Assembly: GCF_015689335.1 (NCBI RefSeq)
Contig: NZ_CP065053.1
Coordinates: forward strand, 2,666,001-2,730,000
Reading direction: 5' to 3'
Source: Massilia antarctica
GTDB lineage: Bacteria > Pseudomonadota > Gammaproteobacteria > Burkholderiales > Burkholderiaceae_D
DNA length: 64,000 nucleotides
Positions 1-64,000 of this stretch are shown one piece after another. The position numbers and the translations under genes are program-made. Below the pieces are notes generated by a model. That model made no database searches and was not told the DNA's origin. It saw only the letters and a program-made list of their open reading frames with translations. Each line of letters opens with the position of its first letter. Position 1 is the stretch's first letter.

Positions 1-1320
1 GACCACCACGTCGCGATACCGGTTCACCGAGCGAAACAGCGGCTCGGCGTCACCGAGCGGCAGGTGGCCGGCCGGATCGAGCCGCACGCGGTAGACGGTG
101 CCGCGTTTCAGGCTGCCGATCAGCAGCGAATGCTCCCATCCCGGAATGGCGGCCTTGCCGCCGCCCTTGTAGTACGCGACCGAGGACGGCGCCAGCGTGG
201 GCCAGCAGATGTAATACAGGCTGTTCTCGGCGCACACCGGGTCCTTGAAACTGGAGCTGCTGTCGACCGTGTAGAAGGTCTTGAGCGGTTCGACGAAGTC
301 CGTATCGGACCACGACGATTCGCGCTGCACCGGCACGCCGGGCGGCACCTGGGTGCCGTTCAGGGCCGGGTCCTTGACGCCTTCGCAGCCGCCTTCGGCC
401 GCCGAATAATTGGCGTAGGCGTAGCCGGCATCGTCCTTGCGGCCGGCCACGTTCGGCCAGCCGTAATTGCGGCCGGCCAGGATCAGATTGAGTTCATCGT
501 CGGTATTCGGCCCCTGGTCGGTGGCGTACAGTTCTCCGGAAGGGCTGAAGGCCATGCCTTGGGTATTGCGGATGCCCCAGGCATACACATGGCTTTTCAC
601 GCCGTGGATCACCGGGTTATCGAGCGGGATGGAGCCGTCCAGGTTCAGGCGCAGGATCTTGCCGCGATAGCGGCTCCAGTCGGCGGCGCGCACCTCGGCG
701 GCGCTCGGCAGCACCTGGGCCTGGTTCTGCACGCACAGATACCTCATCTGGTTGGCTCCCTGGTCGCCGATCGAGTAATACAGCTTGCGGTCGGGACCGA
801 ACAGCAGGCGCGCCGATTGATGGTCGTGCGAGGACGGCAAGCCTTTGATCAGGTCGGTCGGCGAGCCCAGTGTGCGGGTCTTGGCATCGTAGGTGTAGCG
901 GCGGATCGCGGTCCGGTTGGGAAACTGGCCGCCGTCGCCGCTCGCGTAGGAGAACGATACATACACATAATCGTGGCCGCGCTTGGCGAGCAAGTCCGGA
1001 TGCAGCGCCAGGCCGAGCAGGCCATCCTGCGCCTTGTCCGAGACGACCGCCTCGTCGATGGTGGCGATGACGATTTTGGTGCCGCTGTCGGGATCGACGC
1101 GCAGCACGCGCTTGCCGATCTGTTCGGTCAGCCATAACTGGCCATCCGGTCCCAGCACCATGTTGTGCGGATTGGCAAAGCCGGTGGCGACCACTTTCCT
1201 GGAAAAGCCGGGCGGCAGCGGCGCAACCCTGGCGCCGGGCGGCGGCGGCGGCTCCGCCCAGGCCGGCGTGCCGACGGTCAGCAGAAGGATGAGTGCGTGG
1301 GCAATGCCGTTCCGATTCAT
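1..1320 (-). CDS. gdhB: Soluble PQQ-dependent glucose dehydrogenase, C-terminus cut by the window edge
   Basis: Periplasmic quinoprotein that oxidises glucose and other aldoses using PQQ and calcium. The frame is open from ATG at 1320 to base 1, so the last few dozen codons lie outside the window. The N-terminus is a signal peptide (hydrophobic run, then PAWA). The body follows the Acinetobacter soluble GDH very closely: DHQSARLLFGPD then YYSIGDQG around the PQQ/catalytic His region, KILRLNLDGSIP, ATDQGPNTDDELNLI, YGWPNVAGRKDD, YICWPTLAPSS and SLKRGTVYRVRLDP. A Shine-Dalgarno GGAGG lies just upstream of the ATG. Family assignment comes from recalled similarity and is strong; substrate preference is inferred. 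It stands alone, with no pqq genes visible here. Confidence 0.92.
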   Translation of the reverse strand, partial: MNRNGIAHALILLLTVGTPAWAEPPPPPGARVAPLPPGFSRKVVATGFANPHNMVLGPDGQLWLTEQIGKRVLRVDPDSGTKIVIATIDEAVVSDKAQDGLLGLALHPDLLAKRGHDYVYVSFSYASGDGGQFPNRTAIRRYTYDAKTRTLGSPTDLIKGLPSSHDHQSARLLFGPDRKLYYSIGDQGANQMRYLCVQNQAQVLPSAAEVRAADWSRYRGKILRLNLDGSIPLDNPVIHGVKSHVYAWGIRNTQGMAFSPSGELYATDQGPNTDDELNLILAGRNYGWPNVAGRKDDAGYAYANYSAAEGGCEGVKDPALNGTQVPPGVPVQRESSWSDTDFVEPLKTFYTVDSSSSFKDPVCAENSLYYICWPTLAPSSVAYYKGGGKAAIPGWEHSLLIGSLKRGTVYRVRLDPAGHLPLGDAEPLFRSVNRYRDVVV

Positions 1321-1369
1321 GTTTCCTCCGTGGGGGGCGGTTGATGTATGAACAACAATGCAATATACC

Positions 1370-2311
1370 TTACCTGGTGTCGGGCGCATCGGGCTGCGCT
1401 TGCGGGACCGCCTCGCCGGGTGTCGCCAGCACCTGGGTCCAGTAAATGCGGGGGCTCTCGCCCGCATGGTTGATGGCGTAGCCGGCGCCCATGTCGGTAT
1501 ATTGCGCATCCATCACGTTGGCGCAGTGGCCCGGGCTGCCCAGCCATCCGGCGACCACGTCGTCGGCCGAGTCCTGGCCGACCGCGATGTTTTCGCCGAT
1601 GCGGCGCCAGCGATAGCCGGCTTCGAGCGCGCGTTGGTCCACCATGCGGCCATCCTTGCCCGTGTGGCTGAAGTAGTGTTGCCTGGCCATGTCGCCGCTA
1701 TGGCCCAGCGCCGTGCTGGCCAGCTCCTCGTTCCAGGCCAGCGGCGGCGCGGCTTCGAATGCTTGCGTGCCGCAGTTGCGGGCGCTGGCGCGAGCCCGGT
1801 TGACCGCTTCCAGGATGCGCTGCCCGGCTTCGCGCGGCGGCGGCAGGCGCGAGGCGGCCGAGGGCGGGGCCGGGCGGGCGAACACGATCATCCAGCTATC
1901 CCCGGTGCGGCGCGCACCGATCTCGGAAAACTGCGTGCTCAATAGCGTCTTGCAATAGCTGCGTTCGAGGCTGGCCAGGACCCGGGCGGGATCGGACACG
2001 CCGGCCACGAACATCGCGTCCGCTTGCGCCACCGGATAGCCGGCGCGCCCGATCGCCTTGTCGAGCAAGACGCCGGGAGGCAGCTGGACCCTGGACAAGG
2101 CCGGATGCGGCACCAGCCGCGCGACCGGCCCCATGGAGCGGCCCTGGCAGGTGTGCGGGGCGGCGCGGTAGGCGTTGATCAGCTCGATGAGCGTGGTGCC
2201 CTGCTGGGCGCTGGCCGGCAGTGCGGCAAGGAGCAGGCTGGCGGCCAGCCAGCGCAGCCGGGTGCGGATGGATCCCTGCGGCGGTGCGGTGTGGGGAGCG
2301 AGGGTCGTCAT
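1370..2311 (-). CDS. Secreted CAP-domain (SCP/PR1-like) protein
   Basis: 313-residue protein with a signal peptide (hydrophobic stretch ending PASAQQ near residue 36). The C-terminal half is a CAP domain of the bacterial YkwD type: WNEELASTALGHSGDMA, HYFSHTGKDG, then GENIAVGQ, GSPGHCANVM and DMGAGYA. These cover the usual His/Glu/His surface of the fold. The N-terminal half (residues 37-150) looks like a separate, unassigned secreted domain. Bacterial CAP proteins are exported and usually of unknown biochemical role, so no activity is claimed. It lies 49 bp upstream of gdhB on the same strand. Confidence 0.85.
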   Translation of the reverse strand: MTTLAPHTAPPQGSIRTRLRWLAASLLLAALPASAQQGTTLIELINAYRAAPHTCQGRSMGPVARLVPHPALSRVQLPPGVLLDKAIGRAGYPVAQADAMFVAGVSDPARVLASLERSYCKTLLSTQFSEIGARRTGDSWMIVFARPAPPSAASRLPPPREAGQRILEAVNRARASARNCGTQAFEAAPPLAWNEELASTALGHSGDMARQHYFSHTGKDGRMVDQRALEAGYRWRRIGENIAVGQDSADDVVAGWLGSPGHCANVMDAQYTDMGAGYAINHAGESPRIYWTQVLATPGEAVPQAQPDAPDTR

Positions 2312-2455
2312 GGCGGCGATTCTAACAGCGCCCGCCGCGCGGGTCGATTTGGCCGATTCCCGGGCAGTGGGGCCCGCATATTTGCTATGCTAGCGTTTTT
2401 CCACCGGCCGGCGCGTGTGCGCGGGCCGGCGAACCTCATTTACGGAGTAGTGCAT

Positions 2456-2992
2456 ATGGCCTCGTTGCAAGAGCAGTTTTTGAAAGCCGGCCTGGTCGAC
2501 AAAAACAAGGTCAAACAGGCCCACCAGGACAAGAGCAAGCAGAAGAAGGTCGAGCGCCGCACCGGCATCGAGACCGTCGATGAAGCGCGCCTGGCCGCCC
2601 TCGAAACCCAGCGCAAGAACGCCGAGCGGGCGCGCGAACTCAATGCCCAGCGCGACGCGGCCGCGAACGAGAAAGCGATCGGCGCGCAGATCACCCAGAT
2701 GGTGCAGAAGAATCGCCAGAGCAAGGGCAATGGCGACATCGCCTACAACTTCACGCACAACAACAAGATCGAGCGTTTCTATGTGTCGGCCGCAGTGCAG
2801 GCGCACCTGGTGGCCGGTCGCCTGGTGATCGTTCGCCAGGGCGATTCCACCGAACTGGTGCCGCGCGTGATTGCCGATAAAATCGCCGAGCGCGATGCTT
2901 CCATCGTGGTGCGCGTGAATAAAACCAGCACCGAAGTCGATGCGGACGATCCGTACGCGGCGTTCCAGATTCCCGATGACCTGATGTGGTAG
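2456..2992 (+). CDS. DUF2058 domain protein (YaiL-like)
   Basis: 178-residue cytoplasmic protein. ATG at 2456 is chosen because it follows a GGAG Shine-Dalgarno and begins the conserved start MASLQEQFLKAGLVDK; the frame is open further upstream but without family character. The first half is highly charged and probably a coiled coil (Lys/Arg/Glu-rich, residues 15-85). The second half contains YNFTHNNKIERFYVS and ends in PYAAFQIPDDLMW, typical of DUF2058. The family is widespread in proteobacteria and its function is not known to me. It is monocistronic, between genes on the opposite strand. Confidence 0.9.
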   Translation: MASLQEQFLKAGLVDKNKVKQAHQDKSKQKKVERRTGIETVDEARLAALETQRKNAERARELNAQRDAAANEKAIGAQITQMVQKNRQSKGNGDIAYNFTHNNKIERFYVSAAVQAHLVAGRLVIVRQGDSTELVPRVIADKIAERDASIVVRVNKTSTEVDADDPYAAFQIPDDLMW

Positions 2993-3010
2993 CGGGGTGC
3001 GGCGCGTCGT

Positions 3011-4015
3011 TCAGGGCGCGCGGGCCGGTTCCGCGCGGCCCGAAAAACGGGCACGGTACTGCAGCGGATTGACGCCGAAATTGCGCAAAAATACCCGGCG
3101 CAAGGTTTGTTCTTCGGCGTAGCCGATCTTCAGGCAGATGGCTTTCAGGGGCAGGGTGCTCGATTCCAGCGCGCGGCAAGCCGCTTCCATGCGGATCGCC
3201 TCGACGGTCTTGGCCGGCGTGCGGCCCACCGTGGCGGTGTAGACGCGCACGAAGGTGCGCAGCGACATGTTGGCCATCTCCGCCAGCCGCGCCACGCCGA
3301 GATCCTGATCGATGTGGCTGGCGATCCAGGAATGCAGGCTGGCGAAATTGCCGTCGTCGCGCGCTTGCGTGGCCAGCGGCACGCTGAATTGCGATTGTCC
3401 GCCGGCGCGCTTGATGAACATCACCAGCTGGCGCGCGGTCTGGATCGCGATCTGGTGGCCATGGTCCGCTTCGATCAGGGCCAGGCTCATGTCGATGCCG
3501 GCGGTGACGCCGGCCGAGGTCCACAGCGCGCCATCCTGGATGAACAGGGCATCCGGGTCGACCCGTACCTGCGGGTGGCGCTGCTGGAGGCGATCGGCCC
3601 AGGCCCAGTGCGTGGCCACGCGGCGTCCGTCCAGGTGGCCGGTGGCGGCCAGCACAAACGCCCCGGTGCACACCGAGCATACGCGCCGCACGCCGGCTGC
3701 GCGGCCGGCGATCCAGGCCGCCAGTTGCGGACAGACGGAAAATTCCTCGCCCTTGCAGCCGCCCGCGACGATCAAGGTATCGATATCGGTTCCGTCCAGG
3801 GTGGCCAGCGTCCGCGTGTCGACCGCCAGGCCGGCGCTGGACATGACGCTGCCGCCGCCGACGGAGGCGACCACGGTTTCATACAGCGTTTGCGCGCCGG
3901 CGCCCTCGCCAAGCCGGTTGGCCGTGGCGAACGCCTGCAGCGGGCCGGCCAGGTCGAGCAGGTTCATGTCCTCGTAAGCGAGAAAGACAATGCGCCGCGT
4001 GGTCGGACCGGACAT
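3011..4015 (-). CDS. GlxA/FtrA-type AraC-family transcriptional regulator with DJ-1/PfpI domain
   Basis: 334 residues. Residues about 8-180 form a DJ-1/PfpI (class I amidotransferase-like) sensor domain, with the nucleophile-elbow cysteine in SVCTGAFVLA. Residues about 220-325 are a double helix-turn-helix AraC DNA-binding domain (VARLAEMANMSLRTFVRVY; LKAICLKIGYAEEQTLRRVF). Such regulators usually control amine or amino-acid catabolism or respond to small carbonyl compounds; the ligand cannot be told here. It lies 35 bp downstream of a secreted DJ-1/PfpI gene on the same strand, so the two are probably co-transcribed. Confidence 0.9.
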   Translation of the reverse strand: MSGPTTRRIVFLAYEDMNLLDLAGPLQAFATANRLGEGAGAQTLYETVVASVGGGSVMSSAGLAVDTRTLATLDGTDIDTLIVAGGCKGEEFSVCPQLAAWIAGRAAGVRRVCSVCTGAFVLAATGHLDGRRVATHWAWADRLQQRHPQVRVDPDALFIQDGALWTSAGVTAGIDMSLALIEADHGHQIAIQTARQLVMFIKRAGGQSQFSVPLATQARDDGNFASLHSWIASHIDQDLGVARLAEMANMSLRTFVRVYTATVGRTPAKTVEAIRMEAACRALESSTLPLKAICLKIGYAEEQTLRRVFLRNFGVNPLQYRARFSGRAEPARAP

Positions 4016-4050
4016 GGGGGTTCCTTATTCAGGCAGTAGGAAGAGGCGCA

Positions 4051-5178
4051 TTATCGCCCCTGCCATGGATACTCCGCTTCCAGCACGACGAAACGGGCGG
4101 CCGCCGCGCCGTAGCGGGTGGTGATGTCGTCCAGCGCTTTATCGAGCACCAGCGCCGACGGCGTGGAGTCGAACCCGGGCAGGATCGACTCGGGCTGCTT
4201 GCCCCGGCCGGCGACCATGTCGGGAACCAGCATCAAGCCGTTGCGCGTCCTGACCGGAGAGTCGGACTGCGCAAGCGCGTGGACGCGCGCGCGCAGGGTG
4301 GCGGTATAGGCGTCGGCGGTGAGCGAGAGCGCCAGTTCGTCCACGCCGTCGGCCACGGGAATGCCGATATCCTGGGTTGGACGCAGAAAATACGAGATGA
4401 CGGCCGTCACGCGGTCGCCGAAGGTGATGCGGAAAGAGTCGCTGCTGTGGGCGCTGCCCCAGTTGCCGACGCCGAGCTGCGTGGCCACGACGCGCGCGCG
4501 TTCGCTGCCGCCAATGGCTTCGACCAGTGCCAGGGCGGTCGGAATGGCGGCGCTGATGCCGGCGCTCGATACGATTTTTCCATCGGCGACATAGCGCGTG
4601 TTCTTCAGCCAGACCGTCTCCGGAAAGGCCGCCACGCGCGACTGGTGGGTGCTCCAGTGGCCGGTCGCGCGGTGGCCGCGCGTCAGGCCGGCCTTGGCCA
4701 GCACGATCGACCCATTGCAAATGCTGACCATGGTCGCGCCTTTCGCCGCCTGGGCGCCAACCCAGGCCAGCAGGGCCGGATCGCCGCTCTTGTTCATGGC
4801 GGGGACGACGACGTAATCGGCGCCGTCGGGATAGCGCTGGTCGAACTGGGCGACGGTATTGTCCGGGGCGATTTTCAATGGCGGCAGTTGCAGCAGGCCG
4901 GCTTGGGTGGCCACGCTGACGACGTCGGCGACACCGGATTGGGCAAGCACGCCGTAAGGGAGCACGAAGTCGGACATCACCGTGCCGCTGTTTTCGCCAA
5001 GGACCGCGATGACAGGGCGGGTACGCCCGAAACGCGGCGCGTAGGCGTCGATTTTTTCGCCGGGCCGGACCTCGGTCACGGCCGCTGCCACCACGGGCGT
5101 GCCCTGCTGGGCGGAGGCGGGCGCCGTCAAGGCGAGGGAGGCAAGTGCGATGAGCACCAAGCGCGTGAATCCAGTCAT
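4051..5178 (-). CDS. Secreted DJ-1/PfpI family protein
   Basis: 375 residues from ATG at 5178, which follows AGGAG and opens a clear signal peptide ending TAPASAQQ. The upstream in-frame extension is ignored. The core is a DJ-1/PfpI domain with PVIAVLGEN, YVVVPAMN and the cysteine elbow MVSICNGSIVLAKAGL, close to the elbow of the downstream GlxA-like regulator. A C-terminal extension of about 120 residues is unassigned. An exported DJ-1 protein is less common than the cytoplasmic form. Its pairing with a regulator carrying a related sensor domain suggests a shared ligand or a common origin, which is inference. Confidence 0.82.
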   Translation of the reverse strand: MTGFTRLVLIALASLALTAPASAQQGTPVVAAAVTEVRPGEKIDAYAPRFGRTRPVIAVLGENSGTVMSDFVLPYGVLAQSGVADVVSVATQAGLLQLPPLKIAPDNTVAQFDQRYPDGADYVVVPAMNKSGDPALLAWVGAQAAKGATMVSICNGSIVLAKAGLTRGHRATGHWSTHQSRVAAFPETVWLKNTRYVADGKIVSSAGISAAIPTALALVEAIGGSERARVVATQLGVGNWGSAHSSDSFRITFGDRVTAVISYFLRPTQDIGIPVADGVDELALSLTADAYTATLRARVHALAQSDSPVRTRNGLMLVPDMVAGRGKQPESILPGFDSTPSALVLDKALDDITTRYGAAAARFVVLEAEYPWQGR

Positions 5179-5387
5179 GTTTGAAACTCCTGTCAGGCCA
5201 TCGGTAAAGTCGCGGAACGCCGGCGCGGACGTCAACGCCGGCGGGTAGCAGGGCCATCTTACGAGGAGGTGGTTTTGGCGTAAATGACAAAATACAGTCA
5301 ATTCACGCCACGAGCGGCATGGACGCGCGGGTGCGGCGTCGCCACAGGGGCACCGGCCGGTGCGGAGTATCGGTTTCGAAACAAAAA

Positions 5388-5409
5388 CGCCAACCTGCAT
5401 GGGTTGGCG
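5388..5409 (-). terminator. Rho-independent terminator after the Lys/Ala-rich secreted protein gene
   Basis: Perfect 8-bp stem CGCCAACC / GGTTGGCG with a 6-nt loop. On the minus strand it is followed by a T run (plus-strand A run at 5383-5387). It lies about 60 bp downstream of the stop at 5468. Confidence 0.85.
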
Positions 5410-5467
5410 TTTCGCTTGCCGCTACGGCGGTCAAGACCATCCCCGCCGCAGCGGGGGATGGCGGGGA

Positions 5468-5863
5468 TTACTTGGCGGCCGGGGTCGCGGCTGCAGCGAC
5501 AACCGGTGCCGCTGCTGGCGCGCTGGCGGCTTTTTCCGCTGGCATGGCTTCTTTGGCTGCCTTGGCTTGTTTCGCTGCCTTGGCGTGGGCCTTGCCGGAC
5601 TTCTTGTGGGTTTTTACTTCGGTCTTGGTGGTGGTGACTTCTTCCTTGGCACCCGGAGTAACCGTGGTTTCCTTGGTTTCGGTCTTGACCACCTGCGCGT
5701 CCTTGACATCGGTCTTCACGACCTTGGTTTCCTTCGATTCGGTCTTGACGACGTGCGCTTCGGTTTTTACCGCTGGCGCAGCTGCGGCGGCAGGAGCAGG
5801 AGCTTGAGCGAAAGCAGCGGTAGCGAACAGGCCGGTGATCAGGGTAGCGATAATTTTGGTCAT
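5468..5863 (-). CDS. Small secreted Lys/Ala/Thr-rich protein
   Basis: 131 residues. It has a signal peptide ending ATAAFAQ, then a low-complexity chain of Ala/Pro and repeated charged units of the form VVKTExKET / VKTDVKD, then a Lys/Ala-rich tail. There are no cysteines or recognisable domain. The start and signal peptide are near copies of the next gene upstream (5923-6126), so the two are tandem paralogues. Probably an intrinsically disordered periplasmic or surface-associated protein. Function unknown. Confidence 0.75.
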   Translation of the reverse strand: MTKIIATLITGLFATAAFAQAPAPAAAAAPAVKTEAHVVKTESKETKVVKTDVKDAQVVKTETKETTVTPGAKEEVTTTKTEVKTHKKSGKAHAKAAKQAKAAKEAMPAEKAASAPAAAPVVAAAATPAAK

Positions 5864-5922
5864 GATGTGATTTCCTTAGAATTGGTATAAACGGTTTATT
5901 TTGTTTGTGTGAAGCGTCTTGC

Positions 5923-6126
5923 TTACTTGCTTGCCTGCGGAGCCGGCTTGGCGGCTTCGGTGGCGGTCTTGATGTCCTGGGCTGGTGCTTTGACTGCGGC
6001 TTTGGTATCAACCTTTACTTCAGCCTTCGCTACCGGTGTTGCTGGTGCCGGGGCCGGGGCCGGGGACTGAGCGAATGCGGCGCTGGCGAACAATCCGACG
6101 GTCAGGGTAGCGATTACTTTTTTCAT
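5923..6126 (-). CDS. Small secreted Ala/Pro/Lys-rich protein, paralogue of its downstream neighbour
   Basis: 67 residues starting MKKVIATLTVGLFASAAFAQ, almost the same signal peptide as the 131-residue neighbour (MTKIIATLITGLFATAAFAQ). The mature part is only about 47 residues, rich in Ala, Pro and Lys, and appears disordered. A Shine-Dalgarno (AAAAAGGA) lies upstream. The two genes are 59 bp apart on the same strand, consistent with tandem duplication followed by expansion of the charged repeat in the second copy. Function unknown. Confidence 0.72.
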   Translation of the reverse strand: MKKVIATLTVGLFASAAFAQSPAPAPAPATPVAKAEVKVDTKAAVKAPAQDIKTATEAAKPAPQASK

Positions 6127-6371
6127 GGTCAGTCCTTTTTCTGGGTTGAGGTTCGGTGCACATTTGCCGTGTCACTGAGCTGAAAACGCCGCCCGCAACC
6201 AAGGCGTTGACGGCCTTTACACGCGCTTACAAGTTGCGCTAATTGCTTACAACTCGGCAGCTGCCGTCAAACAGAGCGTGGCAAGCGATTGTGCGGCCAC
6301 CGGTGCGGTCCGGAATCAGGGTAGCGAGGGAGTGGACTGCTGCCATTTGCCTATCCGACGAAAGGATCGTC

Positions 6372-6935
6372 TTGAACATCCGCTTGATGGGACTCATGGC
6401 TGCCATGGCAATCGGTTGTAGCGCGGGAGCGGATGCGCAGCCGAATCCGACCAGCGTGTACACCGACATCGCCGGCAAGTCGTGCCAGAAATCGGTCGAT
6501 GACAAGGTCTGTGGCGCCTACACATTGACCTGTCCCGGCGTGGGCAAGTACCGCCTGCACATCCTCGACGACGACGGACGCAATTCGATTGACATCGTGA
6601 GCCCGGATGCGAGGATTTTTTCGCTCAATTACTGGGACGTCGTCACTCCTGGATTTTCCACCCTCGGCAAAAAAGCTGAATGGCGGGTTGCCAACATCGC
6701 TGGGAAGTCGGTTCCGGTGGCCTTGATCGTGCGCCTGAGCGTGATGGATCAAAGCGACCCGGAGCGCCCGAAGCGGCGTGCGGTCCTTGTGGTGGCGCGC
6801 ATCGGCAAGGACACGGCCTGTGTGGTGGACGTGGTCGATGCGGCATCCGCCGCCGCCAATGCCGCGGCCAGGGCCGCCGCCGATCGTCCAGCGCAAGCCT
6901 GTTTGAAGTCCGTTGCGCCTTGGTCGGTTCGCTAG
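6372..6935 (+). CDS. Hypothetical secreted protein
   Basis: 187 residues from a TTG start at 6372, chosen because an AAAGGA Shine-Dalgarno sits about 6 bases upstream and a signal peptide follows at once (LMGLMAAMAIGCSAGADAQ). The longer in-frame extension upstream has no such features. IGC could be a weak lipobox, but a signal peptidase I site is at least as likely. The mature part has Cys pairs (SCQKSVDDKVCGAYTLTC) suggesting a disulfide-bonded periplasmic fold, and an Ala-rich segment near the end. I do not recognise a family. It is divergent from the 5923 gene. Confidence 0.65.
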   Translation: MNIRLMGLMAAMAIGCSAGADAQPNPTSVYTDIAGKSCQKSVDDKVCGAYTLTCPGVGKYRLHILDDDGRNSIDIVSPDARIFSLNYWDVVTPGFSTLGKKAEWRVANIAGKSVPVALIVRLSVMDQSDPERPKRRAVLVVARIGKDTACVVDVVDAASAAANAAARAAADRPAQACLKSVAPWSVR

Positions 6936-6999
6936 CGCAGGACCAAGCCCTTGCCGGCACGGACACGACGCCGCGCACGGGAGCGCCAGTCACGCGCCA

Positions 7000-9858
7000 T
7001 CATGACGCATGCGCGGCGTGCCGCATGACGGCCGCTTGCCACAGCGGTTCACCCGCAGCGGGCATGCCGGCAAGCGTGAGCAGCGAGTCGATGTAATCGG
7101 CGTATCCAGGATCGGCCAGTTCCTTGACCAGAGCCAGGTTCAGCAGGGCAAACGCGGCATGCCAGCCATCGCCTTCCTGGCCTGGCCGGCGCAGTGCGAG
7201 TGCCGGATTGAACTGGTAGCGCCCGGTCGACAAGCGTTTGAACAGGCGCCGGTTATACGCATAGTCGCGGTTGACCTCGTTGCGCGCCAGGACGCCCGAG
7301 ATAAAGGCGCGCTTGCCGCGTTCCGGCGCCAGCACCGTGGGCGGCCACTTTTCGTAGGCGGCCAGCAGCATGCCGGCGTCGAAGCTGCCGCGCTCGCTGG
7401 CATCGGCCCGGCCGAAGCAGGACTTGAAGAGCACCCACATGGTCTGGAACAGCAGATACTCGGATTGACGGCGGTCGATGCGCACCAGGCGGTCACCGGC
7501 CATGACGTCGATGCTGGGCGGCGCCACCAACTGGTAGACGGCGCCGAACGGGCCGCTGGCGTAGGCATTGTCGCGCAGGGCGGTGGCCATGGCCCAGTGC
7601 AGCGCGTTGCGGCCCAGGTGATCGGTGGCGGACAGGTCGGCGCCGCGCGCCAGCAATGCCTCGATGAGGGGGACGTTGCCGGCCGCCGCCGCCGCCATCA
7701 GGGGCGTCTGGTTCATCGGCGTGCGATGCTCGACGCCATGCTTGTCGCACAGCCGCAGCACATCCTTGATGTTGCGCGCGAAATAGGGCATGTAATGGCG
7801 CCGCCCGAGCGTGGCGCCGAGCTTGCGGAAGTTGTAGGCCTGCTCGTAGCCGGCACAGCGCGCCAGCACGTCGGCCAGGACGGATTCATCGAAACAGGCG
7901 GCATACTCGTACAGCTGGCTCTTGTGCTTGCTGCCGGGGGCGCGCTCGCAAAATACCTTGGCCAGGCTCTCGCGCAGCCTGGCTTCGCCGAACACCGGCC
8001 AGGGCACCGGGGTGCTCTTGAGGATCAGGCGCTCGATCGCGTCGGCTTGCTCCTGCTTGCCCTGCAAGGCCAGCTTGCGCGCTTCTTTTTGCCAGTCTTC
8101 CAGGCTGGACGCGGGCGTATCGGGCTTGGGCGCGGCGCCCGCCTGCGCGATATCGAGCAAGCGCAACAGCGGATGCGCGGTATCCGATTCGATCAGATAC
8201 ACATGGCGAATCGCCCGGGTCAAGGCCACATACAGGGCATTGACATAGAACTTGTAGATTTCGAGCGACTTGTCGGACTTGTCCCTGGCACGGCTGTACT
8301 GCAGATCGTCGCTGGCGATGTCGGCCGCGCTGATGCCGTCGGCGATGTCGCCGAAGCGGGCCCGTTTGTCGGAGATGAAACGGAACAGCACGATGCTGTC
8401 GTACTCGAGGCCCTTGGCTTCGTGCACCGAAAAGATCAGCGGCGTGTCGAAGTGTTTCTTCGCTTCCTCCTTGTCTTCGTCGCGCAGTACCAGCACCGCA
8501 CAGCGGGTGGAGCGGCGCGTCTGCGCGTTCAGGTCGCGCGGCGCGCTATCGCTGTCGGCCAGCAGGCTGACCGTGCCCGCTTCCTGGTTGACGGCGTCGA
8601 CCAGGAAATTGCTCTCCCGATCGATCGAGCCGAAGCGCCGGTGCTTGATTTTCAGGAGCGCGTTGGCTACCCGCGTGACTTGCGTGCCGTTCCTGAAATT
8701 GGTGCGCAACACCTGCAACTGCTGGCGCTCGGCCAGTTCAGGGTCGCGCCAGAACAGGGATTTGACTTTGCTCCAGGAGAAAAAATTCGGGTGCACGATC
8801 TGGTTCGAGTCGCCGCACAGCAGGAACTGGCCCGGTTTCTTGAGCGCCTGGAGCACCAGCGCCAGTTGCGCCACGGTCAGATCCTGCACCTCGTCGACCA
8901 CCACGAAGTCGTAGCGCGCCTGCACTTCGGCGCGCCAGTCGTGCGCCACCAGGTTCAGGTCAAACAGCCCGGCCTGCTGTAGCCACGCGCGGTAGCGCTC
9001 GAACAGATCGTACAGGGTATCGCGCTCGGCCGCGCCGAAGATCGACTGGCGCGTGCCGAGGGCGCGGTATTGCTCGCGCGTGAGCACGCCGGCGGCATCG
9101 GCCGCGAGCACGCCACGGATTTCCTCGAATGCCTGATGGGCGTCGATGGCCTTCCATTGCTGGCGCATGCGCGCGAACCAAGCGGAAAAATCGCGCCAGG
9201 TGGCTTCGCGGCCGCGCGGGACCCGCACCGATTCGAGAAACTCGCGGTAGGACAGGAAGGTCGCTTCCTGACCGCTCTGCTCGAAGCCGTCGGCGTAATA
9301 CAGATCGCGCGCGGACTGCGCCAGGTAGGCCGAGTGGGTCACGTACAGGACCTCGCCCTCGGCCTGCTTCATCTTTTCGAGCGTCAGCGCGGTCTTGCCG
9401 CTGCCGGCGCTGCCGACGATGACCAGGGGCGCGTTTTGCATGTACACGGCGTGCTGCGCATCGTCGAACGACATCACCTTGTCGAGCCAGTGCACCTGGC
9501 GCCGTTGCGGATGCAGATAGGGGATGGGCGCTGCCTGCGCGATTGCTTCGGCGGTGTCGGCCGTGGCGATGGCGCTCTCGTCGATCCGGGCTCCACGCAG
9601 GAAGCGCGACTTGTCGTAGTCGTGCTGTTCGATCACTTCTAGCAGCAGCGCGTAGACTTCGCCGTGGTAGCGGATGGTGGAGAACAGCAGGCGGTCGGCG
9701 TAGTCGAGCTTGGCGCGATAGATCCTGGCGTGGGTCAGATTGGTCAATTTCTTGACATCGATCGCGCGAAAGTCGTCGCGTTCGATGGCCTGGCGCACCT
9801 TGTCGTAGTGGGCTTTGTTGCGCGGCGGGCAAAAGTTGCTGTATTCGAGGATTTTCAT
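7000..9858 (-). CDS. UvrD/Rep-like superfamily 1 helicase with C-terminal ankyrin repeats
   Basis: 952 residues from ATG at 9858 (MKILEYSNFC). The frame extends to 10116 without family character. Residues 1-90 resemble a RelE/ParE-like fold (ARIYRAKLDYADRLLFS, then YALLLEVIEQHDYDKS), which is inference. Walker A is VGSAGSGKT at about 148-156. Walker B is FVVVDEVQDLT near residue 315, followed by LLCGDSNQIVHP and the helicase core including VHEAKGLEYDSIVLFRF and YVALTRAIRHVYLIE. The C-terminal region has ankyrin repeats (TPLMAAAAAGNVPLIEALLA, then GADLSATDHLGRNALHWA) and an unassigned tail. It lacks the nuclease motifs of AddA or RecB. Likely an ATP-driven DNA or RNA translocase; possibly defence-related, unproven. 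Confidence 0.85.
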   Translation of the reverse strand: MKILEYSNFCPPRNKAHYDKVRQAIERDDFRAIDVKKLTNLTHARIYRAKLDYADRLLFSTIRYHGEVYALLLEVIEQHDYDKSRFLRGARIDESAIATADTAEAIAQAAPIPYLHPQRRQVHWLDKVMSFDDAQHAVYMQNAPLVIVGSAGSGKTALTLEKMKQAEGEVLYVTHSAYLAQSARDLYYADGFEQSGQEATFLSYREFLESVRVPRGREATWRDFSAWFARMRQQWKAIDAHQAFEEIRGVLAADAAGVLTREQYRALGTRQSIFGAAERDTLYDLFERYRAWLQQAGLFDLNLVAHDWRAEVQARYDFVVVDEVQDLTVAQLALVLQALKKPGQFLLCGDSNQIVHPNFFSWSKVKSLFWRDPELAERQQLQVLRTNFRNGTQVTRVANALLKIKHRRFGSIDRESNFLVDAVNQEAGTVSLLADSDSAPRDLNAQTRRSTRCAVLVLRDEDKEEAKKHFDTPLIFSVHEAKGLEYDSIVLFRFISDKRARFGDIADGISAADIASDDLQYSRARDKSDKSLEIYKFYVNALYVALTRAIRHVYLIESDTAHPLLRLLDIAQAGAAPKPDTPASSLEDWQKEARKLALQGKQEQADAIERLILKSTPVPWPVFGEARLRESLAKVFCERAPGSKHKSQLYEYAACFDESVLADVLARCAGYEQAYNFRKLGATLGRRHYMPYFARNIKDVLRLCDKHGVEHRTPMNQTPLMAAAAAGNVPLIEALLARGADLSATDHLGRNALHWAMATALRDNAYASGPFGAVYQLVAPPSIDVMAGDRLVRIDRRQSEYLLFQTMWVLFKSCFGRADASERGSFDAGMLLAAYEKWPPTVLAPERGKRAFISGVLARNEVNRDYAYNRRLFKRLSTGRYQFNPALALRRPGQEGDGWHAAFALLNLALVKELADPGYADYIDSLLTLAGMPAAGEPLWQAAVMRHAAHAS

Positions 9859-10099
9859 GGGTGGCGCGCTCGTAGCGACGTTTCGGTGGCGGTATTTTAG
9901 GCGAGACGAGCGCCTGTGAGGCGCGGAAATTCGCGCGAAGGCGCAGGGGCGGGGCGGACCCAGGGGCATCCGCAGCGCGACCGGGCCAGTGGCGCCGGGT
10001 GCCGAAGTCGCTGTTGCGTGATGTAGCGTACGGACGAGGCCGGTTTTCCACGGCATTCTGGACACATCGACATCGCACACATTAACGGGAGAGAAAATC
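9859..10099. other. Intergenic region with no gene supported
   Basis: 240 bases between the divergent helicase and small-peptide genes. The helicase frame remains open through it, but the encoded residues are Pro/Arg-rich and lack family similarity, so it is treated as the shared upstream region. No clear promoter boxes were identified. Confidence 0.5.
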
Positions 10100-10177
10100 A
10101 TGGGTAAATATGTCATTGGATGGATGCTGGGAGTGCCGACCGTCGTGCTGGTGGTTCTGTATTTCCTTTTTCACTGA
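10100..10177 (+). CDS. 25-residue single-pass membrane peptide
   Basis: ATG at 10100 with Shine-Dalgarno GGGAGAG about 6 bases upstream; TGA at 10175-10177. The peptide begins MGKYVIGWMLGVPT and is almost entirely one hydrophobic helix ending YFLFH. I recall very similar tiny ORFs near other genes in Burkholderiales, but cannot check that here. A strong terminator lies about 65 bases downstream, so it is likely a discrete transcription unit. Function unknown. Confidence 0.65.
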   Translation: MGKYVIGWMLGVPTVVLVVLYFLFH

Positions 10178-10242
10178 GGGGACCGCCCCCGGCCTGAAAG
10201 CCGGACCGGGCGCGGCCAGTCCGTGCCGCTGCAAACGACGAT

Positions 10243-10265
10243 GCCACCCTCGGGTGGCTTTTTTT
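10243..10265 (+). terminator. Rho-independent terminator after the 25-residue peptide gene
   Basis: Stem GCCACCC / GGGTGGC with a 2-nt loop, followed by seven T residues at 10259-10265. Confidence 0.88.
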
Positions 10266-10401
10266 CGTCTGCGCAAGAAGGCGCGATTGCGCGCCGGCGG
10301 GAACAACAGCGCCGTAAACGGGTCTTATGCAGCAAGTGCATGCGCTGGCGCCGCCCGCTTGCGGCGATAATAGCGCCAATTTTTCGCTAACCGACATCCC
10401 C

Positions 10402-13400
10402 ATGCAAATCCCTTATTTCGACCAGGCCGACATTCTTAACAATATAGACGACGCAACCTGCAAGCGCGGCAGCGACTATTTCCGGCGTGGGAAGGTACAG
10501 GCCTGCCACGTCAACGGGGAAGACATCGAGGGGGTGGTCGACGGCAGCGGCCGCTATGTGTATGAGCAAACGGTCTATGTGAGCGACGATGGCGGGGTGA
10601 TGATCGACGGCAGTTGCACTTGTCCCATGGAATACAATTGCAAGCATGTGGTCGCTGTGCTGTATGCCTACCTGGAACAACAGGCGGTCCAGGTCCCCTC
10701 CGGCGCCGCCCTTCCCTACGCCAGCTCGGCCTGGCTCGACCGTCTGGTCCAGGCTACCAGCTTGCCGCAGCGCGAGGAGGCGGCGGACAAGGCGGCGTCG
10801 CAGCTGGTCTTTGTATTCGTCCCCGGCAAGCAGGGCGAGCTTGAGCTGGTGGTGTGCCGCTCGCGTGCGCGCCCCGGCGGCGGCTACACCAGCGCCACCG
10901 CGATCAGCCATTGCTACGAGCTGGCCGTCGACGCTTCCGGCGCGCGCCAGCGGGCCCTGGTCCGCCTGTTCCTCGCCCTGCGTCCCGATGGCGACAGCTA
11001 CGGCACGGTGGCACAGCCGCGCGAGGCGCTGGGCGCGCAGTTGCTCTCTCAATTGCTGGACGAGGGCCTGCTGCTGCAGGCCGGCTCGCGCAAGGAACTC
11101 AAGGGCAAGCTGCGGCCGCTGGTACGCGGTGCGCGCCGCGCCGCCGCGCTGGCCTGGCGCCCCGAGAACAAGGTCATGCGCCTGGTATGGGAAGCCGAAG
11201 GCGGCGCCATCGGCACGATCCTCCCGACCGATCCGCCCATGTATCTCCACGACGGCCAACTGGGCGAACTCGAGATGCCGGCCGCGCTGCGCGCGCTGCC
11301 CGCCGCGACCTTGCTGGACATGGTGAAGCAGGCGCCCCAGGTCGAGGCGGTGCAAGCGGTCCGCCTCGCCGCCGAGATGCAAGCCTTGCAGCTGGACCGC
11401 CTGATGCCGCTCCCGCCGGCCATGGGATTGACGGTGCGCGTGGATATCCGTCCGACCCCCTATCTTTTGCTGGGCAGCATGGAGCAGAGCATCCATGGCG
11501 GCCGTGAATCGGCCTGGCACGACTACGCGGTGCTGGCCTTCGACTACGATGGCAAGCGGGCCTCGGTCGATGCCAGCCAGGTGCTGATGCGCACCACGGC
11601 CAGCGGCAGCGAGCGCATCGAGCGCGACCATCACGCCGAGGCGCTCGCCCACGCCACCCTGGCAGGCTACGGCTTCCAGGGCAGCAGCGCGCCGGCGCTG
11701 GAGCGTTTCTTCGGCGCCATGGAACTGGCCAGCACCGACGCCTGGCTGGCCTTCGGGCGCAGCGGCTTGCCGGCCCTGCGCGAGCAGGGCTGGCTGCTGG
11801 AACTGGCGCCCAGCTTCCGCTTCGACGTGCGCCAGATCGACGACTGGTACGCCGACGTCGAGCAGGGCGGCGAAGGCAACGCCTGGTTCGAGCTGGAACT
11901 GGGGATCGTGGTCGACGGCGAGCGCGTTCCCCTGCTGCCGATCCTGTTGCAACTGATCCGCGGCGCGCCCGCGCAGTTCGATGCGCAGGCGATGGCGGCC
12001 CATGCCGACGACGAGGTATTGATGGCGCGCCTGCCCGGCGGCGGCCGCGTGGGCCTGCCCTGGAGCCGCATCCGGCCCATCCTGGCCACCTTGGGGGAGT
12101 TGTATTTCCTCGAACGCGTCGGTAACGCCATCCGCCTGCCCAGCCTGGACGCGGCCCGCCTGGCCGAGCTCGAGGCCAGCGCCCGGCTGCGCTGGATGGG
12201 CGGCGAGACCTTGCGCGTCCTCGGCCGGCGCCTGGCCGGATTTGGCGGTGTGCAGGCGGTGGCGCCGCCGCGCGGCCTGCAAGCGACCTTGCGCACTTAT
12301 CAGCAGGAAGGCCTGGCGTGGATGCAGTTTCTGCGCGAATATGGCCTGGCGGGCATTCTGGCCGACGACATGGGCCTGGGCAAGACCATCCAGACCTTGT
12401 CCCACATCCTGCTGGAAAAGGAGGCCGGACGGCTGGACCGCCCGGCCCTGGTGGTGGCGCCTACCAGCCTGATGGGCAACTGGCAGGAAGAGGCGGCCCG
12501 CTTCGCGCCGGCGCTGCGCGTGCTGCTGCTGCATGGACCCGACCGCGCCGCGCGCTTCGACTCCATGGGCAGCCATGACCTGGTGCTGACCACCTACGCG
12601 CTGCTGGCGCGCGACGAAGCGGCCTTGCTGGGGCAGGAGTTCCACTTGCTGATCCTCGACGAATCGCAATACATCAAGAACCACCGCAGCAAGGCGGCCG
12701 AGACGGCCACCCTGCTGCGCGCGCGCCATCGCCTTTGCCTGACCGGTACGCCGCTGCAAAACCACCTGGGCGAACTGTGGTCGCAATTCCATTTCCTGCT
12801 GCCCGGCTTGCTGGGCGACGAAAAGCAATTCAACAGCGACTTCCGCAAGCCCGTGGAGCGCGACGGCGATGCCGGGCGCAACGCTTTCCTGACGCGCCGC
12901 ATCAAGCCATTCCTGCTGCGCCGCACCAAGGACCATGTGGCCAAGGAATTGCCGGCCAAGACAGAAATGCTCAGGGAAGTCACCCTGGCCGGCGCCCAGC
13001 GCGACCTGTACGAGACGGTGCGCCTGGCGATGGACAAGAAGGTGCGCGCGGCGATTGCCAGCAAGGGTGTGGCGCGCAGCCAGATCGTCATCCTGGAAGC
13101 CTTGCTCAAGCTGCGCCAGGTGTGCTGCGATCCGCGCCTGGTGAGCCTGGCCGGCGGACGCAAGAGCGGCGCGCAGTCGGCCAAGCTGGCCGAGCTGACC
13201 GTCATGCTGGACGAGTTGCTCGACGAGGGCCGCAAGATCCTGGTGTTTTCGCAATTTACCAGCATGCTGGCGCTGATCGAGGACGAGCTGCGCGCGCGCA
13301 AGATCGGCTATGCCTTGCTGACCGGCGACACCAAGGACCGCAGCGCCCAGGTGGCGGCGTTCCAGAGCGGGGCGGTGCCGGTCTTCCTGATCAGCTTGAA

Positions 13401-13707
13401 GGCGGGCGGCGTGGGCCTGAACCTGACGGCGGCCGACACGGTGATCCATTACGATCCCTGGTGGAACCCGGCGGTGGAGAACCAGGCGACCGACCGCGCC
13501 TGGCGCATCGGCCAGGACAAGCCGGTCTTCGTCTACAAACTCATCGCCAAGGCCACGCTGGAGGAAAAAATCCAGGAGATGCAGCAAAGGAAGGCCGCGC
13601 TGGCAAGCGCGGTGCTCAGTGGCGGCGATACCGAGGGCTTGCAGATCACCCAGGACGACCTGCAGGCCATCTTCGCGCCCTTGAGCGCGCAGGCGGCGCC
13701 GGCCTGA
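10402..13707 (+). CDS. SNF2-family DEAD/H helicase with N-terminal SWIM zinc finger
   Basis: 1101 residues from ATG at 10402 (MQIPYFDQADILNN); the further upstream start lacks family character. The SWIM zinc finger is C72-x-C74 ... C80-x-H82 (GSCTCPMEYNCKH). A long middle domain follows, typical of bacterial SWIM-SNF2 proteins. The C-terminal 450 residues are the SNF2 ATPase: DMGLGKTIQT at about 655, VVAPTSLMGNW, LDESQYIKN at about 752, LTGTPLQNHLGELWSQFHFL, then helicase-C with ILVFSQFTSML, FLISLKAGGVGLNL and RAWRIGQDKPVFVYKLI. Predicted ATP-dependent translocase acting on nucleic acid-protein complexes. It is convergent with the DUF4105 gene. Confidence 0.92.
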   Translation: MQIPYFDQADILNNIDDATCKRGSDYFRRGKVQACHVNGEDIEGVVDGSGRYVYEQTVYVSDDGGVMIDGSCTCPMEYNCKHVVAVLYAYLEQQAVQVPSGAALPYASSAWLDRLVQATSLPQREEAADKAASQLVFVFVPGKQGELELVVCRSRARPGGGYTSATAISHCYELAVDASGARQRALVRLFLALRPDGDSYGTVAQPREALGAQLLSQLLDEGLLLQAGSRKELKGKLRPLVRGARRAAALAWRPENKVMRLVWEAEGGAIGTILPTDPPMYLHDGQLGELEMPAALRALPAATLLDMVKQAPQVEAVQAVRLAAEMQALQLDRLMPLPPAMGLTVRVDIRPTPYLLLGSMEQSIHGGRESAWHDYAVLAFDYDGKRASVDASQVLMRTTASGSERIERDHHAEALAHATLAGYGFQGSSAPALERFFGAMELASTDAWLAFGRSGLPALREQGWLLELAPSFRFDVRQIDDWYADVEQGGEGNAWFELELGIVVDGERVPLLPILLQLIRGAPAQFDAQAMAAHADDEVLMARLPGGGRVGLPWSRIRPILATLGELYFLERVGNAIRLPSLDAARLAELEASARLRWMGGETLRVLGRRLAGFGGVQAVAPPRGLQATLRTYQQEGLAWMQFLREYGLAGILADDMGLGKTIQTLSHILLEKEAGRLDRPALVVAPTSLMGNWQEEAARFAPALRVLLLHGPDRAARFDSMGSHDLVLTTYALLARDEAALLGQEFHLLILDESQYIKNHRSKAAETATLLRARHRLCLTGTPLQNHLGELWSQFHFLLPGLLGDEKQFNSDFRKPVERDGDAGRNAFLTRRIKPFLLRRTKDHVAKELPAKTEMLREVTLAGAQRDLYETVRLAMDKKVRAAIASKGVARSQIVILEALLKLRQVCCDPRLVSLAGGRKSGAQSAKLAELTVMLDELLDEGRKILVFSQFTSMLALIEDELRARKIGYALLTGDTKDRSAQVAAFQSGAVPVFLISLKAGGVGLNLTAADTVIHYDPWWNPAVENQATDRAWRIGQDKPVFVYKLIAKATLEEKIQEMQQRKAALASAVLSGGDTEGLQITQDDLQAIFAPLSAQAAPA

Positions 13708-13716
13708 GAGCGGCGC

Positions 13717-15612
13717 TCAGTCGCGGCCGAGCGGATTGGCAAGGCTGCGCTGGCGCCACTTCAGGCTCACGTTCAGTTCTGACACGTGGCGCGGCGCCCA
13801 GGTCCGGCCGGCGCCAAGCGCGACAGACAGATTGCGCGACAGCCGCAACTCGCCCGTGGCGCGCACGTCGAGGCGCCGCATGGTGGAGCCGGCGATGAAT
13901 TTTTCGGCTTGCAGCGCCAGCTGGGCCGACCATTGCGTACCCTGGCGCGTTACTTCCGCTTGCAGCGCGCCCGCCACACCCGCATGGTGGGGCAGGCCGC
14001 CGCCGGTTTCGATCCGCGCGCCGGGCAGCAGCGAGGACACCGTATCGCTTCCCAGAGCCCACGCCATGCCGGAATGGTAGGCCAGGCTGGTGGCCATGTG
14101 ATCGCGGCCGGCATAGGTCTCGCTGCGGGTGGCCAGTTGCAGGCGCCAGGCGCGTGGCTGGAACAGGGTCGAGGCAGGAATCGTCGATTGCGCCACCAGC
14201 CAGTCGATTCGCCGCAAGCGCGCATGCTTGCCTTCCACTTGCAGTTCCGGATTGAGCACCGTGATCCCGGCATGCGGTTCGTAGCCCGCCAGGGGATTGG
14301 TCAAGGTGTGCTGGAATGCCGCGTACTCCAGGCTGACGCTGCGCTGTCCGGCGCGTTGGCGCAGGCCGCTGCCAATCAGGCCGCCATCGTGGCCGTCTTC
14401 CGGCGTGGCCGGCCCGCTGCGGCTGGCGAGCGGCTCGGGATCGTCGAGCTCCAGGCGCGCCCTGGTGATTGCGCCGAGAATCGCCTTGCGCGTGGCGCGC
14501 TCGCCTTCGTCGCGGTCGATCAGGACGGAGGCGTATTCGTAGGCCAGTTGCAAGGTGCCCGCGCGGCGCACCGGTGGCAGCCGGCCGATCGCGCCGATGC
14601 CACCCTGGCCGAGCGCGATGCCGTGGGCGGCTGTGGCGTCCTGCGCCGGCACCTGGGTTTCCACATCGCGCACGCGCTTGGGGGCCGATGGCCATACCCG
14701 GTGCGCGCCGAGCATGCCGGCGTGGCGCAGGGCGCGAATCGTGTCGACCGGTACCGTCACCATGCCGAAGCGCTTGAGCAGTCCGGCATGCGGGCGCACC
14801 ACGTCGATCAGGGTGAGCGTGCGGTAAGCGCAGTTTTCGTGCAGGAAGGCGTAGTCGAAGGCGCCGTCCTTGATTTCCCAGGTGTGCAGCAGCAGCTTGC
14901 GCACTTCGCCGGGCGTGAGCGCGAGTTCGTATTCGTGAATGTCGCGTCCTTCACTTTCGGTATAGGTGCGCAGGCGGCGATAGAAGGGCAGCTCGTCGGC
15001 CACACCGGGAAAGCCGCCGAACAAGCCCTTGAACACGAACGCCAGGGCGCCGTCGCGCGCGTCGGTGCGGGCGGCGTAGTTGATGGTGGGGCTGAGCAGT
15101 TCGCTGCCGGATTGGCGGTAAATCTTGAGGAAGGTGTGGCCGAATGTCGACGAGGGATTTTCCAGATAACCGGAGGCGAAATTGATGCTGATGCGCTGGC
15201 CCGGAAAGCCCGCCAGCCATTGCGACAGTTGCGGGCATTGGCCGATAAGGTCGTCGGCGCCATCGTGCCCCAGCCGCGTGCGCAGCCATTCGTAGCGCGC
15301 CGGGAAGCGGCAGGCGAAATCCTGGCGCGCGGCGGGTGCGTGCAGCGCCGCCACGCCGGCCAGCAGCTCGGTGGCGGGCGAATTTTTACCTTCAGGGGAC
15401 AGGAAAAACCGCGGCTGGTCAGCCTGGCTGCGCATGCTGCCGTCGCTGCGTTCGCGGTAGTGCAGCAATGCCAGCCAGCCTGGATCCTGCGCGATGCGTT
15501 CGTCCGCAACCCGGCGCGCATCGCTTTGCAGCGACGCGGCCACCGCCAGAGCGGGGTGGCTTGCGCACACGCCCAGGCAGGTGCCGGCCAGGATGAAGTG
15601 GCGCATGCTCAT
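13717..15612 (-). CDS. DUF4105 (Lnb N-terminal-like) periplasmic/outer-membrane-associated protein
   Basis: 631 residues with a signal peptide (MSMRHFILAGTCLGVC, then HPALAVAA). The central part carries the DUF4105 signature: INFASGYLENPSSTFGHTFLKIY, YEFALTPGEV-like YELALTPGEVRKLLLHTWE and FLHENCAYRTLTLIDV (Cys/His pair). The C-terminal 250 residues alternate polar and hydrophobic positions and end in a short arginine-containing tail, compatible with a beta-barrel. The start overlaps the stop of the preceding gene by the ATGA arrangement at 15609-15612, so translation is coupled. Function unknown; likely envelope. It is the last gene of a three-gene minus-strand operon. Confidence 0.85.
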   Translation of the reverse strand: MSMRHFILAGTCLGVCASHPALAVAASLQSDARRVADERIAQDPGWLALLHYRERSDGSMRSQADQPRFFLSPEGKNSPATELLAGVAALHAPAARQDFACRFPARYEWLRTRLGHDGADDLIGQCPQLSQWLAGFPGQRISINFASGYLENPSSTFGHTFLKIYRQSGSELLSPTINYAARTDARDGALAFVFKGLFGGFPGVADELPFYRRLRTYTESEGRDIHEYELALTPGEVRKLLLHTWEIKDGAFDYAFLHENCAYRTLTLIDVVRPHAGLLKRFGMVTVPVDTIRALRHAGMLGAHRVWPSAPKRVRDVETQVPAQDATAAHGIALGQGGIGAIGRLPPVRRAGTLQLAYEYASVLIDRDEGERATRKAILGAITRARLELDDPEPLASRSGPATPEDGHDGGLIGSGLRQRAGQRSVSLEYAAFQHTLTNPLAGYEPHAGITVLNPELQVEGKHARLRRIDWLVAQSTIPASTLFQPRAWRLQLATRSETYAGRDHMATSLAYHSGMAWALGSDTVSSLLPGARIETGGGLPHHAGVAGALQAEVTRQGTQWSAQLALQAEKFIAGSTMRRLDVRATGELRLSRNLSVALGAGRTWAPRHVSELNVSLKWRQRSLANPLGRD

Positions 15613-15986
15613 GGGTTTGGGACGGAGCAGGTGCGGCCGGCGTCATACTGCTGCGCCAGGCGTTCGGCGAACAGGCGTGTGTCGCCGGCACTGGCGAGTG
15701 TCTGGCGCAGCCACGCCAGTTTGACCGTGTCATTGGCGCAGTGCGGGAAGTAGGCGGCGACGGTCTGCAGATACGGTCCCTGCTTGCGGATCAGATCGGC
15801 GCCGATGCGGCGGTGGAAAAACAGGGCAAAGTCGCGCAGGACGCGGGCCTCGGCGGAGAGAACCGCCTGGCTCGATGCGGCGGGGATGGCGTCAAGCGCG
15901 AACTGGCCGCAGCCGCAGGCCGGCGCGGATGCACCGGCTTGCATGCCGGTCAGGGCGAGGGCGGCCAGGGTGATCATGCCGCCCAT
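15609..15986 (-). CDS. Small secreted protein of a DUF4105 operon
   Basis: 125 residues from ATG at 15986 (MGGMITLAALALTGMQAGASA), chosen because it opens a signal peptide and lies 5 bases after the stop of the upstream lipoprotein gene. An alternative is the internal ATG at 15977. The mature part has Cys-Gly-Cys soon after the cleavage site and a helical chain containing VLRDFALFFHRRIGADLIRK. Family not recognised, though small partners of this kind commonly precede DUF4105 genes. The last four bases overlap the DUF4105 start codon. Confidence 0.68.
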   Translation of the reverse strand: MGGMITLAALALTGMQAGASAPACGCGQFALDAIPAASSQAVLSAEARVLRDFALFFHRRIGADLIRKQGPYLQTVAAYFPHCANDTVKLAWLRQTLASAGDTRLFAERLAQQYDAGRTCSVPNP

Positions 15987-15991
15987 GTGGC

Positions 15992-16406
15992 TTAATTGGC
16001 TACCGGTTGCAGGTCGATCATGTATTCGCCGGGATCGTATTCGCGCGAGGCGCCGGTCGAGGTATCGATCGAGGTGCTCAGTCGGCTGGTCAGGAGGATA
16101 TTGCCCCACATCCATGGGTTCATCTTGGTCGTCAGCGCCACTTCGGCGGGCGTGAAGCCGGCTTTTTCAACATACAGGGCGCCGTGCTTGCGCGACAGGG
16201 TGACGGTCAGCGGGGTGACGCCGACAGGAACCTTGTTGGTCACGCTTTCGTTGCCCTGATTATCGGTCGTCTTCACCGCCGTGTAGACGGTGGCGCCCGC
16301 CGGATTGCTCGATACCTTGACTTGCTGGGTGGGAGTGCATGCTGGCGCAGCCGCCGAGGGCCAACGCGGCGGCAACCATCATGAACTTCAGGGGAAAACG
16401 GGTCAT
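15992..16406 (-). pseudogene. PEGA-like small lipoprotein gene with a frameshift
   Basis: The natural start is ATG at 16406, giving MTRFPLKFMMVAAALALGGC with lipobox LGGC. That frame then loses similarity. From about 16340 the homologous continuation is in another frame: CTPTQQVKVSSNPAGATVY, VPVGVTPLTVTLSRK, then NILLTSRLSTSIDTSTGASR and YMIDLQP. Removing one base (or adding two) near 16330-16345 would join lipobox and body into a lipoprotein of about 137 residues. Either a real inactivating mutation or a sequencing error. It heads the operon with the two downstream genes; the stop at 15992 is followed 5 bases later by the next start. Confidence 0.75.
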
Positions 16407-16662
16407 CGTGAATCTTTCGGTGTGTCGGGGTGGGGGCATAGGGACCTCGGCGAGCACGTTATTCATCGCCAAGAAATATTTCCGGAAGGATGTCATAACG
16501 ACCAAAAGTATAAAAGGGGCGGCGTCCTGTTCCGGCTCTTTCGTCGCTTTTGCACAGCGCATTGTGGCTCGATCGCGCGGCGGCGCACAAATCGAATGCG
16601 CCGAGCAGTTTTGCGCCCGGCAGGTACACTGCTTTTTATCGAAAACAGCTGTCGAGGCCAGG

Positions 16663-17334
16663 ATGCGCATGATGGATTTCAGTTCGTGGCGAGGGGCGAT
16701 GGCGACCATCGTAGGCTTGGCCATATTCACTTTGCTCGGCGTGGGCATCCGCATGCTGATGATGCAGACCATTCAGCAGCGCCGCGAGCGCCAGAACCGC
16801 CAGATCAACGAACGGCTTAAAACACTGATGTCCGCTTATCGCACCTTGGGCGGATCGTTTACCGGACAACTGACGGTCGATCCGACGCATTTGCGCGACT
16901 TGCGCGGCGGCGCGCAATCGGGCCCGGAAGAAACCGGCGCGCAGGAGGGGAAACCGAGCTCGGATCGTTCGCGCCGTATCCGCGATGCCGTCGAAGCCGC
17001 GCTGGCCGATATTCTGCTGCTCGGCACGGAAGAGCACTGCCGCCTGGCGGGGCAGGCTGCGGGCGACCTGGCAGCCGGCCGTCCGATCCACACGGCGGAG
17101 CTGGTCATTTCCCTGCGCAGTTTCATTCGCGCGGCTCTCGATCTGGCGCCAATACCCGGTGATGTGACTATTCCGCTGCAAGGACCGACGCGCGCGCAAG
17201 GCAGCGCTGGCCGTGGCAAGGGCGACGCCGACAGGGCCGATAATAAAGGAGCCGGCGGCGATATGGGGGGCGGCGGTATGGGGATGGAGATTGCGCCCGG
17301 CATGGGGCGCAAGGATGGCGACCCGCCTGCTTGA
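16663..17334 (+). CDS. Hypothetical single-pass membrane protein
   Basis: 223 residues from ATG at 16663. An earlier in-frame start exists, but the upstream codons overlap the promoter side of the divergent lipoprotein gene. One transmembrane helix lies near the N-terminus (ATIVGLAIFTLLGVGIRMLM, about residues 13-33), followed by a charged helix (QQRRERQNRQINERLKTL) and a soluble domain. The end is Gly/Met-rich (GGDMGGGGMGMEIAPGMG). I do not recognise a named domain, though similar single-pass proteins with this C-terminus occur in related genomes as far as I recall. Topology suggests an inner-membrane anchor with a cytoplasmic body. Confidence 0.65.
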   Translation: MRMMDFSSWRGAMATIVGLAIFTLLGVGIRMLMMQTIQQRRERQNRQINERLKTLMSAYRTLGGSFTGQLTVDPTHLRDLRGGAQSGPEETGAQEGKPSSDRSRRIRDAVEAALADILLLGTEEHCRLAGQAAGDLAAGRPIHTAELVISLRSFIRAALDLAPIPGDVTIPLQGPTRAQGSAGRGKGDADRADNKGAGGDMGGGGMGMEIAPGMGRKDGDPPA

Positions 17335-17389
17335 TACGGAGTGCGGGCGGGGGATTTTCATCATCGCCGGCTCGCCCGTATTTCGCCCG

Positions 17390-17941
17390 TTATCGTACGG
17401 GGACGCACAGTTCATGAGCGCGTGAGCAGTAAAAACGCCGTCCAACGCCGGCGTTTCGCTTCTTCGCGGTTTCTATTTTATTCCACTTGCGCAGGCTGAA
17501 CAGCTCCGCAAGAAAAAATGCCCACGGTACGCAGAACACTGCGGGCAGCAGCGTTATGCCTGCCGGAGCGATCGTTCCGGCTTTCAACACGATGATAAGC
17601 ACCAACACAATGGCCGTGATAATGACGGACACGGTGCCAATGTAGCCAAGCACTTGAGGCAGGCCGGCGTACGTCGGCGGTACGCGCTTGCCGCGGGCGT
17701 AACAAAGCCATATGCGGCGCACCACAAGGGCGAGCAACACGAAAAACTGCAGCCATGCCGGAATTGGCGGCAGGAAGAACCCAAGTGAGCCTGGGACGAG
17801 CGAGCCGAACGGGAAGAATACCTGCAGCAGTTCCACGCCGGGAGGCGAAATACCGGCCAGTTGCAGCAAGGTAAAGACGGGGCCGATAGTGTACGAAGGG
17901 GCGACCAGCCCGAAGCACAGCCAGTATGAAAAAGTGCGCAT
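17390..17941 (-). CDS. Hypothetical multi-pass membrane protein
   Basis: 183 residues from ATG at 17941 (MRTFSYWLCFGLVAPSY). The frame is open upstream to 18208, but that part is not membrane-like. Four or five hydrophobic segments: about 5-25, 40-70, 70-90, 105-130 and 135-155 (SVIITAIVLVLIIVLKAGTI; TLLPAVFCVPWAFFLAELF). No known motif was seen. An intrinsic-terminator-like hairpin (17431-17456) lies inside the last 22 codons, so the original stop may have been earlier and the present C-terminus extended. GC content is somewhat below that of the neighbours, compatible with acquisition. Confidence 0.6.
   Translation of the reverse strand: MRTFSYWLCFGLVAPSYTIGPVFTLLQLAGISPPGVELLQVFFPFGSLVPGSLGFFLPPIPAWLQFFVLLALVVRRIWLCYARGKRVPPTYAGLPQVLGYIGTVSVIITAIVLVLIIVLKAGTIAPAGITLLPAVFCVPWAFFLAELFSLRKWNKIETAKKRNAGVGRRFYCSRAHELCVPVR
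17431..17456 (-). terminator. Terminator-like hairpin inside the 3' end of the membrane protein gene
   Basis: 8-bp stem AAACGCCG / CGGCGTTT with an 8-nt loop. On the minus strand it is followed by TTTTT. It lies upstream of the reading-frame stop at 17390. Confidence 0.6.
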
Positions 17942-18356
17942 CGACAATGAGATCCCGGGTGTTGGCAAGCGTTTGAGCGGAGGCGACCGCAATTGGCCGC
18001 CGGGCGCAGTATAGCGGCCAGATGACGATGCACTCTTGCCGATGATTTTCCGGCTGGCTAAACGATACGTGTTTGAGGGCGCGAAGATATCCCCGAGCGT
18101 GTTGAAAGTTACCGTCGATAAAACGGCCCGAAGGCTGCAACAGCCATAATGGTGCCTCGTGCGGATGGGAACGCGGCAACGGTCGCCGGATAAAGCGGGC
18201 GGCAACACCGCCTGGGCGAGTGCTGGCCTTTATCCGAAGCCGGAAGCTGGTGGGCAGCCGTTTTGAGTATGGAAATCCGGCGGGGGAAATACGCAGTAAA
18301 CATGTCACCGGAGCGTGCGGACACGCTCCGGTGAGTTCAACGACGATAGGCGGGAT

Positions 18357-18767
18357 ATGCATCAACGATTTCGGTGTCTCATCATTATTACGATCTACGG
18401 GCTCTTGAGTTCGTGCGGACTATTCGACTCTGGAATCGCATGGAGGGCCGGTCCGTACGTACTGCTTTCGATCGATACTTCGGAAAATATGGCGATTTGC
18501 CGCCAGCTCGATGGCGGTAATTTTATCGATAGAGTTGGTAGTACCGTGTTTGCGGTAGGGTGGGATGGGCGTTATTTGGTAGCAAAACAGCACCCCGCCA
18601 ACGACCGCAGCACAACCCACTATTTCATCGTAGACTCCATGAACGATACGTCCTACGCCGAGCCAAGCGACGTCGTGACAGGCCCTCTGACGGCGCTCGC
18701 GTTTCAACGCAAGTCAGCCGCCCTGAAGCTTCCCAAATTTTCGAAGGTGCTGGCTTCGTTGGAATGA
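18357..18767 (+). CDS. Small lipoprotein, DUF3997-like
   Basis: 136 residues from ATG at 18357, with a purine-rich AGGCGGGA just upstream. The N-terminus is a lipoprotein signal (IIITIYGLLSSC; cysteine at about 20). The mature domain reads YVLLSIDTSENMAICRQLDGG, VFAVGWDGRYLVAKQHP and HYFIVDSMND. This resembles the DUF3997 family of predicted lipoproteins, an assignment from memory at moderate confidence. Its base composition is more AT-rich than the flanking genes. Immediately upstream is a perfect GC-rich inverted repeat at 18307-18331. Confidence 0.62.
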   Translation: MHQRFRCLIIITIYGLLSSCGLFDSGIAWRAGPYVLLSIDTSENMAICRQLDGGNFIDRVGSTVFAVGWDGRYLVAKQHPANDRSTTHYFIVDSMNDTSYAEPSDVVTGPLTALAFQRKSAALKLPKFSKVLASLE

Positions 18768-18897
18768 TCCCGGTGCCTGCTTGCCAGGATCCGAAGGATC
18801 CGCTGCCGGGTAAGCTATTCGCGGTCATCGACCGCCGCGATTGGCCGGACGCCATCCATACAACGCCTTGTGACCGCTTACCCTTACAGCCGATTTC

Positions 18898-19774
18898 ATG
18901 CTCATCCGAACCCTGGTTAACGCCGCGCTGAAGCGCACGATACGACACCTGTGGGATGAGCTGCCCACCGTCGCCGTCATGCGCAAGACCTACACGAACG
19001 CCGACCGTCTCGGTGCGATCGGCCGCAAGCGCGTGGCCGTGGCGTTGGATGAGGTCGGCGGCGTGGGCGTGGAATGGATCGGGCCGCGGCACCTGGCGCG
19101 TGAAGGCGTGCTCGTCCACCTGCACGGCGGCGGCTTCGCGATGCGCCCAACGCTGACCGAGCGGCGCTTCGGCGGGTGGCTGGCGCGCAAGCTGGGCCGG
19201 CCGGTCCTGCTCGTACCCTACCGCCTCGCCCCCGAGTACCCGTTCCCGGCCGGGCTCGACGATTGCTGCGCCGTGTATGCCGGCTTGCTGGCCGCTGGCG
19301 TTCCCGCAACCAGGATCGTCGTCACCGGCCACTCGGCCGGCGCCAACCTGGCGCTGGCCACGCTGATGCGCGCGCGCCGCGCCGGCCTGCCGCAGCCGGG
19401 CGGTGCGATCCTGATGTCCGCGCCGCTCGACCTGACGGCCGCAAGTCCGTCCGCCGCGACCAATGCGGCCAAGGATTGCATGATGGGACCGAACGCCTGG
19501 CCGTGGACGTGGAAGGTCTATCTCGGCGCTACGTCGCCCGACCATCCGGACGCCTCGCCGCTGCTGGGCGACTGGACGGGTCTGACCCCGATCCACCTGC
19601 ACGTCTCGAGCCAGGAAATCCTGCTTGACGACAGCCGGCGCGCCGCCGAACACGCCAGTGCGTCTGACGGTATGGCGCGACGTGCCGCACAGTTTTTACT
19701 TCATTGAGCTGTTGGCCGAGTCCAGGCGCTGCCGCGCCGACATGCTGGCATTCATCCGTAGCGTGCTACGGTGA
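18898..19774 (+). pseudogene. HSL-family alpha/beta hydrolase (esterase/lipase) with a C-terminal frameshift
   Basis: The frame from ATG 18898 gives a hormone-sensitive-lipase type esterase: oxyanion motif HGGG at 76-79, YRLAPEYPFPAGLDD, nucleophile GHSAG (Ser146) and acid region QEILLDDSRRAAEHA. It then ends abnormally at 19707. The rest of the family sequence, including the catalytic histidine, continues in another frame from about 19655 to TGA at 19772-19774: LTVWRDVPHSFYFIELL, then CRADMLAFIRSVLR. The missing link of a few residues suggests a short deletion at 19655-19672 rather than a single-base change. As read, the product would lack its catalytic His and be inactive. Confidence 0.82.
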
Positions 19775-20101
19775 AGGTCAGGGTCGTTGTCGCCCCAATG
19801 TCAGCGTGACGCCTGCCTTGCAATTACCCACATTGTTCTTGGTAACTCTATTGTGCTTTGTCAACGTTCCCGGATGAGAATTGCCATGACAGAAAAATGA
19901 CGAAGCGCGGCAGGCGTTTTTTCGAGCTGAGCGGCTCAAGAAGGGGAGGCGCCCATATCTGGCGGCACTCGCGCGCTAGTCTGCTGCGCGGCTCGTTCGT
20001 GCCGCCGGCTAAACTGCGTGATGCGTCCGCTCCCCCCCTAGTCGGCATTGCAGGGTGCGGCCGGAGGGCGGCGGGCGCTGCGGGCGGCGGATCCCGGAAA
20101 C
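19775..20101. other. Intergenic region with no gene supported
   Basis: About 330 bases between the broken hydrolase and the tRNA-Phe terminator. Open frames here are short and lack family character. No terminator with a convincing T run was seen after the hydrolase. Confidence 0.5.
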
Positions 20102-20129
20102 AAAAACGCCACCCGAAGGTGGCGTTTTA
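20102..20129 (-). terminator. Terminator of the downstream tRNA-Phe copy
   Basis: Stem ACGCCACC / GGTGGCGT with loop CGAA. On the minus strand the T run comes from the plus-strand A run at 20102-20106. It begins 9 bases after the CCA end of the tRNA. Confidence 0.85.
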
Positions 20130-20137
20130 TTTATTCT

Positions 20138-20213
20138 TGGTGGCCCGGGGCGGAATCGAACCACCGACACAAGGATTTTCAATCCTCTGCTCTACCGACT
20201 GAGCTACCAGGCC
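20138..20213 (-). tRNA. tRNA-Phe (GAA), copy 1
   Basis: 76 nt with encoded CCA. Acceptor GGCCTGG / CCGGGCC, D-arm AGCTCAGTCGGTAGAGC, anticodon loop TTGAAAA giving GAA, T-arm GGTTCGATTCC. Its sequence is identical to the second copy 157 bp away. Confidence 0.95.
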
Positions 20214-20260
20214 AAGTACATCTACAACATTCGCCCCCCGAGGGGCAACTCCAACAAACA

Positions 20261-20282
20261 AAAACGCCACCCTGAGGCGGCG
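20261..20282 (-). terminator. Probable terminator between the two tRNA-Phe genes
   Basis: CGCCACC / GGCGGCG stem with one A-C mismatch, with a T run on the minus strand (plus-strand A run 20260-20264). It follows the upstream tRNA-Phe copy and is a degenerate version of the terminator at 20102-20129. Confidence 0.65.
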
Positions 20283-20294
20283 AAAATGAATTCT

Positions 20295-20370
20295 TGGTGG
20301 CCCGGGGCGGAATCGAACCACCGACACAAGGATTTTCAATCCTCTGCTCTACCGACTGAGCTACCAGGCC
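20295..20370 (-). tRNA. tRNA-Phe (GAA), copy 2
   Basis: 76 nt with encoded CCA, base-for-base the same as copy 1 by reading. The repeat of tRNA plus terminator indicates a tandem duplication of about 157 bp, with divergence limited to the spacer. Confidence 0.95.
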
Positions 20371-20474
20371 AAGAGGCATGATTATAGACACCCGATCCGC
20401 GCTTTGCAAGTCCGACCGACAACTTTCTCGACAAATCCTCTGGCCGGGGCGAAAACTGTCTCCTTGCCAACCGC

Positions 20475-20480
20475 TATAAT
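20475..20480 (+). promoter_or_regulatory. Candidate -10 element for the UbiH-like gene
   Basis: Perfect TATAAT only 7 bases upstream of the preferred ATG at 20488. A start site at the normal distance would place the mRNA 5' end at or next to the start codon. No good -35 hexamer is visible at 17 bases upstream, so the call is tentative. Confidence 0.4.
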
Positions 20481-20487
20481 GCTCTAT

Positions 20488-21705
20488 ATGACTAGTCCAA
20501 ATTCCTCTTCCGCGCGTCATCAGAGCGCGGTGTGCATCGTTGGCAACGGCGCCATCGCCAAGACCGCCGCCCTCGGGTTCGCCCAGGCCGGTCACAGTGT
20601 CACCATGCTGGTCCCGCCATCGCCCCCATCCACCCCGGCCGCCGCCGGCGAACAGCCCTGGGATGTGCGCGTCTACGCGCTCAACCACACCGCCCACGGA
20701 CTGCTATCCTCGCTCAAGGTCTGGGGCGCGCTCGACATGGAGCGGGTGGCCGCGGTCGACACCATGGCTGTCAATGGCGATGGCGCCCACCCCGGCGACC
20801 TGGCGTTCGACGCCTTCGGCGCCCATGTCGGCGCGCTGGCCTGGATCGTCGAGGACCGCAACCTGAACCAGGCGCTCGACGCCGCGCTCAGGTTCGCCGC
20901 CAACGTCACCATCGTCCAGGGCCGCGCCGTCAGCCTGGCGCTGGAAGCCGATGGCGCCACCGTGCGTCTCGACGACGGCAGCGCCATCGCCAGCGCCCTG
21001 GTGGTGGGCGCCGACGGCGGCCAGTCGTGGGTGCGCGGCCAATGCGATATCGGCGTCGATTACCGCGCCTACCACCAGCGCGCGGTGGTGGCCAATTTTT
21101 CCTGCGACAAGCCGCATCACGGCGTGGCGCACCAGTGGTTCACCGGCGAAGAGGGCATCGTGGCGCTGCTGCCGCTGCCCGGCAAGCGCGTCTCGCTGGT
21201 CTGGTCCGCGCCCGATCCGCTGGCCGACACCCTGATGAACGAAAGCCTGGGCGAACTGGCCGTGCGCCTGGCCGTGCTGGCCGGCGACAAGCTGGGCGAA
21301 CTCAAACCGCTGCAGCCGGAGGCGGTCAAGGATTTGCCGCTGGTGCTGATCCGCCCGCACGCCATCGTCGCGCCGCGCGTGGCGCTGGTGGGCGACGCCG
21401 CCCACGTGGTCCATCCGCTGGCCGGCCACGGCATGAACCTGGGCTTTGCCGATGTCGCCGGCCTGCTCAAGACCATCGCCGCGCGCGCGCCGCAGCGCGC
21501 CATCGGCGACGAACGGGTGCTGGCGCGCTACGCCCGCGCGCGCAAGGAAGACATTCTCCTGATGCAGGTCGCCACGGACGGCCTGGCGCGCCTGTTCGGC
21601 ACGAATCTGGAGCCGCTACGCATCGCCCGTAATTTGGGATTAAACTTGCTGGATAAGTTGCCTGTTCTCAAGCGTCGACTGATGTCGCACGCCATGGGCA
21701 AGTAG
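20488..21705 (+). CDS. UbiH/UbiF/VisC-family FAD-dependent monooxygenase
   Basis: 405 residues from ATG at 20488; an in-frame ATG at 20479 is the alternative. This is the flavoprotein hydroxylase fold of ubiquinone-ring hydroxylases: dinucleotide-binding VCIVGNGAIAKTAALGFAQA near the N-terminus, the DG-type motif GADGGQSWVR, and the second FAD motif GDAAHVVHPLAGHGMNLGFADV. Length is normal. It likely carries out a ring hydroxylation in ubiquinone biosynthesis, but paralogues are common and the position hydroxylated cannot be told. dsbC follows 25 bp downstream, so the two may share a transcript. Confidence 0.88.
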   Translation: MTSPNSSSARHQSAVCIVGNGAIAKTAALGFAQAGHSVTMLVPPSPPSTPAAAGEQPWDVRVYALNHTAHGLLSSLKVWGALDMERVAAVDTMAVNGDGAHPGDLAFDAFGAHVGALAWIVEDRNLNQALDAALRFAANVTIVQGRAVSLALEADGATVRLDDGSAIASALVVGADGGQSWVRGQCDIGVDYRAYHQRAVVANFSCDKPHHGVAHQWFTGEEGIVALLPLPGKRVSLVWSAPDPLADTLMNESLGELAVRLAVLAGDKLGELKPLQPEAVKDLPLVLIRPHAIVAPRVALVGDAAHVVHPLAGHGMNLGFADVAGLLKTIAARAPQRAIGDERVLARYARARKEDILLMQVATDGLARLFGTNLEPLRIARNLGLNLLDKLPVLKRRLMSHAMGK

Positions 21706-21730
21706 CGCTGTTAATGAATCGGAGATCATC

Positions 21731-22522
21731 ATGTTAAACAAAAAATTCGCGCTGCTCGTCCTGACGGGCGTGTTCGCCGCTACCGCGGGCGCCAAGCCGA
21801 CCGTGGAAGAAACCATCCGCAAGAGGGTCGAGCCCAAGCTGGGCAAGGACGTGAAAATCGAGTCGATCAAGAAGACGCCCTACGGCGGCCTGTACGAAAT
21901 CCGCGCGCACGGCGACATCGTCTACACCGACAAGCGCGGCAAGTACCTGTTCTTCGGTAATGTGATCAATGCGCAGACGCAGCGCAACCTGACCAAGGAA
22001 AGGGTCGAACAGATCAACATGATCAAGTTCTCCGAGCTGCCGTTCGAACACGCGCTCAAGCAGGTCAAGGGCGACGGCAAGCGCATGATGGCCATCTTCG
22101 AGGACCCGAACTGCGGCTACTGCAAGCGCTTCCGCCAGACCACGCTCAAGGAAATCGACAACGTGACGGTGTACACCTTCATGTACAACATCCTGTCCGA
22201 GGATTCCTCGGTCAAGTCCAAGAACATCTGGTGCGCGCCCGACCGCAACAAGGCCTGGGATGACTGGATGATCGACAACAAGGCCGCGCCGGTGGCCGCC
22301 GCTGCCTGCGCCAGCCCGAACGAGAAGGTATTCGAACTCGGTCGCAAGCTGCACATCGAAGGCACGCCGGCGATCTTCTTCGCCGACGGCAGCCGCATTC
22401 CGGGCGCGATCGATACCAAGGGCCTGGAAGCCAAATTCGCCAGCCTGGGCACGCCGGGCAAACCGGCCAAGCCGGCGGCCGCAGTGGCGGCAGCGGCACC
22501 TGCCGCCGTCGCGAAAAAATAA
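21731..22522 (+). CDS. dsbC: DsbC-type periplasmic thiol:disulfide isomerase
   Basis: 263 residues. Signal peptide to about AGAKPTVEE; N-terminal dimerisation domain to about residue 85 (GGLYEIRAHGDIVYTDKRGKY). The thioredoxin-fold catalytic domain has the active site C128-G-Y-C131 in FEDPNCGYCKRF and the cis-proline motif EGTPAIFF near 214. A second Cys pair (C at about 179 and 193) matches the structural disulfide of DsbC. It differs from the usual family by an Ala/Pro/Lys tail of about 25 residues. It repairs wrongly paired disulfides in the periplasm, kept reduced by DsbD. Confidence 0.92.
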   Translation: MLNKKFALLVLTGVFAATAGAKPTVEETIRKRVEPKLGKDVKIESIKKTPYGGLYEIRAHGDIVYTDKRGKYLFFGNVINAQTQRNLTKERVEQINMIKFSELPFEHALKQVKGDGKRMMAIFEDPNCGYCKRFRQTTLKEIDNVTVYTFMYNILSEDSSVKSKNIWCAPDRNKAWDDWMIDNKAAPVAAAACASPNEKVFELGRKLHIEGTPAIFFADGSRIPGAIDTKGLEAKFASLGTPGKPAKPAAAVAAAAPAAVAKK

Positions 22523-22574
22523 AGCAGAATAAAACAGCAGTCCAAAGCGCAGTACCACCAAGAGGGAGTAACAG

Positions 22575-23033
22575 ATGGTCACATTGAATATCAACGGCCG
22601 CGAGATGCAGGTCGACGCCGATCCGGCTACGCCCATCTTGTGGGCGTTGCGCGATAACCTGAACATGACGGGCACCAAATTCGGCTGCGGCGCGGCCCTG
22701 TGCGGCGCCTGCACCGTGCACCTGAACGGCGATCCTATCCGCTCGTGCATCACGCCGATTTCGGCCGCCGCCGGCCAGAAGATCACCACCATCGAAGCGA
22801 TGGAGGCCGACCCGGTCGGCAAGGCGGTGCAGGATGCGTGGGTGCGCCACGACGTGCCGCAATGCGGCTACTGCCAGAGCGGCCAGGTGATGAGCGCCAC
22901 GGCCCTGCTGCGCACCAACAAGAAGCCGAGCGACGCCGATATCGACGGCGCCATGAGCGGCAATATCTGCCGCTGCGGTACCTATCAACGCATCCGCGCA
23001 GCCATCAAGGACGCGGCCACCACCTTAGCCTGA
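22575..23033 (+). CDS. iorA: [2Fe-2S] subunit of an isoquinoline 1-oxidoreductase-like molybdenum hydroxylase
   Basis: 152 residues, the usual length for the small subunit of xanthine-oxidase family enzymes of the aldehyde/isoquinoline oxidoreductase branch. Plant-type [2Fe-2S] cluster: C38, C43, C46, C58. Second cluster: C97 and C100 with C132 and C134 (QCGYCQSGQ, then CRCGTYQRI). It passes electrons from the molybdopterin subunit encoded 10 bp downstream to a membrane acceptor. The true substrate is unknown; the ior name reflects family only. Shine-Dalgarno AGGGAG lies just upstream. Confidence 0.9.
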   Translation: MVTLNINGREMQVDADPATPILWALRDNLNMTGTKFGCGAALCGACTVHLNGDPIRSCITPISAAAGQKITTIEAMEADPVGKAVQDAWVRHDVPQCGYCQSGQVMSATALLRTNKKPSDADIDGAMSGNICRCGTYQRIRAAIKDAATTLA

Positions 23034-23043
23034 GGAGAGCCGC

Positions 23044-25263
23044 ATGCGTACAGAATGGATTAACCAGGCGGCGTTGACACGTCCGCCGGAAGGCGGCATG
23101 TCGCGCCGCAGTTTCATGAAAGCCGGCGCGGTGGCCACCAGTGGCCTGGTGCTGGGCTTCTTCATGCCGGGTGCGAACAAGTTCGCGCGCGCGGCCGATG
23201 CCGCCGCCAAGCCGGTGTACGCGCCCAACGCATTCCTGCGCATCGCGCCGGACAACAGCGTCACGGTGATGGTCAACCGGCTCGAATTCGGCCAGGGCGT
23301 GCACACCGCGCTGCCGATGCTGATCGCCGAGGAACTTGACGCCGACTGGTCGCAGATGCGCGGCGAACTCGCGCCCGCCGGCGACGCCTTCAAGGACCCG
23401 GTGTTCGGGATGCAGATCACCGGCGGTTCGGGCACCATCGCCCACTCGTTCATGCAGTACCGCGAAATCGGCGCCAAGGCGCGCGCCATGCTGATCGCCG
23501 CCGCCGCCGAGCAGTGGAAGGCCAGCCCCGCGCAGCTGACCACCGCCAGCGGTTTCGTGATTCACCCGGACGGCCGCAAGGCCAGCTACGGCTCGCTCGC
23601 CGATGCCGCCATGAAGCAGCCCATGCCGGCCACGGTGGTGCTCAAGGATGCCAAGGATTTCCGCTTCATCGGCAAACCGGTCAAGCGCCTCGACTCTCTG
23701 GCCAAGTCGAGCGGCAAGCAGCAGTTCGGCATCGACTTCACCCTGCTTGACGCCAAGGTGGCCGTGGTGGCGCACCCGCCGGTGTTCGGCGCCAAAGTCG
23801 CCAAGCTGGACGCCGCCAAGGCGCGCGCGATCAAGGGCGTGATCGAGGTGCTGGAAATCGCGCTTGACCGCGGCGGGCGTGGCGTGGCGGTGATCGCCGA
23901 CGGCTACTGGCCGGCCAAGCAGGGCCGCGACGCGCTGGTGATCGACTGGGATACCAGCGCGGTCGAGAAAGTCACCACCAGCAAGCAGATGGCGGAGTAC
24001 AAGGCGCTGTCCAAGAAGGCTGGCACTGTCGCCCGACAGGCTGACGTGAGCAAGCTGGCGGGCGCGCCGAAGAAAATTTCGGCCTTCTACGAGTTCCCCT
24101 ACCTGGCGCACGCGCCGATGGAGCCGCTCAACTGCGTCGTCGACCTCAAGGCCGACAGCTGCACCGTGTGGGCCGGTACCCAGATGCAGACGGTCGACCA
24201 GGCCGCCATCGCCGCCACCGCGGGGCTGAAGGCCGAACAGGTCACGCTCAACACCATGACGGCGGGCGGCGGCTTTGGCCGGCGCGCGGTGCCGACGTCG
24301 GACTACCTGGTCGAAGCGGTCAATGTCGCCAAGGCTTACAAGGCGGCCGGCAAGAGCGGCCCGGTGAAAGTGATCTGGAGCCGCGAAGACGACATCAAGG
24401 GCGGCTACTACCGTCCGTCGCACGTGCACCGCGCCGATATCGGCCTCGATGCCAAGGGTAATATCCTCGCCTGGGATCACGCCATTGTCGGCCAGTCGAT
24501 CATCAGCGGCACGCCGTTCGAGCCGTTCATGATCAAGGATGGCGTCGATGCCACCATGGTCGAAGGCATGGGCGCGCCGTACGAGGTGCCCATGAAACTG
24601 ACCGTCCACAATGCCAAGGCCAACGTGCCGGTGCTGTGGTGGCGTTCCGTAGGCTCGACCCACACCGCCTTTGTGATGGAAACCCTGATCGACGAAGCCG
24701 CGCACGCGGCCAAGATGGACCCGGTAGCCTACCGCAAGAAGCTCATCGGCGAGAAGCACACGCGCCACCTGGCCGCGCTCGACCTGGCGGTCGAAAAATC
24801 CGGCTACGGCAAGCGCAAGCTGGCCAAGGGCCGCGCATGGGGCGTGGCGCTGCACGAGTCGTTCGGCTCCGTGGTCGCGTATGTGGTCGAAGCGTCCGTC
24901 GTGAAGGGCGTACCCAAGCTGCATAAAGTCACCGCCGGCATCCACTGCAACCAGGTCGTCAATCCATTGACGATCGAAGCGCAGGTGCAGGGCGCGGTGC
25001 TGATGGCGCTTGGCACCACCTTGCCGGGTGCGGCGATCACGCTCAAGGATGGCGTGGTCGAACAGCAGAACTTCAGCGACTACACTGTGGCGCGCATGAC
25101 CGACATGCCGCAGGTGGACGTCTACACAGTGGCGTCGAGCGCCGCGCCGACCGGCATGGGCGAACCTGGCCTGCCGCCGCTGGCGCCGGCGTTTGCCAAT
25201 GCGCTGTTCACGCTCACGGGCCGGCGCCTGCGCAAGCTGCCGTTCGACCTGAAGGCGGCCTGA
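23044..25263 (+). CDS. iorB: Molybdopterin-binding subunit, isoquinoline 1-oxidoreductase-like, Tat-exported
   Basis: 739 residues. A twin-arginine signal (SRRSFMKAGAV; R21-R22) indicates Tat export together with its [2Fe-2S] partner. Two homologous halves typical of the IorB branch, with molybdopterin-binding motifs such as FGQGVHTALPMLIAEE, GGGFGRRAVPTSDYLVEAV, WWRSVGSTHTAFVMET, and the C-terminal catalytic-Glu region AAPTGMGEPGLPPLAPAFANA. It oxidises N-heterocycles or aldehydes with water as oxygen donor; the substrate here is not predictable. Part of the operon iorA-iorB-mocA-like. Confidence 0.9.
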   Translation: MRTEWINQAALTRPPEGGMSRRSFMKAGAVATSGLVLGFFMPGANKFARAADAAAKPVYAPNAFLRIAPDNSVTVMVNRLEFGQGVHTALPMLIAEELDADWSQMRGELAPAGDAFKDPVFGMQITGGSGTIAHSFMQYREIGAKARAMLIAAAAEQWKASPAQLTTASGFVIHPDGRKASYGSLADAAMKQPMPATVVLKDAKDFRFIGKPVKRLDSLAKSSGKQQFGIDFTLLDAKVAVVAHPPVFGAKVAKLDAAKARAIKGVIEVLEIALDRGGRGVAVIADGYWPAKQGRDALVIDWDTSAVEKVTTSKQMAEYKALSKKAGTVARQADVSKLAGAPKKISAFYEFPYLAHAPMEPLNCVVDLKADSCTVWAGTQMQTVDQAAIAATAGLKAEQVTLNTMTAGGGFGRRAVPTSDYLVEAVNVAKAYKAAGKSGPVKVIWSREDDIKGGYYRPSHVHRADIGLDAKGNILAWDHAIVGQSIISGTPFEPFMIKDGVDATMVEGMGAPYEVPMKLTVHNAKANVPVLWWRSVGSTHTAFVMETLIDEAAHAAKMDPVAYRKKLIGEKHTRHLAALDLAVEKSGYGKRKLAKGRAWGVALHESFGSVVAYVVEASVVKGVPKLHKVTAGIHCNQVVNPLTIEAQVQGAVLMALGTTLPGAAITLKDGVVEQQNFSDYTVARMTDMPQVDVYTVASSAAPTGMGEPGLPPLAPAFANALFTLTGRRLRKLPFDLKAA

Positions 25264-25277
25264 CCGCGCATGCGGCC

Positions 25278-25868
25278 ATGACCCCTGTCGGCATTCTGCT
25301 GGCCGCCGGCAGGGGGCGTCGTTTCGATCCGACTGGCGCGGCGAGCAAGCTGCTCCAGCCTTTGCCTGGCGGCGAGCTGGTCGTCGCCGCCAGCGCCCGC
25401 GTTTTGCTCTCCTCTGTAGACAAAGTGATCGCCGTCGTGCGGCCTGATGATGGCGGCGTGGGCGACTGCCTGCGCGCGCTCGGCTGCATCGTCACTGTCT
25501 GTCCGGACGCCGACAGCGGCATGGCCGCGTCCCTGGTGCATGCGATCCGCCATTCGCTGCCCGACGCTCCATCGTGGCTGATCGCGCTGGGCGACATGCC
25601 GCATGTCCGCGGCTCCACCATGCTGGCGCTGCGCGCCGCGCTGGAGCAGGGCGCGCCGATCGCGGTGCCGCTGCATGCCGGCCAGCGCGGCAATCCGGTC
25701 GGCTTTGGCCGTGTCCACCTCGACGCGCTGCTGGCGCTCCAGGGCGACCAGGGCGCGCGCGCCATCCTCAAAGCGCAAGCGGTGAGTGTTGTTGCGGTCG
25801 ACGATCCGGGCATTTTTTCGGACATCGATACCGTCGCGGACCTGTTAAAAACAAGTACACTCGCGTAA
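25278..25868 (+). CDS. mocA: MocA-like molybdenum cofactor cytidylyltransferase
   Basis: 196 residues. Nucleotidyltransferase N-terminal motif VGILLAAGRGRRFDPTGAASKLL, then GDMPHVRGSTMLAL with the metal-binding Asp, and GQRGNPVGFGRVHL, all typical of the MobA-like NTP transferases that add CMP to the molybdenum cofactor. It follows iorB by 14 bp, so it probably supplies the dinucleotide cofactor form the enzyme needs. No XdhC-like sulfuration/insertion factor is encoded next to it. The ATG is preceded only by a weak Shine-Dalgarno, which suggests translational coupling. Confidence 0.85.
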   Translation: MTPVGILLAAGRGRRFDPTGAASKLLQPLPGGELVVAASARVLLSSVDKVIAVVRPDDGGVGDCLRALGCIVTVCPDADSGMAASLVHAIRHSLPDAPSWLIALGDMPHVRGSTMLALRAALEQGAPIAVPLHAGQRGNPVGFGRVHLDALLALQGDQGARAILKAQAVSVVAVDDPGIFSDIDTVADLLKTSTLA

Positions 25869-25914
25869 GGTCGACAGCCTGCGCTGGTCCATCTCCACGA
25901 ACTACCCATTGATC

Positions 25915-27738
25915 ATGAAAAAAACGACATCCAAGAAGGCGGCTGCCATCAAGTACGCCATTGTTCCCAAAGACCTGGGTGCGCACCTGTTCGACGTGAC
26001 CGTTACCGTCGCCGCGCCGTCGCCGGACGGCCAGGTGTTTGCGCTGCCCGCGTGGATCCCGGGCAGCTATATGATCCGCGAATTTTCGCGCAATATCGTC
26101 CAGATCCGCGCCGAATCGAACGGCAAGCCGGTCGCGCTGACGAAGCTCGACAAACATTCCTGGCAAGCCGCCCCGGTGGCCGGCCCCTTGAGCGTGCAGT
26201 ACGAAGTCTATGCCTGGGATTTGTCGGTGCGCGCCGCGCACCTGGACCAGACCCACGGCTTCTTCAACGGCACCAGCGTGTACCTGCGCGTGCTGGGACA
26301 GGAACAAACTGCGCACGAAGTCGACATCCAGCGTCCGCCCGATGCCGCCGCCAAGACCTGGCGCGTGGCGACCTCGCTGCCCGAACTGGGCGCGAAGCGC
26401 TACGGCTTCGGCACCTACGTCGCCGGCGACTATGATGAACTGATCGACCATCCGGTCGAAATGGGCGACTTCGCGCTGGCCACGTTCAAGGCGCACGGCA
26501 TCGCGCACGACATCGTCGTCTCCGGCCGCGTACCCAACCTCGACATGGGGCGCCTGCAGGCCGACCTGAAGGCGATCTGCGAAACCCAGATCGCTTTTTT
26601 CGAGCCGCGCACGCGGCGCGCGCCGATGGACCGCTACGTCTTTCTCACCCTGGCCGTGGGCGACGGCTACGGCGGGCTGGAACACCGCGCGTCCACCGCG
26701 CTCATTTGCGCGCGCGCCGATTTGCCGAGCACCGCGTCCCCGCGCGCGGCCGACATCGGCGAAGGCTACCTCAAGTTCCTCGGCCTGTGCAGCCACGAGT
26801 ATTTCCACACCTGGAACGTCAAGCGCATCAAGCCGGCCGCGTTCGCGCCCTACGACCTGCAGAACGAAACCTACACGCCGCTGCTTTGGCTGTTCGAGGG
26901 CTTCACCAGCTACTACGATGACCTGATGCTGGTCCGCAGCGGCATCATCGGCGAAGCGGCTTACCTCAAGCTGCTCGGCAAAGCCGTCAGCGGCGTGCTG
27001 CGCGGCAGCGGACGCACCAAGCAAAGCGTGGCCGATTCCAGCTTCGACGCCTGGGGCAAATACTACCGCCAGGACGAAAATGCGCCCAACGCCATCGTCA
27101 GCTACTACGGCAAAGGCTCGCTGATCGCGCTGGCGTTCGACCTGACCATCCGCGCCAAAACCGACGGCAAGAAGTCGCTCGACGATATGATGCTGGCGCT
27201 GTGGCAGCGCTACGGCTGCGATTTCTATGCGAGCGCGGGGCGCGGCGTGACCGAAGCTGACGTCGAAGCGCTGTTCGACGACATCAGCGGCCTGAAACTC
27301 AAACCCCTGTTCGACAAATACGTGCGCGGCACGGCCGACCTGCCGCTGGCCAAGCTGTACGCGCCGTTTGGCGTGAAGGTCGAGGACACGCGCAAGAATG
27401 CGAAACCGGCCTTCGACGTGGGCACCGGGCGCGATGGCGGCGACTGCAAACTGACCCAGGTGCATGAAGGCGGCGCGGCCCATAAGGCTGGTCTGTCGGC
27501 GGGCGATGTCCTGGTGGCGGTGGAGGGTTTGCGCGTGTCTGGCAACCCGGCCAATCTGGATGCGCTGCTGGCGCGCTACAAGGTGGGCGACACGGTCGCG
27601 GTGCACGCCTTCAGGCGCGACGAGCTGATGACGTTCAGCGTACAGCTGCAAGGCGACCGGGTGCCGGACGTAAAACTGTCGCTGGTCGACGAGCGCAAGA
27701 AAGGCGCCGGACCGGCGCGGCCAAGCGCGGTGCGTTGA
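25915..27738 (+). CDS. M61-family (glycyl aminopeptidase-like) metallopeptidase with PDZ domain
   Basis: 607 residues from ATG at 25915; an in-frame TTG six bases upstream is possible. N-terminal beta domain (PAWIPGSYMIREFSRN), gluzincin catalytic domain with zinc motif HEYFH near residues 293-297 (CSHEYFHTWNVKRIKP) and third ligand Glu in LWLFEGFTSYYDDL. C-terminal PDZ domain (GGAAHKAGLSAGDVLVAVEG) and a short basic tail. No signal peptide is visible, which fits several bacterial M61 enzymes. Predicted aminopeptidase with preference for small N-terminal residues; substrate inferred from family. Monocistronic. Confidence 0.92.
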   Translation: MKKTTSKKAAAIKYAIVPKDLGAHLFDVTVTVAAPSPDGQVFALPAWIPGSYMIREFSRNIVQIRAESNGKPVALTKLDKHSWQAAPVAGPLSVQYEVYAWDLSVRAAHLDQTHGFFNGTSVYLRVLGQEQTAHEVDIQRPPDAAAKTWRVATSLPELGAKRYGFGTYVAGDYDELIDHPVEMGDFALATFKAHGIAHDIVVSGRVPNLDMGRLQADLKAICETQIAFFEPRTRRAPMDRYVFLTLAVGDGYGGLEHRASTALICARADLPSTASPRAADIGEGYLKFLGLCSHEYFHTWNVKRIKPAAFAPYDLQNETYTPLLWLFEGFTSYYDDLMLVRSGIIGEAAYLKLLGKAVSGVLRGSGRTKQSVADSSFDAWGKYYRQDENAPNAIVSYYGKGSLIALAFDLTIRAKTDGKKSLDDMMLALWQRYGCDFYASAGRGVTEADVEALFDDISGLKLKPLFDKYVRGTADLPLAKLYAPFGVKVEDTRKNAKPAFDVGTGRDGGDCKLTQVHEGGAAHKAGLSAGDVLVAVEGLRVSGNPANLDALLARYKVGDTVAVHAFRRDELMTFSVQLQGDRVPDVKLSLVDERKKGAGPARPSAVR

Positions 27739-27916
27739 GACGCTTGCGAGCGACGTGTAAGGCTTTACGCCCGGTGCCGACGAGTACAGATCCGTGGCCC
27801 GGGCGCTTGCATCGGGATGGGCAGTCGATGCCCGTCAACGCTTATTGTGCGACGGCGTCTTCTTTGTTCAAGGTCAGTTCGGCGCGCGGCATGCGGGTGA
27901 GTTAAATAAGGGGGTT

Positions 27917-28717
27917 TCAGCTGAACAGGCGCTGCAACTCCACACCCGGTTCCGGCGCGCGCATGAAGGCTTCGCCGACCAGGAAGGCGTGCACGTTCGC
28001 GTCGCGCATGCGCTTGACGTCGGCCGGTGTCATGATGCCCGATTCGGTCACCACCAGCTTGTCGGCCGGGATGCGCGCCAGCAGGTCGATGGTCGTTTGC
28101 AATGACGTTTCGAAAGTGCGCAGGTTGCGGTTGTTGATGCCGACCAGTTTCGTATCGAGCTTGAGCGCCGCCGTCAGTTCGTCGCCGTCGTGCACTTCCA
28201 CCAGCACGTCCATCCCCAGTTCGTGCGCGCAGGCTTCCAGTTCGGCCATCAGGCCATGATCGAGTGCCGACACGATCAGCAGAATCGCATCGGCGCCCAT
28301 CGCGCGGGCTTCGTACACCTGGTACATGTCGATCATGAAGTCCTTGCGGATCACCGGGATCTCGCAGGCGGCGCGCGCCTGTTTCAGGTACTCGACGTGG
28401 CCCTGGAAGAACTGCACGTCGGTCAGCACCGACAGGCATGCGGCGCCGTGGCGCGCGTAGCTTTCGGCGATGTTCGCGGGACGGAAGTCCGCGCGCAGCA
28501 CGCCTTTCGACGGCGACGCCTTTTTTACTTCGGCGATCACGCCTGCCTGGCCTGCGGCGATGTGCTTGCGCAGGCTCGCTTCAAAGCCGCGCAGGTTGCG
28601 GCGCGCTTCGGCATCGGCTTCGACCTCGCTGCGCAGGCTGGCCAGGTCGCGGTATTTTTTGGCGGTGGCGATTTCGTCGGCCTTGACCGCGAGGATTTTG
28701 TTGAGGATATCGGACAT
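27917..28717 (-). CDS. trpC: Indole-3-glycerol phosphate synthase
   Basis: 266 residues, the normal length. Converts CdRP to indole-3-glycerol phosphate in tryptophan synthesis. Motifs: [17 protein letters not shown] (catalytic Lys), [20 protein letters not shown] (catalytic Lys/Asp), [24 protein letters not shown] and VTESGI. It is monofunctional, not fused to TrpF. Last gene of the trp operon in this window; the preceding gene is a LysE-type exporter 9 bp upstream, instead of trpD directly. Confidence 0.96.
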
Positions 28718-28726
28718 GATGAGGTC

Positions 28727-29359
28727 TCAGTGTTGTTTGGAGAGGGCGAGCTCGATGCCAAGCCAGATGAACAAGCCGCCGGTCACGCGGTTAAGCCAAA
28801 GCGATATGCCGGGACTGACCTTGATGCGGGCGCTTGCCTGCGCGGTGAACAGGGCCAGCGAGGTACACCATAGCATGCCGTTCAGGTTGAAAATGCAGCC
28901 AAGGACGATAAAGGCGAGCGCCTTGCCGGGCGCATCGTGCGCGATAAACTGCGGCACGAAGGCGAGGAAGAATACCGCCACCTTGGGGTTCAGGACATTC
29001 GTCAGGAAGCCCTGCGCAAAGATTTTCGCGTACGGCAGGGGAGCAATGGCGACGGCGACGGCCGGGTCGGTCCGTTTGCTGCGCAGCAGGCCAATCGCCA
29101 TGTAGAGAATGTACGCCGCGCCGACGTACTTGACGACCATGAAGGCGGTCGCCGAGGTGGCCAGAATGGCCGACAGGCCAAGGGCCGCGGCCAGCACGTG
29201 GATCATGGTGCCGGCGCCGATGCCCAAGGTGGCGGCCACGCCGGCGCGCCAGCCCTGCGTGGCGCTGCGCGTCATGATCAACAGCGAGTCGGGGCCGGGC
29301 ATGATGTTGAGCAGCAGGCCGGAGAGAATGAACAGGGGGAGGTCGTGGATGCCGAACAT
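28727..29359 (-). CDS. LysE/RhtB-family amino-acid exporter inserted in the trp operon
   Basis: 210 residues with about six hydrophobic segments. The start is typical: DLPLFILSGLLLNIMPGPDS (the G-PGP signature of the LysE/RhtB family), then TLGIGAGTMIHVLAAALGLS and FLTNVLNPKVAVFFLAFVPQF. It exports amino acids or homoserine-lactone-like compounds; the substrate is unknown. It lies between trpD (102 bp upstream) and trpC (9 bp downstream) and should be transcribed with both. The gap before it contains an inverted repeat at 29381-29412. Confidence 0.88.
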   Translation of the reverse strand: MFGIHDLPLFILSGLLLNIMPGPDSLLIMTRSATQGWRAGVAATLGIGAGTMIHVLAAALGLSAILATSATAFMVVKYVGAAYILYMAIGLLRSKRTDPAVAVAIAPLPYAKIFAQGFLTNVLNPKVAVFFLAFVPQFIAHDAPGKALAFIVLGCIFNLNGMLWCTSLALFTAQASARIKVSPGISLWLNRVTGGLFIWLGIELALSKQH

Positions 29360-29380
29360 GATGGCGAAATCCTAGCCGAC

Positions 29381-29412
29381 ATTCCCGCCGAGTGCCGCCT
29401 TGGCGCGGGAAT
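29381..29412. repeat. REP-like inverted repeat between trpD and the LysE gene
   Basis: Arms ATTCCCGC and GCGGGAAT separated by 16 bases. This resembles dispersed intergenic palindromes of the CATTCCCGC...GCGGGAATG type found in many bacteria. It lacks a strong T run, so a terminator role is weak. Confidence 0.55.
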
Positions 29413-29461
29413 GACGGTTTTGAGTTGTAAGGCAAAGGGAGCTACATCGATACTAAAACGA

Positions 29462-30493
29462 TCATACACCAAGCTGCTGCGTCACCTGTACAAACTGGTC
29501 GACCTTGGCGCGCGCGGCGCCCGATTCGATGGCGGCGCGTGCTTTTTTCAGGCCATCCTCGATCGAAGATGCCACGCCGGCCGCGTACAGCGCCGTACCC
29601 GCATTGAGCGCCACGATGTCGTACGCCGCTCCCGGCTCGCCGTTGAGCGCTTCCATCATCTTGGTCTTCGACTCTTCCGCATTCGCCACCTTGAGATTGC
29701 GGCTGGCGATCATCTGCAGGCCGAAGTCTTCCGGATGAATCTCGTACTCGCGAATCTCGCCGTTGACCAGTTCACCGACCATGGTGGCCGCGCCGAGCGA
29801 GACTTCATCCATATTGTCGCGGCCATATACCACCACCGCGTGCTGGGCGCCCAAGCGCTGCAGCACGCGCACCTGGATGCCCACCAGATCCTGGTGAAAC
29901 ACGCCCATCAGGATATTCGGCGCGCCGGCCGGATTGGTCAGGGGACCCAGGATGTTGAAGATGGTGCGCACGCCCAGCTCGCGCCGCACCGGGGCCGCAT
30001 GCTTCATGGCGGCGTGGTGGTTGGGAGCGAACATGAAGCCGATGCCCGTCTGCGCGATCGACTGCGCAATCTGCTCGGGCGACAGGTTGATGTTCGCGCC
30101 CAGCGACTCGATCACATCGGCGCTGCCGGATGATGACGACACGCTGCGGCCGCCGTGCTTGGCCACACGCGCGCCGGCGGCGGCCGCCACGAACATCGCC
30201 GTGGTCGAAATATTGAAAGTGTGGGCGCCGTCGCCACCGGTGCCGACGATGTCGAGCAGGTGGGTGGTGTCGGCCATTGGCACCTTGGTCGAAAATTCGC
30301 GCATCACTTGCGCGGCGGCGGCGATTTCGCCGATGGTTTCCTTCTTCACGCGCAAGCCGATGGTGAGCGCGGCGATCATGGTCGGCGACATTTCGCCCGA
30401 CATGATCTGGCGGAACAGGTGCAGCATCTCGTCGTGGAAAATCTCGCGGTGTTCGATACAGCGCAGCAGTGCTTCTTGTGGGGTGATCGGCAT
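29462..30493 (-). CDS. trpD: Anthranilate phosphoribosyltransferase
   Basis: 343 residues, normal length. Transfers the phosphoribosyl group from PRPP to anthranilate. Conserved motifs: [15 protein letters not shown] (PRPP-binding glycine-rich loop), [42 protein letters not shown] and [12 protein letters not shown], then [11 protein letters not shown]. Same strand and operon as trpG upstream (36 bp) and lysE-trpC downstream. Confidence 0.97.
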
Positions 30494-30529
30494 GACAGCT
30501 CCTTGATCTGGGCAGGGCGTTACGAAGGC

Positions 30530-31093
30530 TTAGCGTTCGAGAAAATTCTTCAGCAAGGCATGGCCATGCTCGGACAGGATCGATTCGGGGTGAAACTGCA
30601 CACCCTCGATATCGAACTCCCTGTGCCGCACGCCCATGATCTCGCCGTCGTCGGTCCATGCCGTCACTTCCAGGCAGGCCGGGAGCGACGCGCGCTCGAT
30701 CGCCAGCGAGTGGTAGCGGATGACCGTAAACGGACTCGGAAGATTCTTGAACACGCCCACGCCGGTGTGCGCGATCAGTGAAGTTTTGCCATGCATGACC
30801 TGCTTGGCGCGAATGACCTTGCCGCCGAACGCTGCGCCGATGGCCTGGTGGCCGAGGCACACGCCGAGGATCGGCAGCTTGCCCTTGAATTGCTCCAGGA
30901 TGGAGACCGAGATCCCGGCTTCGGCCGGGGTCTTGGGACCGGGCGAGATGCAGATGCGGTCCGGCTGCATCGCGCTGATCTCGTCGATCGTGATTTCGTC
31001 GTTGCGCACGGTACGCACTTCCTCGCCCAACTCACCGAAATACTGCACCAGGTTGTAGGTGAACGAGTCGTAGTTATCGATCATCAGCAGCAT
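30530..31093 (-). CDS. trpG: Anthranilate synthase component II (glutamine amidotransferase)
   Basis: 187 residues from ATG at 31093 ([19 protein letters not shown]), which is one base past the trpE stop, so translation is coupled. Class I amidotransferase triad: Cys in [13 protein letters not shown], then His and Glu in VQFHPESIL. It supplies ammonia from glutamine to TrpE; in many bacteria the same protein also serves p-aminobenzoate synthesis. Confidence 0.97.
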
Positions 31094-31094
31094 C

Positions 31095-32591
31095 TCAGAG
31101 CTCCCCATCCAGGCCGTCTTGCACTTGTTCGGCTGCGCGCAGGACAGCGCGCGCCTTGTTTTCGGTTTCCTGCCATTCCATTTCGGGGATCGAATCGGCC
31201 ACGATGCCGGCGGCGGCCTGCACGTACAGCATGCCGTCCTTGATCACGCCGGTGCGGATCGCGATCGCCACGTCCATCTCGCCGCCAAAACTCAGGTAGC
31301 CGCAGGCGCCGCCGTAGATGCCGCGCTTGGTCGGTTCGAGTTCGTCGATCACTTCCATGGCGCGCACTTTCGGCGCGCCGGTCAAGGTGCCGGCCGGGAA
31401 GGTCGCGCGCAGCACGTCCAGGTTGGACATGCCGCTCTTCAAAGTGCCTTCGACGTTGGAGACGATGTGCTGCACATGCGAGTACTTTTCGACGACCATG
31501 CGTTCGGTGACCTTGACGCTGCCCGTTTCGGAAATGCGGCCCAGGTCATTGCGCGCCAGGTCGATCAGCATGACGTGTTCGGCGATCTCTTTCGGGTCGG
31601 CCAGCAATTCCTTCGACAGTTCGGCGTCGCGTTCCGGGGTGGCGCCGCGCGGACGGGTGCCGGCGATCGGGCGCAGGGTCACTTTCCTGGTGCCGTCGGA
31701 GGCGGTTTCGTTGCGCACCAAAATCTCCGGCGAGGCGCCGACGATCTGCATGTCGCCGAAGTTATAGAAGTACATGTACGGCGACGGATTCAAGGAGCGC
31801 AGCGCGCGGTACAGGGTCAGCGGATTGTCCACGTAAGGCTTGCGGATGCGCTGGCCGATCTGTACCTGCATCAGGTCCCCGGCCATCACGTATTCGTGGG
31901 CGCGGGCGACGGCCTTGAGGTAATCCTCCTTGCTGAAGTCGCGCACCGCTTCGGTACGCACCGAGCTCGATGTGACCGGCGCGTCGACCCCGCGGCGCAG
32001 CATCATGCGCAGGTCTTTCAGGCGCTGGCGCGCCTTGGAATACGCTTCCGGCTGCGACGTGTCGGCGTACACGATCAGATACAGCTTGCCTGACAGGTTA
32101 TCGATGACCGCCAGTTCCTCGGTCACCATCAGCTGGATGTCGGGCAGGCCCAGGTCGTCCTTCGGCTGGGTGTCGGCCAGCTTGCGCTCGATGTGGCGCA
32201 CCGTGTCGTAGCCGAAGTAGCCGGCCAGGCCGCCGCAAAAGCGCGGCAGGCCCGGACGCAGCGCGACCTTGAAGCGCGCCTGGTACTGTTCGATGAAGTC
32301 GAGCGGATTGCCGTCGTGGGTTTCGATCACCTTGCCGTTCTTGACGATCTCGGTGCGCGTGCCGAACGTGCGCAGCACCGTCGTCGCGGGCAGGCCGATG
32401 AAGGAATAGCGTCCGAAACGCTCGCCGCCAACCACCGATTCGAGCAGGAAGGTGTTCTTGCCAGCGTTCTGGGTCTGGGCCAGCTTGAGGTAGAGCGTGA
32501 GGGGCGTTTCGAGATCGGCGAAGGCTTCCGCGATCAATGGAATGCGGTTGAAGCCTTCGATGGCCAGCGATTTGAATTCGAGTTCGGTCAT
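31095..32591 (-). CDS. trpE: Anthranilate synthase component I
   Basis: 498 residues. ATG at 32591 ([19 protein letters not shown]) is preferred because GGAG precedes it by about 8 bases; the upstream in-frame ATG sits on that Shine-Dalgarno. N-terminal allosteric region contains [18 protein letters not shown], with the tryptophan-feedback Leu-Leu-Glu-Ser element. Catalytic chorismate-binding half: [71 protein letters not shown] and GAVGYLSF-like [11 protein letters not shown]. First committed step of tryptophan synthesis, controlled by the leader peptide and attenuator upstream. Confidence 0.97.
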
Positions 32592-32636
32592 GCTTTTCTC
32601 CATGCCGCCATGGCGTGTTCGCGGGCGGTGGGGTTC

Positions 32637-32670
32637 AAAAAACCTGCCGGCGCACGGAAGCAGCCGACAG
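32637..32670 (-). terminator. trp attenuator terminator hairpin
   Basis: On the minus strand, stem CTGTCGGC / GCCGGCAG (8 bp with one G-U) with an 11-nt loop, followed after one G by six T residues (plus-strand A run 32637-32642). It lies between the leader-peptide stop at 32685 and the trpE start at 32591, the position expected for transcription attenuation. Confidence 0.82.
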
Positions 32671-32684
32671 CAATCAATACGGGG

Positions 32685-32771
32685 TTACTTAGCCCAGGAT
32701 TGCCAGCGTCGCCAAAGCCAGGCCTCAATCGAGCCGGTTTGGGTTACATTGTGTTTTTTGATGAAAAACAT
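32685..32771 (-). CDS. trpL: trp operon leader peptide
   Basis: 28-residue ORF on the minus strand, ATG at 32771 and TAA at 32685-32687. Its last twelve residues are AWLWRRWQSWAK: four Trp codons (residues 18, 20, 23, 26) in nine codons, a density very unlikely by chance. It lies 94 bases ahead of trpE and is followed by the attenuator hairpin. Ribosome stalling at the Trp codons when Trp-tRNA is scarce should prevent the terminator from forming. No strong Shine-Dalgarno is seen before the ATG; it starts only 12 bases after the gph stop, so coupling to gph translation is possible. Confidence 0.8.
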   Translation of the reverse strand: MFFIKKHNVTQTGSIEAWLWRRWQSWAK

Positions 32772-32782
32772 GTGGTGGAGGT

Positions 32783-33496
32783 TCAGTTTGCGTCGTTGTT
32801 ATGCGAACGAATCAGGTTTGCTGCTTCTAACAGCGAGCTAACTATACCATCGGAATCGGTTTCGTGTATAGCCCGCCCGTGGTTGTAACCATACGGTACC
32901 GTCAACACAAAGCAGCCGGCCGCGCGAGCCGCCTCGGCGTCGTTGGACGAGTCGCCGATGGCCACCACCTGCGCCGGCGCCAGGTCGAAGTCGGCGCACA
33001 CCTGCAGCATCGGCATCGGGTCCGGTTTTTTGCGTGGCAGCGAATCGCCGCCGTACACGATCTCGAAATACGGCGCCAGGCCCTTTTGCGCCAGCAGCGG
33101 CGTGGCGAAGGCGATCGGCTTGTTGGTCACGCAGGCCAAGCGCAGGCCCTGCGCTTTCATCGCTTCCAGGCCGTCGATCACGCCGTCATACAGCGCGCTA
33201 TGGTCGCCGTTGATGGCCAGGTAGTGACCTTGGTAGAAGGCCATGGCTTCATCGAAGCGCTGCTCGATACTGGCGGCGTCGAGCTCCAGCGCGAGCACGC
33301 TGCGGATCAGGTTTTCCGAGCCTTTGCCGATCATCAGCGCGATCTGCTCGCGCGTGATCGGCGCGTAGCCGAACTGTCCGCGCATGGCGTTGATGGCGAC
33401 GTGGAAGTCGGGCAGGGTGTCGAGCATGGTGCCATCGAGGTCGATGATCACCGCGCGGATCGGGGTGTGGCTGGCGTTGGTAGAGTTGATAAACAT
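32783..33496 (-). CDS. gph: Phosphoglycolate phosphatase, HAD superfamily
   Basis: 237 residues from ATG at 33496. HAD motifs: I DLDGTMLDTLPDF, II CVTNKP, III KKPDPMPML, and the metal-binding GDSSNDAEAARAAG. Dephosphorylates 2-phosphoglycolate formed in DNA repair or oxygenase metabolism. Order rpe-gph-trpE is a common arrangement in betaproteobacteria, but here rpe is nearly 3 kb upstream, separated by three unrelated genes. No clear Shine-Dalgarno precedes the ATG. Confidence 0.93.
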   Translation of the reverse strand: MFINSTNASHTPIRAVIIDLDGTMLDTLPDFHVAINAMRGQFGYAPITREQIALMIGKGSENLIRSVLALELDAASIEQRFDEAMAFYQGHYLAINGDHSALYDGVIDGLEAMKAQGLRLACVTNKPIAFATPLLAQKGLAPYFEIVYGGDSLPRKKPDPMPMLQVCADFDLAPAQVVAIGDSSNDAEAARAAGCFVLTVPYGYNHGRAIHETDSDGIVSSLLEAANLIRSHNNDAN

Positions 33497-33619
33497 GGAA
33501 GGAAGTCGGTAGATGGCGCGGCGCACCAGTTGATCCGGGATTGGCGGCCTGTTCGTGCGCAGCCCGGGTGGCACCATCGCCGCGCCGCCTGGATCATGTC
33601 AGGCGGCGAGGAGATGCGC

Positions 33620-34099
33620 TTACTTGGCTGGTGCTGCCTCGGTCTCAGGCTCTGATGTTTCGGACGCATCCGGTGCGTCTGCCTGGCCGGTTTGGCCTGG
33701 GGCCTTGTTGGTGCGGACGATCATCGTGAGCGTCGATCCGCCGGCTTTTTCGCAATCGGGTGCCGCACCGGTCCACTTGATCGACTCGCCGCGCACGACA
33801 GGGCGTACGAGGCGCCATGGGAGCAAGCCAAAGCGTTGCGAACCGGCATAGTGAATGATGGCGTCGCCACCTTCCGCTTTGGCGCGTTCGGACAATTCCC
33901 CGACCAGCTCGGAGACGCCGCCGTACGTTTTCTTGGCCACTTTGACTTTCCGGATCACCTTGTATGGAAACTCGGCTGGCGGCACGCCGGCGAAAAAGCA
34001 GAAGTCGTTCGGGTCGGATTTTGGCGCCACGTCTTCCGCTGCGGAGGCGGTGTTCAGAAAGGCAAGCGACAGGATGCAGCAGAGCGAGATTTTATTCAT
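33620..34099 (-). CDS. Hypothetical secreted protein
   Basis: 159 residues. Signal peptide MNKISLCCILSLAFLNTASA, then a compact domain with FPYKVIRKVKVAKKTYGGV, ELSERAKAEGGDAIIHYAGS and a disordered acidic tail rich in Ala, Glu and Pro. The pattern recalls small periplasmic proteins with a YbjQ/SHOCT-like alpha-beta core, but I cannot assign it. It lies in the stretch separating rpe from gph and is 123 bp upstream of gph on the same strand. Confidence 0.65.
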   Translation of the reverse strand: MNKISLCCILSLAFLNTASAAEDVAPKSDPNDFCFFAGVPPAEFPYKVIRKVKVAKKTYGGVSELVGELSERAKAEGGDAIIHYAGSQRFGLLPWRLVRPVVRGESIKWTGAAPDCEKAGGSTLTMIVRTNKAPGQTGQADAPDASETSEPETEAAPAK

Positions 34100-34593
34100 G
34101 TTGAAGTGATACTTTCGTCAAGATTTCGTGCAAATAGACAAGTTTATAAATACAGGCAGCGAGTATGATCTGAAATCGGCAATTCATCAATTGGCATGTG
34201 TTCTTGGCCTGTCCGACGTTGCGAAACCGCCAATTTGGCCGGAAAACTGCGCATTCGCGCCGGTGCTCACGGGCTGAAGAACTTTCCGCTCTCCGCCAAT
34301 GGCGTCAATGCGCGCGCGATGTGAAAACAGTTCCGATCAAGGGACCGCTACGGTCGCCGATCCATGAGAGCTCTGCAATTGCATGGTCGGGCGCCACCTC
34401 CATGACGACTGGGCGCCAGTCGCCGGAATACAGCCGCATACCGACAGATACACCCCGAATGTTGGTGGCGTGTCGACAAAAGATGCGCTTGTGTTGGCGG
34501 ACTGCCGTTTGACAACCGACATGATGGCGAACAGCGAAGCCCACCGATACTTGCAGCATGATTTACTGGTTTGACCTATGATGTCGCCCGCAT
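34100..34593. other. 494-base region with no convincing gene; possible gene remnant on the minus strand at 34305-34559
   Basis: An 84-codon minus-strand frame (34305-34559) reads protein-like in its second half (GMRLYSGDWRPVVMEVAPDH, then AIAELSWIGDRSG), but the first half does not and no good ribosome site is present. It may be the tail of a degraded gene of the neighbouring accessory set. The rest is AT-richer than the window average and shows nothing recognisable. Confidence 0.4.
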
Positions 34594-35310
34594 TCATTCG
34601 GCCAGGTACGCTGGAAACGTGTCGGCAAGCCGGTGCGACTTGTGAATCGCCTGCCTGATGCTGTTCTGCTCCCGTTCATCGAGCCTGCGTCTTCCCAGAT
34701 CGTAGCTCTCGCTGCCGGGGTTCATATATCCATTAAAGAGCCCGAATAACTCATCATCAATTTCTTCGACGATGAGTTCCATATGTGATTCCCAAGCGGT
34801 GCCGACTATGTAGATAAGTCCGTCGATCGCTGCGGTTCCGCACCAATGCACTTCATCCCAGACCAGCGAAAACGTAGGCGGGGTAATGTATCCATGGCCA
34901 ATCCGGGCAAGGCTCCAGTTGTTCACGCCGTCATCAAGTTGACGAAGCGTGGGCAGAAGCGGCACGCATGACAAAATATCGAGGTCATGCCGATACAGGT
35001 GCGAAGAGCCAGGCAGATGATCCCCCTCGACGGCGACTTTAATAATTCGGGCCCCGACCAGATAGCTCTGCGCGATTTCCGAGGGTTGCTCGCTCCAGCC
35101 ATTCAGTTCGCTGATCGGAGGCTTCCACAGAAGCGTTTTTACATCACCCGCGCGCAGGCAGGTAATGGGCGTGAACCCGGCCGACATGCGCGCTCCAACG
35201 CGCGGCAGGATTGCCGCCATGCTGATCGTGCGGGCGCCATAATCGATCCGGGGATCCCTGAACCAAATGTCGGGGCAGTGGATTGCCATTGGTGAAAGCG
35301 ATAGCGTCAA
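34594..35310 (-). CDS. Hypothetical protein of the rpe-gph insert
   Basis: 238 residues from a TTG at 35310, chosen because AGGAG lies about 8 bases upstream; the first ATG is at 35289 with no ribosome site. Soluble, no signal peptide, no transmembrane segment, rather rich in Trp and Ile. Readable stretches: GARIIKVAVEGDHLPGSSHL, NNWSLARIGHGYITPPTFSL and MELIVEEIDDELFGLF. No family recognised. Base composition is lower in GC than the flanking housekeeping genes, consistent with later acquisition. Confidence 0.6.
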   Translation of the reverse strand: MTLSLSPMAIHCPDIWFRDPRIDYGARTISMAAILPRVGARMSAGFTPITCLRAGDVKTLLWKPPISELNGWSEQPSEIAQSYLVGARIIKVAVEGDHLPGSSHLYRHDLDILSCVPLLPTLRQLDDGVNNWSLARIGHGYITPPTFSLVWDEVHWCGTAAIDGLIYIVGTAWESHMELIVEEIDDELFGLFNGYMNPGSESYDLGRRRLDEREQNSIRQAIHKSHRLADTFPAYLAE

Positions 35311-35525
35311 AGTAGTTCTCCTGCGTAGAGCGATCTCGTGATGGCCGGCGGCGAATCAGGAAACATCGCTATTAATCGCTAGGGTAAATGTTCAGCACCT
35401 ATGAAGGGCTATCAGGAATCAGTAAATCTTGCTTAAAAAACGTGCAAAAACGCCGTTATTTGCTCAATTTTTCAGCAAAATTCAGACTTTTTCCCTACCT
35501 TTCGTAGAGGCTGAACAGTTACTCG
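35311..35525. other. AT-rich spacer with no gene supported
   Basis: 215 bases, clearly more AT-rich than the surroundings (runs such as TGCTTAAAAAACG and TTATTTGCTC). It separates the two hypothetical genes of the insert and could hold a promoter for the downstream minus-strand gene. No defined boxes are called. Confidence 0.4.
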
Positions 35526-36443
35526 CTAGGATTGACGCGGATAGGTTTCCATGATGTGGATCAGTTCCGCAGCCGCCTTGGCCCCGTCCAGAACCGTCAT
35601 AGCACATTGCCTTCGCAGGGCGCTCACGAGCGCGATCCGTGCGCCGTCCTGGGCAAGAGAGATCAATTCAGGCGATGAAATGACATACCCGCCAAGCACC
35701 ACAGGATGTCCCTCCTCCGATATCGGCGCGCGTTCGATGGTGCTGATCGCCGACGCTGCAATTCCGTACGCAATCAGTGCTTCGCCAGCCTTGCCTTGTA
35801 CCCGCCAGCGCACGGCAGGGCTGCGTTTCAGAAGCAAATCCATCGGGAGTATCTGCGCCAGTGCCCGGAAAAGGCCGTCGAGGCCCGATACGTCGACGAT
35901 CAAATCGCAGTCGTCGGGCAGTGCGCGCACGTGCGTTTCGATCTCGTTCGCGTCGTTTCGATGCGCACAAGGAGCAAGGCGAAGGCGCAGGGGAACTTCG
36001 TCGTACATGGTCACGGGAGGCTGCAAGCCGAGGTAGCCGCGGATGCTCTCGAGCTGTGCCTCGGCGACTCCGGCGCAGCGCTCGGGAGGAAAACAGTCGA
36101 ATACAGCACGGAGCATGGCGTGCGCCGCAGTGTCCTGATCGGGACTCCACAGCGAAAAATGTCGCGGCTGAACGTCGGGTGACGCGAACGTGCCGCCAAG
36201 GCACATGCCATCGAAGCCGGATTCGCTCCACCGGTCATCCCATCCTGCCAGCATGGCCGAGCAACCATCGTGGATGGCCGCCATGCCACGCGCGTCCACC
36301 GGGAGCGTGAAAACCAGGCCCGGGAGAAGTCCTGTGGGATCGGCTTCGAATGTCGCCGCGCCGGTAACGTCGCCCTCGACCCGGATAGTGCCGCCCCGAT
36401 GGAACGACGGCGCAAATCCGAGGCGAAGGTCGAAATACGGCAT
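35526..36443 (-). CDS. Hypothetical protein directly downstream of rpe
   Basis: 305 residues from ATG at 36443 (MPYFDLRLGFAPSFHRGGTI), 9 bp after the rpe stop, so likely in the same transcript. Soluble and without a signal peptide. The middle has PPVTMYDEVPLRLRLAPCAH and DDCDLIVDVSGLDGLFRALA; the end has YVISSPELISLAQDGARIAL. I do not recognise a family or catalytic motif. Codon usage is like the rest of the chromosome, unlike the next gene in the insert. Confidence 0.65.
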   Translation of the reverse strand: MPYFDLRLGFAPSFHRGGTIRVEGDVTGAATFEADPTGLLPGLVFTLPVDARGMAAIHDGCSAMLAGWDDRWSESGFDGMCLGGTFASPDVQPRHFSLWSPDQDTAAHAMLRAVFDCFPPERCAGVAEAQLESIRGYLGLQPPVTMYDEVPLRLRLAPCAHRNDANEIETHVRALPDDCDLIVDVSGLDGLFRALAQILPMDLLLKRSPAVRWRVQGKAGEALIAYGIAASAISTIERAPISEEGHPVVLGGYVISSPELISLAQDGARIALVSALRRQCAMTVLDGAKAAAELIHIMETYPRQS

Positions 36444-36452
36444 GGCGCCGCT

Positions 36453-37136
36453 TTACGCGCGGCCCTCTGGACCAACCTTGGCCAGCTCCACGCGCATGGC
36501 GTCGATGACGGCCTTGTAGTCCGGCTGGCCGAAGATGGCCGAACCGGCCACGAAGGTATCCGCGCCGGCTGCGGCGGCAGCGGCGATGTTATCGATCTTG
36601 ATGCCGCCATCGACTTCAAGCAGGATGTCGCGGCCCGACTCGTCGATCATGCGGCGCGCCAGCGCGATTTTCTTCAGCGCTTCCGGAATGAAGGATTGGC
36701 CGCCGAAGCCCGGATTGACCGACATAATGAGGATCATGTCGATCTTGTCCATCACGTGGTCGAGGAAGTGCAGCGGGGTGCCCGGATTGAATACCAGGCC
36801 GGCCTTGCAGCCGTTATCGCGAATCAGCTGGAGCGAGCGGTCGATATGCTCGGACGCTTCCGGGTGAAAGGTGATGATGTTCGCGCCAGCCTTGGCAAAA
36901 TCCGGAATCAGGCGGTCGACGGGCTTGACCATCAGGTGCACGTCGATCGGCACCTGCACGTGCGGGCGGATCGCCTGGCACACCAGCGGGCCGATGGTCA
37001 GGTTGGGAACATAATGGTTGTCCATCACGTCGAAGTGGATGATGTCGGCGCCCGAGGCAACGACATTGCGCACTTCCTCGCCCAGGCGGGCGAAATCGGC
37101 GGACAAGATGCTGGGAGCGATGCGGAATGTGGTCAT
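36453..37136 (-). CDS. rpe: Ribulose-phosphate 3-epimerase
   Basis: 227 residues from ATG at 37136 ([20 protein letters not shown]). TIM-barrel epimerase of the pentose phosphate pathway. Metal ligands and catalytic residues are seen in [20 protein letters not shown] (His, Asp, His pattern), [41 protein letters not shown] and [12 protein letters not shown] four codons upstream is an alternative start. Divergent from apaG. Confidence 0.97.
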
Positions 37137-37315
37137 GGCGGCTGGCAAGGAGCTTGCGGTAAATGAAGATGCGCTATTTTACGCTGTCCCACGGAGCGCC
37201 CTTGCGGCGGGGCCGATTTTGCGGTGCAATGTATGATGCCCCGCCGGGCCTTTGTCGGACCGGTGCCTGAAAATTCACTCGGGCAACTTTTACAGTCTCA
37301 ATCAAGGAAATCCAG

Positions 37316-37690
37316 ATGGCCGCTTACGAATTTACTGTCACTGTCAGGACCCAGTACCTGCCGGAGCAGTCCGATCCGAGCCGAAGCAATTACGTGTTCA
37401 CCTATTCGATCACGATCAAAAACACCGGCACCGTCGGCGCGCAGCTCATTTCGCGGCACTGGGTGATCACCGATGCGAACAACCACGTCGACGAAGTGCG
37501 CGGCCTGGGCGTGGTCGGTCACCAGCCGCTCTTGCAGCCGGGCGAACAGTTCGAATACACCAGCGGCACCCAGCTGGCCACCCCGCAAGGCTCGATGACC
37601 GGCGAATACTTCTGCGTGGCCGAAGACGGCCATCAGTTCGAGACCAAGATTCCCGAATTCGTGCTGTCGCTGCCGCGCACCCTGCACTGA
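37316..37690 (+). CDS. apaG: ApaG protein
   Basis: 124 residues, the full family length. Starts MAAYEFTVTVRTQYLPEQSD and contains FTYSITIKNTGTVGAQLISR, HWVITDANNHVDEVRGLGVV and PGEQFEYTSGTQL. This is the fibronectin-type-III-like ApaG fold, linked to Co2+/Mg2+ resistance and dinucleoside polyphosphate metabolism in enterics; its exact role is unclear. Shine-Dalgarno AAGGAA lies upstream. Divergent from rpe, as usual in Burkholderiales. Confidence 0.95.
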   Translation: MAAYEFTVTVRTQYLPEQSDPSRSNYVFTYSITIKNTGTVGAQLISRHWVITDANNHVDEVRGLGVVGHQPLLQPGEQFEYTSGTQLATPQGSMTGEYFCVAEDGHQFETKIPEFVLSLPRTLH

Positions 37691-37699
37691 ACTGCGCGA

Positions 37700-37855
37700 T
37701 CAGTGGGCGGTGTCGTCGGGCAGTTCCTTTTTCTTTTCCGGCGCGTTCAGTTCCTGACCGTTATTGGTCGGCTTCGGTCCCGAATACATCGTCCACCACA
37801 CGATAAACACCAGCAGGAACAGCGCCACGCCTGCTTCAAGTATTAATGCCCACAT
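37700..37855 (-). CDS. 51-residue single-pass membrane protein
   Basis: Start ATG at 37855 (MWALILEAGVALFLLVFIVW) is preferred over the ATG at 37867 because GGGAG precedes it. One hydrophobic helix at residues 2-21, then a short charged tail ending KKKELPDDTAH. It is convergent with apaG (10 bp between stops) and almost head-to-head with mltA, whose ATG is only 10 bases away. Similar short proteins near mltA are familiar to me in this bacterial group. Function unknown. Confidence 0.7.
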   Translation of the reverse strand: MWALILEAGVALFLLVFIVWWTMYSGPKPTNNGQELNAPEKKKELPDDTAH

Positions 37856-37865
37856 ATTGACTCCC

Positions 37866-39068
37866 ATGTCTTCAACACGCAGCAGTTTACTCGTTTCGGC
37901 CGGCGCCGTCGCGCTGGCCCTCGCGGCATGCACCACGCCTGAACCCAGGCCGGTGCCGCCGCCGGTCGTCATGCCGCCGCCGGTGATGCAGATACCGCCG
38001 CCGGTGGCGCCACCGGCCAAGGCCGAAGCGGCGCCGTTGATGACGCCATCGACCTTCGGCGCGCTGCCCGGCTGGGAGCGCGACGACCTGCGCCAGGCAT
38101 GGCCGGCCTTCACGACATCCTGCGCTGTCCTGATGCGCAAGCCAGAATGGAAAACCGCGTGCGGCGCCGCGCGCACGGTCGATGCAAACGACGGCGCGGC
38201 CATCCGCGCTTATTTCGAAGCGTACTTCGTTCCAAACCAGGTGCGCGCGGCGGATGGTGCCGACACGGGCCTGATCACCGGCTACTACGAGCCCTTGCTG
38301 CGCGGCGCGCGCAAGCGCGGCGGCGCCTTCCAGACGCCCCTGTACCGGGTGCCGGACGACCTGCTGACGATCGACCTGGCCAGCGTCTACCCGGAGCTCA
38401 AGGGCAAGCGCCTGCGCGGGCGGCTGGTGGGCAAGAAGGTGATCCCGTATGACAGCCGCGCTGACATCGAACGCGCCGGCCTCGCCGGCAAGGAGCTGCT
38501 GTGGGTGGACGACCCGGTCGAAGCCTTCTTTCTGGAGGTGCAGGGTTCGGGGCGGGTCAAGCTGGCCGACAGCGGCGAGACCGTGCGCGTGGCCTACGCC
38601 GACCAGAACGGCCACCCGTACAAGGCGATCGGGCGCTGGCTGATCGAGCAGGGCGAACTGACATCGGCGGAAGCGACCGCGCAGGGCATCAAGGCGTGGA
38701 TTGCGACGCATCCCGAGCGGCGCCAGGAACTGTTCAACGCCAACCCGAGCTTCATTTTCTTCCGCGAAGAGCGCCTGCCCGATCCGTCGGTCGGGCCAAA
38801 GGGCGCGCTGGGCGTGGCATTGACGCCGGCGCGTTCGGTGGCCATCGACCCCACGTATTTACCGCTCGGCGCGCCGATTTACCTGGCCACCACCGAAGCG
38901 GGCAGCGAGGTGCCGATGCAGCGCCTGGTGATGGGGCAGGATACCGGCGGCGCCATTCGCGGCGCGGTGCGGGCGGACTTCTTCTTCGGCTTTGGCTACG
39001 AGGCGATGGAAAATGCGGGCCGCATGAAGCAGCGCGGCCAGCTCTGGGTGCTGCTGCCCAATCCCTGA
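37866..39068 (+). CDS. mltA: Membrane-bound lytic murein transglycosylase A
   Basis: 400 residues from ATG at 37866. Lipoprotein signal with lipobox LAAC (Cys22), then a Pro-rich linker (PPPVVMPPPVMQIPPP). MltA domain: TGLITGYYEPLLRGARKRGG and FQTPLYRVPDDLL, with the 3D domain near the end (YLPLGAPIYLA, VMGQDTGGAIRGAVRADFFF, including the catalytic Asp). Cleaves peptidoglycan glycan strands, giving 1,6-anhydromuropeptides, at the outer membrane. A few longer in-frame starts lie inside the divergent small gene and are not favoured. Confidence 0.95.
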   Translation: MSSTRSSLLVSAGAVALALAACTTPEPRPVPPPVVMPPPVMQIPPPVAPPAKAEAAPLMTPSTFGALPGWERDDLRQAWPAFTTSCAVLMRKPEWKTACGAARTVDANDGAAIRAYFEAYFVPNQVRAADGADTGLITGYYEPLLRGARKRGGAFQTPLYRVPDDLLTIDLASVYPELKGKRLRGRLVGKKVIPYDSRADIERAGLAGKELLWVDDPVEAFFLEVQGSGRVKLADSGETVRVAYADQNGHPYKAIGRWLIEQGELTSAEATAQGIKAWIATHPERRQELFNANPSFIFFREERLPDPSVGPKGALGVALTPARSVAIDPTYLPLGAPIYLATTEAGSEVPMQRLVMGQDTGGAIRGAVRADFFFGFGYEAMENAGRMKQRGQLWVLLPNP

Positions 39069-39126
39069 TGCGGCCGCGGATTCGCTACAATCGCACATTA
39101 CTCCACGCTTTCTGAAAGAGGATTCC

Positions 39127-39903
39127 ATGAATTATGCAGACCTGCTGATCGAGACCCACGGCAAAGTAGCCGTGATTCGCCTGAACCGTCCCAAGGCGCT
39201 CAACGCCCTGAACGACAACATGATGGACGAACTGGGCGACGCGCTGTACAAGTTCGACGCCGACAGCAGCATCGGCTGCATCATCCTGACCGGCAGCGAA
39301 AAAGCCTTTGCGGCCGGCGCCGACATCGCGGCGATGGTCGATTACGATTACGGCGACACCTACGGCGGCAACTACATCGGCCGCAACTGGGAACACATCC
39401 TCAACGTGCGCAAACCCGTCATCGGCGTGGTGCAGGGCTTCTGTCTGGGCGGCGGCTGCGAACTGGCCATGATGTGCGATTTCCTGATCGCGGCGGACAC
39501 CGCCAAGTTCGGCCAGCCCGAAATCAAGGTCGGCGTCACCCCGGGCGCCGGCGGCACGCAGCGCCTGCCGCGCACCATCGGCAAGGCCAAGGCCATGGAC
39601 ATGCTGCTCACGGCGCGCATGATCGATGCCGCCGAAGCGGAGCGCACCGGCCTGGTATCGCGCGTGGTCGCGGCCGACAAGGTGATGGAAGAAGCGCTGG
39701 CCGCGGCCACCACGATCGCCTCGATGTCGGTATCGGTGGCGATGGCGATCAAGGACAGCGTCAACCGCGCGTTCGAGACCACCCTGACCGAAGGCGTGCG
39801 CTACGAGCGCCGCTACTTCCACGCGGCGTTCGGCACGCCGGCGCAGAAGGAAGGCATGCAGGCGTTCCTGGCCAAGCGCCCGGCCAACTTCGACGGCCTG
39901 TAA
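39127..39903 (+). CDS. Enoyl-CoA hydratase
   Basis: 258 residues. Crotonase fold with oxyanion-hole and catalytic regions: AFAAGADIAAM, GFCLGGGCELAMMCDFLIAA (first catalytic Glu) and FGQPEIKVGVTPGAGGTQRL (second catalytic Glu). Both glutamates are present, so it should be an active hydratase of fatty-acid or amino-acid beta-oxidation (FadB/PaaF-like). Good Shine-Dalgarno AGAGGA before the ATG. Stops 1 base from the stop of the convergent carotenoid oxygenase. Confidence 0.94.
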   Translation: MNYADLLIETHGKVAVIRLNRPKALNALNDNMMDELGDALYKFDADSSIGCIILTGSEKAFAAGADIAAMVDYDYGDTYGGNYIGRNWEHILNVRKPVIGVVQGFCLGGGCELAMMCDFLIAADTAKFGQPEIKVGVTPGAGGTQRLPRTIGKAKAMDMLLTARMIDAAEAERTGLVSRVVAADKVMEEALAAATTIASMSVSVAMAIKDSVNRAFETTLTEGVRYERRYFHAAFGTPAQKEGMQAFLAKRPANFDGL

Positions 39904-39904
39904 A

Positions 39905-41314
39905 TCAGTCTTTGGCGCGCCAGGTGCCGTGAAAGCCGAACGGTATCCGGTGCGGCAGGCATACCGTCGCCACGGGGCCGGCCGCCACGTCGGCGGCGTC
40001 GATGACCAGCAGGTCGCTGCGGCCTTCCTGTGCGCGCCACGCGACCGCCAGCAGCCAGCCGTCGCCTTCGGGCGACTGCGCCGAGCGCGCGACGAATACC
40101 GGTTCGGAGATGACATCGCCAGCCGGCAGTGTATATAGCTGGCGCATGCCCGACGCAAAGTCGAAGCAGGCCAGCGAGTCGTACAGCACACTCTCCGATC
40201 CGCTCCTGATACGCTGCTCGCTGTGGCAGCAGTAAAAACCGACACGGTTGCGGCGCCCGGTATAGCGCTCGTCGATGCGCGGGAATTCCGCCGCCAGGTC
40301 GTCGAGGATGGTGCGCTCGAAGCCGTCGCCATCGCTCTCCAGGTCAAACGTCCATCTGCACAGGCACGCCGCCATGCCGGCTTGGTCGCCCCGGCTGCCA
40401 TCGGCGTTGGGCATGCCCGGCGCGCTGGCCGACTCCATCACGTAAGCCACGATGCGGCCGCCATCGTCCCAGGCGTTCATCACGTGGAATACGTGGCAGG
40501 CATCGCTCGCGAACCAGCGCAGTGTGTCCATCGGCTGCCCGCGCACGCCGATGCCGATGTAGCTGCGCTTGTCCGCTTCCCACGCAAACAGGGGCAGTCC
40601 TTTCATGGCGCGTTCCACGCTGATGGTCAGCGGCGTGACCGGAAACAGCACGTGGCGTTCGGTCAGCATGAAGTCGTGCATCATGCTTGCGTATGGCGCG
40701 CGGAAAGTATCGAGCGTGGTCACCTCGCAGTGCGCATCGAGTACGCCGTACAGCATGTTGGGTTCACCGGGGCTGTCGGGCAGCCAGGCGAAAAAATGCA
40801 GCTCCCCGGTCGCCGGATCGGCCTTGGGATGCGCGGTGAAGCGCTTGTTGACGGCACCGCCGAAATCCTGGTGCCCCTTTGATACCAGCGTGTGTGGATC
40901 GATTTCGAACGGCTGGTGCGACTCTTCCAGCGCAAACAGACGCCCGCCGTGCCACACCATGCTGGTATTGGCGGTGCCGCTGTTTTTTCCGTGGACCGAC
41001 GGGTCGCTGGTGGCCGGGTTGCCGAAGGTGCCGAACAGGGCGTGGCCGGCGTCGTGTTCGAGCTGCCATTTCGGCGTGCGCGCCCAGCGGTTGGCATAGG
41101 CCACCTTGCCGTCCTCGATGAAGAAGGCGTGCACCATGCCGTCGCCGGAAAACCAGTGATAGCGGTCGTCGCGCGGCGCGAAGCGGGGATTAGGTCCGAC
41201 CCGGTACAGCGCACCGCGCAGTTGCGGCGGCAGCGCGCCCCGGACCGGCAGCGTGTCGATGTCGCGTTCGCTGTCCAGGGAAGCGTAGTTCCCGGTAAAA
41301 AAATGGCCCGGCAT
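39905..41314 (-). CDS. Carotenoid oxygenase family protein
   Basis: 469 residues from ATG at 41314, with AAGGA upstream; the longer frame is ignored. Seven-bladed propeller family that cleaves C=C bonds with a non-haem iron held by four histidines: likely H162 (TAHPKADP), H213 (SMMHDFMLT), H277 (CHVFHVMNAWDDG) and H462 (PFGFHGTW near the C-terminus). Start NYASLDSERD and RGALYRVGPNPRF are typical. The substrate may be an apocarotenoid or a stilbene/lignin fragment and cannot be told. It is 17 bp downstream of a MerR regulator on the same strand. Confidence 0.92.
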   Translation of the reverse strand: MPGHFFTGNYASLDSERDIDTLPVRGALPPQLRGALYRVGPNPRFAPRDDRYHWFSGDGMVHAFFIEDGKVAYANRWARTPKWQLEHDAGHALFGTFGNPATSDPSVHGKNSGTANTSMVWHGGRLFALEESHQPFEIDPHTLVSKGHQDFGGAVNKRFTAHPKADPATGELHFFAWLPDSPGEPNMLYGVLDAHCEVTTLDTFRAPYASMMHDFMLTERHVLFPVTPLTISVERAMKGLPLFAWEADKRSYIGIGVRGQPMDTLRWFASDACHVFHVMNAWDDGGRIVAYVMESASAPGMPNADGSRGDQAGMAACLCRWTFDLESDGDGFERTILDDLAAEFPRIDERYTGRRNRVGFYCCHSEQRIRSGSESVLYDSLACFDFASGMRQLYTLPAGDVISEPVFVARSAQSPEGDGWLLAVAWRAQEGRSDLLVIDAADVAAGPVATVCLPHRIPFGFHGTWRAKD

Positions 41315-41331
41315 GGTGTTCCTTGGTGAGT

Positions 41332-42342
41332 TCAGAGACTTTGCATGGCTGCGCGAACGTAAGCGATCAGTGGCGCATCGATGCCGGAGGCGATGCGCAG
41401 TTCGGGTTCCTGCTCGAAGGCGTGGCGCAGCTTGGCCTGGAGTGCGGGATTTCCCGCCGCCTTGGACAGCGACAGCGCCTGCCACTGGCGCGCCAGCGCT
41501 TGCACGTCTGCGCTGGCGGGCGGCGTGCCTTGGGTCAGCTGATCGCGCAGGGCGCAGATGAGGATGGGCCAGGCGTCGGTTTGCTTGATGTAGTGCTGGC
41601 GCAGCAGGGCCATCTCGGCTTCGCTGCAGTAGTTGGCATAGATGGCCAGGCGCCGGTGCGCCATGGCCTGCGAGATGAACTGCATCGCCGCGCGATCGAC
41701 ACCATTGAGCATATGCAGGGTGGGCTCGTTCCAGTTCATGGCGTAGAGCTTCATCAGCATGGCCTCGTCGCCGCCCACCTCGTCGAGCAGGGCGGCGATC
41801 CAGCATTGCGCAAGCGCACCCGCCTCAGGGCTGTCGGGTTTCAGGCCCCGCTCCATCAGATCGCGCAAGGTGGAGGTCAGGTGCGTGTTGTCGCCGCTGC
41901 GTTGCTGGCGCCGCGTTTTCAGGGTGTGCAGTTCGGCGTCGGTGAAATAGCGCGCGCTGGCGGCCATGCGTTCGAGGGCGGCCAGCCAGTTGTCCATCGA
42001 TGGTTCATGGTGCTCGGCGAGCTGCGACTGCAAGTCGCGCAGATGGCCGTGCAGGGCCGATGCCTGGGCGATCTGGCGTTCGAGCGACGCGATCTGCTGC
42101 TCCACCACTTGCGGCAGGCTGGCGCCGCCATCGGCCAGCATGGCCTGGATCTGGGTGAGCGACAGGTCGAGGCGGCGCAGCGCCTGGATGCGGTAAAGAC
42201 GGGCGACATCCCCGCTGTCGTACAAGCGGTAGCCCTTGTCCGAGCGGACCGATGGTGTAAGCAGGGCGATATCGTCGTAATGGCGCAAGGCGCGCACGCT
42301 CAAGCCGCTGCGTTTCGCCAGTTGTCCTATTTTCAATAGCAT
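41332..42342 (-). CDS. MerR-family transcriptional regulator with a C-terminal effector domain
   Basis: 336 residues from ATG at 42342, with GGAGG upstream. N-terminal winged helix typical of MerR (KIGQLAKRSGLSVRALRHYD, LLTPSVRSDKGYRLY), then a dimerisation coiled coil, then about 220 residues resembling a TipAS-like multidrug-binding domain (helical, DAELHTLKTRRQQ; AMNWNEPTLHML). It is upstream of, and co-directional with, the carotenoid oxygenase, which is its probable target or partner. A promoter-like element with 19-bp spacing precedes it. Confidence 0.9.
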   Translation of the reverse strand: MLLKIGQLAKRSGLSVRALRHYDDIALLTPSVRSDKGYRLYDSGDVARLYRIQALRRLDLSLTQIQAMLADGGASLPQVVEQQIASLERQIAQASALHGHLRDLQSQLAEHHEPSMDNWLAALERMAASARYFTDAELHTLKTRRQQRSGDNTHLTSTLRDLMERGLKPDSPEAGALAQCWIAALLDEVGGDEAMLMKLYAMNWNEPTLHMLNGVDRAAMQFISQAMAHRRLAIYANYCSEAEMALLRQHYIKQTDAWPILICALRDQLTQGTPPASADVQALARQWQALSLSKAAGNPALQAKLRHAFEQEPELRIASGIDAPLIAYVRAAMQSL

Positions 42343-42363
42343 GCCGGTTCCTCCATTTATCAA

Positions 42364-42394
42364 ATGGTAAACCGTCACGTAATGAGAGGGTCAA
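42364..42394 (-). promoter_or_regulatory. Candidate MerR-type promoter of the merR-carotenoid oxygenase operon
   Basis: On the minus strand TTGACC (42394-42389), 19-bp spacer, TACCAT (42369-42364). The 19-bp spacing is typical of MerR-regulated promoters. A perfect 15-bp palindrome CCATTTATCAAATGG (42353-42367) overlaps the -10 and transcription start and could be an operator. Inferred from sequence only. Confidence 0.45.
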
Positions 42395-42457
42395 GCGCTC
42401 GCGGATAAAAATACTTGCAAAACCGGGGACAGCCCCCGGTTTTGCAATGCAGACCGT

Positions 42458-43051
42458 TTAGGTTGGTCCGTTGATGCTCATGCGCTGGGTATGCGTCCAG
42501 CGGTGGTCCGACGCCGATACGGCGGAGTTGTAGGTGCGGTAGGTCTGGCCTTCACCCGGCCATGGGTCCATGATGTAGACGTAGTTGGTGCCGTTGTACG
42601 TCTCGTAGCCGCGTCCCACCAGAATGTGGCCGCCGCCGTTGCTCCAGCCGTAGCGGATCACGAACGGGCGGTTGGCGTTGATGTCGTACACCACGCTGTT
42701 CCATGACGAGGCCACGTTATACGCGCCGTTCGAAACGCCCCACGCGTTAAGGATGCCTTGCACGCTGCCGTTGGAGCCGTACATATTGTTCGGCTGGTTG
42801 GCGTAGCTGTTCCAGTTGAAGTAGGTGTTCCCGCAGGCGTAGTTCAAGCCGAACGCCCAGTTCACGATCTGGCACTGGCTCGGTGTCTTCTTGTAGTAGT
42901 TCAGCACCGCCTTGCTCGACGCGGACCAGCACCACTGGCTGTGTTCCTGGGTAGTGAGCGGAACGCTGAGCGTGCGCCATTGCGCCATGGCCGCTGGCAG
43001 CGCCAGTAAAAGCGAAGCACCGATGACGAGCTTTTTGATGTTTGTGTTCAT
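42458..43051 (-). CDS. Secreted papain-like cysteine protease (C39/C70-like)
   Basis: 197 residues. Signal peptide ending LPAAMAQ (about residue 23), then a very compact protease domain that begins almost at once: C41 in EHSQWCWSASSKAVLNYY, H142 in SNGGGHILVGRGYE and D162 in YIMDPWPGEG. This matches the AvrRpt2/C39_2-like papain fold, with the WCW at the active-site Cys. There is no propeptide beyond the signal. The upstream co-directional gene, 45 bp away, encodes another secreted protein that may act with it. Substrate unknown. Confidence 0.85.
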   Translation of the reverse strand: MNTNIKKLVIGASLLLALPAAMAQWRTLSVPLTTQEHSQWCWSASSKAVLNYYKKTPSQCQIVNWAFGLNYACGNTYFNWNSYANQPNNMYGSNGSVQGILNAWGVSNGAYNVASSWNSVVYDINANRPFVIRYGWSNGGGHILVGRGYETYNGTNYVYIMDPWPGEGQTYRTYNSAVSASDHRWTHTQRMSINGPT

Positions 43052-43096
43052 GTTATCTCCTGATTCGTTCTAAGGATGGTGTAGCCGATGCCGGGC

Positions 43097-43843
43097 TTAC
43101 TTGGAGGCGTCCATGGTTTGCTTGACCGCGCTGCGCAGCGGCTGCAGGATATCTGTCTCGTCCATCAGCGCCTCGCTGGCCTTGCCTTCCTTGACGGAAC
43201 GCTGCTGCATCAGTAGCGATTCGCGTGCCGAATGCAATGGGGCGTAGCGCGTGCGGCCATCTTCGCGGCCAACCACTTCGAGCAGATCCGCGCGCGCCTG
43301 GTAGATGCGCACGAAGCGCACATTGGTGCGCTCGGCGTCGCCGTAGTAGCCCATCGATGCATCCACATCCTTCGCCAGTACGGCGGCACCGTAGGCGACT
43401 GTTTCGTAGTTACCGTTATTGAGTTCCACCGTCGCCATGCCGATCGGGCGCTGGTTCAGCAGGATGACGAAGCGCCACTGGCCGGTGGCCTTGGCCATCT
43501 GCTTCATGCTGCCGCGCCCTGCCAGCAGTTCGTTCGGATCGATCGTGTAGACCGGGAAGCCGTAGCCGACTTTCGCGTCTTTCAGATCCTGCATGTCGTT
43601 GATTTCAAGCGGGAAGTCGACCGGCGTGCCGGTGGTGCCGCGCACCTGCATCTGGTGGGTCACGAACTGGGCGAAGTCGCGCTGGGCCGCCGCTTGCGCC
43701 GCCGCCGCGGCGCGCTTTGGCACCGCTTTGAAGGTGCTGACTCCATCCGACTGGGCCATTGCCGGCGCGCCCGCCAGGGCCAGGCTGGCGCCGCACAGCA
43801 GGGCGGCGAGCATGGTGCGGGTTGAGAGCATTTTTGTTTGCAT
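43097..43843 (-). CDS. Secreted hypothetical protein encoded upstream of the papain-like protease
   Basis: 248 residues from ATG at 43843, with GGAG about 8 bases upstream; the longer frame starting near 43891 is ignored. Signal peptide with GAPAMAQS. The mature part is mixed alpha-beta, with a beta segment including TGQWRFVILLNQRPIGMATV. I know no family. Because the downstream protease lacks a propeptide, this gene could encode an inhibitor, chaperone or pro-domain in trans; that is inference from order and co-export only. Confidence 0.7.
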   Translation of the reverse strand: MQTKMLSTRTMLAALLCGASLALAGAPAMAQSDGVSTFKAVPKRAAAAAQAAAQRDFAQFVTHQMQVRGTTGTPVDFPLEINDMQDLKDAKVGYGFPVYTIDPNELLAGRGSMKQMAKATGQWRFVILLNQRPIGMATVELNNGNYETVAYGAAVLAKDVDASMGYYGDAERTNVRFVRIYQARADLLEVVGREDGRTRYAPLHSARESLLMQQRSVKEGKASEALMDETDILQPLRSAVKQTMDASK

Positions 43844-43956
43844 TATTGACTTCTCCTCACATAGATTGATACAAAAACCCCGCCTGTCCAAACGGGGTGA
43901 GTGCTGCTACAGCAATGGCATGCACGCATGCCGGACACCGGTGTCAACGCACGTCG

Positions 43957-45189
43957 TCAGTGCGTTGGAAAATCGAGGGAACGGTGCATCAAGTCGCCGA
44001 TCATGTCGGCGGTGACGGCCGACAGGGTCCAGCCCAGATGCCCGTGGCCCGTGTTGTAGAAGACGCAGGGCGATTTGCCGCGGCCGACCTTGGGCAGCAT
44101 GGTCGGCATCATCGGCCGCAAGCCGGCCCACGGAATCACGCTGCGGGTATTCACGCTCGGGAAGCATTCATGCACCCAGTCGATGAGCGGGCGAATCCGG
44201 TCGTCGCGGATGTCGCGGTTAAAGCCGTTGAATTCGGCCGTGCCGGCCACGCGGAAGCGATCCATCCCCAGGCGGCTGGTCACCAGTTTGGTGGCGTCGT
44301 CGAGCAGGCTGACGGTGGGCGCGGCCCGCTGGCTGGCGGCGTCAAGCAGGTTGACCGTGATCGAGTAGCCTTTCACCGGGTAGATGTTGACCCGGTCGCC
44401 CAGGCTCGCGGCCAGGGCGCGGCTGGCGGTGCCGGCGCAGACGACGACGGCGTCGTAGGTCTCGGTCTGGGTGCGCTCGCCGTCGTCCAGGGTGACCTGG
44501 GCGTGACGGCCATCGGTGCGCACGGCGCCGATGCGCATGCCGTAGCGGCAGTCCACGCCGTTGCGGCGGGCGGCAGCGGCCAGACCCGTGGTGAACTTGT
44601 GGATGTCGCCGGTGGCGTCGCTGTCGGTGAAAAAGCCGCCGTAATAGTCGCCCGCCAGGGTCGGTTCGATGCCGCGCATTTCGCTTGGGGTCACGGCGCG
44701 GCGCGCCAGGCCGCCAGCGGCCAGCATCTTGCTGACCGTGGCGGCGTGCTCGAAGCCGGCCTTGTCGCGGTAGATGTGCAGGATGCCTTCGCGCTTGACG
44801 TCGAAGTCGATCTTCTCCGCCTCGGCCCACGCAAACAGGTGCTCGCGTGCGGCGATCGCCAGGCGCGCCGTCTCCACGGTATTCCTGCGGTAGTGGGGAA
44901 TGGCGGCGGCAAATTCGGCGAACCACGACAGCTTGTGCCAGCTCGGTTTGGGGTTGACCAGTAGCGGGGCGTCGCGCCGGAACATCCACTTCAGGCCCTT
45001 GAGCATGGTGGAGCGGTGGTTCCACACTTCCGCATTGGAGGCCGACAGCTGGCCGCCGTTGGCAAACGAGGTTTCCATCGCCGCGTAGCGATGTTGTTCC
45101 AGCAGGGTGGTGGCAAAGCCACGTTTCGCCAGGGCGTAAGCGGTCGTGACGCCGGTGATGCCGCCGCCAATTACTGCAATGGTTTTCAT
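43957..45189 (-). CDS. dadA: DadA-like FAD-dependent D-amino-acid dehydrogenase / glycine oxidase family
   Basis: 410 residues from ATG at 45189 (MKTIAVIGGGITGVTTAYAL); the longer frame runs back through the riboswitch and is not real. Rossmann FAD motif VIGGGITGVTTAYALAKRG, then FANGGQLSASNAEVWNH as in DadA, HKFTTGLAAAARRNGV, VVVCAGTASRALA, YPVKGYSITV and NTGHGHLGWTLS near the C-terminus. It oxidatively deaminates D-amino acids and passes electrons to the respiratory chain. Its mRNA leader is a tandem glycine riboswitch, so glycine or a glycine-linked pathway is a likely signal, and glycine itself a possible substrate. Confidence 0.92.
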   Translation of the reverse strand: MKTIAVIGGGITGVTTAYALAKRGFATTLLEQHRYAAMETSFANGGQLSASNAEVWNHRSTMLKGLKWMFRRDAPLLVNPKPSWHKLSWFAEFAAAIPHYRRNTVETARLAIAAREHLFAWAEAEKIDFDVKREGILHIYRDKAGFEHAATVSKMLAAGGLARRAVTPSEMRGIEPTLAGDYYGGFFTDSDATGDIHKFTTGLAAAARRNGVDCRYGMRIGAVRTDGRHAQVTLDDGERTQTETYDAVVVCAGTASRALAASLGDRVNIYPVKGYSITVNLLDAASQRAAPTVSLLDDATKLVTSRLGMDRFRVAGTAEFNGFNRDIRDDRIRPLIDWVHECFPSVNTRSVIPWAGLRPMMPTMLPKVGRGKSPCVFYNTGHGHLGWTLSAVTADMIGDLMHRSLDFPTH

Positions 45190-45253
45190 GTGCCGTCCGG
45201 ATTCCAGAAACGTCAGATAGGGAGTCCGCGCGCTGCTGCGCGTCGGATACCCC

Positions 45254-45458
45254 CTCTGTGCTGGACCTGAGAGATTCGCCGGCAACGCGCGATGCGTGGA
45301 CGGTTTGCTCCTTCGGTGCACCGGATGACGAATTCCGGTGGCTCTTCAGAGTTCAAATGGGTTATCGGTCCTTGGGCCTGAGAGATTCCGGGGCGGTTGC
45401 TCCTTCGGCGCCGCCGGCATACAAGACCAGCTTGTAACCGACAGACTCTCCCGATAAC
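45254..45458 (-). promoter_or_regulatory. Tandem glycine riboswitch upstream of dadA
   Basis: Two glycine aptamers on the minus strand. Aptamer I is 45458-45361, bounded by a perfect P1 (CCGATAAC / GTTATCGG on the plus strand); aptamer II is 45351-45254, bounded by CAGAG / CTCTG. Both carry the hallmark internal motifs on the minus strand: GCCGAAGGAGCAA or CACCGAAGGAGCAA, and AATCTCTCAGG. The linker is 9 bases. Downstream, a GC-rich hairpin (45225-45247) lies before the dadA ATG at 45189, but no T run was seen, so control may be at translation. The tandem form is known for its role in glycine response and is often an ON switch for gcv genes. Confidence 0.93.
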
Positions 45459-45582
45459 GCCTTAGCATTGCGCTAAATATGCCATAAGCATATGTATGCA
45501 GAATACATCAGGAAATGACGCAAATACAACCATTTTTAGTGATAGGTGTTGTTTCCTCGACAATACCGACAGAGCGCTCGGT

Positions 45583-47193
45583 CTACGATTTGCCGCAAAC
45601 CTGGCCCCATTCCAGGGAAAAACGCGCCAGGAATTTCTTCAGGCGGTCGGCGTCGTTGGGTTTGCTCTTGGCGTTGCGCGAGACGGCAAACAGCTTGCGT
45701 CCGGCATCGGACAAGGTGGTCGACTGGCGGCATACCTTGACCACGGCGGCCAGTTGGATGGCATCGAACAGGTCGAGGCCGGCGGCTGCTTCGTCACCCA
45801 TCAGTTCCGCCAGGTCGACCTCGGCCGCGCTTGGGGCGCGCGTGTAGTGCTGCCACAGTTTTTGCAGGCGGGCCACTTCGGCGCCGACGATGCTGTCGGA
45901 AATGCCGCCGGCCTCGGCCAGCGTGGCCATCCTGGTCACCGAGGCCGACAGGTCGCGGAAGTTGCCGGCCCAGACGGCCTCGGGCGACATCGCGAAGCGC
46001 ATGTAGCGTTCGCGCGCTTCCTTGTTGAAACGCACCATCTGGCCGTATTCCTGGCTGAACTGGTTCAACTGGTAGACCAGGTTGGGCTCGATGTCTTCGG
46101 GCCGGTCGACCAGGCCGGGCAGGGCGTAAGTCCATAAATTGATGCGGGCGTACAAGTCTTCGCGGAAGCGCCCGGCCACCACCTCGCTGGCGAGATCGCG
46201 GTTGGTGCCGGCGATCAGCTGGAAGTCGCTCTGCACTTCGCTGTCGCTGCCGACCGGATGAAAGCGCTTTTCCTCGATGGCTTTGAGCAGCATCGCCTGT
46301 TCATCCGGACCGAGTTCGCCGATTTCGTCGAGGAACAGCAAGCCCTTGTGGGCACTGCGCAGCAAGCCCGGGCGGTCGGCGGCGGCGCCCGTGAAGGAAC
46401 CTTTGACGTGGCCGAACAGGGTCGAGGCGGCGCCATCGCCGTGCAGGGTGGCGCAGTTGAGCTCGACGAATTTGCCGTCGAGCTGGTGGCGCGTCTTCTT
46501 CAATTCGTAGATGCGGCGCGCCAGGAAGGACTTGCCGGCGCCGGTCGGGCCCATCAGCAGCATGGGCGCGCGCGACTTGATGGCGACCCTCTCGATCTCA
46601 TCGATCATGGTGTTGAAGCTGGTGTTGCGGGTGGCGATGCCGGATTTCAGGAAGGCCACGCCTTCGGCTTGCTCGCGCGAAAAGCGCTGGGCGATCTGGT
46701 CGTAGCGCGACAGGTCGAGGTCGATCAGCGCGTAGCTGCCCGGTTCGGTGGTCGACTGGCGCCGCGGCGGCGAGCTTTGCAGCAGGCGGCCGGGGAAGAA
46801 GCGCGCTTCGGTCATCAGGAACATGCAGATCTGCACGACGTGGGTGCCGGTGGTGATGTGGATCCAGTAATCCTCGTTATCCGGGTCGAAGGGGTAGGTC
46901 TTGGCGAAGTCGAACAGGGCGCCGTAGACCTCGCCGAAATCCCAAGCGTCGCTGATCGCAATGTGGTGCGGGACGACCGTGGTTTCGGGCGAGACGGCGG
47001 CGATGTCGGCCGTGACCGCGTCGACCAGCGGGCCGAATTTGCCGCTGAAGAGCATCTCGAAGCGGTCGACCGCGTATTCCTCGTGCTGGGTAATGGCGAT
47101 GCTGGGGCGCCACTTTTCCCAGCGCGCCGCGCCTTTGCCACTGTCGAGCTGGGTGCCGACGAAACCGATGACTACGATGCGTTTTTGTTTCAT
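45583..47193 (-). CDS. rtcR: RtcR, sigma-54-dependent activator of the RNA-repair operon
   Basis: 536 residues, normal length. N-terminal CARF-like regulatory domain (KRIVVIGFVGTQLDSGKG; YWIHITTGTHVVQICMFLMT) that senses RNA-end signals such as oligonucleotides with cyclic phosphate. AAA+ core: Walker A MGPTGAGKS near 215, GSFTGA loop for sigma-54 contact near 265, LFLDEIGEL Walker B, arginine finger region AGTNRDL. C-terminal winged-helix/HTH segment is the usual Fis-like end, here RKLFAVSRNAKSKPNDADRL. Divergent from rsr with 194 bp between starts; the sigma-54 promoter and probable binding sites are in that gap. Confidence 0.96.
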   Translation of the reverse strand: MKQKRIVVIGFVGTQLDSGKGAARWEKWRPSIAITQHEEYAVDRFEMLFSGKFGPLVDAVTADIAAVSPETTVVPHHIAISDAWDFGEVYGALFDFAKTYPFDPDNEDYWIHITTGTHVVQICMFLMTEARFFPGRLLQSSPPRRQSTTEPGSYALIDLDLSRYDQIAQRFSREQAEGVAFLKSGIATRNTSFNTMIDEIERVAIKSRAPMLLMGPTGAGKSFLARRIYELKKTRHQLDGKFVELNCATLHGDGAASTLFGHVKGSFTGAAADRPGLLRSAHKGLLFLDEIGELGPDEQAMLLKAIEEKRFHPVGSDSEVQSDFQLIAGTNRDLASEVVAGRFREDLYARINLWTYALPGLVDRPEDIEPNLVYQLNQFSQEYGQMVRFNKEARERYMRFAMSPEAVWAGNFRDLSASVTRMATLAEAGGISDSIVGAEVARLQKLWQHYTRAPSAAEVDLAELMGDEAAAGLDLFDAIQLAAVVKVCRQSTTLSDAGRKLFAVSRNAKSKPNDADRLKKFLARFSLEWGQVCGKS

Positions 47194-47206
47194 ATGAGTA
47201 TAAAAA

Positions 47207-47224
47207 TTTATCTTGTCGGATAAA
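47207..47224. promoter_or_regulatory. Inverted repeat, candidate RtcR binding site
   Basis: TTTATC (47207-47212) and GATAAA (47219-47224) separated by 6 bases. It is centred about 120 bases upstream of the sigma-54 promoter, the range used by enhancer-binding proteins. It is near the rtcR start, so it may also affect rtcR. Inferred only. Confidence 0.35.
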
Positions 47225-47333
47225 ATATCACGGACTTGCCAGCTTGTCTATTTCTCGCCGTTCTGGCTTGAGGAATTGATAATCTTTTTTAAATCAACGA
47301 CTTAAGTTGTTGTGGTCGAGCTGGCCGCAGACC

Positions 47334-47349
47334 TGGCACAGCATTTGCA
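47334..47349 (+). promoter_or_regulatory. Sigma-54 promoter of the rsr-Y RNA-rtcB-rtcA operon
   Basis: TGGCACAGCATTTGCA: -24 TGGCAC at 47334-47339 and -12 TTGCA at 47345-47349, GG and GC elements 12 bases apart, as in the consensus. It lies 39 bases before the rsr ATG and faces away from rtcR, the matching sigma-54 activator. Confidence 0.92.
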
Positions 47350-47387
47350 ATAGAGGAGATACAAACGAGATAAGTGAGGAAGTAAAA

Positions 47388-48941
47388 ATGGCAAACGCAC
47401 AGTTGTTCCAGACCTTGAAGGGAATTTTTGTCCCTCGTGCCGACGGTCTTAATTCGGCAGGCGCTCCGGCTTACACCATGACGCCGCGGCACCAGCTGGC
47501 GCAGTATGCGGCCACCGGATGCCTGAATTCGACGTACTACGTCAATGCGCAATCGCAGTTGGCAACGGTGCTGGAACTGTGCGAAAAGGTCGATACCAGA
47601 TTCATCGCGCAAACGGCGATCTACTGCCGCGAACGTGGTTATATGAAGGACATGCCGGCGCTGCTGACGGCCGTGCTGGCCGCCAAGGGCGCGCCGGAAC
47701 TGACGCCGGTATTTCGCCGGGTCGTCAATAACGGCAAGATGCTGCGCAATGTGGTGCAGATCATCCGCTCCGGCGCGGCGGGCCGTAAATCGCTGGGCAC
47801 CCGCCCGAAAAAGCTGGTGCAGCAATGGTTGAACCGCGCTTCGGAAAAGGAGCTGCTGTCGGCGTCGATCGGGAATATGCCTTCCCTGGGCGATGTGGTG
47901 AAGATGGTGCACCCGAAGCCATCGCAAGCCTGGCGTGAAGCCTTTTTCGCCTGGTTGATCGGCAAGCCGTTTGATGCGCTGGCGCTGCCGGATGCGCTCA
48001 AGGCGTTCGAGGCGTATAAGGCAGATCAGTCGCAGCCGGTGCCGGAAGTGCCGTTTCAGATGCTGACATCGCTGACATTGTCGGCGCAGGCATGGGCGCA
48101 GATTGCGCGCCAGGGCGGCTGGCACATGGTGCGCATGAATCTGAATACGTTCGGACGCAACGGTGTATATGAGCTGCCGGGCATGATCGAAGTTATCGCA
48201 GACAAGCTGCGCGATCCGGAAGCGATTGCCAGGGCAGGTGTGTTTCCTTATCAGTTGATGTCCGCGTATATGGCGGCGTCAAGCGATGTGCCGCGGCCCA
48301 TCAAGGATGCCTTGCAGGATGCGCTGGAACTGTCGCTGTCCAATGTGCCCGAGGTTGAAGGCAAGGTGGTGATTTGCCCGGATGTGTCGGGATCGATGCA
48401 GTCGCCGGTGTCGGGTTACCGTGGAACGGCCACATCGACGGTGCGCTGTATCGACGTGGCCGGATTGATTGCCGCGGCCATGCTGCGCAAAAATCCCGAT
48501 GCGCTGGTACTGCCGTTCGAGAATTATGTGCGGGTGTGCGACCTGAATGCCCGCGATACGGTCATGACCAATGCACGGAAACTGGCGGCGATCGGCGGTG
48601 GCGGTACCAATTGCAGCGCGCCGCTGGCACAGATGAACAAGCAGAAGGTGATGGCGGATTTGGTGGTGTACGTGTCCGACAACGAATCGTGGATCGACCA
48701 GCGTGCCGGGGCCACGGCGACGATGGCGCAGTGGGCGCTGTTCAAGGAGCGCAATCCGGCGGCGCGGCTGGTGTGCATCGACTGCACGCCGAACAGTACC
48801 AGCCAGGCGGCGGAGCGCAGCGATGTATTGAATGTGGGCGGTTTTTCGGACGACGTATTCAAGATCATCGCCGCATTTTCGGCCGGCCAGCTGGGTGCGG
48901 GGCACTGGGTGGGCGAGATCGAATCGATCGCGCTGGAGTAA
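47388..48941 (+). CDS. rsr: Ro60-related RNA-binding protein with TROVE and vWA domains
   Basis: 517 residues from ATG at 47388, preceded by GAGGAAG. TROVE (Ro60) ring of HEAT-like repeats in residues 1-320 (TMTPRHQLAQYAATGCLNST; FIAQTAIYCRERGYMKDMPA). C-terminal von Willebrand A domain with intact MIDAS DVSGSMQSP (Asp near 332) and VVYVSDNESWID. Ro60 binds Y RNAs and misfolded RNA; in RtcR-controlled operons it works with RtcB/RtcA in handling damaged RNA. The array of Y-RNA-like RNA immediately follows it. Confidence 0.96.
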   Translation: MANAQLFQTLKGIFVPRADGLNSAGAPAYTMTPRHQLAQYAATGCLNSTYYVNAQSQLATVLELCEKVDTRFIAQTAIYCRERGYMKDMPALLTAVLAAKGAPELTPVFRRVVNNGKMLRNVVQIIRSGAAGRKSLGTRPKKLVQQWLNRASEKELLSASIGNMPSLGDVVKMVHPKPSQAWREAFFAWLIGKPFDALALPDALKAFEAYKADQSQPVPEVPFQMLTSLTLSAQAWAQIARQGGWHMVRMNLNTFGRNGVYELPGMIEVIADKLRDPEAIARAGVFPYQLMSAYMAASSDVPRPIKDALQDALELSLSNVPEVEGKVVICPDVSGSMQSPVSGYRGTATSTVRCIDVAGLIAAAMLRKNPDALVLPFENYVRVCDLNARDTVMTNARKLAAIGGGGTNCSAPLAQMNKQKVMADLVVYVSDNESWIDQRAGATATMAQWALFKERNPAARLVCIDCTPNSTSQAAERSDVLNVGGFSDDVFKIIAAFSAGQLGAGHWVGEIESIALE

Positions 48942-48962
48942 GGAACGTTGAAGTACCGGTTT

Positions 48963-49040
48963 TGAGTGCAGCGCGAATGCTGATTGCGAATACATTTTCC
49001 CATGTTCCGTTCGCATCGACTCTTTGTCGCACTGTGCTCA
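48963..49040 (+). ncRNA. Y-RNA-like stem-loop, copy 1
   Basis: Outer stem TGAGTGCAGCGCGA (48963-48976) with TCGCACTGTGCTCA (49027-49040), 14 pairs with one C-A mismatch; inner stem TGCGAA (48985-48990) with TTCGCA (49010-49015). A second copy 187 bp downstream preserves both stems with compensatory changes, which argues for a functional RNA structure. Position after rsr is where Y RNAs (YrlA class) are found in RNA-repair operons. Boundaries of the mature RNA are unknown. Confidence 0.72.
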
Positions 49041-49052
49041 ATCGTTTTACCC

Positions 49053-49467
49053 CGAATGCAGGCAGGACTACATCCACGGTTGCCAGGGCTTCGCGTCCGA
49101 CAACTGACACGTCTTGCCGCTCCTTGTCGGGACTTTGTTGTACAGGTTTTGAGTGCAGTGCGAATGCTTGATGCGAATACATCCTCTAAAATTTACTTCG
49201 CATCGATTTTTTTGTCGCATTGCGCTCAATCGTTTTACCCCGAATGCGGGCAGGACTACATCGATGTTGTGCTTTGGCTTGACGCCGGCAACAAGTGTCC
49301 TGCCGATCTTGTCGGGAATGGTTTCAGGGCGAATGCAGTCCGGATTACATTGCGTTCCCGGTTCGACTCCGGGCGGTTGCGCGAGCGGCTGTAGCTCAAT
49401 TGGTAGAGCAGATGTCCGGGCGATGTTGTCGCCACCCTTGTTTCGATGAATGCGGATGAAATTACAT
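49053..49467 (+). repeat. Four copies of the motif GAATGC-N9-TACAT in the rsr-rtcB noncoding array
   Basis: Copies at 49054-49073, 49242-49261, 49331-49350 and 49448-49467, each with GAATGC, nine bases and TACAT. In the first two the spacer is AGGCAGGAC or GGGCAGGAC; the whole unit of about 187 bp is repeated. Two further GCGAATGC copies start the Y-like stems. Constant spacing indicates a conserved RNA element rather than a chance match. Confidence 0.75.
49150..49228 (+). ncRNA. Y-RNA-like stem-loop, copy 2
   Basis: Outer stem TGAGTGCAGTGCGA (49150-49163) with TCGCATTGCGCTCA (49215-49228), fully paired with two G-U pairs; inner stem GATGCGAA (49170-49177) with TTCGCATC (49197-49204). Compared with copy 1, a C-A mismatch becomes a T-A pair and a G-T becomes G-C, so pairing rather than sequence is kept. 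The loop differs freely. Same noncoding array as copy 1. Confidence 0.72.
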
Positions 49468-49518
49468 GGTAGAGCGCTGAAGCGTGCTTCGGCAAATCCG
49501 GTTCGACTCCGGTCGGCC
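49387..49518 (+). ncRNA. tRNA-like domain of a YrlA-type Y RNA
   Basis: Short acceptor stem GGCTG (49387-49391) with CGGCC (49514-49518); D-arm like GTAGCTCAATTGGTAGAGC; T-arm CCGGTTCGACTCCGG (49498-49512). In place of an anticodon arm there is a 7-bp hairpin GCTGAAG / CTTCGGC with loop CGTG, so no anticodon. A 66-nt segment flanked by direct repeats TGGTAGAGC sits between D-arm and this hairpin and contains one GAATGC-N9-TACAT motif. A second isolated T-arm-like element (CCCGGTTCGACTCCGGG) lies at 49356-49372. This resembles the tRNA-mimic module known in YrlA RNAs. Confidence 0.7.
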
Positions 49519-49576
49519 TTGTGCCTGGCTCATTATTTCATCACCCTTGTCATCACCTTTTATACTGAGAAAAATT

Positions 49577-50812
49577 ATGAAAAACGAAAATTACGATGTC
49601 CTGAACGTGGAAGATGGCCGCCATGTCAAAATGTGGACCAAAGGCGTTCCGGTGGAGGACGTGGCCAAGAAGCAGCTGGCCAATACCGCCAAGATGCCCT
49701 TCATTTACAAGCATATCGCGGTCATGCCGGACGTCCACCTGGGTAAGGGTTCGACCATCGGCAGCGTGATCCCGACCCTGGGTGCGGTGATTCCGGCGGC
49801 GGTGGGCGTGGATATCGGTTGCGGCATGATGGCGGCCAAGACCACCCTGACGGCAAACGACCTGCCGGATAACCTGTCCGCGCTGCGTAGCGCCATCGAG
49901 CGTGCGATCCCGCATGGTATGTCGCCGAAAACGCGCGGCTTCCGTGGCCGCGATGAAGGTTCGTGGAATACGCCGCCTGCGGCTGTCGACGTGGCCTGGG
50001 GCCAGTTGAAGGATGAATTCGACGCCATTTGCCTGAAAACGCCGAAGCTGAAAACCACGAATAACTATCGTCACCTCGGTACCTTGGGTAGCGGTAACCA
50101 CTTCGTTGAGGTGTGCCTGGACGAGGTGGGTTTTGTGTGGTTCATGCTGCATTCGGGTTCGCGCGGCGTGGGGAATGCCATCGGCACCCACTTCATCGAA
50201 CTGGCCAAGAAGGATATGCGCACGCACTTCATCAACCTGCCCGATCAGGATCTAGCCTACCTGGCGGAAGGTACGCAGCACTATAACGATTACATCCAGG
50301 CAGTCAGCTGGGCGCAGAAATTTGCGCGCACCAATCGCGATGTGATGATGCAGAACCTGATCACGGCGGTGCGTACCGTGATCACCAAGCCGTTCGAGAC
50401 GCACGTGGAAGCGGTGAACTGCCACCATAATTATGTGGAGAAGGAGCATCACTTCGGTAAGGATGTGCTGATTACCCGTAAGGGCGCCGTGTCGGCCCGT
50501 CCGGGCGAGCTGGGAATTATCCCGGGGTCGATGGGAGCGAAGAGTTTCATCGTGCGCGGAAAAGGGAATCCGGACAGCTTCAACAGCTGCAGCCACGGTG
50601 CCGGCCGCACCATGAGCCGTACCGAAGCGAAGCGCCGCTACACGCTCGATGACCAGATCAAGGCCACCGAGGGCGTGGAGTGCCGCAAGGATGAAAATGT
50701 GATTGACGAGATTCCGATGGCGTACAAGGATATCGACGCGGTCATGCACGCCCAGCGCGATCTGGTGGAGGTGGTCCATATCCTCAAGCAGGTGGTGTGC
50801 GTCAAAGGTTGA
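49577..50812 (+). CDS. rtcB: RNA-splicing ligase RtcB
   Basis: 411 residues from ATG at 49577 (MKNENYDVLNVEDG); the longer frame starting at 49484 reads into the tRNA-like RNA and is rejected. Joins 2',3'-cyclic phosphate or 3'-phosphate ends to 5'-OH RNA using GTP and Mn2+. Motifs: PDVHLGKG (51-58), VDIGCGM with metal ligand C82, GSGNHFVEV (H175), LHSGSRG (H192), NCHHNYVEK (H283/H284) and SCSHGAGR with guanylylated H340. Length fits the short proteobacterial form. Under sigma-54/RtcR control with rsr. Confidence 0.97.
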   Translation: MKNENYDVLNVEDGRHVKMWTKGVPVEDVAKKQLANTAKMPFIYKHIAVMPDVHLGKGSTIGSVIPTLGAVIPAAVGVDIGCGMMAAKTTLTANDLPDNLSALRSAIERAIPHGMSPKTRGFRGRDEGSWNTPPAAVDVAWGQLKDEFDAICLKTPKLKTTNNYRHLGTLGSGNHFVEVCLDEVGFVWFMLHSGSRGVGNAIGTHFIELAKKDMRTHFINLPDQDLAYLAEGTQHYNDYIQAVSWAQKFARTNRDVMMQNLITAVRTVITKPFETHVEAVNCHHNYVEKEHHFGKDVLITRKGAVSARPGELGIIPGSMGAKSFIVRGKGNPDSFNSCSHGAGRTMSRTEAKRRYTLDDQIKATEGVECRKDENVIDEIPMAYKDIDAVMHAQRDLVEVVHILKQVVCVKG

Positions 50813-50852
50813 TGCCGCTGTTGTTTGCTATATATAAGAAGAAGAGTTGAAA

Positions 50853-51875
50853 ATGATTGAATTAGATGGCGCCGTCGGCGAAGGCGGCGGGCAAATTCTG
50901 CGTAGCGCGCTGACCTTGTCCATGATTACCGGCCAGGCGTTTTGCATCAAAAATATCCGGGCAGGGCGCAAGAAGCCCGGGCTGCTGCGCCAGCATCTGG
51001 TGGCGGTGCAGGCAGCGACGCAGATCAGTGATGCCACGGTCACCGGGGCGCAACTGGGTTCGCAGACCTTGGTTTTTGCGCCGAAGGCGATCAAGGGCGG
51101 CGATTACCAGTTCGCGATCGGTTCGGCGGGCAGCTGCACCTTGGTGCTGCAAACGGTGATGCTGGCATTGCTGCATGCGGACGGGCCGTCGACGGTGCGC
51201 GTCAGCGGCGGCACCCATAATCCGATGGCGCCGCCGGCGCAGTTCCTCCAGCGCGCCTATATTCCGTTGCTGCGCAAGATGGGTGCCGATATCGATATCG
51301 AGCTGCTGCGCTCCGGGTTTTACCCGGCCGGCGGCGGCTGCGTCGTGGCGACGATCGCTCCCTGCCCACAATTGCGGCAGTTGACGCTGATGGAGCGCGG
51401 TGCCCGCGTTGAGGGATATGCCGAAGGGATCGTGGCAGGCTTGCCCGCGTCGATTGCGCTGCGCGAACTGGAATGCGTCGGCCTGGGGATGAACTGGACC
51501 GGCGATCAACTGCGCATGCGTGGATTGCCGGGCGAGCAGGGGCCGGGGAATGCCTTGCTCATTACCCTGGAATACGAGCACGCGACCGAGGTGTTTTGCG
51601 CTTTTGGCGAAAAAATGGTCCGGGCCGAGACCGTCGCCAAGGATGCCATGCATGAAGCGCGCCGCTATATCGCCTCCCAGGCGGCGGTCGGCGAACACCT
51701 GGCGGACCAGCTGATGCTGCCCATGGCGCTGGCCGGCGGGGGCAGTTTTACCGCAGACGTGATCTCGCAGCATGCCATCACCAATGCGGAGGTCATCGGC
51801 CGTTTTCTGCCGGTTGCCATCACCTTGGAAGAGGGCGAGCAGCGCAGTACCTGTACCGTTCGTGCGACGGCATGA
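50853..51875 (+). CDS. rtcA: RNA 3'-terminal phosphate cyclase
   Basis: 340 residues from ATG at 50853; a TTG two codons earlier is possible. Converts RNA 3'-phosphate to 2',3'-cyclic phosphate with ATP. Motifs: IELDGAVGEGGGQILRSAL, RAGRKKPGLLRQHL, SGGTHNPMAPPAQFLQ, PAGGGCVV and the nucleophile His307 in ISQHAITN. Ends 10 bases before the rRNA promoter region. Last gene of the RNA-repair operon; it regenerates RtcB substrates. Confidence 0.97.
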   Translation: MIELDGAVGEGGGQILRSALTLSMITGQAFCIKNIRAGRKKPGLLRQHLVAVQAATQISDATVTGAQLGSQTLVFAPKAIKGGDYQFAIGSAGSCTLVLQTVMLALLHADGPSTVRVSGGTHNPMAPPAQFLQRAYIPLLRKMGADIDIELLRSGFYPAGGGCVVATIAPCPQLRQLTLMERGARVEGYAEGIVAGLPASIALRELECVGLGMNWTGDQLRMRGLPGEQGPGNALLITLEYEHATEVFCAFGEKMVRAETVAKDAMHEARRYIASQAAVGEHLADQLMLPMALAGGGSFTADVISQHAITNAEVIGRFLPVAITLEEGEQRSTCTVRATA

Positions 51876-51884
51876 AAAGAGTCC

Positions 51885-51914
51885 TTGTCAGTTTGCCGCA
51901 GGCTTTGCTATAGT
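51885..51914 (+). promoter_or_regulatory. rrn promoter, upstream (candidate P1)
   Basis: TTGTCA (51885-51890), 18-bp spacer, TATAGT (51909-51914). It begins 10 bases after the rtcA stop. Strong sigma-70-like match. Confidence 0.6.
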
Positions 51915-52002
51915 ACGCCTCCCCGATGAAAGAGTTAACGAAATCAAGTAGTTAGCAGGCATTTGGGGGGGCCTCGAAAGAGACGCGGTAGTAAAGAAGG
52001 GG

Positions 52003-52031
52003 TTGACGAGAAACGCGAAACGTTGCATAAT
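52003..52031 (+). promoter_or_regulatory. rrn promoter, downstream (candidate P2)
   Basis: TTGACG (52003-52008), 17-bp spacer, CATAAT (52026-52031), about 245 bases before 16S. A boxA-like antitermination element GTTCTTTAACAA follows at 52095-52106. Confidence 0.75.
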
Positions 52032-52276
52032 CTCACCTCTCTGCTGCAACGAACACAACGCTTCGTAGCAAACGGCAGAAGTAGTACAGAATAAGTTCTT
52101 TAACAATTAACAGTCGATAAGTGTGGGCGTTTGATGAAGGTGCCAACAAAGCGCAAGCGATGTTGAATACTTAAATTATCAAATGTTCACAAAAAAGAAA
52201 TTAGGCGCTTCGCAAGAAGTGGCCTGTCAGTATTTTGAGTGAGCGATCTGTCCGCAAGGACATTAAACAGAGATTG

Positions 52277-53809
<1,533 letters not shown>

Positions 53810-53896
53810 GAGTTGCACCGGCTATAGAGCCAATTTATTAAGCGTCCACTCTTATCGACTGTTGAATTTAGAAGAAACAGTAGCAGTGTCCAAGTC

Positions 53897-53973
53897 GGGG
53901 CTGTAGCTCAGCTGGTTAGAGCACCGTGTTGATAACGCGGGGGTCGTTGGTTCGAGTCCAACCAGCCCTACCA
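53897..53973 (+). tRNA. tRNA-Ile (GAT)
   Basis: 77 nt with encoded CCA in the 16S-23S spacer. D-arm AGCTCAGCTGGTTAGAGC, anticodon stem-loop CCGTGTTGATAACGCGG giving GAT, T-arm GGTTCGAGTCC. Acceptor has G1-U72. Confidence 0.96.
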
Positions 53974-53983
53974 CGTATTCCTT

Positions 53984-54059
53984 GGGGGATTAGCTCAGCT
54001 GGGAGAGCACCTGCTTTGCAAGCAGGGGGTCGTCGGTTCGATCCCGTCATCCTCCACCA
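53984..54059 (+). tRNA. tRNA-Ala (TGC)
   Basis: 76 nt with encoded CCA. D-arm AGCTCAGCTGGGAGAGC, anticodon loop TTTGCAA giving TGC, T-arm CGGTTCGATCCCG. Begins 10 bases after tRNA-Ile. Confidence 0.96.
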
Positions 54060-54297
54060 CTCTACTAATCTTGAAAGTACAAACGTAAGCAACACCGTCG
54101 GGTGAGATGTTTAGGTTTGGTCTTTTAGAGATTAAAGCTGTTTCGTTCTTTAACAATCTGGAAGAAGTAAAGTTTTAATCGTTTGGCCGACAGGTCAGAC
54201 GATGGGTAGTGATTGTATGTATCAAAACAAAGCAACAACGCTGTACTTTTTTATCACTGTAACGCTCTTTGATCTTCGGATCAGAGGCTAACGTTAT

Positions 54298-57175
<2,878 letters not shown>

Positions 57176-57323
57176 ATAACCTTAGCAGGTACAGAGATAA
57201 GAAATGCGCGTTGTGTTTTGTGCGATACGCACAATCACTACCCAAAGTAATACAATAAAACGATACTTCTTCCAGATTCAAGCTAGTGCTGCCCGGTCGG
57301 GAGCACCAAGCTGTACAAGTTAT

Positions 57324-57437
57324 GCCTGATGACCATAGTAAATCGGTACCACCCCTTCCCATCCCGAACAGGACCGTGAAACGATTTTACGCCGATGATA
57401 GTGCTGCAACCAGTGTGAAAGTAGGTTATCGTCAGGC
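57324..57437 (+). rRNA. rrf: 5S ribosomal RNA
   Basis: About 114 nt, GCCTGATGACCATAG to GTCAGGC, with ACCACCCCTTCCCATCCCGA and the GAACAGGACCGTGAAAC signature. The closing stem is GCCTGA / TCAGGC. Confidence 0.95.
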
Positions 57438-57454
57438 TAGTTATAAGAGAAAGA

Positions 57455-57511
57455 CCCCGGTAAGCCTAAGCGCGCTCAAGATCGCGCTTAGTGCAAACCG
57501 GGGTTTTTTTT
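57455..57511 (+). terminator. rrn operon terminator
   Basis: Outer stem CCCCGG (57455-57460) / CCGGGG (57498-57503) enclosing an inner stem TAAGCGCG / CGCGCTTA, followed by eight T residues (57504-57511). Confidence 0.9.
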
Positions 57512-57699
57512 CGTCTGCAGTTTTGCTCGGACCCTATCACCGCCACCACGGCTGATGACGGCATCGAGGCGCCCGCATCCAAATCACAACCGCGCTTTCA
57601 AGCGAATCGCTCCAACTTGTGCTATAAATGTTAAGTTTTTATTATTATTAAAAAGACGTCAAGTTTGCAAGGTGGAACTTGCAGACGAAACGGAGAAGC

Positions 57700-58872
57700 A
57701 TGAAACTTGTAAATCAAAAACTCGACTGGATACAGGCACTCAGAGGAATCGCCGTGATGGCTGTGATGCTCAGTCACGCGCGTTACTTTTTCCTCAGCAC
57801 CCCGGAATGGGGTGTGGTCGATAGTTGGCTCGGTCCGGGCGCCATGGGGGTGGATCTCTTTTTTATCATTTCCGGCTTCATCATGGTGTACACCACGCAG
57901 AAGTCGGACGGCAGCGTAGCGTCCAGCATCGATTTTTCCATCAAGCGCTTCGCCCGCATCTGGCCGGTGTACGCCGTCGCCACGATTGCCTATGTCATCT
58001 TAGTCAAGGATGGCATGGCGTATTTTGCCGAGCCGGGCCGTTGGACGATATTGCTGAAAAGTCTGGTGCTCTTTCCGCCCGTCCGTTCGGACGTACCGTT
58101 TTTCGGTTTTACCCTGCCGCTGGCCTGGACGCTGGCATTCGAAGTCTATTTCTATGCGGTTTTTTGCATCAGCATGCTGTTCGGACGCGGGCGCTGGCTT
58201 GCCTTGTGTGCCTGGATGCTCGCCACGGTCGTTGCCATTCCGCTCATCGAGCACAACCATGCTTTTAACGTGCGCACCAATTTCAACTTCAGCTTCGACT
58301 ATTTCAACCTGATCACCAATTCCATCATCGTTGATTTCATGGCTGGTGTCGGAATTGCCCATATCTACCTGGCGCGAAATCTGCGTTTGAGTAGCCGCAT
58401 TCTGTGCCTTAACCTGATGTGGGTGAGTATCGGCTTTGCCGTATGGTGCAACTACACGACGGCGGCAGACTTTCACGGACCGACGAAATGGGGATGGTTG
58501 CTTGCGCTGATGGTACTGTGCATTGCGCTGGCCAGCAAAACGGTCAATCTGGCGCCGCCGCGTTTCCTGGTTTGGCTGGGCACCATTTCCTATTCGGTGT
58601 ACCTGTTCCATACCTTGGTCCAGTTCGTGCTCAGCCGCTGGCTGGACGAGCATGGCATCCCTGCTCAAGCGTGGGGACGCGTATATATTACGACCCTGTT
58701 CGCGATTCCGGTCGCGGCACTCTCGCACCACTATCTGGAAGTGAAGCTCGGTGGCGCCACGCGCGACCTGCTGGACCGCATGGCCGCACGTTTTTGGAAA
58801 CCGGCGGCGGCAACTGAGGAGGAATCGACAGCGCTAGCGCAACCGGTACCGCTGCGCAAGCGCAGCGCCTGA
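57700..58872 (+). CDS. Acyltransferase-3 family (OafA/YrhL-like) membrane protein
   Basis: 390 residues from ATG at 57700 after CGGAGAAG. About ten transmembrane segments. Signature start LDWIQALRGIAVMAVMLSHA (catalytic His), then GVDLFFIISGFIMVYTTQ and SFIKRFARIWPVYAVATI-like DFSIKRFARIWPVYAVATIA. Such proteins O-acylate surface sugars (O-antigen, exopolysaccharide, peptidoglycan). Substrate unknown; no surface-polysaccharide genes are adjacent. Stops 12 bases from the stop of the convergent retron reverse transcriptase. Confidence 0.93.
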   Translation: MKLVNQKLDWIQALRGIAVMAVMLSHARYFFLSTPEWGVVDSWLGPGAMGVDLFFIISGFIMVYTTQKSDGSVASSIDFSIKRFARIWPVYAVATIAYVILVKDGMAYFAEPGRWTILLKSLVLFPPVRSDVPFFGFTLPLAWTLAFEVYFYAVFCISMLFGRGRWLALCAWMLATVVAIPLIEHNHAFNVRTNFNFSFDYFNLITNSIIVDFMAGVGIAHIYLARNLRLSSRILCLNLMWVSIGFAVWCNYTTAADFHGPTKWGWLLALMVLCIALASKTVNLAPPRFLVWLGTISYSVYLFHTLVQFVLSRWLDEHGIPAQAWGRVYITTLFAIPVAALSHHYLEVKLGGATRDLLDRMAARFWKPAAATEEESTALAQPVPLRKRSA

Positions 58873-58884
58873 CCCAGCCGCGCC

Positions 58885-60804
58885 TTACCACTTGAGCGTG
58901 ATCGCGCTCCAGACCAGGGCAATAAACAGGAACCACCCCCAGCGCGGTCTGCGGAACATGGCCGATTGCAGCACGATCGCCGCCATGCAGACGGACGGCA
59001 GAATGCGTTGCGTGGCCAGCGCAAAAGCGCAAACAAGTGCAAGCTGCACCGCGATCGCCACCCGAAAATTGTTATCGCCATCCGGTTTGCCGGTATGGGC
59101 CGCATTGGCCGGAACATCGTCTGCCGGTGGCGGGTGAAGCGCTGCGGCCGGCGTCACGGCACGCGTATCCGCAGCCACGGGCTTTTCCATGTTGACGCGA
59201 GTCGGCGACGCCTCGGCCGCCTTGCTCGCCTTCTTTTCCGCTGCCAGCTGCGCGGCGGTTTTTTCCAGTACCGGCGCTGACGCCAGGGTGGCTTGCCACC
59301 ATCCGTCCCACGGTGCCTTGCCCTGGGCCGACAGCGCCCGGAACGCGCTGCTGCGCTTCGACTGTGTCAGCTTCATGTCGACGCCGGCCACTCCCCACCG
59401 CGCCCGCGCGGCGCGCACGCGCACCAGCAGCGGCAAGCCCTTGGCCGGATCGACCATGCGGATGAACTGCGCGTATCCTTCCAGCGCATCGATGACATTG
59501 GTATTGCCGTTCCACTGCTTGCCCTCCGGACCATCCTTTTCGAGCTGGAACAGCGTGGCGCGAAAACGCCGCAGGGTCTCGCGTTCGAGCGAGGGCTTTT
59601 GATTGACCACGATCCCGGTCACCATCTGGCGCTGCGCGTCGCGCATCACATGCTGCTTGTCGGGATGCGGCGTGAAGCCCTCGTCGATGACGATCTGCTT
59701 GGCGCGCCACAGCAGCTTGCCGGCCAGTTTGCGCGCATCGGCGTCGCCCGAAAACGTCAGGTCGTCCGCATAGCGCGTGTACTTGAAACCCAGCTTGGCC
59801 GCGCAAGCCTGCAAACGCGCATCGAGCCGCCTGCACAAAATATTGGTCAACGCCGGACTGCTTGGCGCGCCCTGCGGCAAGGCGCGCGATCCGTGCGCGA
59901 CAAAAAACGTCTCGCCATCGATGCGCACTTCGTCGGTCGCCGCTTCGGTACACAGCAGCGCCAGGACGGTTGCCAACTGCTCGCTGTAGCCCAGCTGCGC
60001 AAACACGCCTTTAATGCGCGGCATGCCGATCGACGGGAAAAAATTCTTGAGATCCAGATTGATGACCACCGCCTGGCCGACGTGCGGCGCCGCGTTGCTG
60101 ACGATCGAGCGGCCCGGCACAAAGCCGTGCGCCGCCTGGTGCAGCGGCGCACGCGCCAGCACGTTGTCGAGCACCCAGTATTGGGCGCGTTTCAGGCGCG
60201 GCATCGGCGCCGAGATAATCCGTTCGCCGCCGGTCTTCTTGGGCATGGCGAAGCGCCGGTAATGGCTGATCCGCGAGACGCGCCGCTCGAACGCCAGGAA
60301 GCGCAGCTCCGACAAGGTGATGCCCATCGCCTGCGCCAGTTGGTCCGCCTTGTGCAGCACCGGCATGGCCAGTCCGGCCAGTTTTCCGGCGTCGCTGTCG
60401 GCACGACCGAGGCCACCCGACACGCCCGCGCCCAGATACAGCACTTCGTGTTCGCGCCGCTGGCGCCACGCTTGCGCCTTCTCGAAGCGCACCAGCGCGC
60501 GCTTCTGGCGCGTTTCCTCGCGCCGCGCCTTGGCCTTGGCCATGCGCTCCTTGCGCAGCATGCGCAACGCCGCTTCGGGATTTTGCAGGTGATGCAGCTC
60601 GCTGCCCAGCTTCTGCAAGGCTTGCGTGAGTTCCGTTTCGCGCCGGATCAGGTCCGCTTCGACCGAGGGCTGGCCGCTGTCGGCCGGCCAGAAGCCCAGG
60701 CGCTGCATCTCGGTCAGCACGACTTCTTCTTTGGAGCTGGTGCGTATGCGCTCGTACAACTGCGCGCGCGTCAGTTCGGAGGGAGAGGGAGTAGGGGAAG
60801 TCAT
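58885..60804 (-). CDS. Retron reverse transcriptase with N-terminal extension and C-terminal membrane segment
   Basis: 639 residues from ATG at 60804. The first 180 residues are a charged helical extension (Lys/Arg/Glu-rich, 80-120). RT palm: INLDLKNFFPSI (catalytic D251), LPQGAPSSPALTNIL (309-323), TRYADDLTFSG with YADD at 345-348. Retron-specific marks: NAAPH (237-241; the NAxxH motif) and VTG (395-397). After the thumb there is a Pro/Ala-rich linker (510-575) and two or three hydrophobic helices (about 581-597, 603-616, 620-637). It makes msDNA from the msr-msd RNA just upstream. The usual retron RT lacks the membrane tail, which is the odd feature here. Confidence 0.93.
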   Translation of the reverse strand: MTSPTPSPSELTRAQLYERIRTSSKEEVVLTEMQRLGFWPADSGQPSVEADLIRRETELTQALQKLGSELHHLQNPEAALRMLRKERMAKAKARREETRQKRALVRFEKAQAWRQRREHEVLYLGAGVSGGLGRADSDAGKLAGLAMPVLHKADQLAQAMGITLSELRFLAFERRVSRISHYRRFAMPKKTGGERIISAPMPRLKRAQYWVLDNVLARAPLHQAAHGFVPGRSIVSNAAPHVGQAVVINLDLKNFFPSIGMPRIKGVFAQLGYSEQLATVLALLCTEAATDEVRIDGETFFVAHGSRALPQGAPSSPALTNILCRRLDARLQACAAKLGFKYTRYADDLTFSGDADARKLAGKLLWRAKQIVIDEGFTPHPDKQHVMRDAQRQMVTGIVVNQKPSLERETLRRFRATLFQLEKDGPEGKQWNGNTNVIDALEGYAQFIRMVDPAKGLPLLVRVRAARARWGVAGVDMKLTQSKRSSAFRALSAQGKAPWDGWWQATLASAPVLEKTAAQLAAEKKASKAAEASPTRVNMEKPVAADTRAVTPAAALHPPPADDVPANAAHTGKPDGDNNFRVAIAVQLALVCAFALATQRILPSVCMAAIVLQSAMFRRPRWGWFLFIALVWSAITLKW

Positions 60805-60862
60805 CGTGTCCTGGTCTCGCAAGGAACACCACGGAAAACACTGTCGGGAAAACGCAAACTAC

Positions 60863-61086
60863 ACAAGCACGGCAGGATAATCATCGAAGGGCCTGCAGGA
60901 CTGGAGCGCTCCACTCGACGCCGTACCGCACCAGTAGCGCTGATCGGCTTCAGGGAAGCCAAACCGTGTCGCGCTACTGGTGCAGGTACGGCACAGTGAA
61001 GAGCGTGCCAGTGACGCGTGGGAAGAGCTGACAACGTGGACGGCGATCCGCCGTCCGGTTTGCAAGAGCCATCCCGCCGTGCTTGT
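60863..61086 (-). ncRNA. Retron msr-msd RNA
   Basis: On the minus strand between the WHSWIM gene and the RT. a1 (61086-61071) and a2 (60878-60863) are 16-bp complementary (CAAGCACGGCGGGAT / ATCCTGCCGTGCTTG plus one A-T; one G-U). Inside: an msr hairpin GGACGGCG / CGCCGTCC (61056-61038, 3-nt loop); a long msd stem of 20 pairs with one bulge (60971-60991 with 60921-60940), whose loop holds GGCTTC / GAAGCC. The RT start is 59 bases after a2. After a1 the sequence GGCTCTTGC is where the branching guanosine of the 2'-5' link is expected. The architecture is complete. Confidence 0.88.
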
Positions 61087-61170
61087 TGATGCGAGTATAA
61101 CAGGTGAATTCCGGGCTCCTCAAGCATTGGTTTGAATATGTGGGTTAGTGAAGATGCGTGCGCCGCGCGC

Positions 61171-62817
61171 TCACGCGGCGTCACGCCTGGCCTGGTCCAT
61201 GCGCAGCACGAGCATGTGCACGCACGGCCCCTTGTGCATGCGGTTCTGGGTGTAGTGGTTGCACTCGCAGCTGCCGTCGACGATGCGCCGGTCGGCGTCG
61301 AGCCGCAGCATGACCTGGTACGGCCGGCCGTTTTCCTTGCTGCGCGCACGCAGGCGCAAGCCGCCCTCTGGCAGCGCTTCGCTGGCCTGCTCGGAGAGGC
61401 TTTGCACCGCCAGCAGGGTCGCCGCCTTTTCTTCGATCGCGCTGGCAAAGCGCAGCACATCCAGCGGCAACGGTTCGCGCGACAGCTCGCGCAGGCGGTA
61501 CACGCCTTGCGTCAGGTCGTAGATCACGCGTCCAGCTTGGGTGTACAACGTGAGCGCGCTTTCGACGATGGCGCGCGTCAGGCCGGTGTCCGTCGCCAAC
61601 TGGTCGGCGGTGGCGAACCAGCGCTGTCCCAGCGCCGCGAAGACGCGCGTCTTGCTATCGTCATCGACGGCGCCGCGCGGCGCCAGCAGGTCGAACTGGC
61701 CTGCCCGTGCCCAGTCGTTGGCGGTCCAGCCGGACAGGCCCAAGGTGAGCTGCATGTCCGGCAGGTTGGCGATCCAGAAGCTTGGCATGCCGCTGCCCAT
61801 CAGGTGCACGGTAAAGCTGTGCGCCACCGGGATCAGGCGTTCGAGCAGCATCAGGCGGCGGCGCCCCCAGATGCGGATTTCTTCGGCCGCATTGCCCTGG
61901 TAGATCGAGCGGCGGCACACCAGTTCATCGTTCCACGGCTCGAACAGCGCGCGAATCGGTTCACCCGGCGTGAGCACGAAGCGGATCGAGCGCGGGCCGA
62001 CTCTTTCCTTCTTGTGGCGCAAAAGGTGGCAGAAATTGTGCACATCCATCGGATGCAGATCGAGCCTGCGCGCCGGCAGGTTCATTGCGCTGCTTACTTG
62101 CAGAAAGCCGCGCACCCAGGTTTCGGGCACGTCGATCTTCTCTTCCTTGAACGATGGATCGCCAGCGGTAGCGACCTGGAAGCCGCTCGGATCGATCGCC
62201 AGTTGGGTCGTTTTATAGTCGCGGATCTTCTGGAATTCGCCGTACAACCCTTCGGAGTAGTCGACATTGGTGGTGCCGCAGGCGAAGTCGCCCACGCGGT
62301 CGAACACATTGTGACTGCAACTGAGCGAGGCGTAACTCGATTCGTCGCGGCTGAAGCACTCGAAGAACACGCGGTCGGGGTGCACCGTGATCACCGGGTC
62401 GAGCACCACCCAGGTGTCGAAATTGGCCTTGTATATATAGTCGAAGTATTTGGCCTGGGCCGCGGCGAAAGGCTTGAGGATGATGCTCTTTTGCGCCCGC
62501 AGGGCCTTGAGCTCCTCGCTCAATGGCGCCATGCGCGCGCGCAGGTCCGCATTGCGGTCGATCAGTTCCGCCAGCGCCGGGTCTTCGTTCTGGGCGCGCC
62601 ATGCCAGGTAGGCGGTTTTGTCTGGCGCCTGGTAGCGCTGGTCGGCCACCACCACGTCGTGCAGCGCGGAGATGGCTTCGCGGAAGGGAATGTGCTTGTT
62701 CAGCTGGGCGACGAAATGGGTCGGCGGGCGCAGGGTGTCGGGCGCGAAGCGCATCTCGGTGCTTGAGGCGCTGTTGCTGACGGTGCTGGAGCCGTAGTAG
62801 CGGTATTCGAATTTCAT
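61171..62817 (-). CDS. Retron-associated winged-helix SWIM zinc-finger protein
   Basis: 548 residues. C-terminal SWIM finger C517-x-C519-x12-C532-x-H534 (DGSCECNHYT; KGPCVHMLV). Before it a winged-helix-like domain (about 400-470; ATADQLATDTGLTRAIVESA, then YDLTQGVYRLREL). The N-terminal 380 residues are an unassigned domain. The start overlaps the stop of the HEAT gene by the ATGA arrangement (62814-62817), so translation is coupled. This protein together with a HEAT/ARM protein and RT fits the type XIII retron layout as I recall it; it may be the effector or sensor. Confidence 0.85.
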   Translation of the reverse strand: MKFEYRYYGSSTVSNSASSTEMRFAPDTLRPPTHFVAQLNKHIPFREAISALHDVVVADQRYQAPDKTAYLAWRAQNEDPALAELIDRNADLRARMAPLSEELKALRAQKSIILKPFAAAQAKYFDYIYKANFDTWVVLDPVITVHPDRVFFECFSRDESSYASLSCSHNVFDRVGDFACGTTNVDYSEGLYGEFQKIRDYKTTQLAIDPSGFQVATAGDPSFKEEKIDVPETWVRGFLQVSSAMNLPARRLDLHPMDVHNFCHLLRHKKERVGPRSIRFVLTPGEPIRALFEPWNDELVCRRSIYQGNAAEEIRIWGRRRLMLLERLIPVAHSFTVHLMGSGMPSFWIANLPDMQLTLGLSGWTANDWARAGQFDLLAPRGAVDDDSKTRVFAALGQRWFATADQLATDTGLTRAIVESALTLYTQAGRVIYDLTQGVYRLRELSREPLPLDVLRFASAIEEKAATLLAVQSLSEQASEALPEGGLRLRARSKENGRPYQVMLRLDADRRIVDGSCECNHYTQNRMHKGPCVHMLVLRMDQARRDAA

Positions 62818-64000
62818 TGTGGCCCCCGCAGGTTCGCGTGCGCACGCGGCGGCTCGATCGTCATCACCGCCGGCAGCGCCGGAAAGCGCTCCTGGATCGC
62901 GCGCAATCCCTCGATGTACTGCGCCTTGTCGGCGATGGCGACGGTGAGCACCTGGCGCGCGAACAGGCGCGCGACAAAAGCGGCAATCGCCTCCGATGCC
63001 TGTGCCTGCGCGCGCAGGAAGTCGAGCACGCGGTTCTTGACCACCCGGCCGCGGTTGACCTGTGACAGCACGTTCAAAAAGTACGGTTCGAGGCGTTCCA
63101 GCTTGGACAGGTCGCCGGCGCTTGCGCTGGCGAGCCAGCCGCTGACGAACAGCTGCATGTTGGCGGACGGATGCTGGCTAAGTTTGAGCATGTATTCGGT
63201 GACGTCGGCGACGTCGAAATGGGTCGTGAGCATGGTGCGCCCGAAGCGCTGGACCTCGGGATCGAGGTGGTCGCACAGGCTTACCAGCAGGGACGGATTC
63301 CAGTCTTCGCTGCCGCATTGCTTGCTGAAGAACTCGCGCGCGAAAGCGCGAGTATCGTCCCACGTGCTGTCGAGCAGGCGCAGCGCCGCTTCCATCTGGG
63401 TGCGCACCAGGGCTGCGTGTTCGGTAAAGGCCGCGCAGGCCCAGCGCCGCACGCTGGCGTTTTCGTTATGGCCGAACTGCGCCCACTCGGCCACGCTGAA
63501 CTGCGTGTTGGCGAAGCGCGGCAGCATCTGGGCACCGAGCAGTTGCGCGCCCTTGCTGCGCGCGGCCAACAGGCGCACCAGCAGCGCGCGGTCGAGGTGG
63601 TCGGCGCCCGAATTGAGCGGTCCGAGGATCCATGCGATCAGGTCCGCATGCACGCCGTCCGCCGGTTCGCTGTGGAAAAGGGTATCGAGCAGCAAAGGCA
63701 GCAGGGTGGCGCGGAACGTGGCGTCGCCTGGCGCGATGCGCTGCAAGGCGCCGTCGATGGCGCGCCGCACGTCCGCATCCGGGTGGGTGCAGAACACGGC
63801 GAACAGCAAGGCTTGACTCGCGAGCATGTGCTCCGGCAGTGCGCTGAACAGCTTGATGCCGACCGCGCGCACACCAGCATCCGCTTCCTGCAGCAGCGCC
63901 GCCAGGGTAGCCGGCGGAATGGCGCCCGCCGGCTCGGCGTGGCGCAGCAGCCATTCGCCGGCGGCGATGCGCACGCTGGCAAGCCGGTGCGAGAGCAGGG
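62814..64000 (-). CDS. Retron-associated HEAT/ARM-repeat protein, N-terminus cut by the window edge
   Basis: The frame is open from TGA at 62814 through base 64000, so at least 395 residues, with the start beyond the window; the internal GTG at 63974 is not the start, because HEAT-like sequence (LLSHRLASVRIAAGEWLL) continues upstream of it. Repeating pairs of helices: AGVRAVGIKLFSALPEHML, HPDADVRRAIDGALQRIAP, NENASVRRWACAAFTEHAAL and LDPEVQRFGRTMLTTHFD. An all-helical scaffold for protein or nucleic-acid contacts. First visible gene of the retron operon. Confidence 0.85.
   Translation of the reverse strand, partial: LLSHRLASVRIAAGEWLLRHAEPAGAIPPATLAALLQEADAGVRAVGIKLFSALPEHMLASQALLFAVFCTHPDADVRRAIDGALQRIAPGDATFRATLLPLLLDTLFHSEPADGVHADLIAWILGPLNSGADHLDRALLVRLLAARSKGAQLLGAQMLPRFANTQFSVAEWAQFGHNENASVRRWACAAFTEHAALVRTQMEAALRLLDSTWDDTRAFAREFFSKQCGSEDWNPSLLVSLCDHLDPEVQRFGRTMLTTHFDVADVTEYMLKLSQHPSANMQLFVSGWLASASAGDLSKLERLEPYFLNVLSQVNRGRVVKNRVLDFLRAQAQASEAIAAFVARLFARQVLTVAIADKAQYIEGLRAIQERFPALPAVMTIEPPRAHANLRGPQ

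Follow-up and report, generated by a model that had tools for sequence, protein, structure and literature searches.

A type XIII retron of Massilia antarctica with a hydrophobic reverse transcriptase tail and a possible clamp-like effector pair

The retron locus

The window analysed here, a stretch of 64,000 nt from Massilia antarctica (NZ_CP065053.1, 2,666,001–2,730,000), holds what is, judged from its sequence, a complete type XIII retron with the order WGR/HEAT – SWIM – ncRNA – RT. The locus as a whole is best explained, with middling confidence, as a complete type XIII retron whose msDNA guards an effector pair formed by a clamp-like SWIM protein and a WGR/HEAT protein. Coordinates are positions in the window, and all retron parts lie on the minus strand. 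The main features are as follows.

58885..60804, minus strand: type XIII retron reverse transcriptase (RT), 639 aa (RT_XIII, PDB neighbours and RT tree)
60863..61086, minus strand: retron ncRNA, msr-msd (covariance model R1 match at 60878–61070; covariation)
61171..62817, minus strand: SWIM protein, 548 aa (SWIM_XIII 2.7e-227 over residues 1–544)
62814..64000, minus strand: 3' part of the WGR/HEAT gene, which continues beyond the window (L002 5815–8922, 1035 aa)
57325..57437, plus strand: 5S rRNA, end of the convergent rRNA operon, in the neighbourhood and outside the retron

A sequence-only reading had assigned the locus to type XIII, and a type XIII profile is indeed the best PADLOC profile for each of the three proteins. 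The two coupled, co-directional accessory genes that it described were also recovered, with the SWIM gene and the upstream WGR/HEAT gene sharing four bases (62814–62817), and the rRNA operon that it placed beside the retron (52276–57437) is adjacent and convergent. An acyltransferase gene (57700–58872; Acyl_transf_3 5.8e-28) sits between this operon and the RT gene. All three retron ORFs are open in this strain.

The reverse transcriptase and its tail

The RT ORF spans 58885–60822 on the minus strand, with the ATG at 60804 as the probable start. NAxxH, YADD and VTG are hallmarks of retron RTs, and all three were found in the translation as previously claimed, the first as NAAPH. The RT_XIII profile matches at 5.6e-187 (620 bits; 342 bits for the next PADLOC profile) over profile positions 8–460 of 469, and the alignment ends at residue 536 (numbering of the scanned protein, which is 6 residues longer at the start), before the linker and tail. 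Among solved structures, retron RTs are the closest in sequence, while group II intron RTs match at 3.4e-07 or weaker; the group II maturase model TIGR04416 scores 49.9 bits, below its cut-off of 300. By profile and fold comparison the enzyme therefore does not fall with group II intron or DGR RTs, in agreement with the earlier reading. Assignment as a group II intron, DGR or DRT enzyme was rejected on profile, PDB sequence and fold comparison.

Beyond the RT core lie two further regions, of which the tail is absent from the earlier sequence reading of the locus.

59080..59208, minus strand: disordered RT linker, residues 533–575 (pLDDT <50 in the AF2 model except at residue 552)
58891..59079, minus strand: hydrophobic three-helix RT tail, membrane-like, residues 576–638 (hydropathy and AF2)

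The tail helices in the AF2 model comprise residues 576–598, 601–617 and 622–638, with pLDDT block means of 80–88 from residue 581 on. Hydropathy and helix prediction make it quite likely that the tail is embedded in a membrane. Across 71 RTs, it is kept in 43/43 proteobacterial members, among which the linker sequence varies, and is found in 0/28 Bacteroidota RTs. This count leaves out L090, L145, L156, L167 and L172 (no RT match), L162 and L169 (cut RTs), L146 and L147 (no SWIM match at the cut-off) and L041. Judged by eye, two hydrophobic segments are present in alphaproteobacterial rows and three in betaproteobacterial rows. The label Alphaproteobacteria for family f31 is deduced from the near-identical Methylobacterium record L077, and the label Bacteroidota from the record titles of L038–L040 together with sampling in the neighbourhood of the L038 genome. 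Among 120 listed RT homologues (of 4105 found), 109 exceed a hydropathy of 1.6 over their final 90 residues, another nine carry a comparable tail slightly below this threshold (1.16–1.60, by eye), and two (P0089 and P0095) have no tail; none of the 120 SWIM proteins run alongside reached 1.6.

The retron RNA

An ncRNA with a1/a2 repeats and an msd hairpin beside the RT gene is what generally marks a retron, and such an RNA is present here. Going by its sequence, the locus very probably makes msDNA. Its elements are listed below.

61071..61086, minus strand: a1 repeat, pairing with a2 (96.4% of cells paired, two-sided changes in 7/16 pairs)
60863..60878, minus strand: a2 repeat, pairing with a1 (covariation)
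61062..61066, minus strand: CTTGC, invariant in 25/25 aligned copies
61038..61056, minus strand: msr hairpin (100% of cells paired)
60918..60994, minus strand: msd main stem (60971–60994 with 60918–60940) and terminal hairpin (covariation)
61094..61123, minus strand: promoter-like TTGAGG-18-TATACT with TG, 7 bases before a1

The 16-bp a1/a2 repeats reported earlier form 16 pairs, one of them G-U in this strain, and the long msd stem is supported by covariation (95.9% of cells paired; two-sided changes in 11/22 pairs). The G of CTTGC is a candidate for the 2'-5' priming guanosine. The covarying RNA has a promoter-like site of its own, in a region where two such sites were found against 1.2 expected by chance. 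The 366-base intergenic stretch has a folding energy of -162.7 kcal/mol (z -5.55), which 0/100 shuffles equal. In an alignment of 19 related loci, pairing holds in 97.7% of cells, and both sides have changed in 24 pairs; 4/5 covariation measures exceed all 500 shuffles, and the fifth, further pair types, is not above them (44 vs 44.3). Sliding the structure by 1–3 columns gives 33.5–46.0% pairing, a comparison biased towards the unshifted structure because it was derived from the same sequences. Scoring 150 of 1252 first-look candidates with R1 revealed no second copy in this genome.

Among relatives the msd stem is diversified, and in Bacteroidota it is multiplied. R1 was built from 25 sequences, 7 of them copies from L038–L040 that match by construction. 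The Bacteroidota ncRNA count takes in 26 of the 37 loci searched: L145, L156, L171 and L172 were left out because their matches were weak, truncated or in the wrong place, and no R1 match came from L041, L144, L146, L147, L167, L169 or L170. With L038–L040 set aside, at least two tandem copies are present in 14/23 loci. Some copies are weak, at 19–67 bits (the second copy in L039, and several in each of L148, L149, L154 and L165), and part of the tandem copies have no clear a1/a2 of their own. Among 44 proteobacterial loci L090, also without an RT, gave no ncRNA match. CTAC/GTAG occurs in 36/85 unique msd stems, against 9.3 in mononucleotide and 20.6 (sd 3.8) in dinucleotide shuffles; this enrichment is given little weight because kinship is ignored and the simple folding rule used to cut the stems picked an incorrect helix for a few of them.

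The accessory proteins

The SWIM protein can be divided into four regions.

61714..62718, minus strand: PCNA-like two-domain region, residues 34–368 (predicted model and fold comparison)
62425..62616, minus strand: coiled-coil-like helical insertion, residues 68–131 (AF2 model and SWIM alignment)
61492..61662, minus strand: winged-helix region, residues about 386–442 (AF2 helices and strands; weak DprA_WH)
61207..61320, minus strand: SWIM zinc finger, residues 500–537 (Pfam SWIM and family scan)

The finger named in the sequence-only reading is there, with CxC..CxH present and Pfam SWIM at 17.9 bits, just below its cut-off of 19.6; the same family matches 54/55 members at E<=1. The DprA_WH match (0.0078) is likewise under its cut-off. 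In the predicted model (one sequence, modelled as a single chain) a two-domain clamp fold is found, and clamps fill all fold-comparison rows listed, over 218 residues and both domains. These lists concern residues 34–368, the remainder of the protein being barely covered. Confidence in the model is middling (pLDDT 73.2, pTM 0.64), the first clamp domain being weaker than the second, and identity to clamps is 7–13% among the matches listed. A sequence-profile search of solved structures returned no PCNA entry at E<=1, and of the 38 Pfam families matched by 55 SWIM members the 25 listed do not include PCNA. The SWIM protein is likely to have a true sliding-clamp fold; the predicted likeness, from single-chain modelling, is at the level of fold only, and a ring is hypothetical. 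Loading onto DNA is a rather doubtful mode of action for the clamp.

The third protein had been described as a HEAT-repeat protein running off the window. The gene does so, and HEAT repeats are present (HEAT_2 5.9e-10), while the family is corrected to WGR_XIII, which matches at E=0 (1107 bits, residues 1–1026), HEAT-ARM_XIII giving 2.5e-28; Pfam WGR was not reported at E<=0.1. Pfam, NCBIfam and PADLOC profiles reported no nuclease or other catalytic domain for either accessory protein, and the killing step is therefore a guess.

SWIM genes also occur in pairs without an RT. Such pairs of SWIM with DUF6493/DUF7824/DUF7825 were found in Bacteroidota (L146, L147, L178–L180) and in Oxalobacteraceae (L175–L177, L181). 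Their SWIM proteins are homologous to those of retrons (SWIM_XIII 1.7e-53 to 7.4e-73 in three scanned) and adjoin a gene of 886–1037 aa, side by side as in the retron. The partner starts with a WGR domain in 4/4 Bacteroidota cases scanned, and the DUF6493-type partner resembles WGR/HEAT in this domain only: WGR_XIII matches just the first ~100 residues in two Bacteroidota proteins scanned, and gave no match in one Oxalobacteraceae protein scanned. The retrieved stretches around these pairs contain neither an RT match (tblastn E<=1e-3) nor one to the ncRNA. The helical insertion, present in 18/18 aligned retron SWIMs (of 78 available), is lacking in 9/9 aligned RT-free SWIMs. For the partner of the SWIM paralogue in L174, the automated ORF picks lay on the opposite strand. 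MoxR-vWA conflict systems were dropped as a home for the SWIM paralogues, neither SWIM nor DUF5691 appearing in the accessible part of eLife 52696.

The RT-free SWIM + DUF6493 pairs give some support to the effector-partner role earlier proposed for the SWIM and HEAT proteins. SWIM and WGR/HEAT probably do form an effector pair, a confidence kept down because the RT-free partner is tied to WGR/HEAT through the WGR domain alone.

Mobile carriers

A search of 50,697 phage records with SWIM gave no match, and 72,556 plasmid records gave one, a Methylobacterium replicon of 2.8 Mb. A Saprospiraceae SWIM query added one distant Streptomyces match, and none was found in the viral contigs scanned with it. 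Phage or plasmid as the carrier of the retron was rejected on these searches.

Proposed mechanism and alternatives

The locus is highly likely, judging by its gene content, to be an anti-phage system. In the mechanism that we propose, the RT would produce a hairpin msDNA from the msd and remain attached to its product. The proteobacterial tail would either tether the resulting complex to the inner membrane or sense the membrane. The RT-msDNA complex would keep the clamp-like SWIM protein, perhaps via its coiled coil, and WGR/HEAT inactive. A phage product attacking or binding the msDNA would set the pair free, which may then act on DNA as a clamp-like block, stopping replication (abortive infection). 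A wider and less probable reading is that type XIII retrons are guards on a sliding-clamp-like SWIM protein, with the RT-msDNA membrane-tethered in Proteobacteria and holding the PCNA-fold SWIM by a retron-specific coiled coil, and with WGR/HEAT loading SWIM on DNA upon disturbance of the msDNA. On this view, SWIM and a WGR-type protein would have formed an older RT-free module that was later brought under msDNA control, and the msd stem would be an exchangeable recognition cassette. Its tandem arrays of different msDNAs in Bacteroidota could allow a single RT to present several sensors.

The roles of the proteins could be distributed otherwise. WGR/HEAT may be the toxin and SWIM a DNA/RNA-binding antitoxin or adaptor with no clamp role, the PCNA likeness being a shared beta-alpha arrangement. 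WGR/HEAT is the least conserved component (27–31% vs 52–55% for SWIM), as expected of an arms-race partner, and sequence searches lend the clamp match no support; this reading is nevertheless unlikely, given a match that spans two domains in every row listed and RT-free relatives that retain a SWIM gene beside a long partner gene. The tail itself could be a toxic, membrane-disrupting module fused to the RT, with SWIM and WGR/HEAT as sensor or lock. It lies behind a disordered linker and is kept in every proteobacterial member despite linker variation, and the accessible part of PMC13405049 counts transmembrane proteins among the effectors of retrons. However, a general effector role for the tail is excluded because the Bacteroidota RTs lack it and most of these members retain SWIM and WGR/HEAT, and the number of segments varies by eye, which leaves a toxic tail improbable.

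More improbable still is that the retron has been inherited vertically and domesticated for a housekeeping role (e.g. at rRNA operons or in replication), with no part in phage defence. Each of four host groups falls on one side of a branch in the type XIII RT tree, with 3 changes, the minimum; a 5S gene lies downstream in 18/21 non-g32 Oxalobacteraceae loci, and SWIM conservation is high. Against this, presence is patchy (29/392 family genomes; 7 of 17 listed same-genus genomes, own included), and the diversified, multiplied msd stem suggests a changing opponent. A decayed or inactive retron is very unlikely: nothing was found in favour of one, all three ORFs are open, the RT motifs are intact, and covariation in related loci has preserved the base pairs of the RNA.

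Comparison with known systems

Among the titles and abstract openings listed by searches of CC-licensed PubMed Central, no description was found of a membrane-bound retron RT, a clamp-like fold or tandem ncRNA arrays; the founding typing paper and the 2024 retron census lie outside this scope, and an earlier description is possible. The questions raised are whether a retron RT is membrane-bound, whether a sliding-clamp fold stops phage replication, and whether one RT serves several msDNAs. Tandem ncRNA arrays would bear on the reason for msd sequence variation, and distinct tandem msd stems would be natural multiplexed ssDNA producers, useful for retron editing tools.

According to the accessible part of PMC13405049, the type IX retron Kva2 resembles this locus in encoding a pair of accessory proteins next to its RT and ncRNA, one of the pair having a winged helix, and its effector is a HEPN RNase. 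The present locus differs in that Pfam, NCBIfam and PADLOC searches reported no HEPN family at their cut-offs. With PCNA, 9-1-1 and beta sliding clamps, SWIM residues 34–368 share the two-domain fold in the predicted model, to which the SWIM protein adds the helical insertion, the winged helix and the SWIM finger. The sequence searches turned up no similarity to these clamps. The RT of Retron-Ec86 (Eco1; PDB 7v9x) is the best match of the RT core by sequence (4.5e-63) and fold (Foldseek 1.8e-23), the likeness of its 314-residue chain being limited to this core. The effector of Retron-Ec86 differs from the accessory proteins here. Type XIII is reportedly included in the published retron typing of Mestre et al. 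2020. With type XIII as represented in PADLOC (RT_XIII, SWIM_XIII, WGR_XIII, HEAT-ARM_XIII), the locus has all three proteins and the operon form in common, while its RT extends past the RT_XIII match by the linker and tail.

Organisation of the operon

The reverse transcriptase (RT), the RNA and the SWIM and HEAT genes described by the sequence-only reading are all found at the locus, and its assignment to retron type XIII agrees with the PADLOC profiles. The HEAT gene does leave the window at its edge, as had been noted, and is complete in the genome sequence (L002, the fetched locus including the part beyond the window). Along the operon, the order is WGR/HEAT gene, SWIM gene, a 366-base intergenic stretch and RT gene.

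Protein genes of the operon, with PADLOC profile matches
L002 5815-8922: WGR/HEAT gene, 1035 aa, 4-base overlap with the SWIM gene; WGR_XIII E=0 with the complete protein
61171-62817, minus strand: SWIM gene; SWIM_XIII 2.7e-227
58885-60804, minus strand: RT gene; RT_XIII 5.6e-187

A genome search found a single SWIM gene of the type XIII kind. Elsewhere the order can be altered, with ncRNA and RT ahead of WGR/HEAT and SWIM (L140, L141). L144, L170 and L171 form a deep RT + SWIM branch, beside whose genes neither a WGR/HEAT gene (tblastn; L144 is a short contig) nor an ncRNA (covariance model R1) was found.

The retron RNA

The intergenic stretch folds with a z of -5.55 (0/100 shuffles as good), and the ncRNA has one match in its own genome (150 of 1252 first-look candidates scored). 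Its structure was examined in an alignment of 19 of the 29 Oxalobacteraceae copies, omitting the eight loci of group g32 (L062-L069) as well as L042 and L043, the cores of which are identical to that of L002. A 16-pair a1/a2, an msr hairpin and a long msd stem account for the structure, with 97.7% of cells paired. Two-sided changes occur at 24 pairs (15.3 in shuffles) and in 109 cells (32.4 in shuffles). Four of five covariation measures exceed all 500 shuffles; the fifth, further pair types, is no better than these (44 vs 44.3). A promoter-like TTGAGG-18-TATACT with TG (2 sites found, 1.2 expected) ends 7 bases ahead of a1, and the ncRNA may therefore have its own start.

Model R1 was built from 25 ncRNA copies, seven of them from the Bacteroidota loci L038-L040. 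With it, 43/44 proteobacterial loci have a single copy; L090, which also lacks an RT, has no match. The RNA lies beside the genes in 26 of the 37 Bacteroidota loci searched, and 17 of these 26 carry two to four copies.

Examples of tandem ncRNAs, among others
L040 9651-10537
L157 5696-6393
L161 5871-6668
L166 6293-6939

Tandem copies differ from each other in the msd stem and in a1/a2. Over 40 within-locus pairs, mean identity is 0.62 in the msd middle, 0.79 in the first 75 bases and 0.80 in the last 45. The mean pairing run of a1 is 9.80 with its own a2 (n=44) vs 6.79 with that of a sister copy (n=80; Mann-Whitney p 2.3e-10, the cells not being independent). CTAC/GGTA-type words are enriched in 85 unique stems, with kinship ignored and stems cut by a simple folding rule, which picked the wrong helix in a few copies; this enrichment is given little weight.

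The RT and its hydrophobic tail

Sequence and fold comparison did not give a placement among group II RTs, named beforehand as evidence against a retron: the nearest solved relatives are retron RTs by both sequence and fold (by sequence, Ec86 4.5e-63; group II RTs 3.4e-07 or weaker). The RT_XIII match stops ahead of a linker, which is followed by three predicted helices, all hydrophobic.

C-terminal part of the RT in the predicted model
Residues 533-575: linker, pLDDT under 50
Residues 576-598, 601-617 and 622-638: tail helices, pLDDT block means 80-88 from residue 581 on

Among 71 complete type XIII RTs, judged by peak hydropathy (19-residue window) over the C-terminal 130 residues, the tail is present in 43/43 proteobacterial proteins (602-709 aa; peak 1.70 or more) and absent from 28/28 of those of Bacteroidota (461-526 aa; 1.22 or less). 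A tree of RT cores without the tail (IQ-TREE, 468 columns; long-branch warnings on several Bacteroidota rows) places the proteobacterial rows on one side of a branch (support 99/98), as it does each of four host groups. This is consistent with the tail having been gained once. On visual inspection, alphaproteobacterial tails show two hydrophobic segments and betaproteobacterial ones three.

Many Bacteroidota RTs terminate in an aromatic motif, e.g. DWWSIW or GWKLW; a W-rich stretch (e.g. WWQ) occupies this place, ahead of the linker, in proteobacterial RTs.

SWIM genes without an RT

At each of nine loci, a distantly related SWIM gene directly adjoins a long gene; these SWIM genes encode 442-478 aa, apart from one shortened to 419 aa by a stop.

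RT-free pairs
Bacteroidota (L146, L147, L178, L179, L180): long neighbour 1029-1037 aa
Oxalobacteraceae (L175, L176, L177, L181): long neighbour 886-930 aa

Neither an RT (tblastn, E<=1e-3) nor an ncRNA (R1) was found in the fetched stretches of these loci or of L174. DUF6493, DUF7824 and DUF7825 occur in all seven long neighbours scanned of the nine, and a WGR domain heads all four Bacteroidota ones scanned (L146, L147, L178, L179). In both Bacteroidota neighbours tested, WGR_XIII matches only the N-terminal ~100 residues; the one Oxalobacteraceae neighbour tested has no match. The coiled-coil-like helical insertion of the retron SWIM protein (residues 68-131) is missing from 9/9 RT-free SWIMs in an alignment with a selection of 18 from the 78 available retron SWIMs. 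The combination of SWIM and a long WGR-type partner would then be an older module, later taken over by the retron, and the insertion a putative docking part. The RT-free pairs could possibly be a stand-alone system.

Distribution and genomic setting

SWIM matches occur in 29/392 genomes of the retron's own family and 4/299 of the phylum sample (own genome included in both), 11/299 in family f2, 3/199 in family f31, 27/248 in the family of L038 (labelled Saprospiraceae) and 11/395 in the Bacteroidota sample, five of these solely by the weaker RT-free kind. Massilia species are the nearest named relatives.

The retron is flanked by two rRNA operons, one at 52276-57437 (5S ends 57437) and the other to the right, where a further 16S gene starts ~17.8 kb from the 5S end (L002 18265). 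Outside g32, an opposite-strand 5S gene lies downstream of the RT gene in the fetched stretch of 18/21 Oxalobacteraceae loci, at about 50 bases to 4.6 kb; of the other three, L045 and L056 stop at a contig end and L052 has none within 5.8 kb. No 5S gene was found downstream in the fetched stretches of 8/8 g32 loci. Genes on the far side vary from clade to clade. A long vertical stay at the rRNA operon with upstream rearrangement and repeated insertion there both fit this pattern.

Beyond the window, a sensor-kinase-like gene (L002 8997-11783; HATPase_c 1.9e-11), preceded by a response regulator gene (Response_reg 9.8e-13), ends 74 bases ahead of the operon; such a gene adjoins the retron in 7/7 loci examined of group g1. 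The window also holds two adjacent glycine riboswitch aptamers (45246-45463, minus strand) and a tandem pair of tRNA-Phe genes (20138-20370).

Proposed mechanism and comparison with known retrons

Retrons in general are described as acting by abortive infection, with phage sensed by RT-msDNA and the action taken by an effector (PMC13405049); their parts and priming are covered in PMC8989520. The analysis establishes anatomy and descent, and from the anatomy we infer how type XIII may function. The SWIM protein, with its predicted PCNA-like two-domain fold, and its WGR/HEAT partner would form the effector, which RT-msDNA would hold; in Proteobacteria, the RT-msDNA holding it would be membrane-tethered. 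Type XIII is already known; what marks this variant is a hydrophobic RT tail, a predicted clamp-like fold, a helical insertion confined to retron SWIMs and arrays of ncRNAs, which point to testable and, if right, surprising mechanics.
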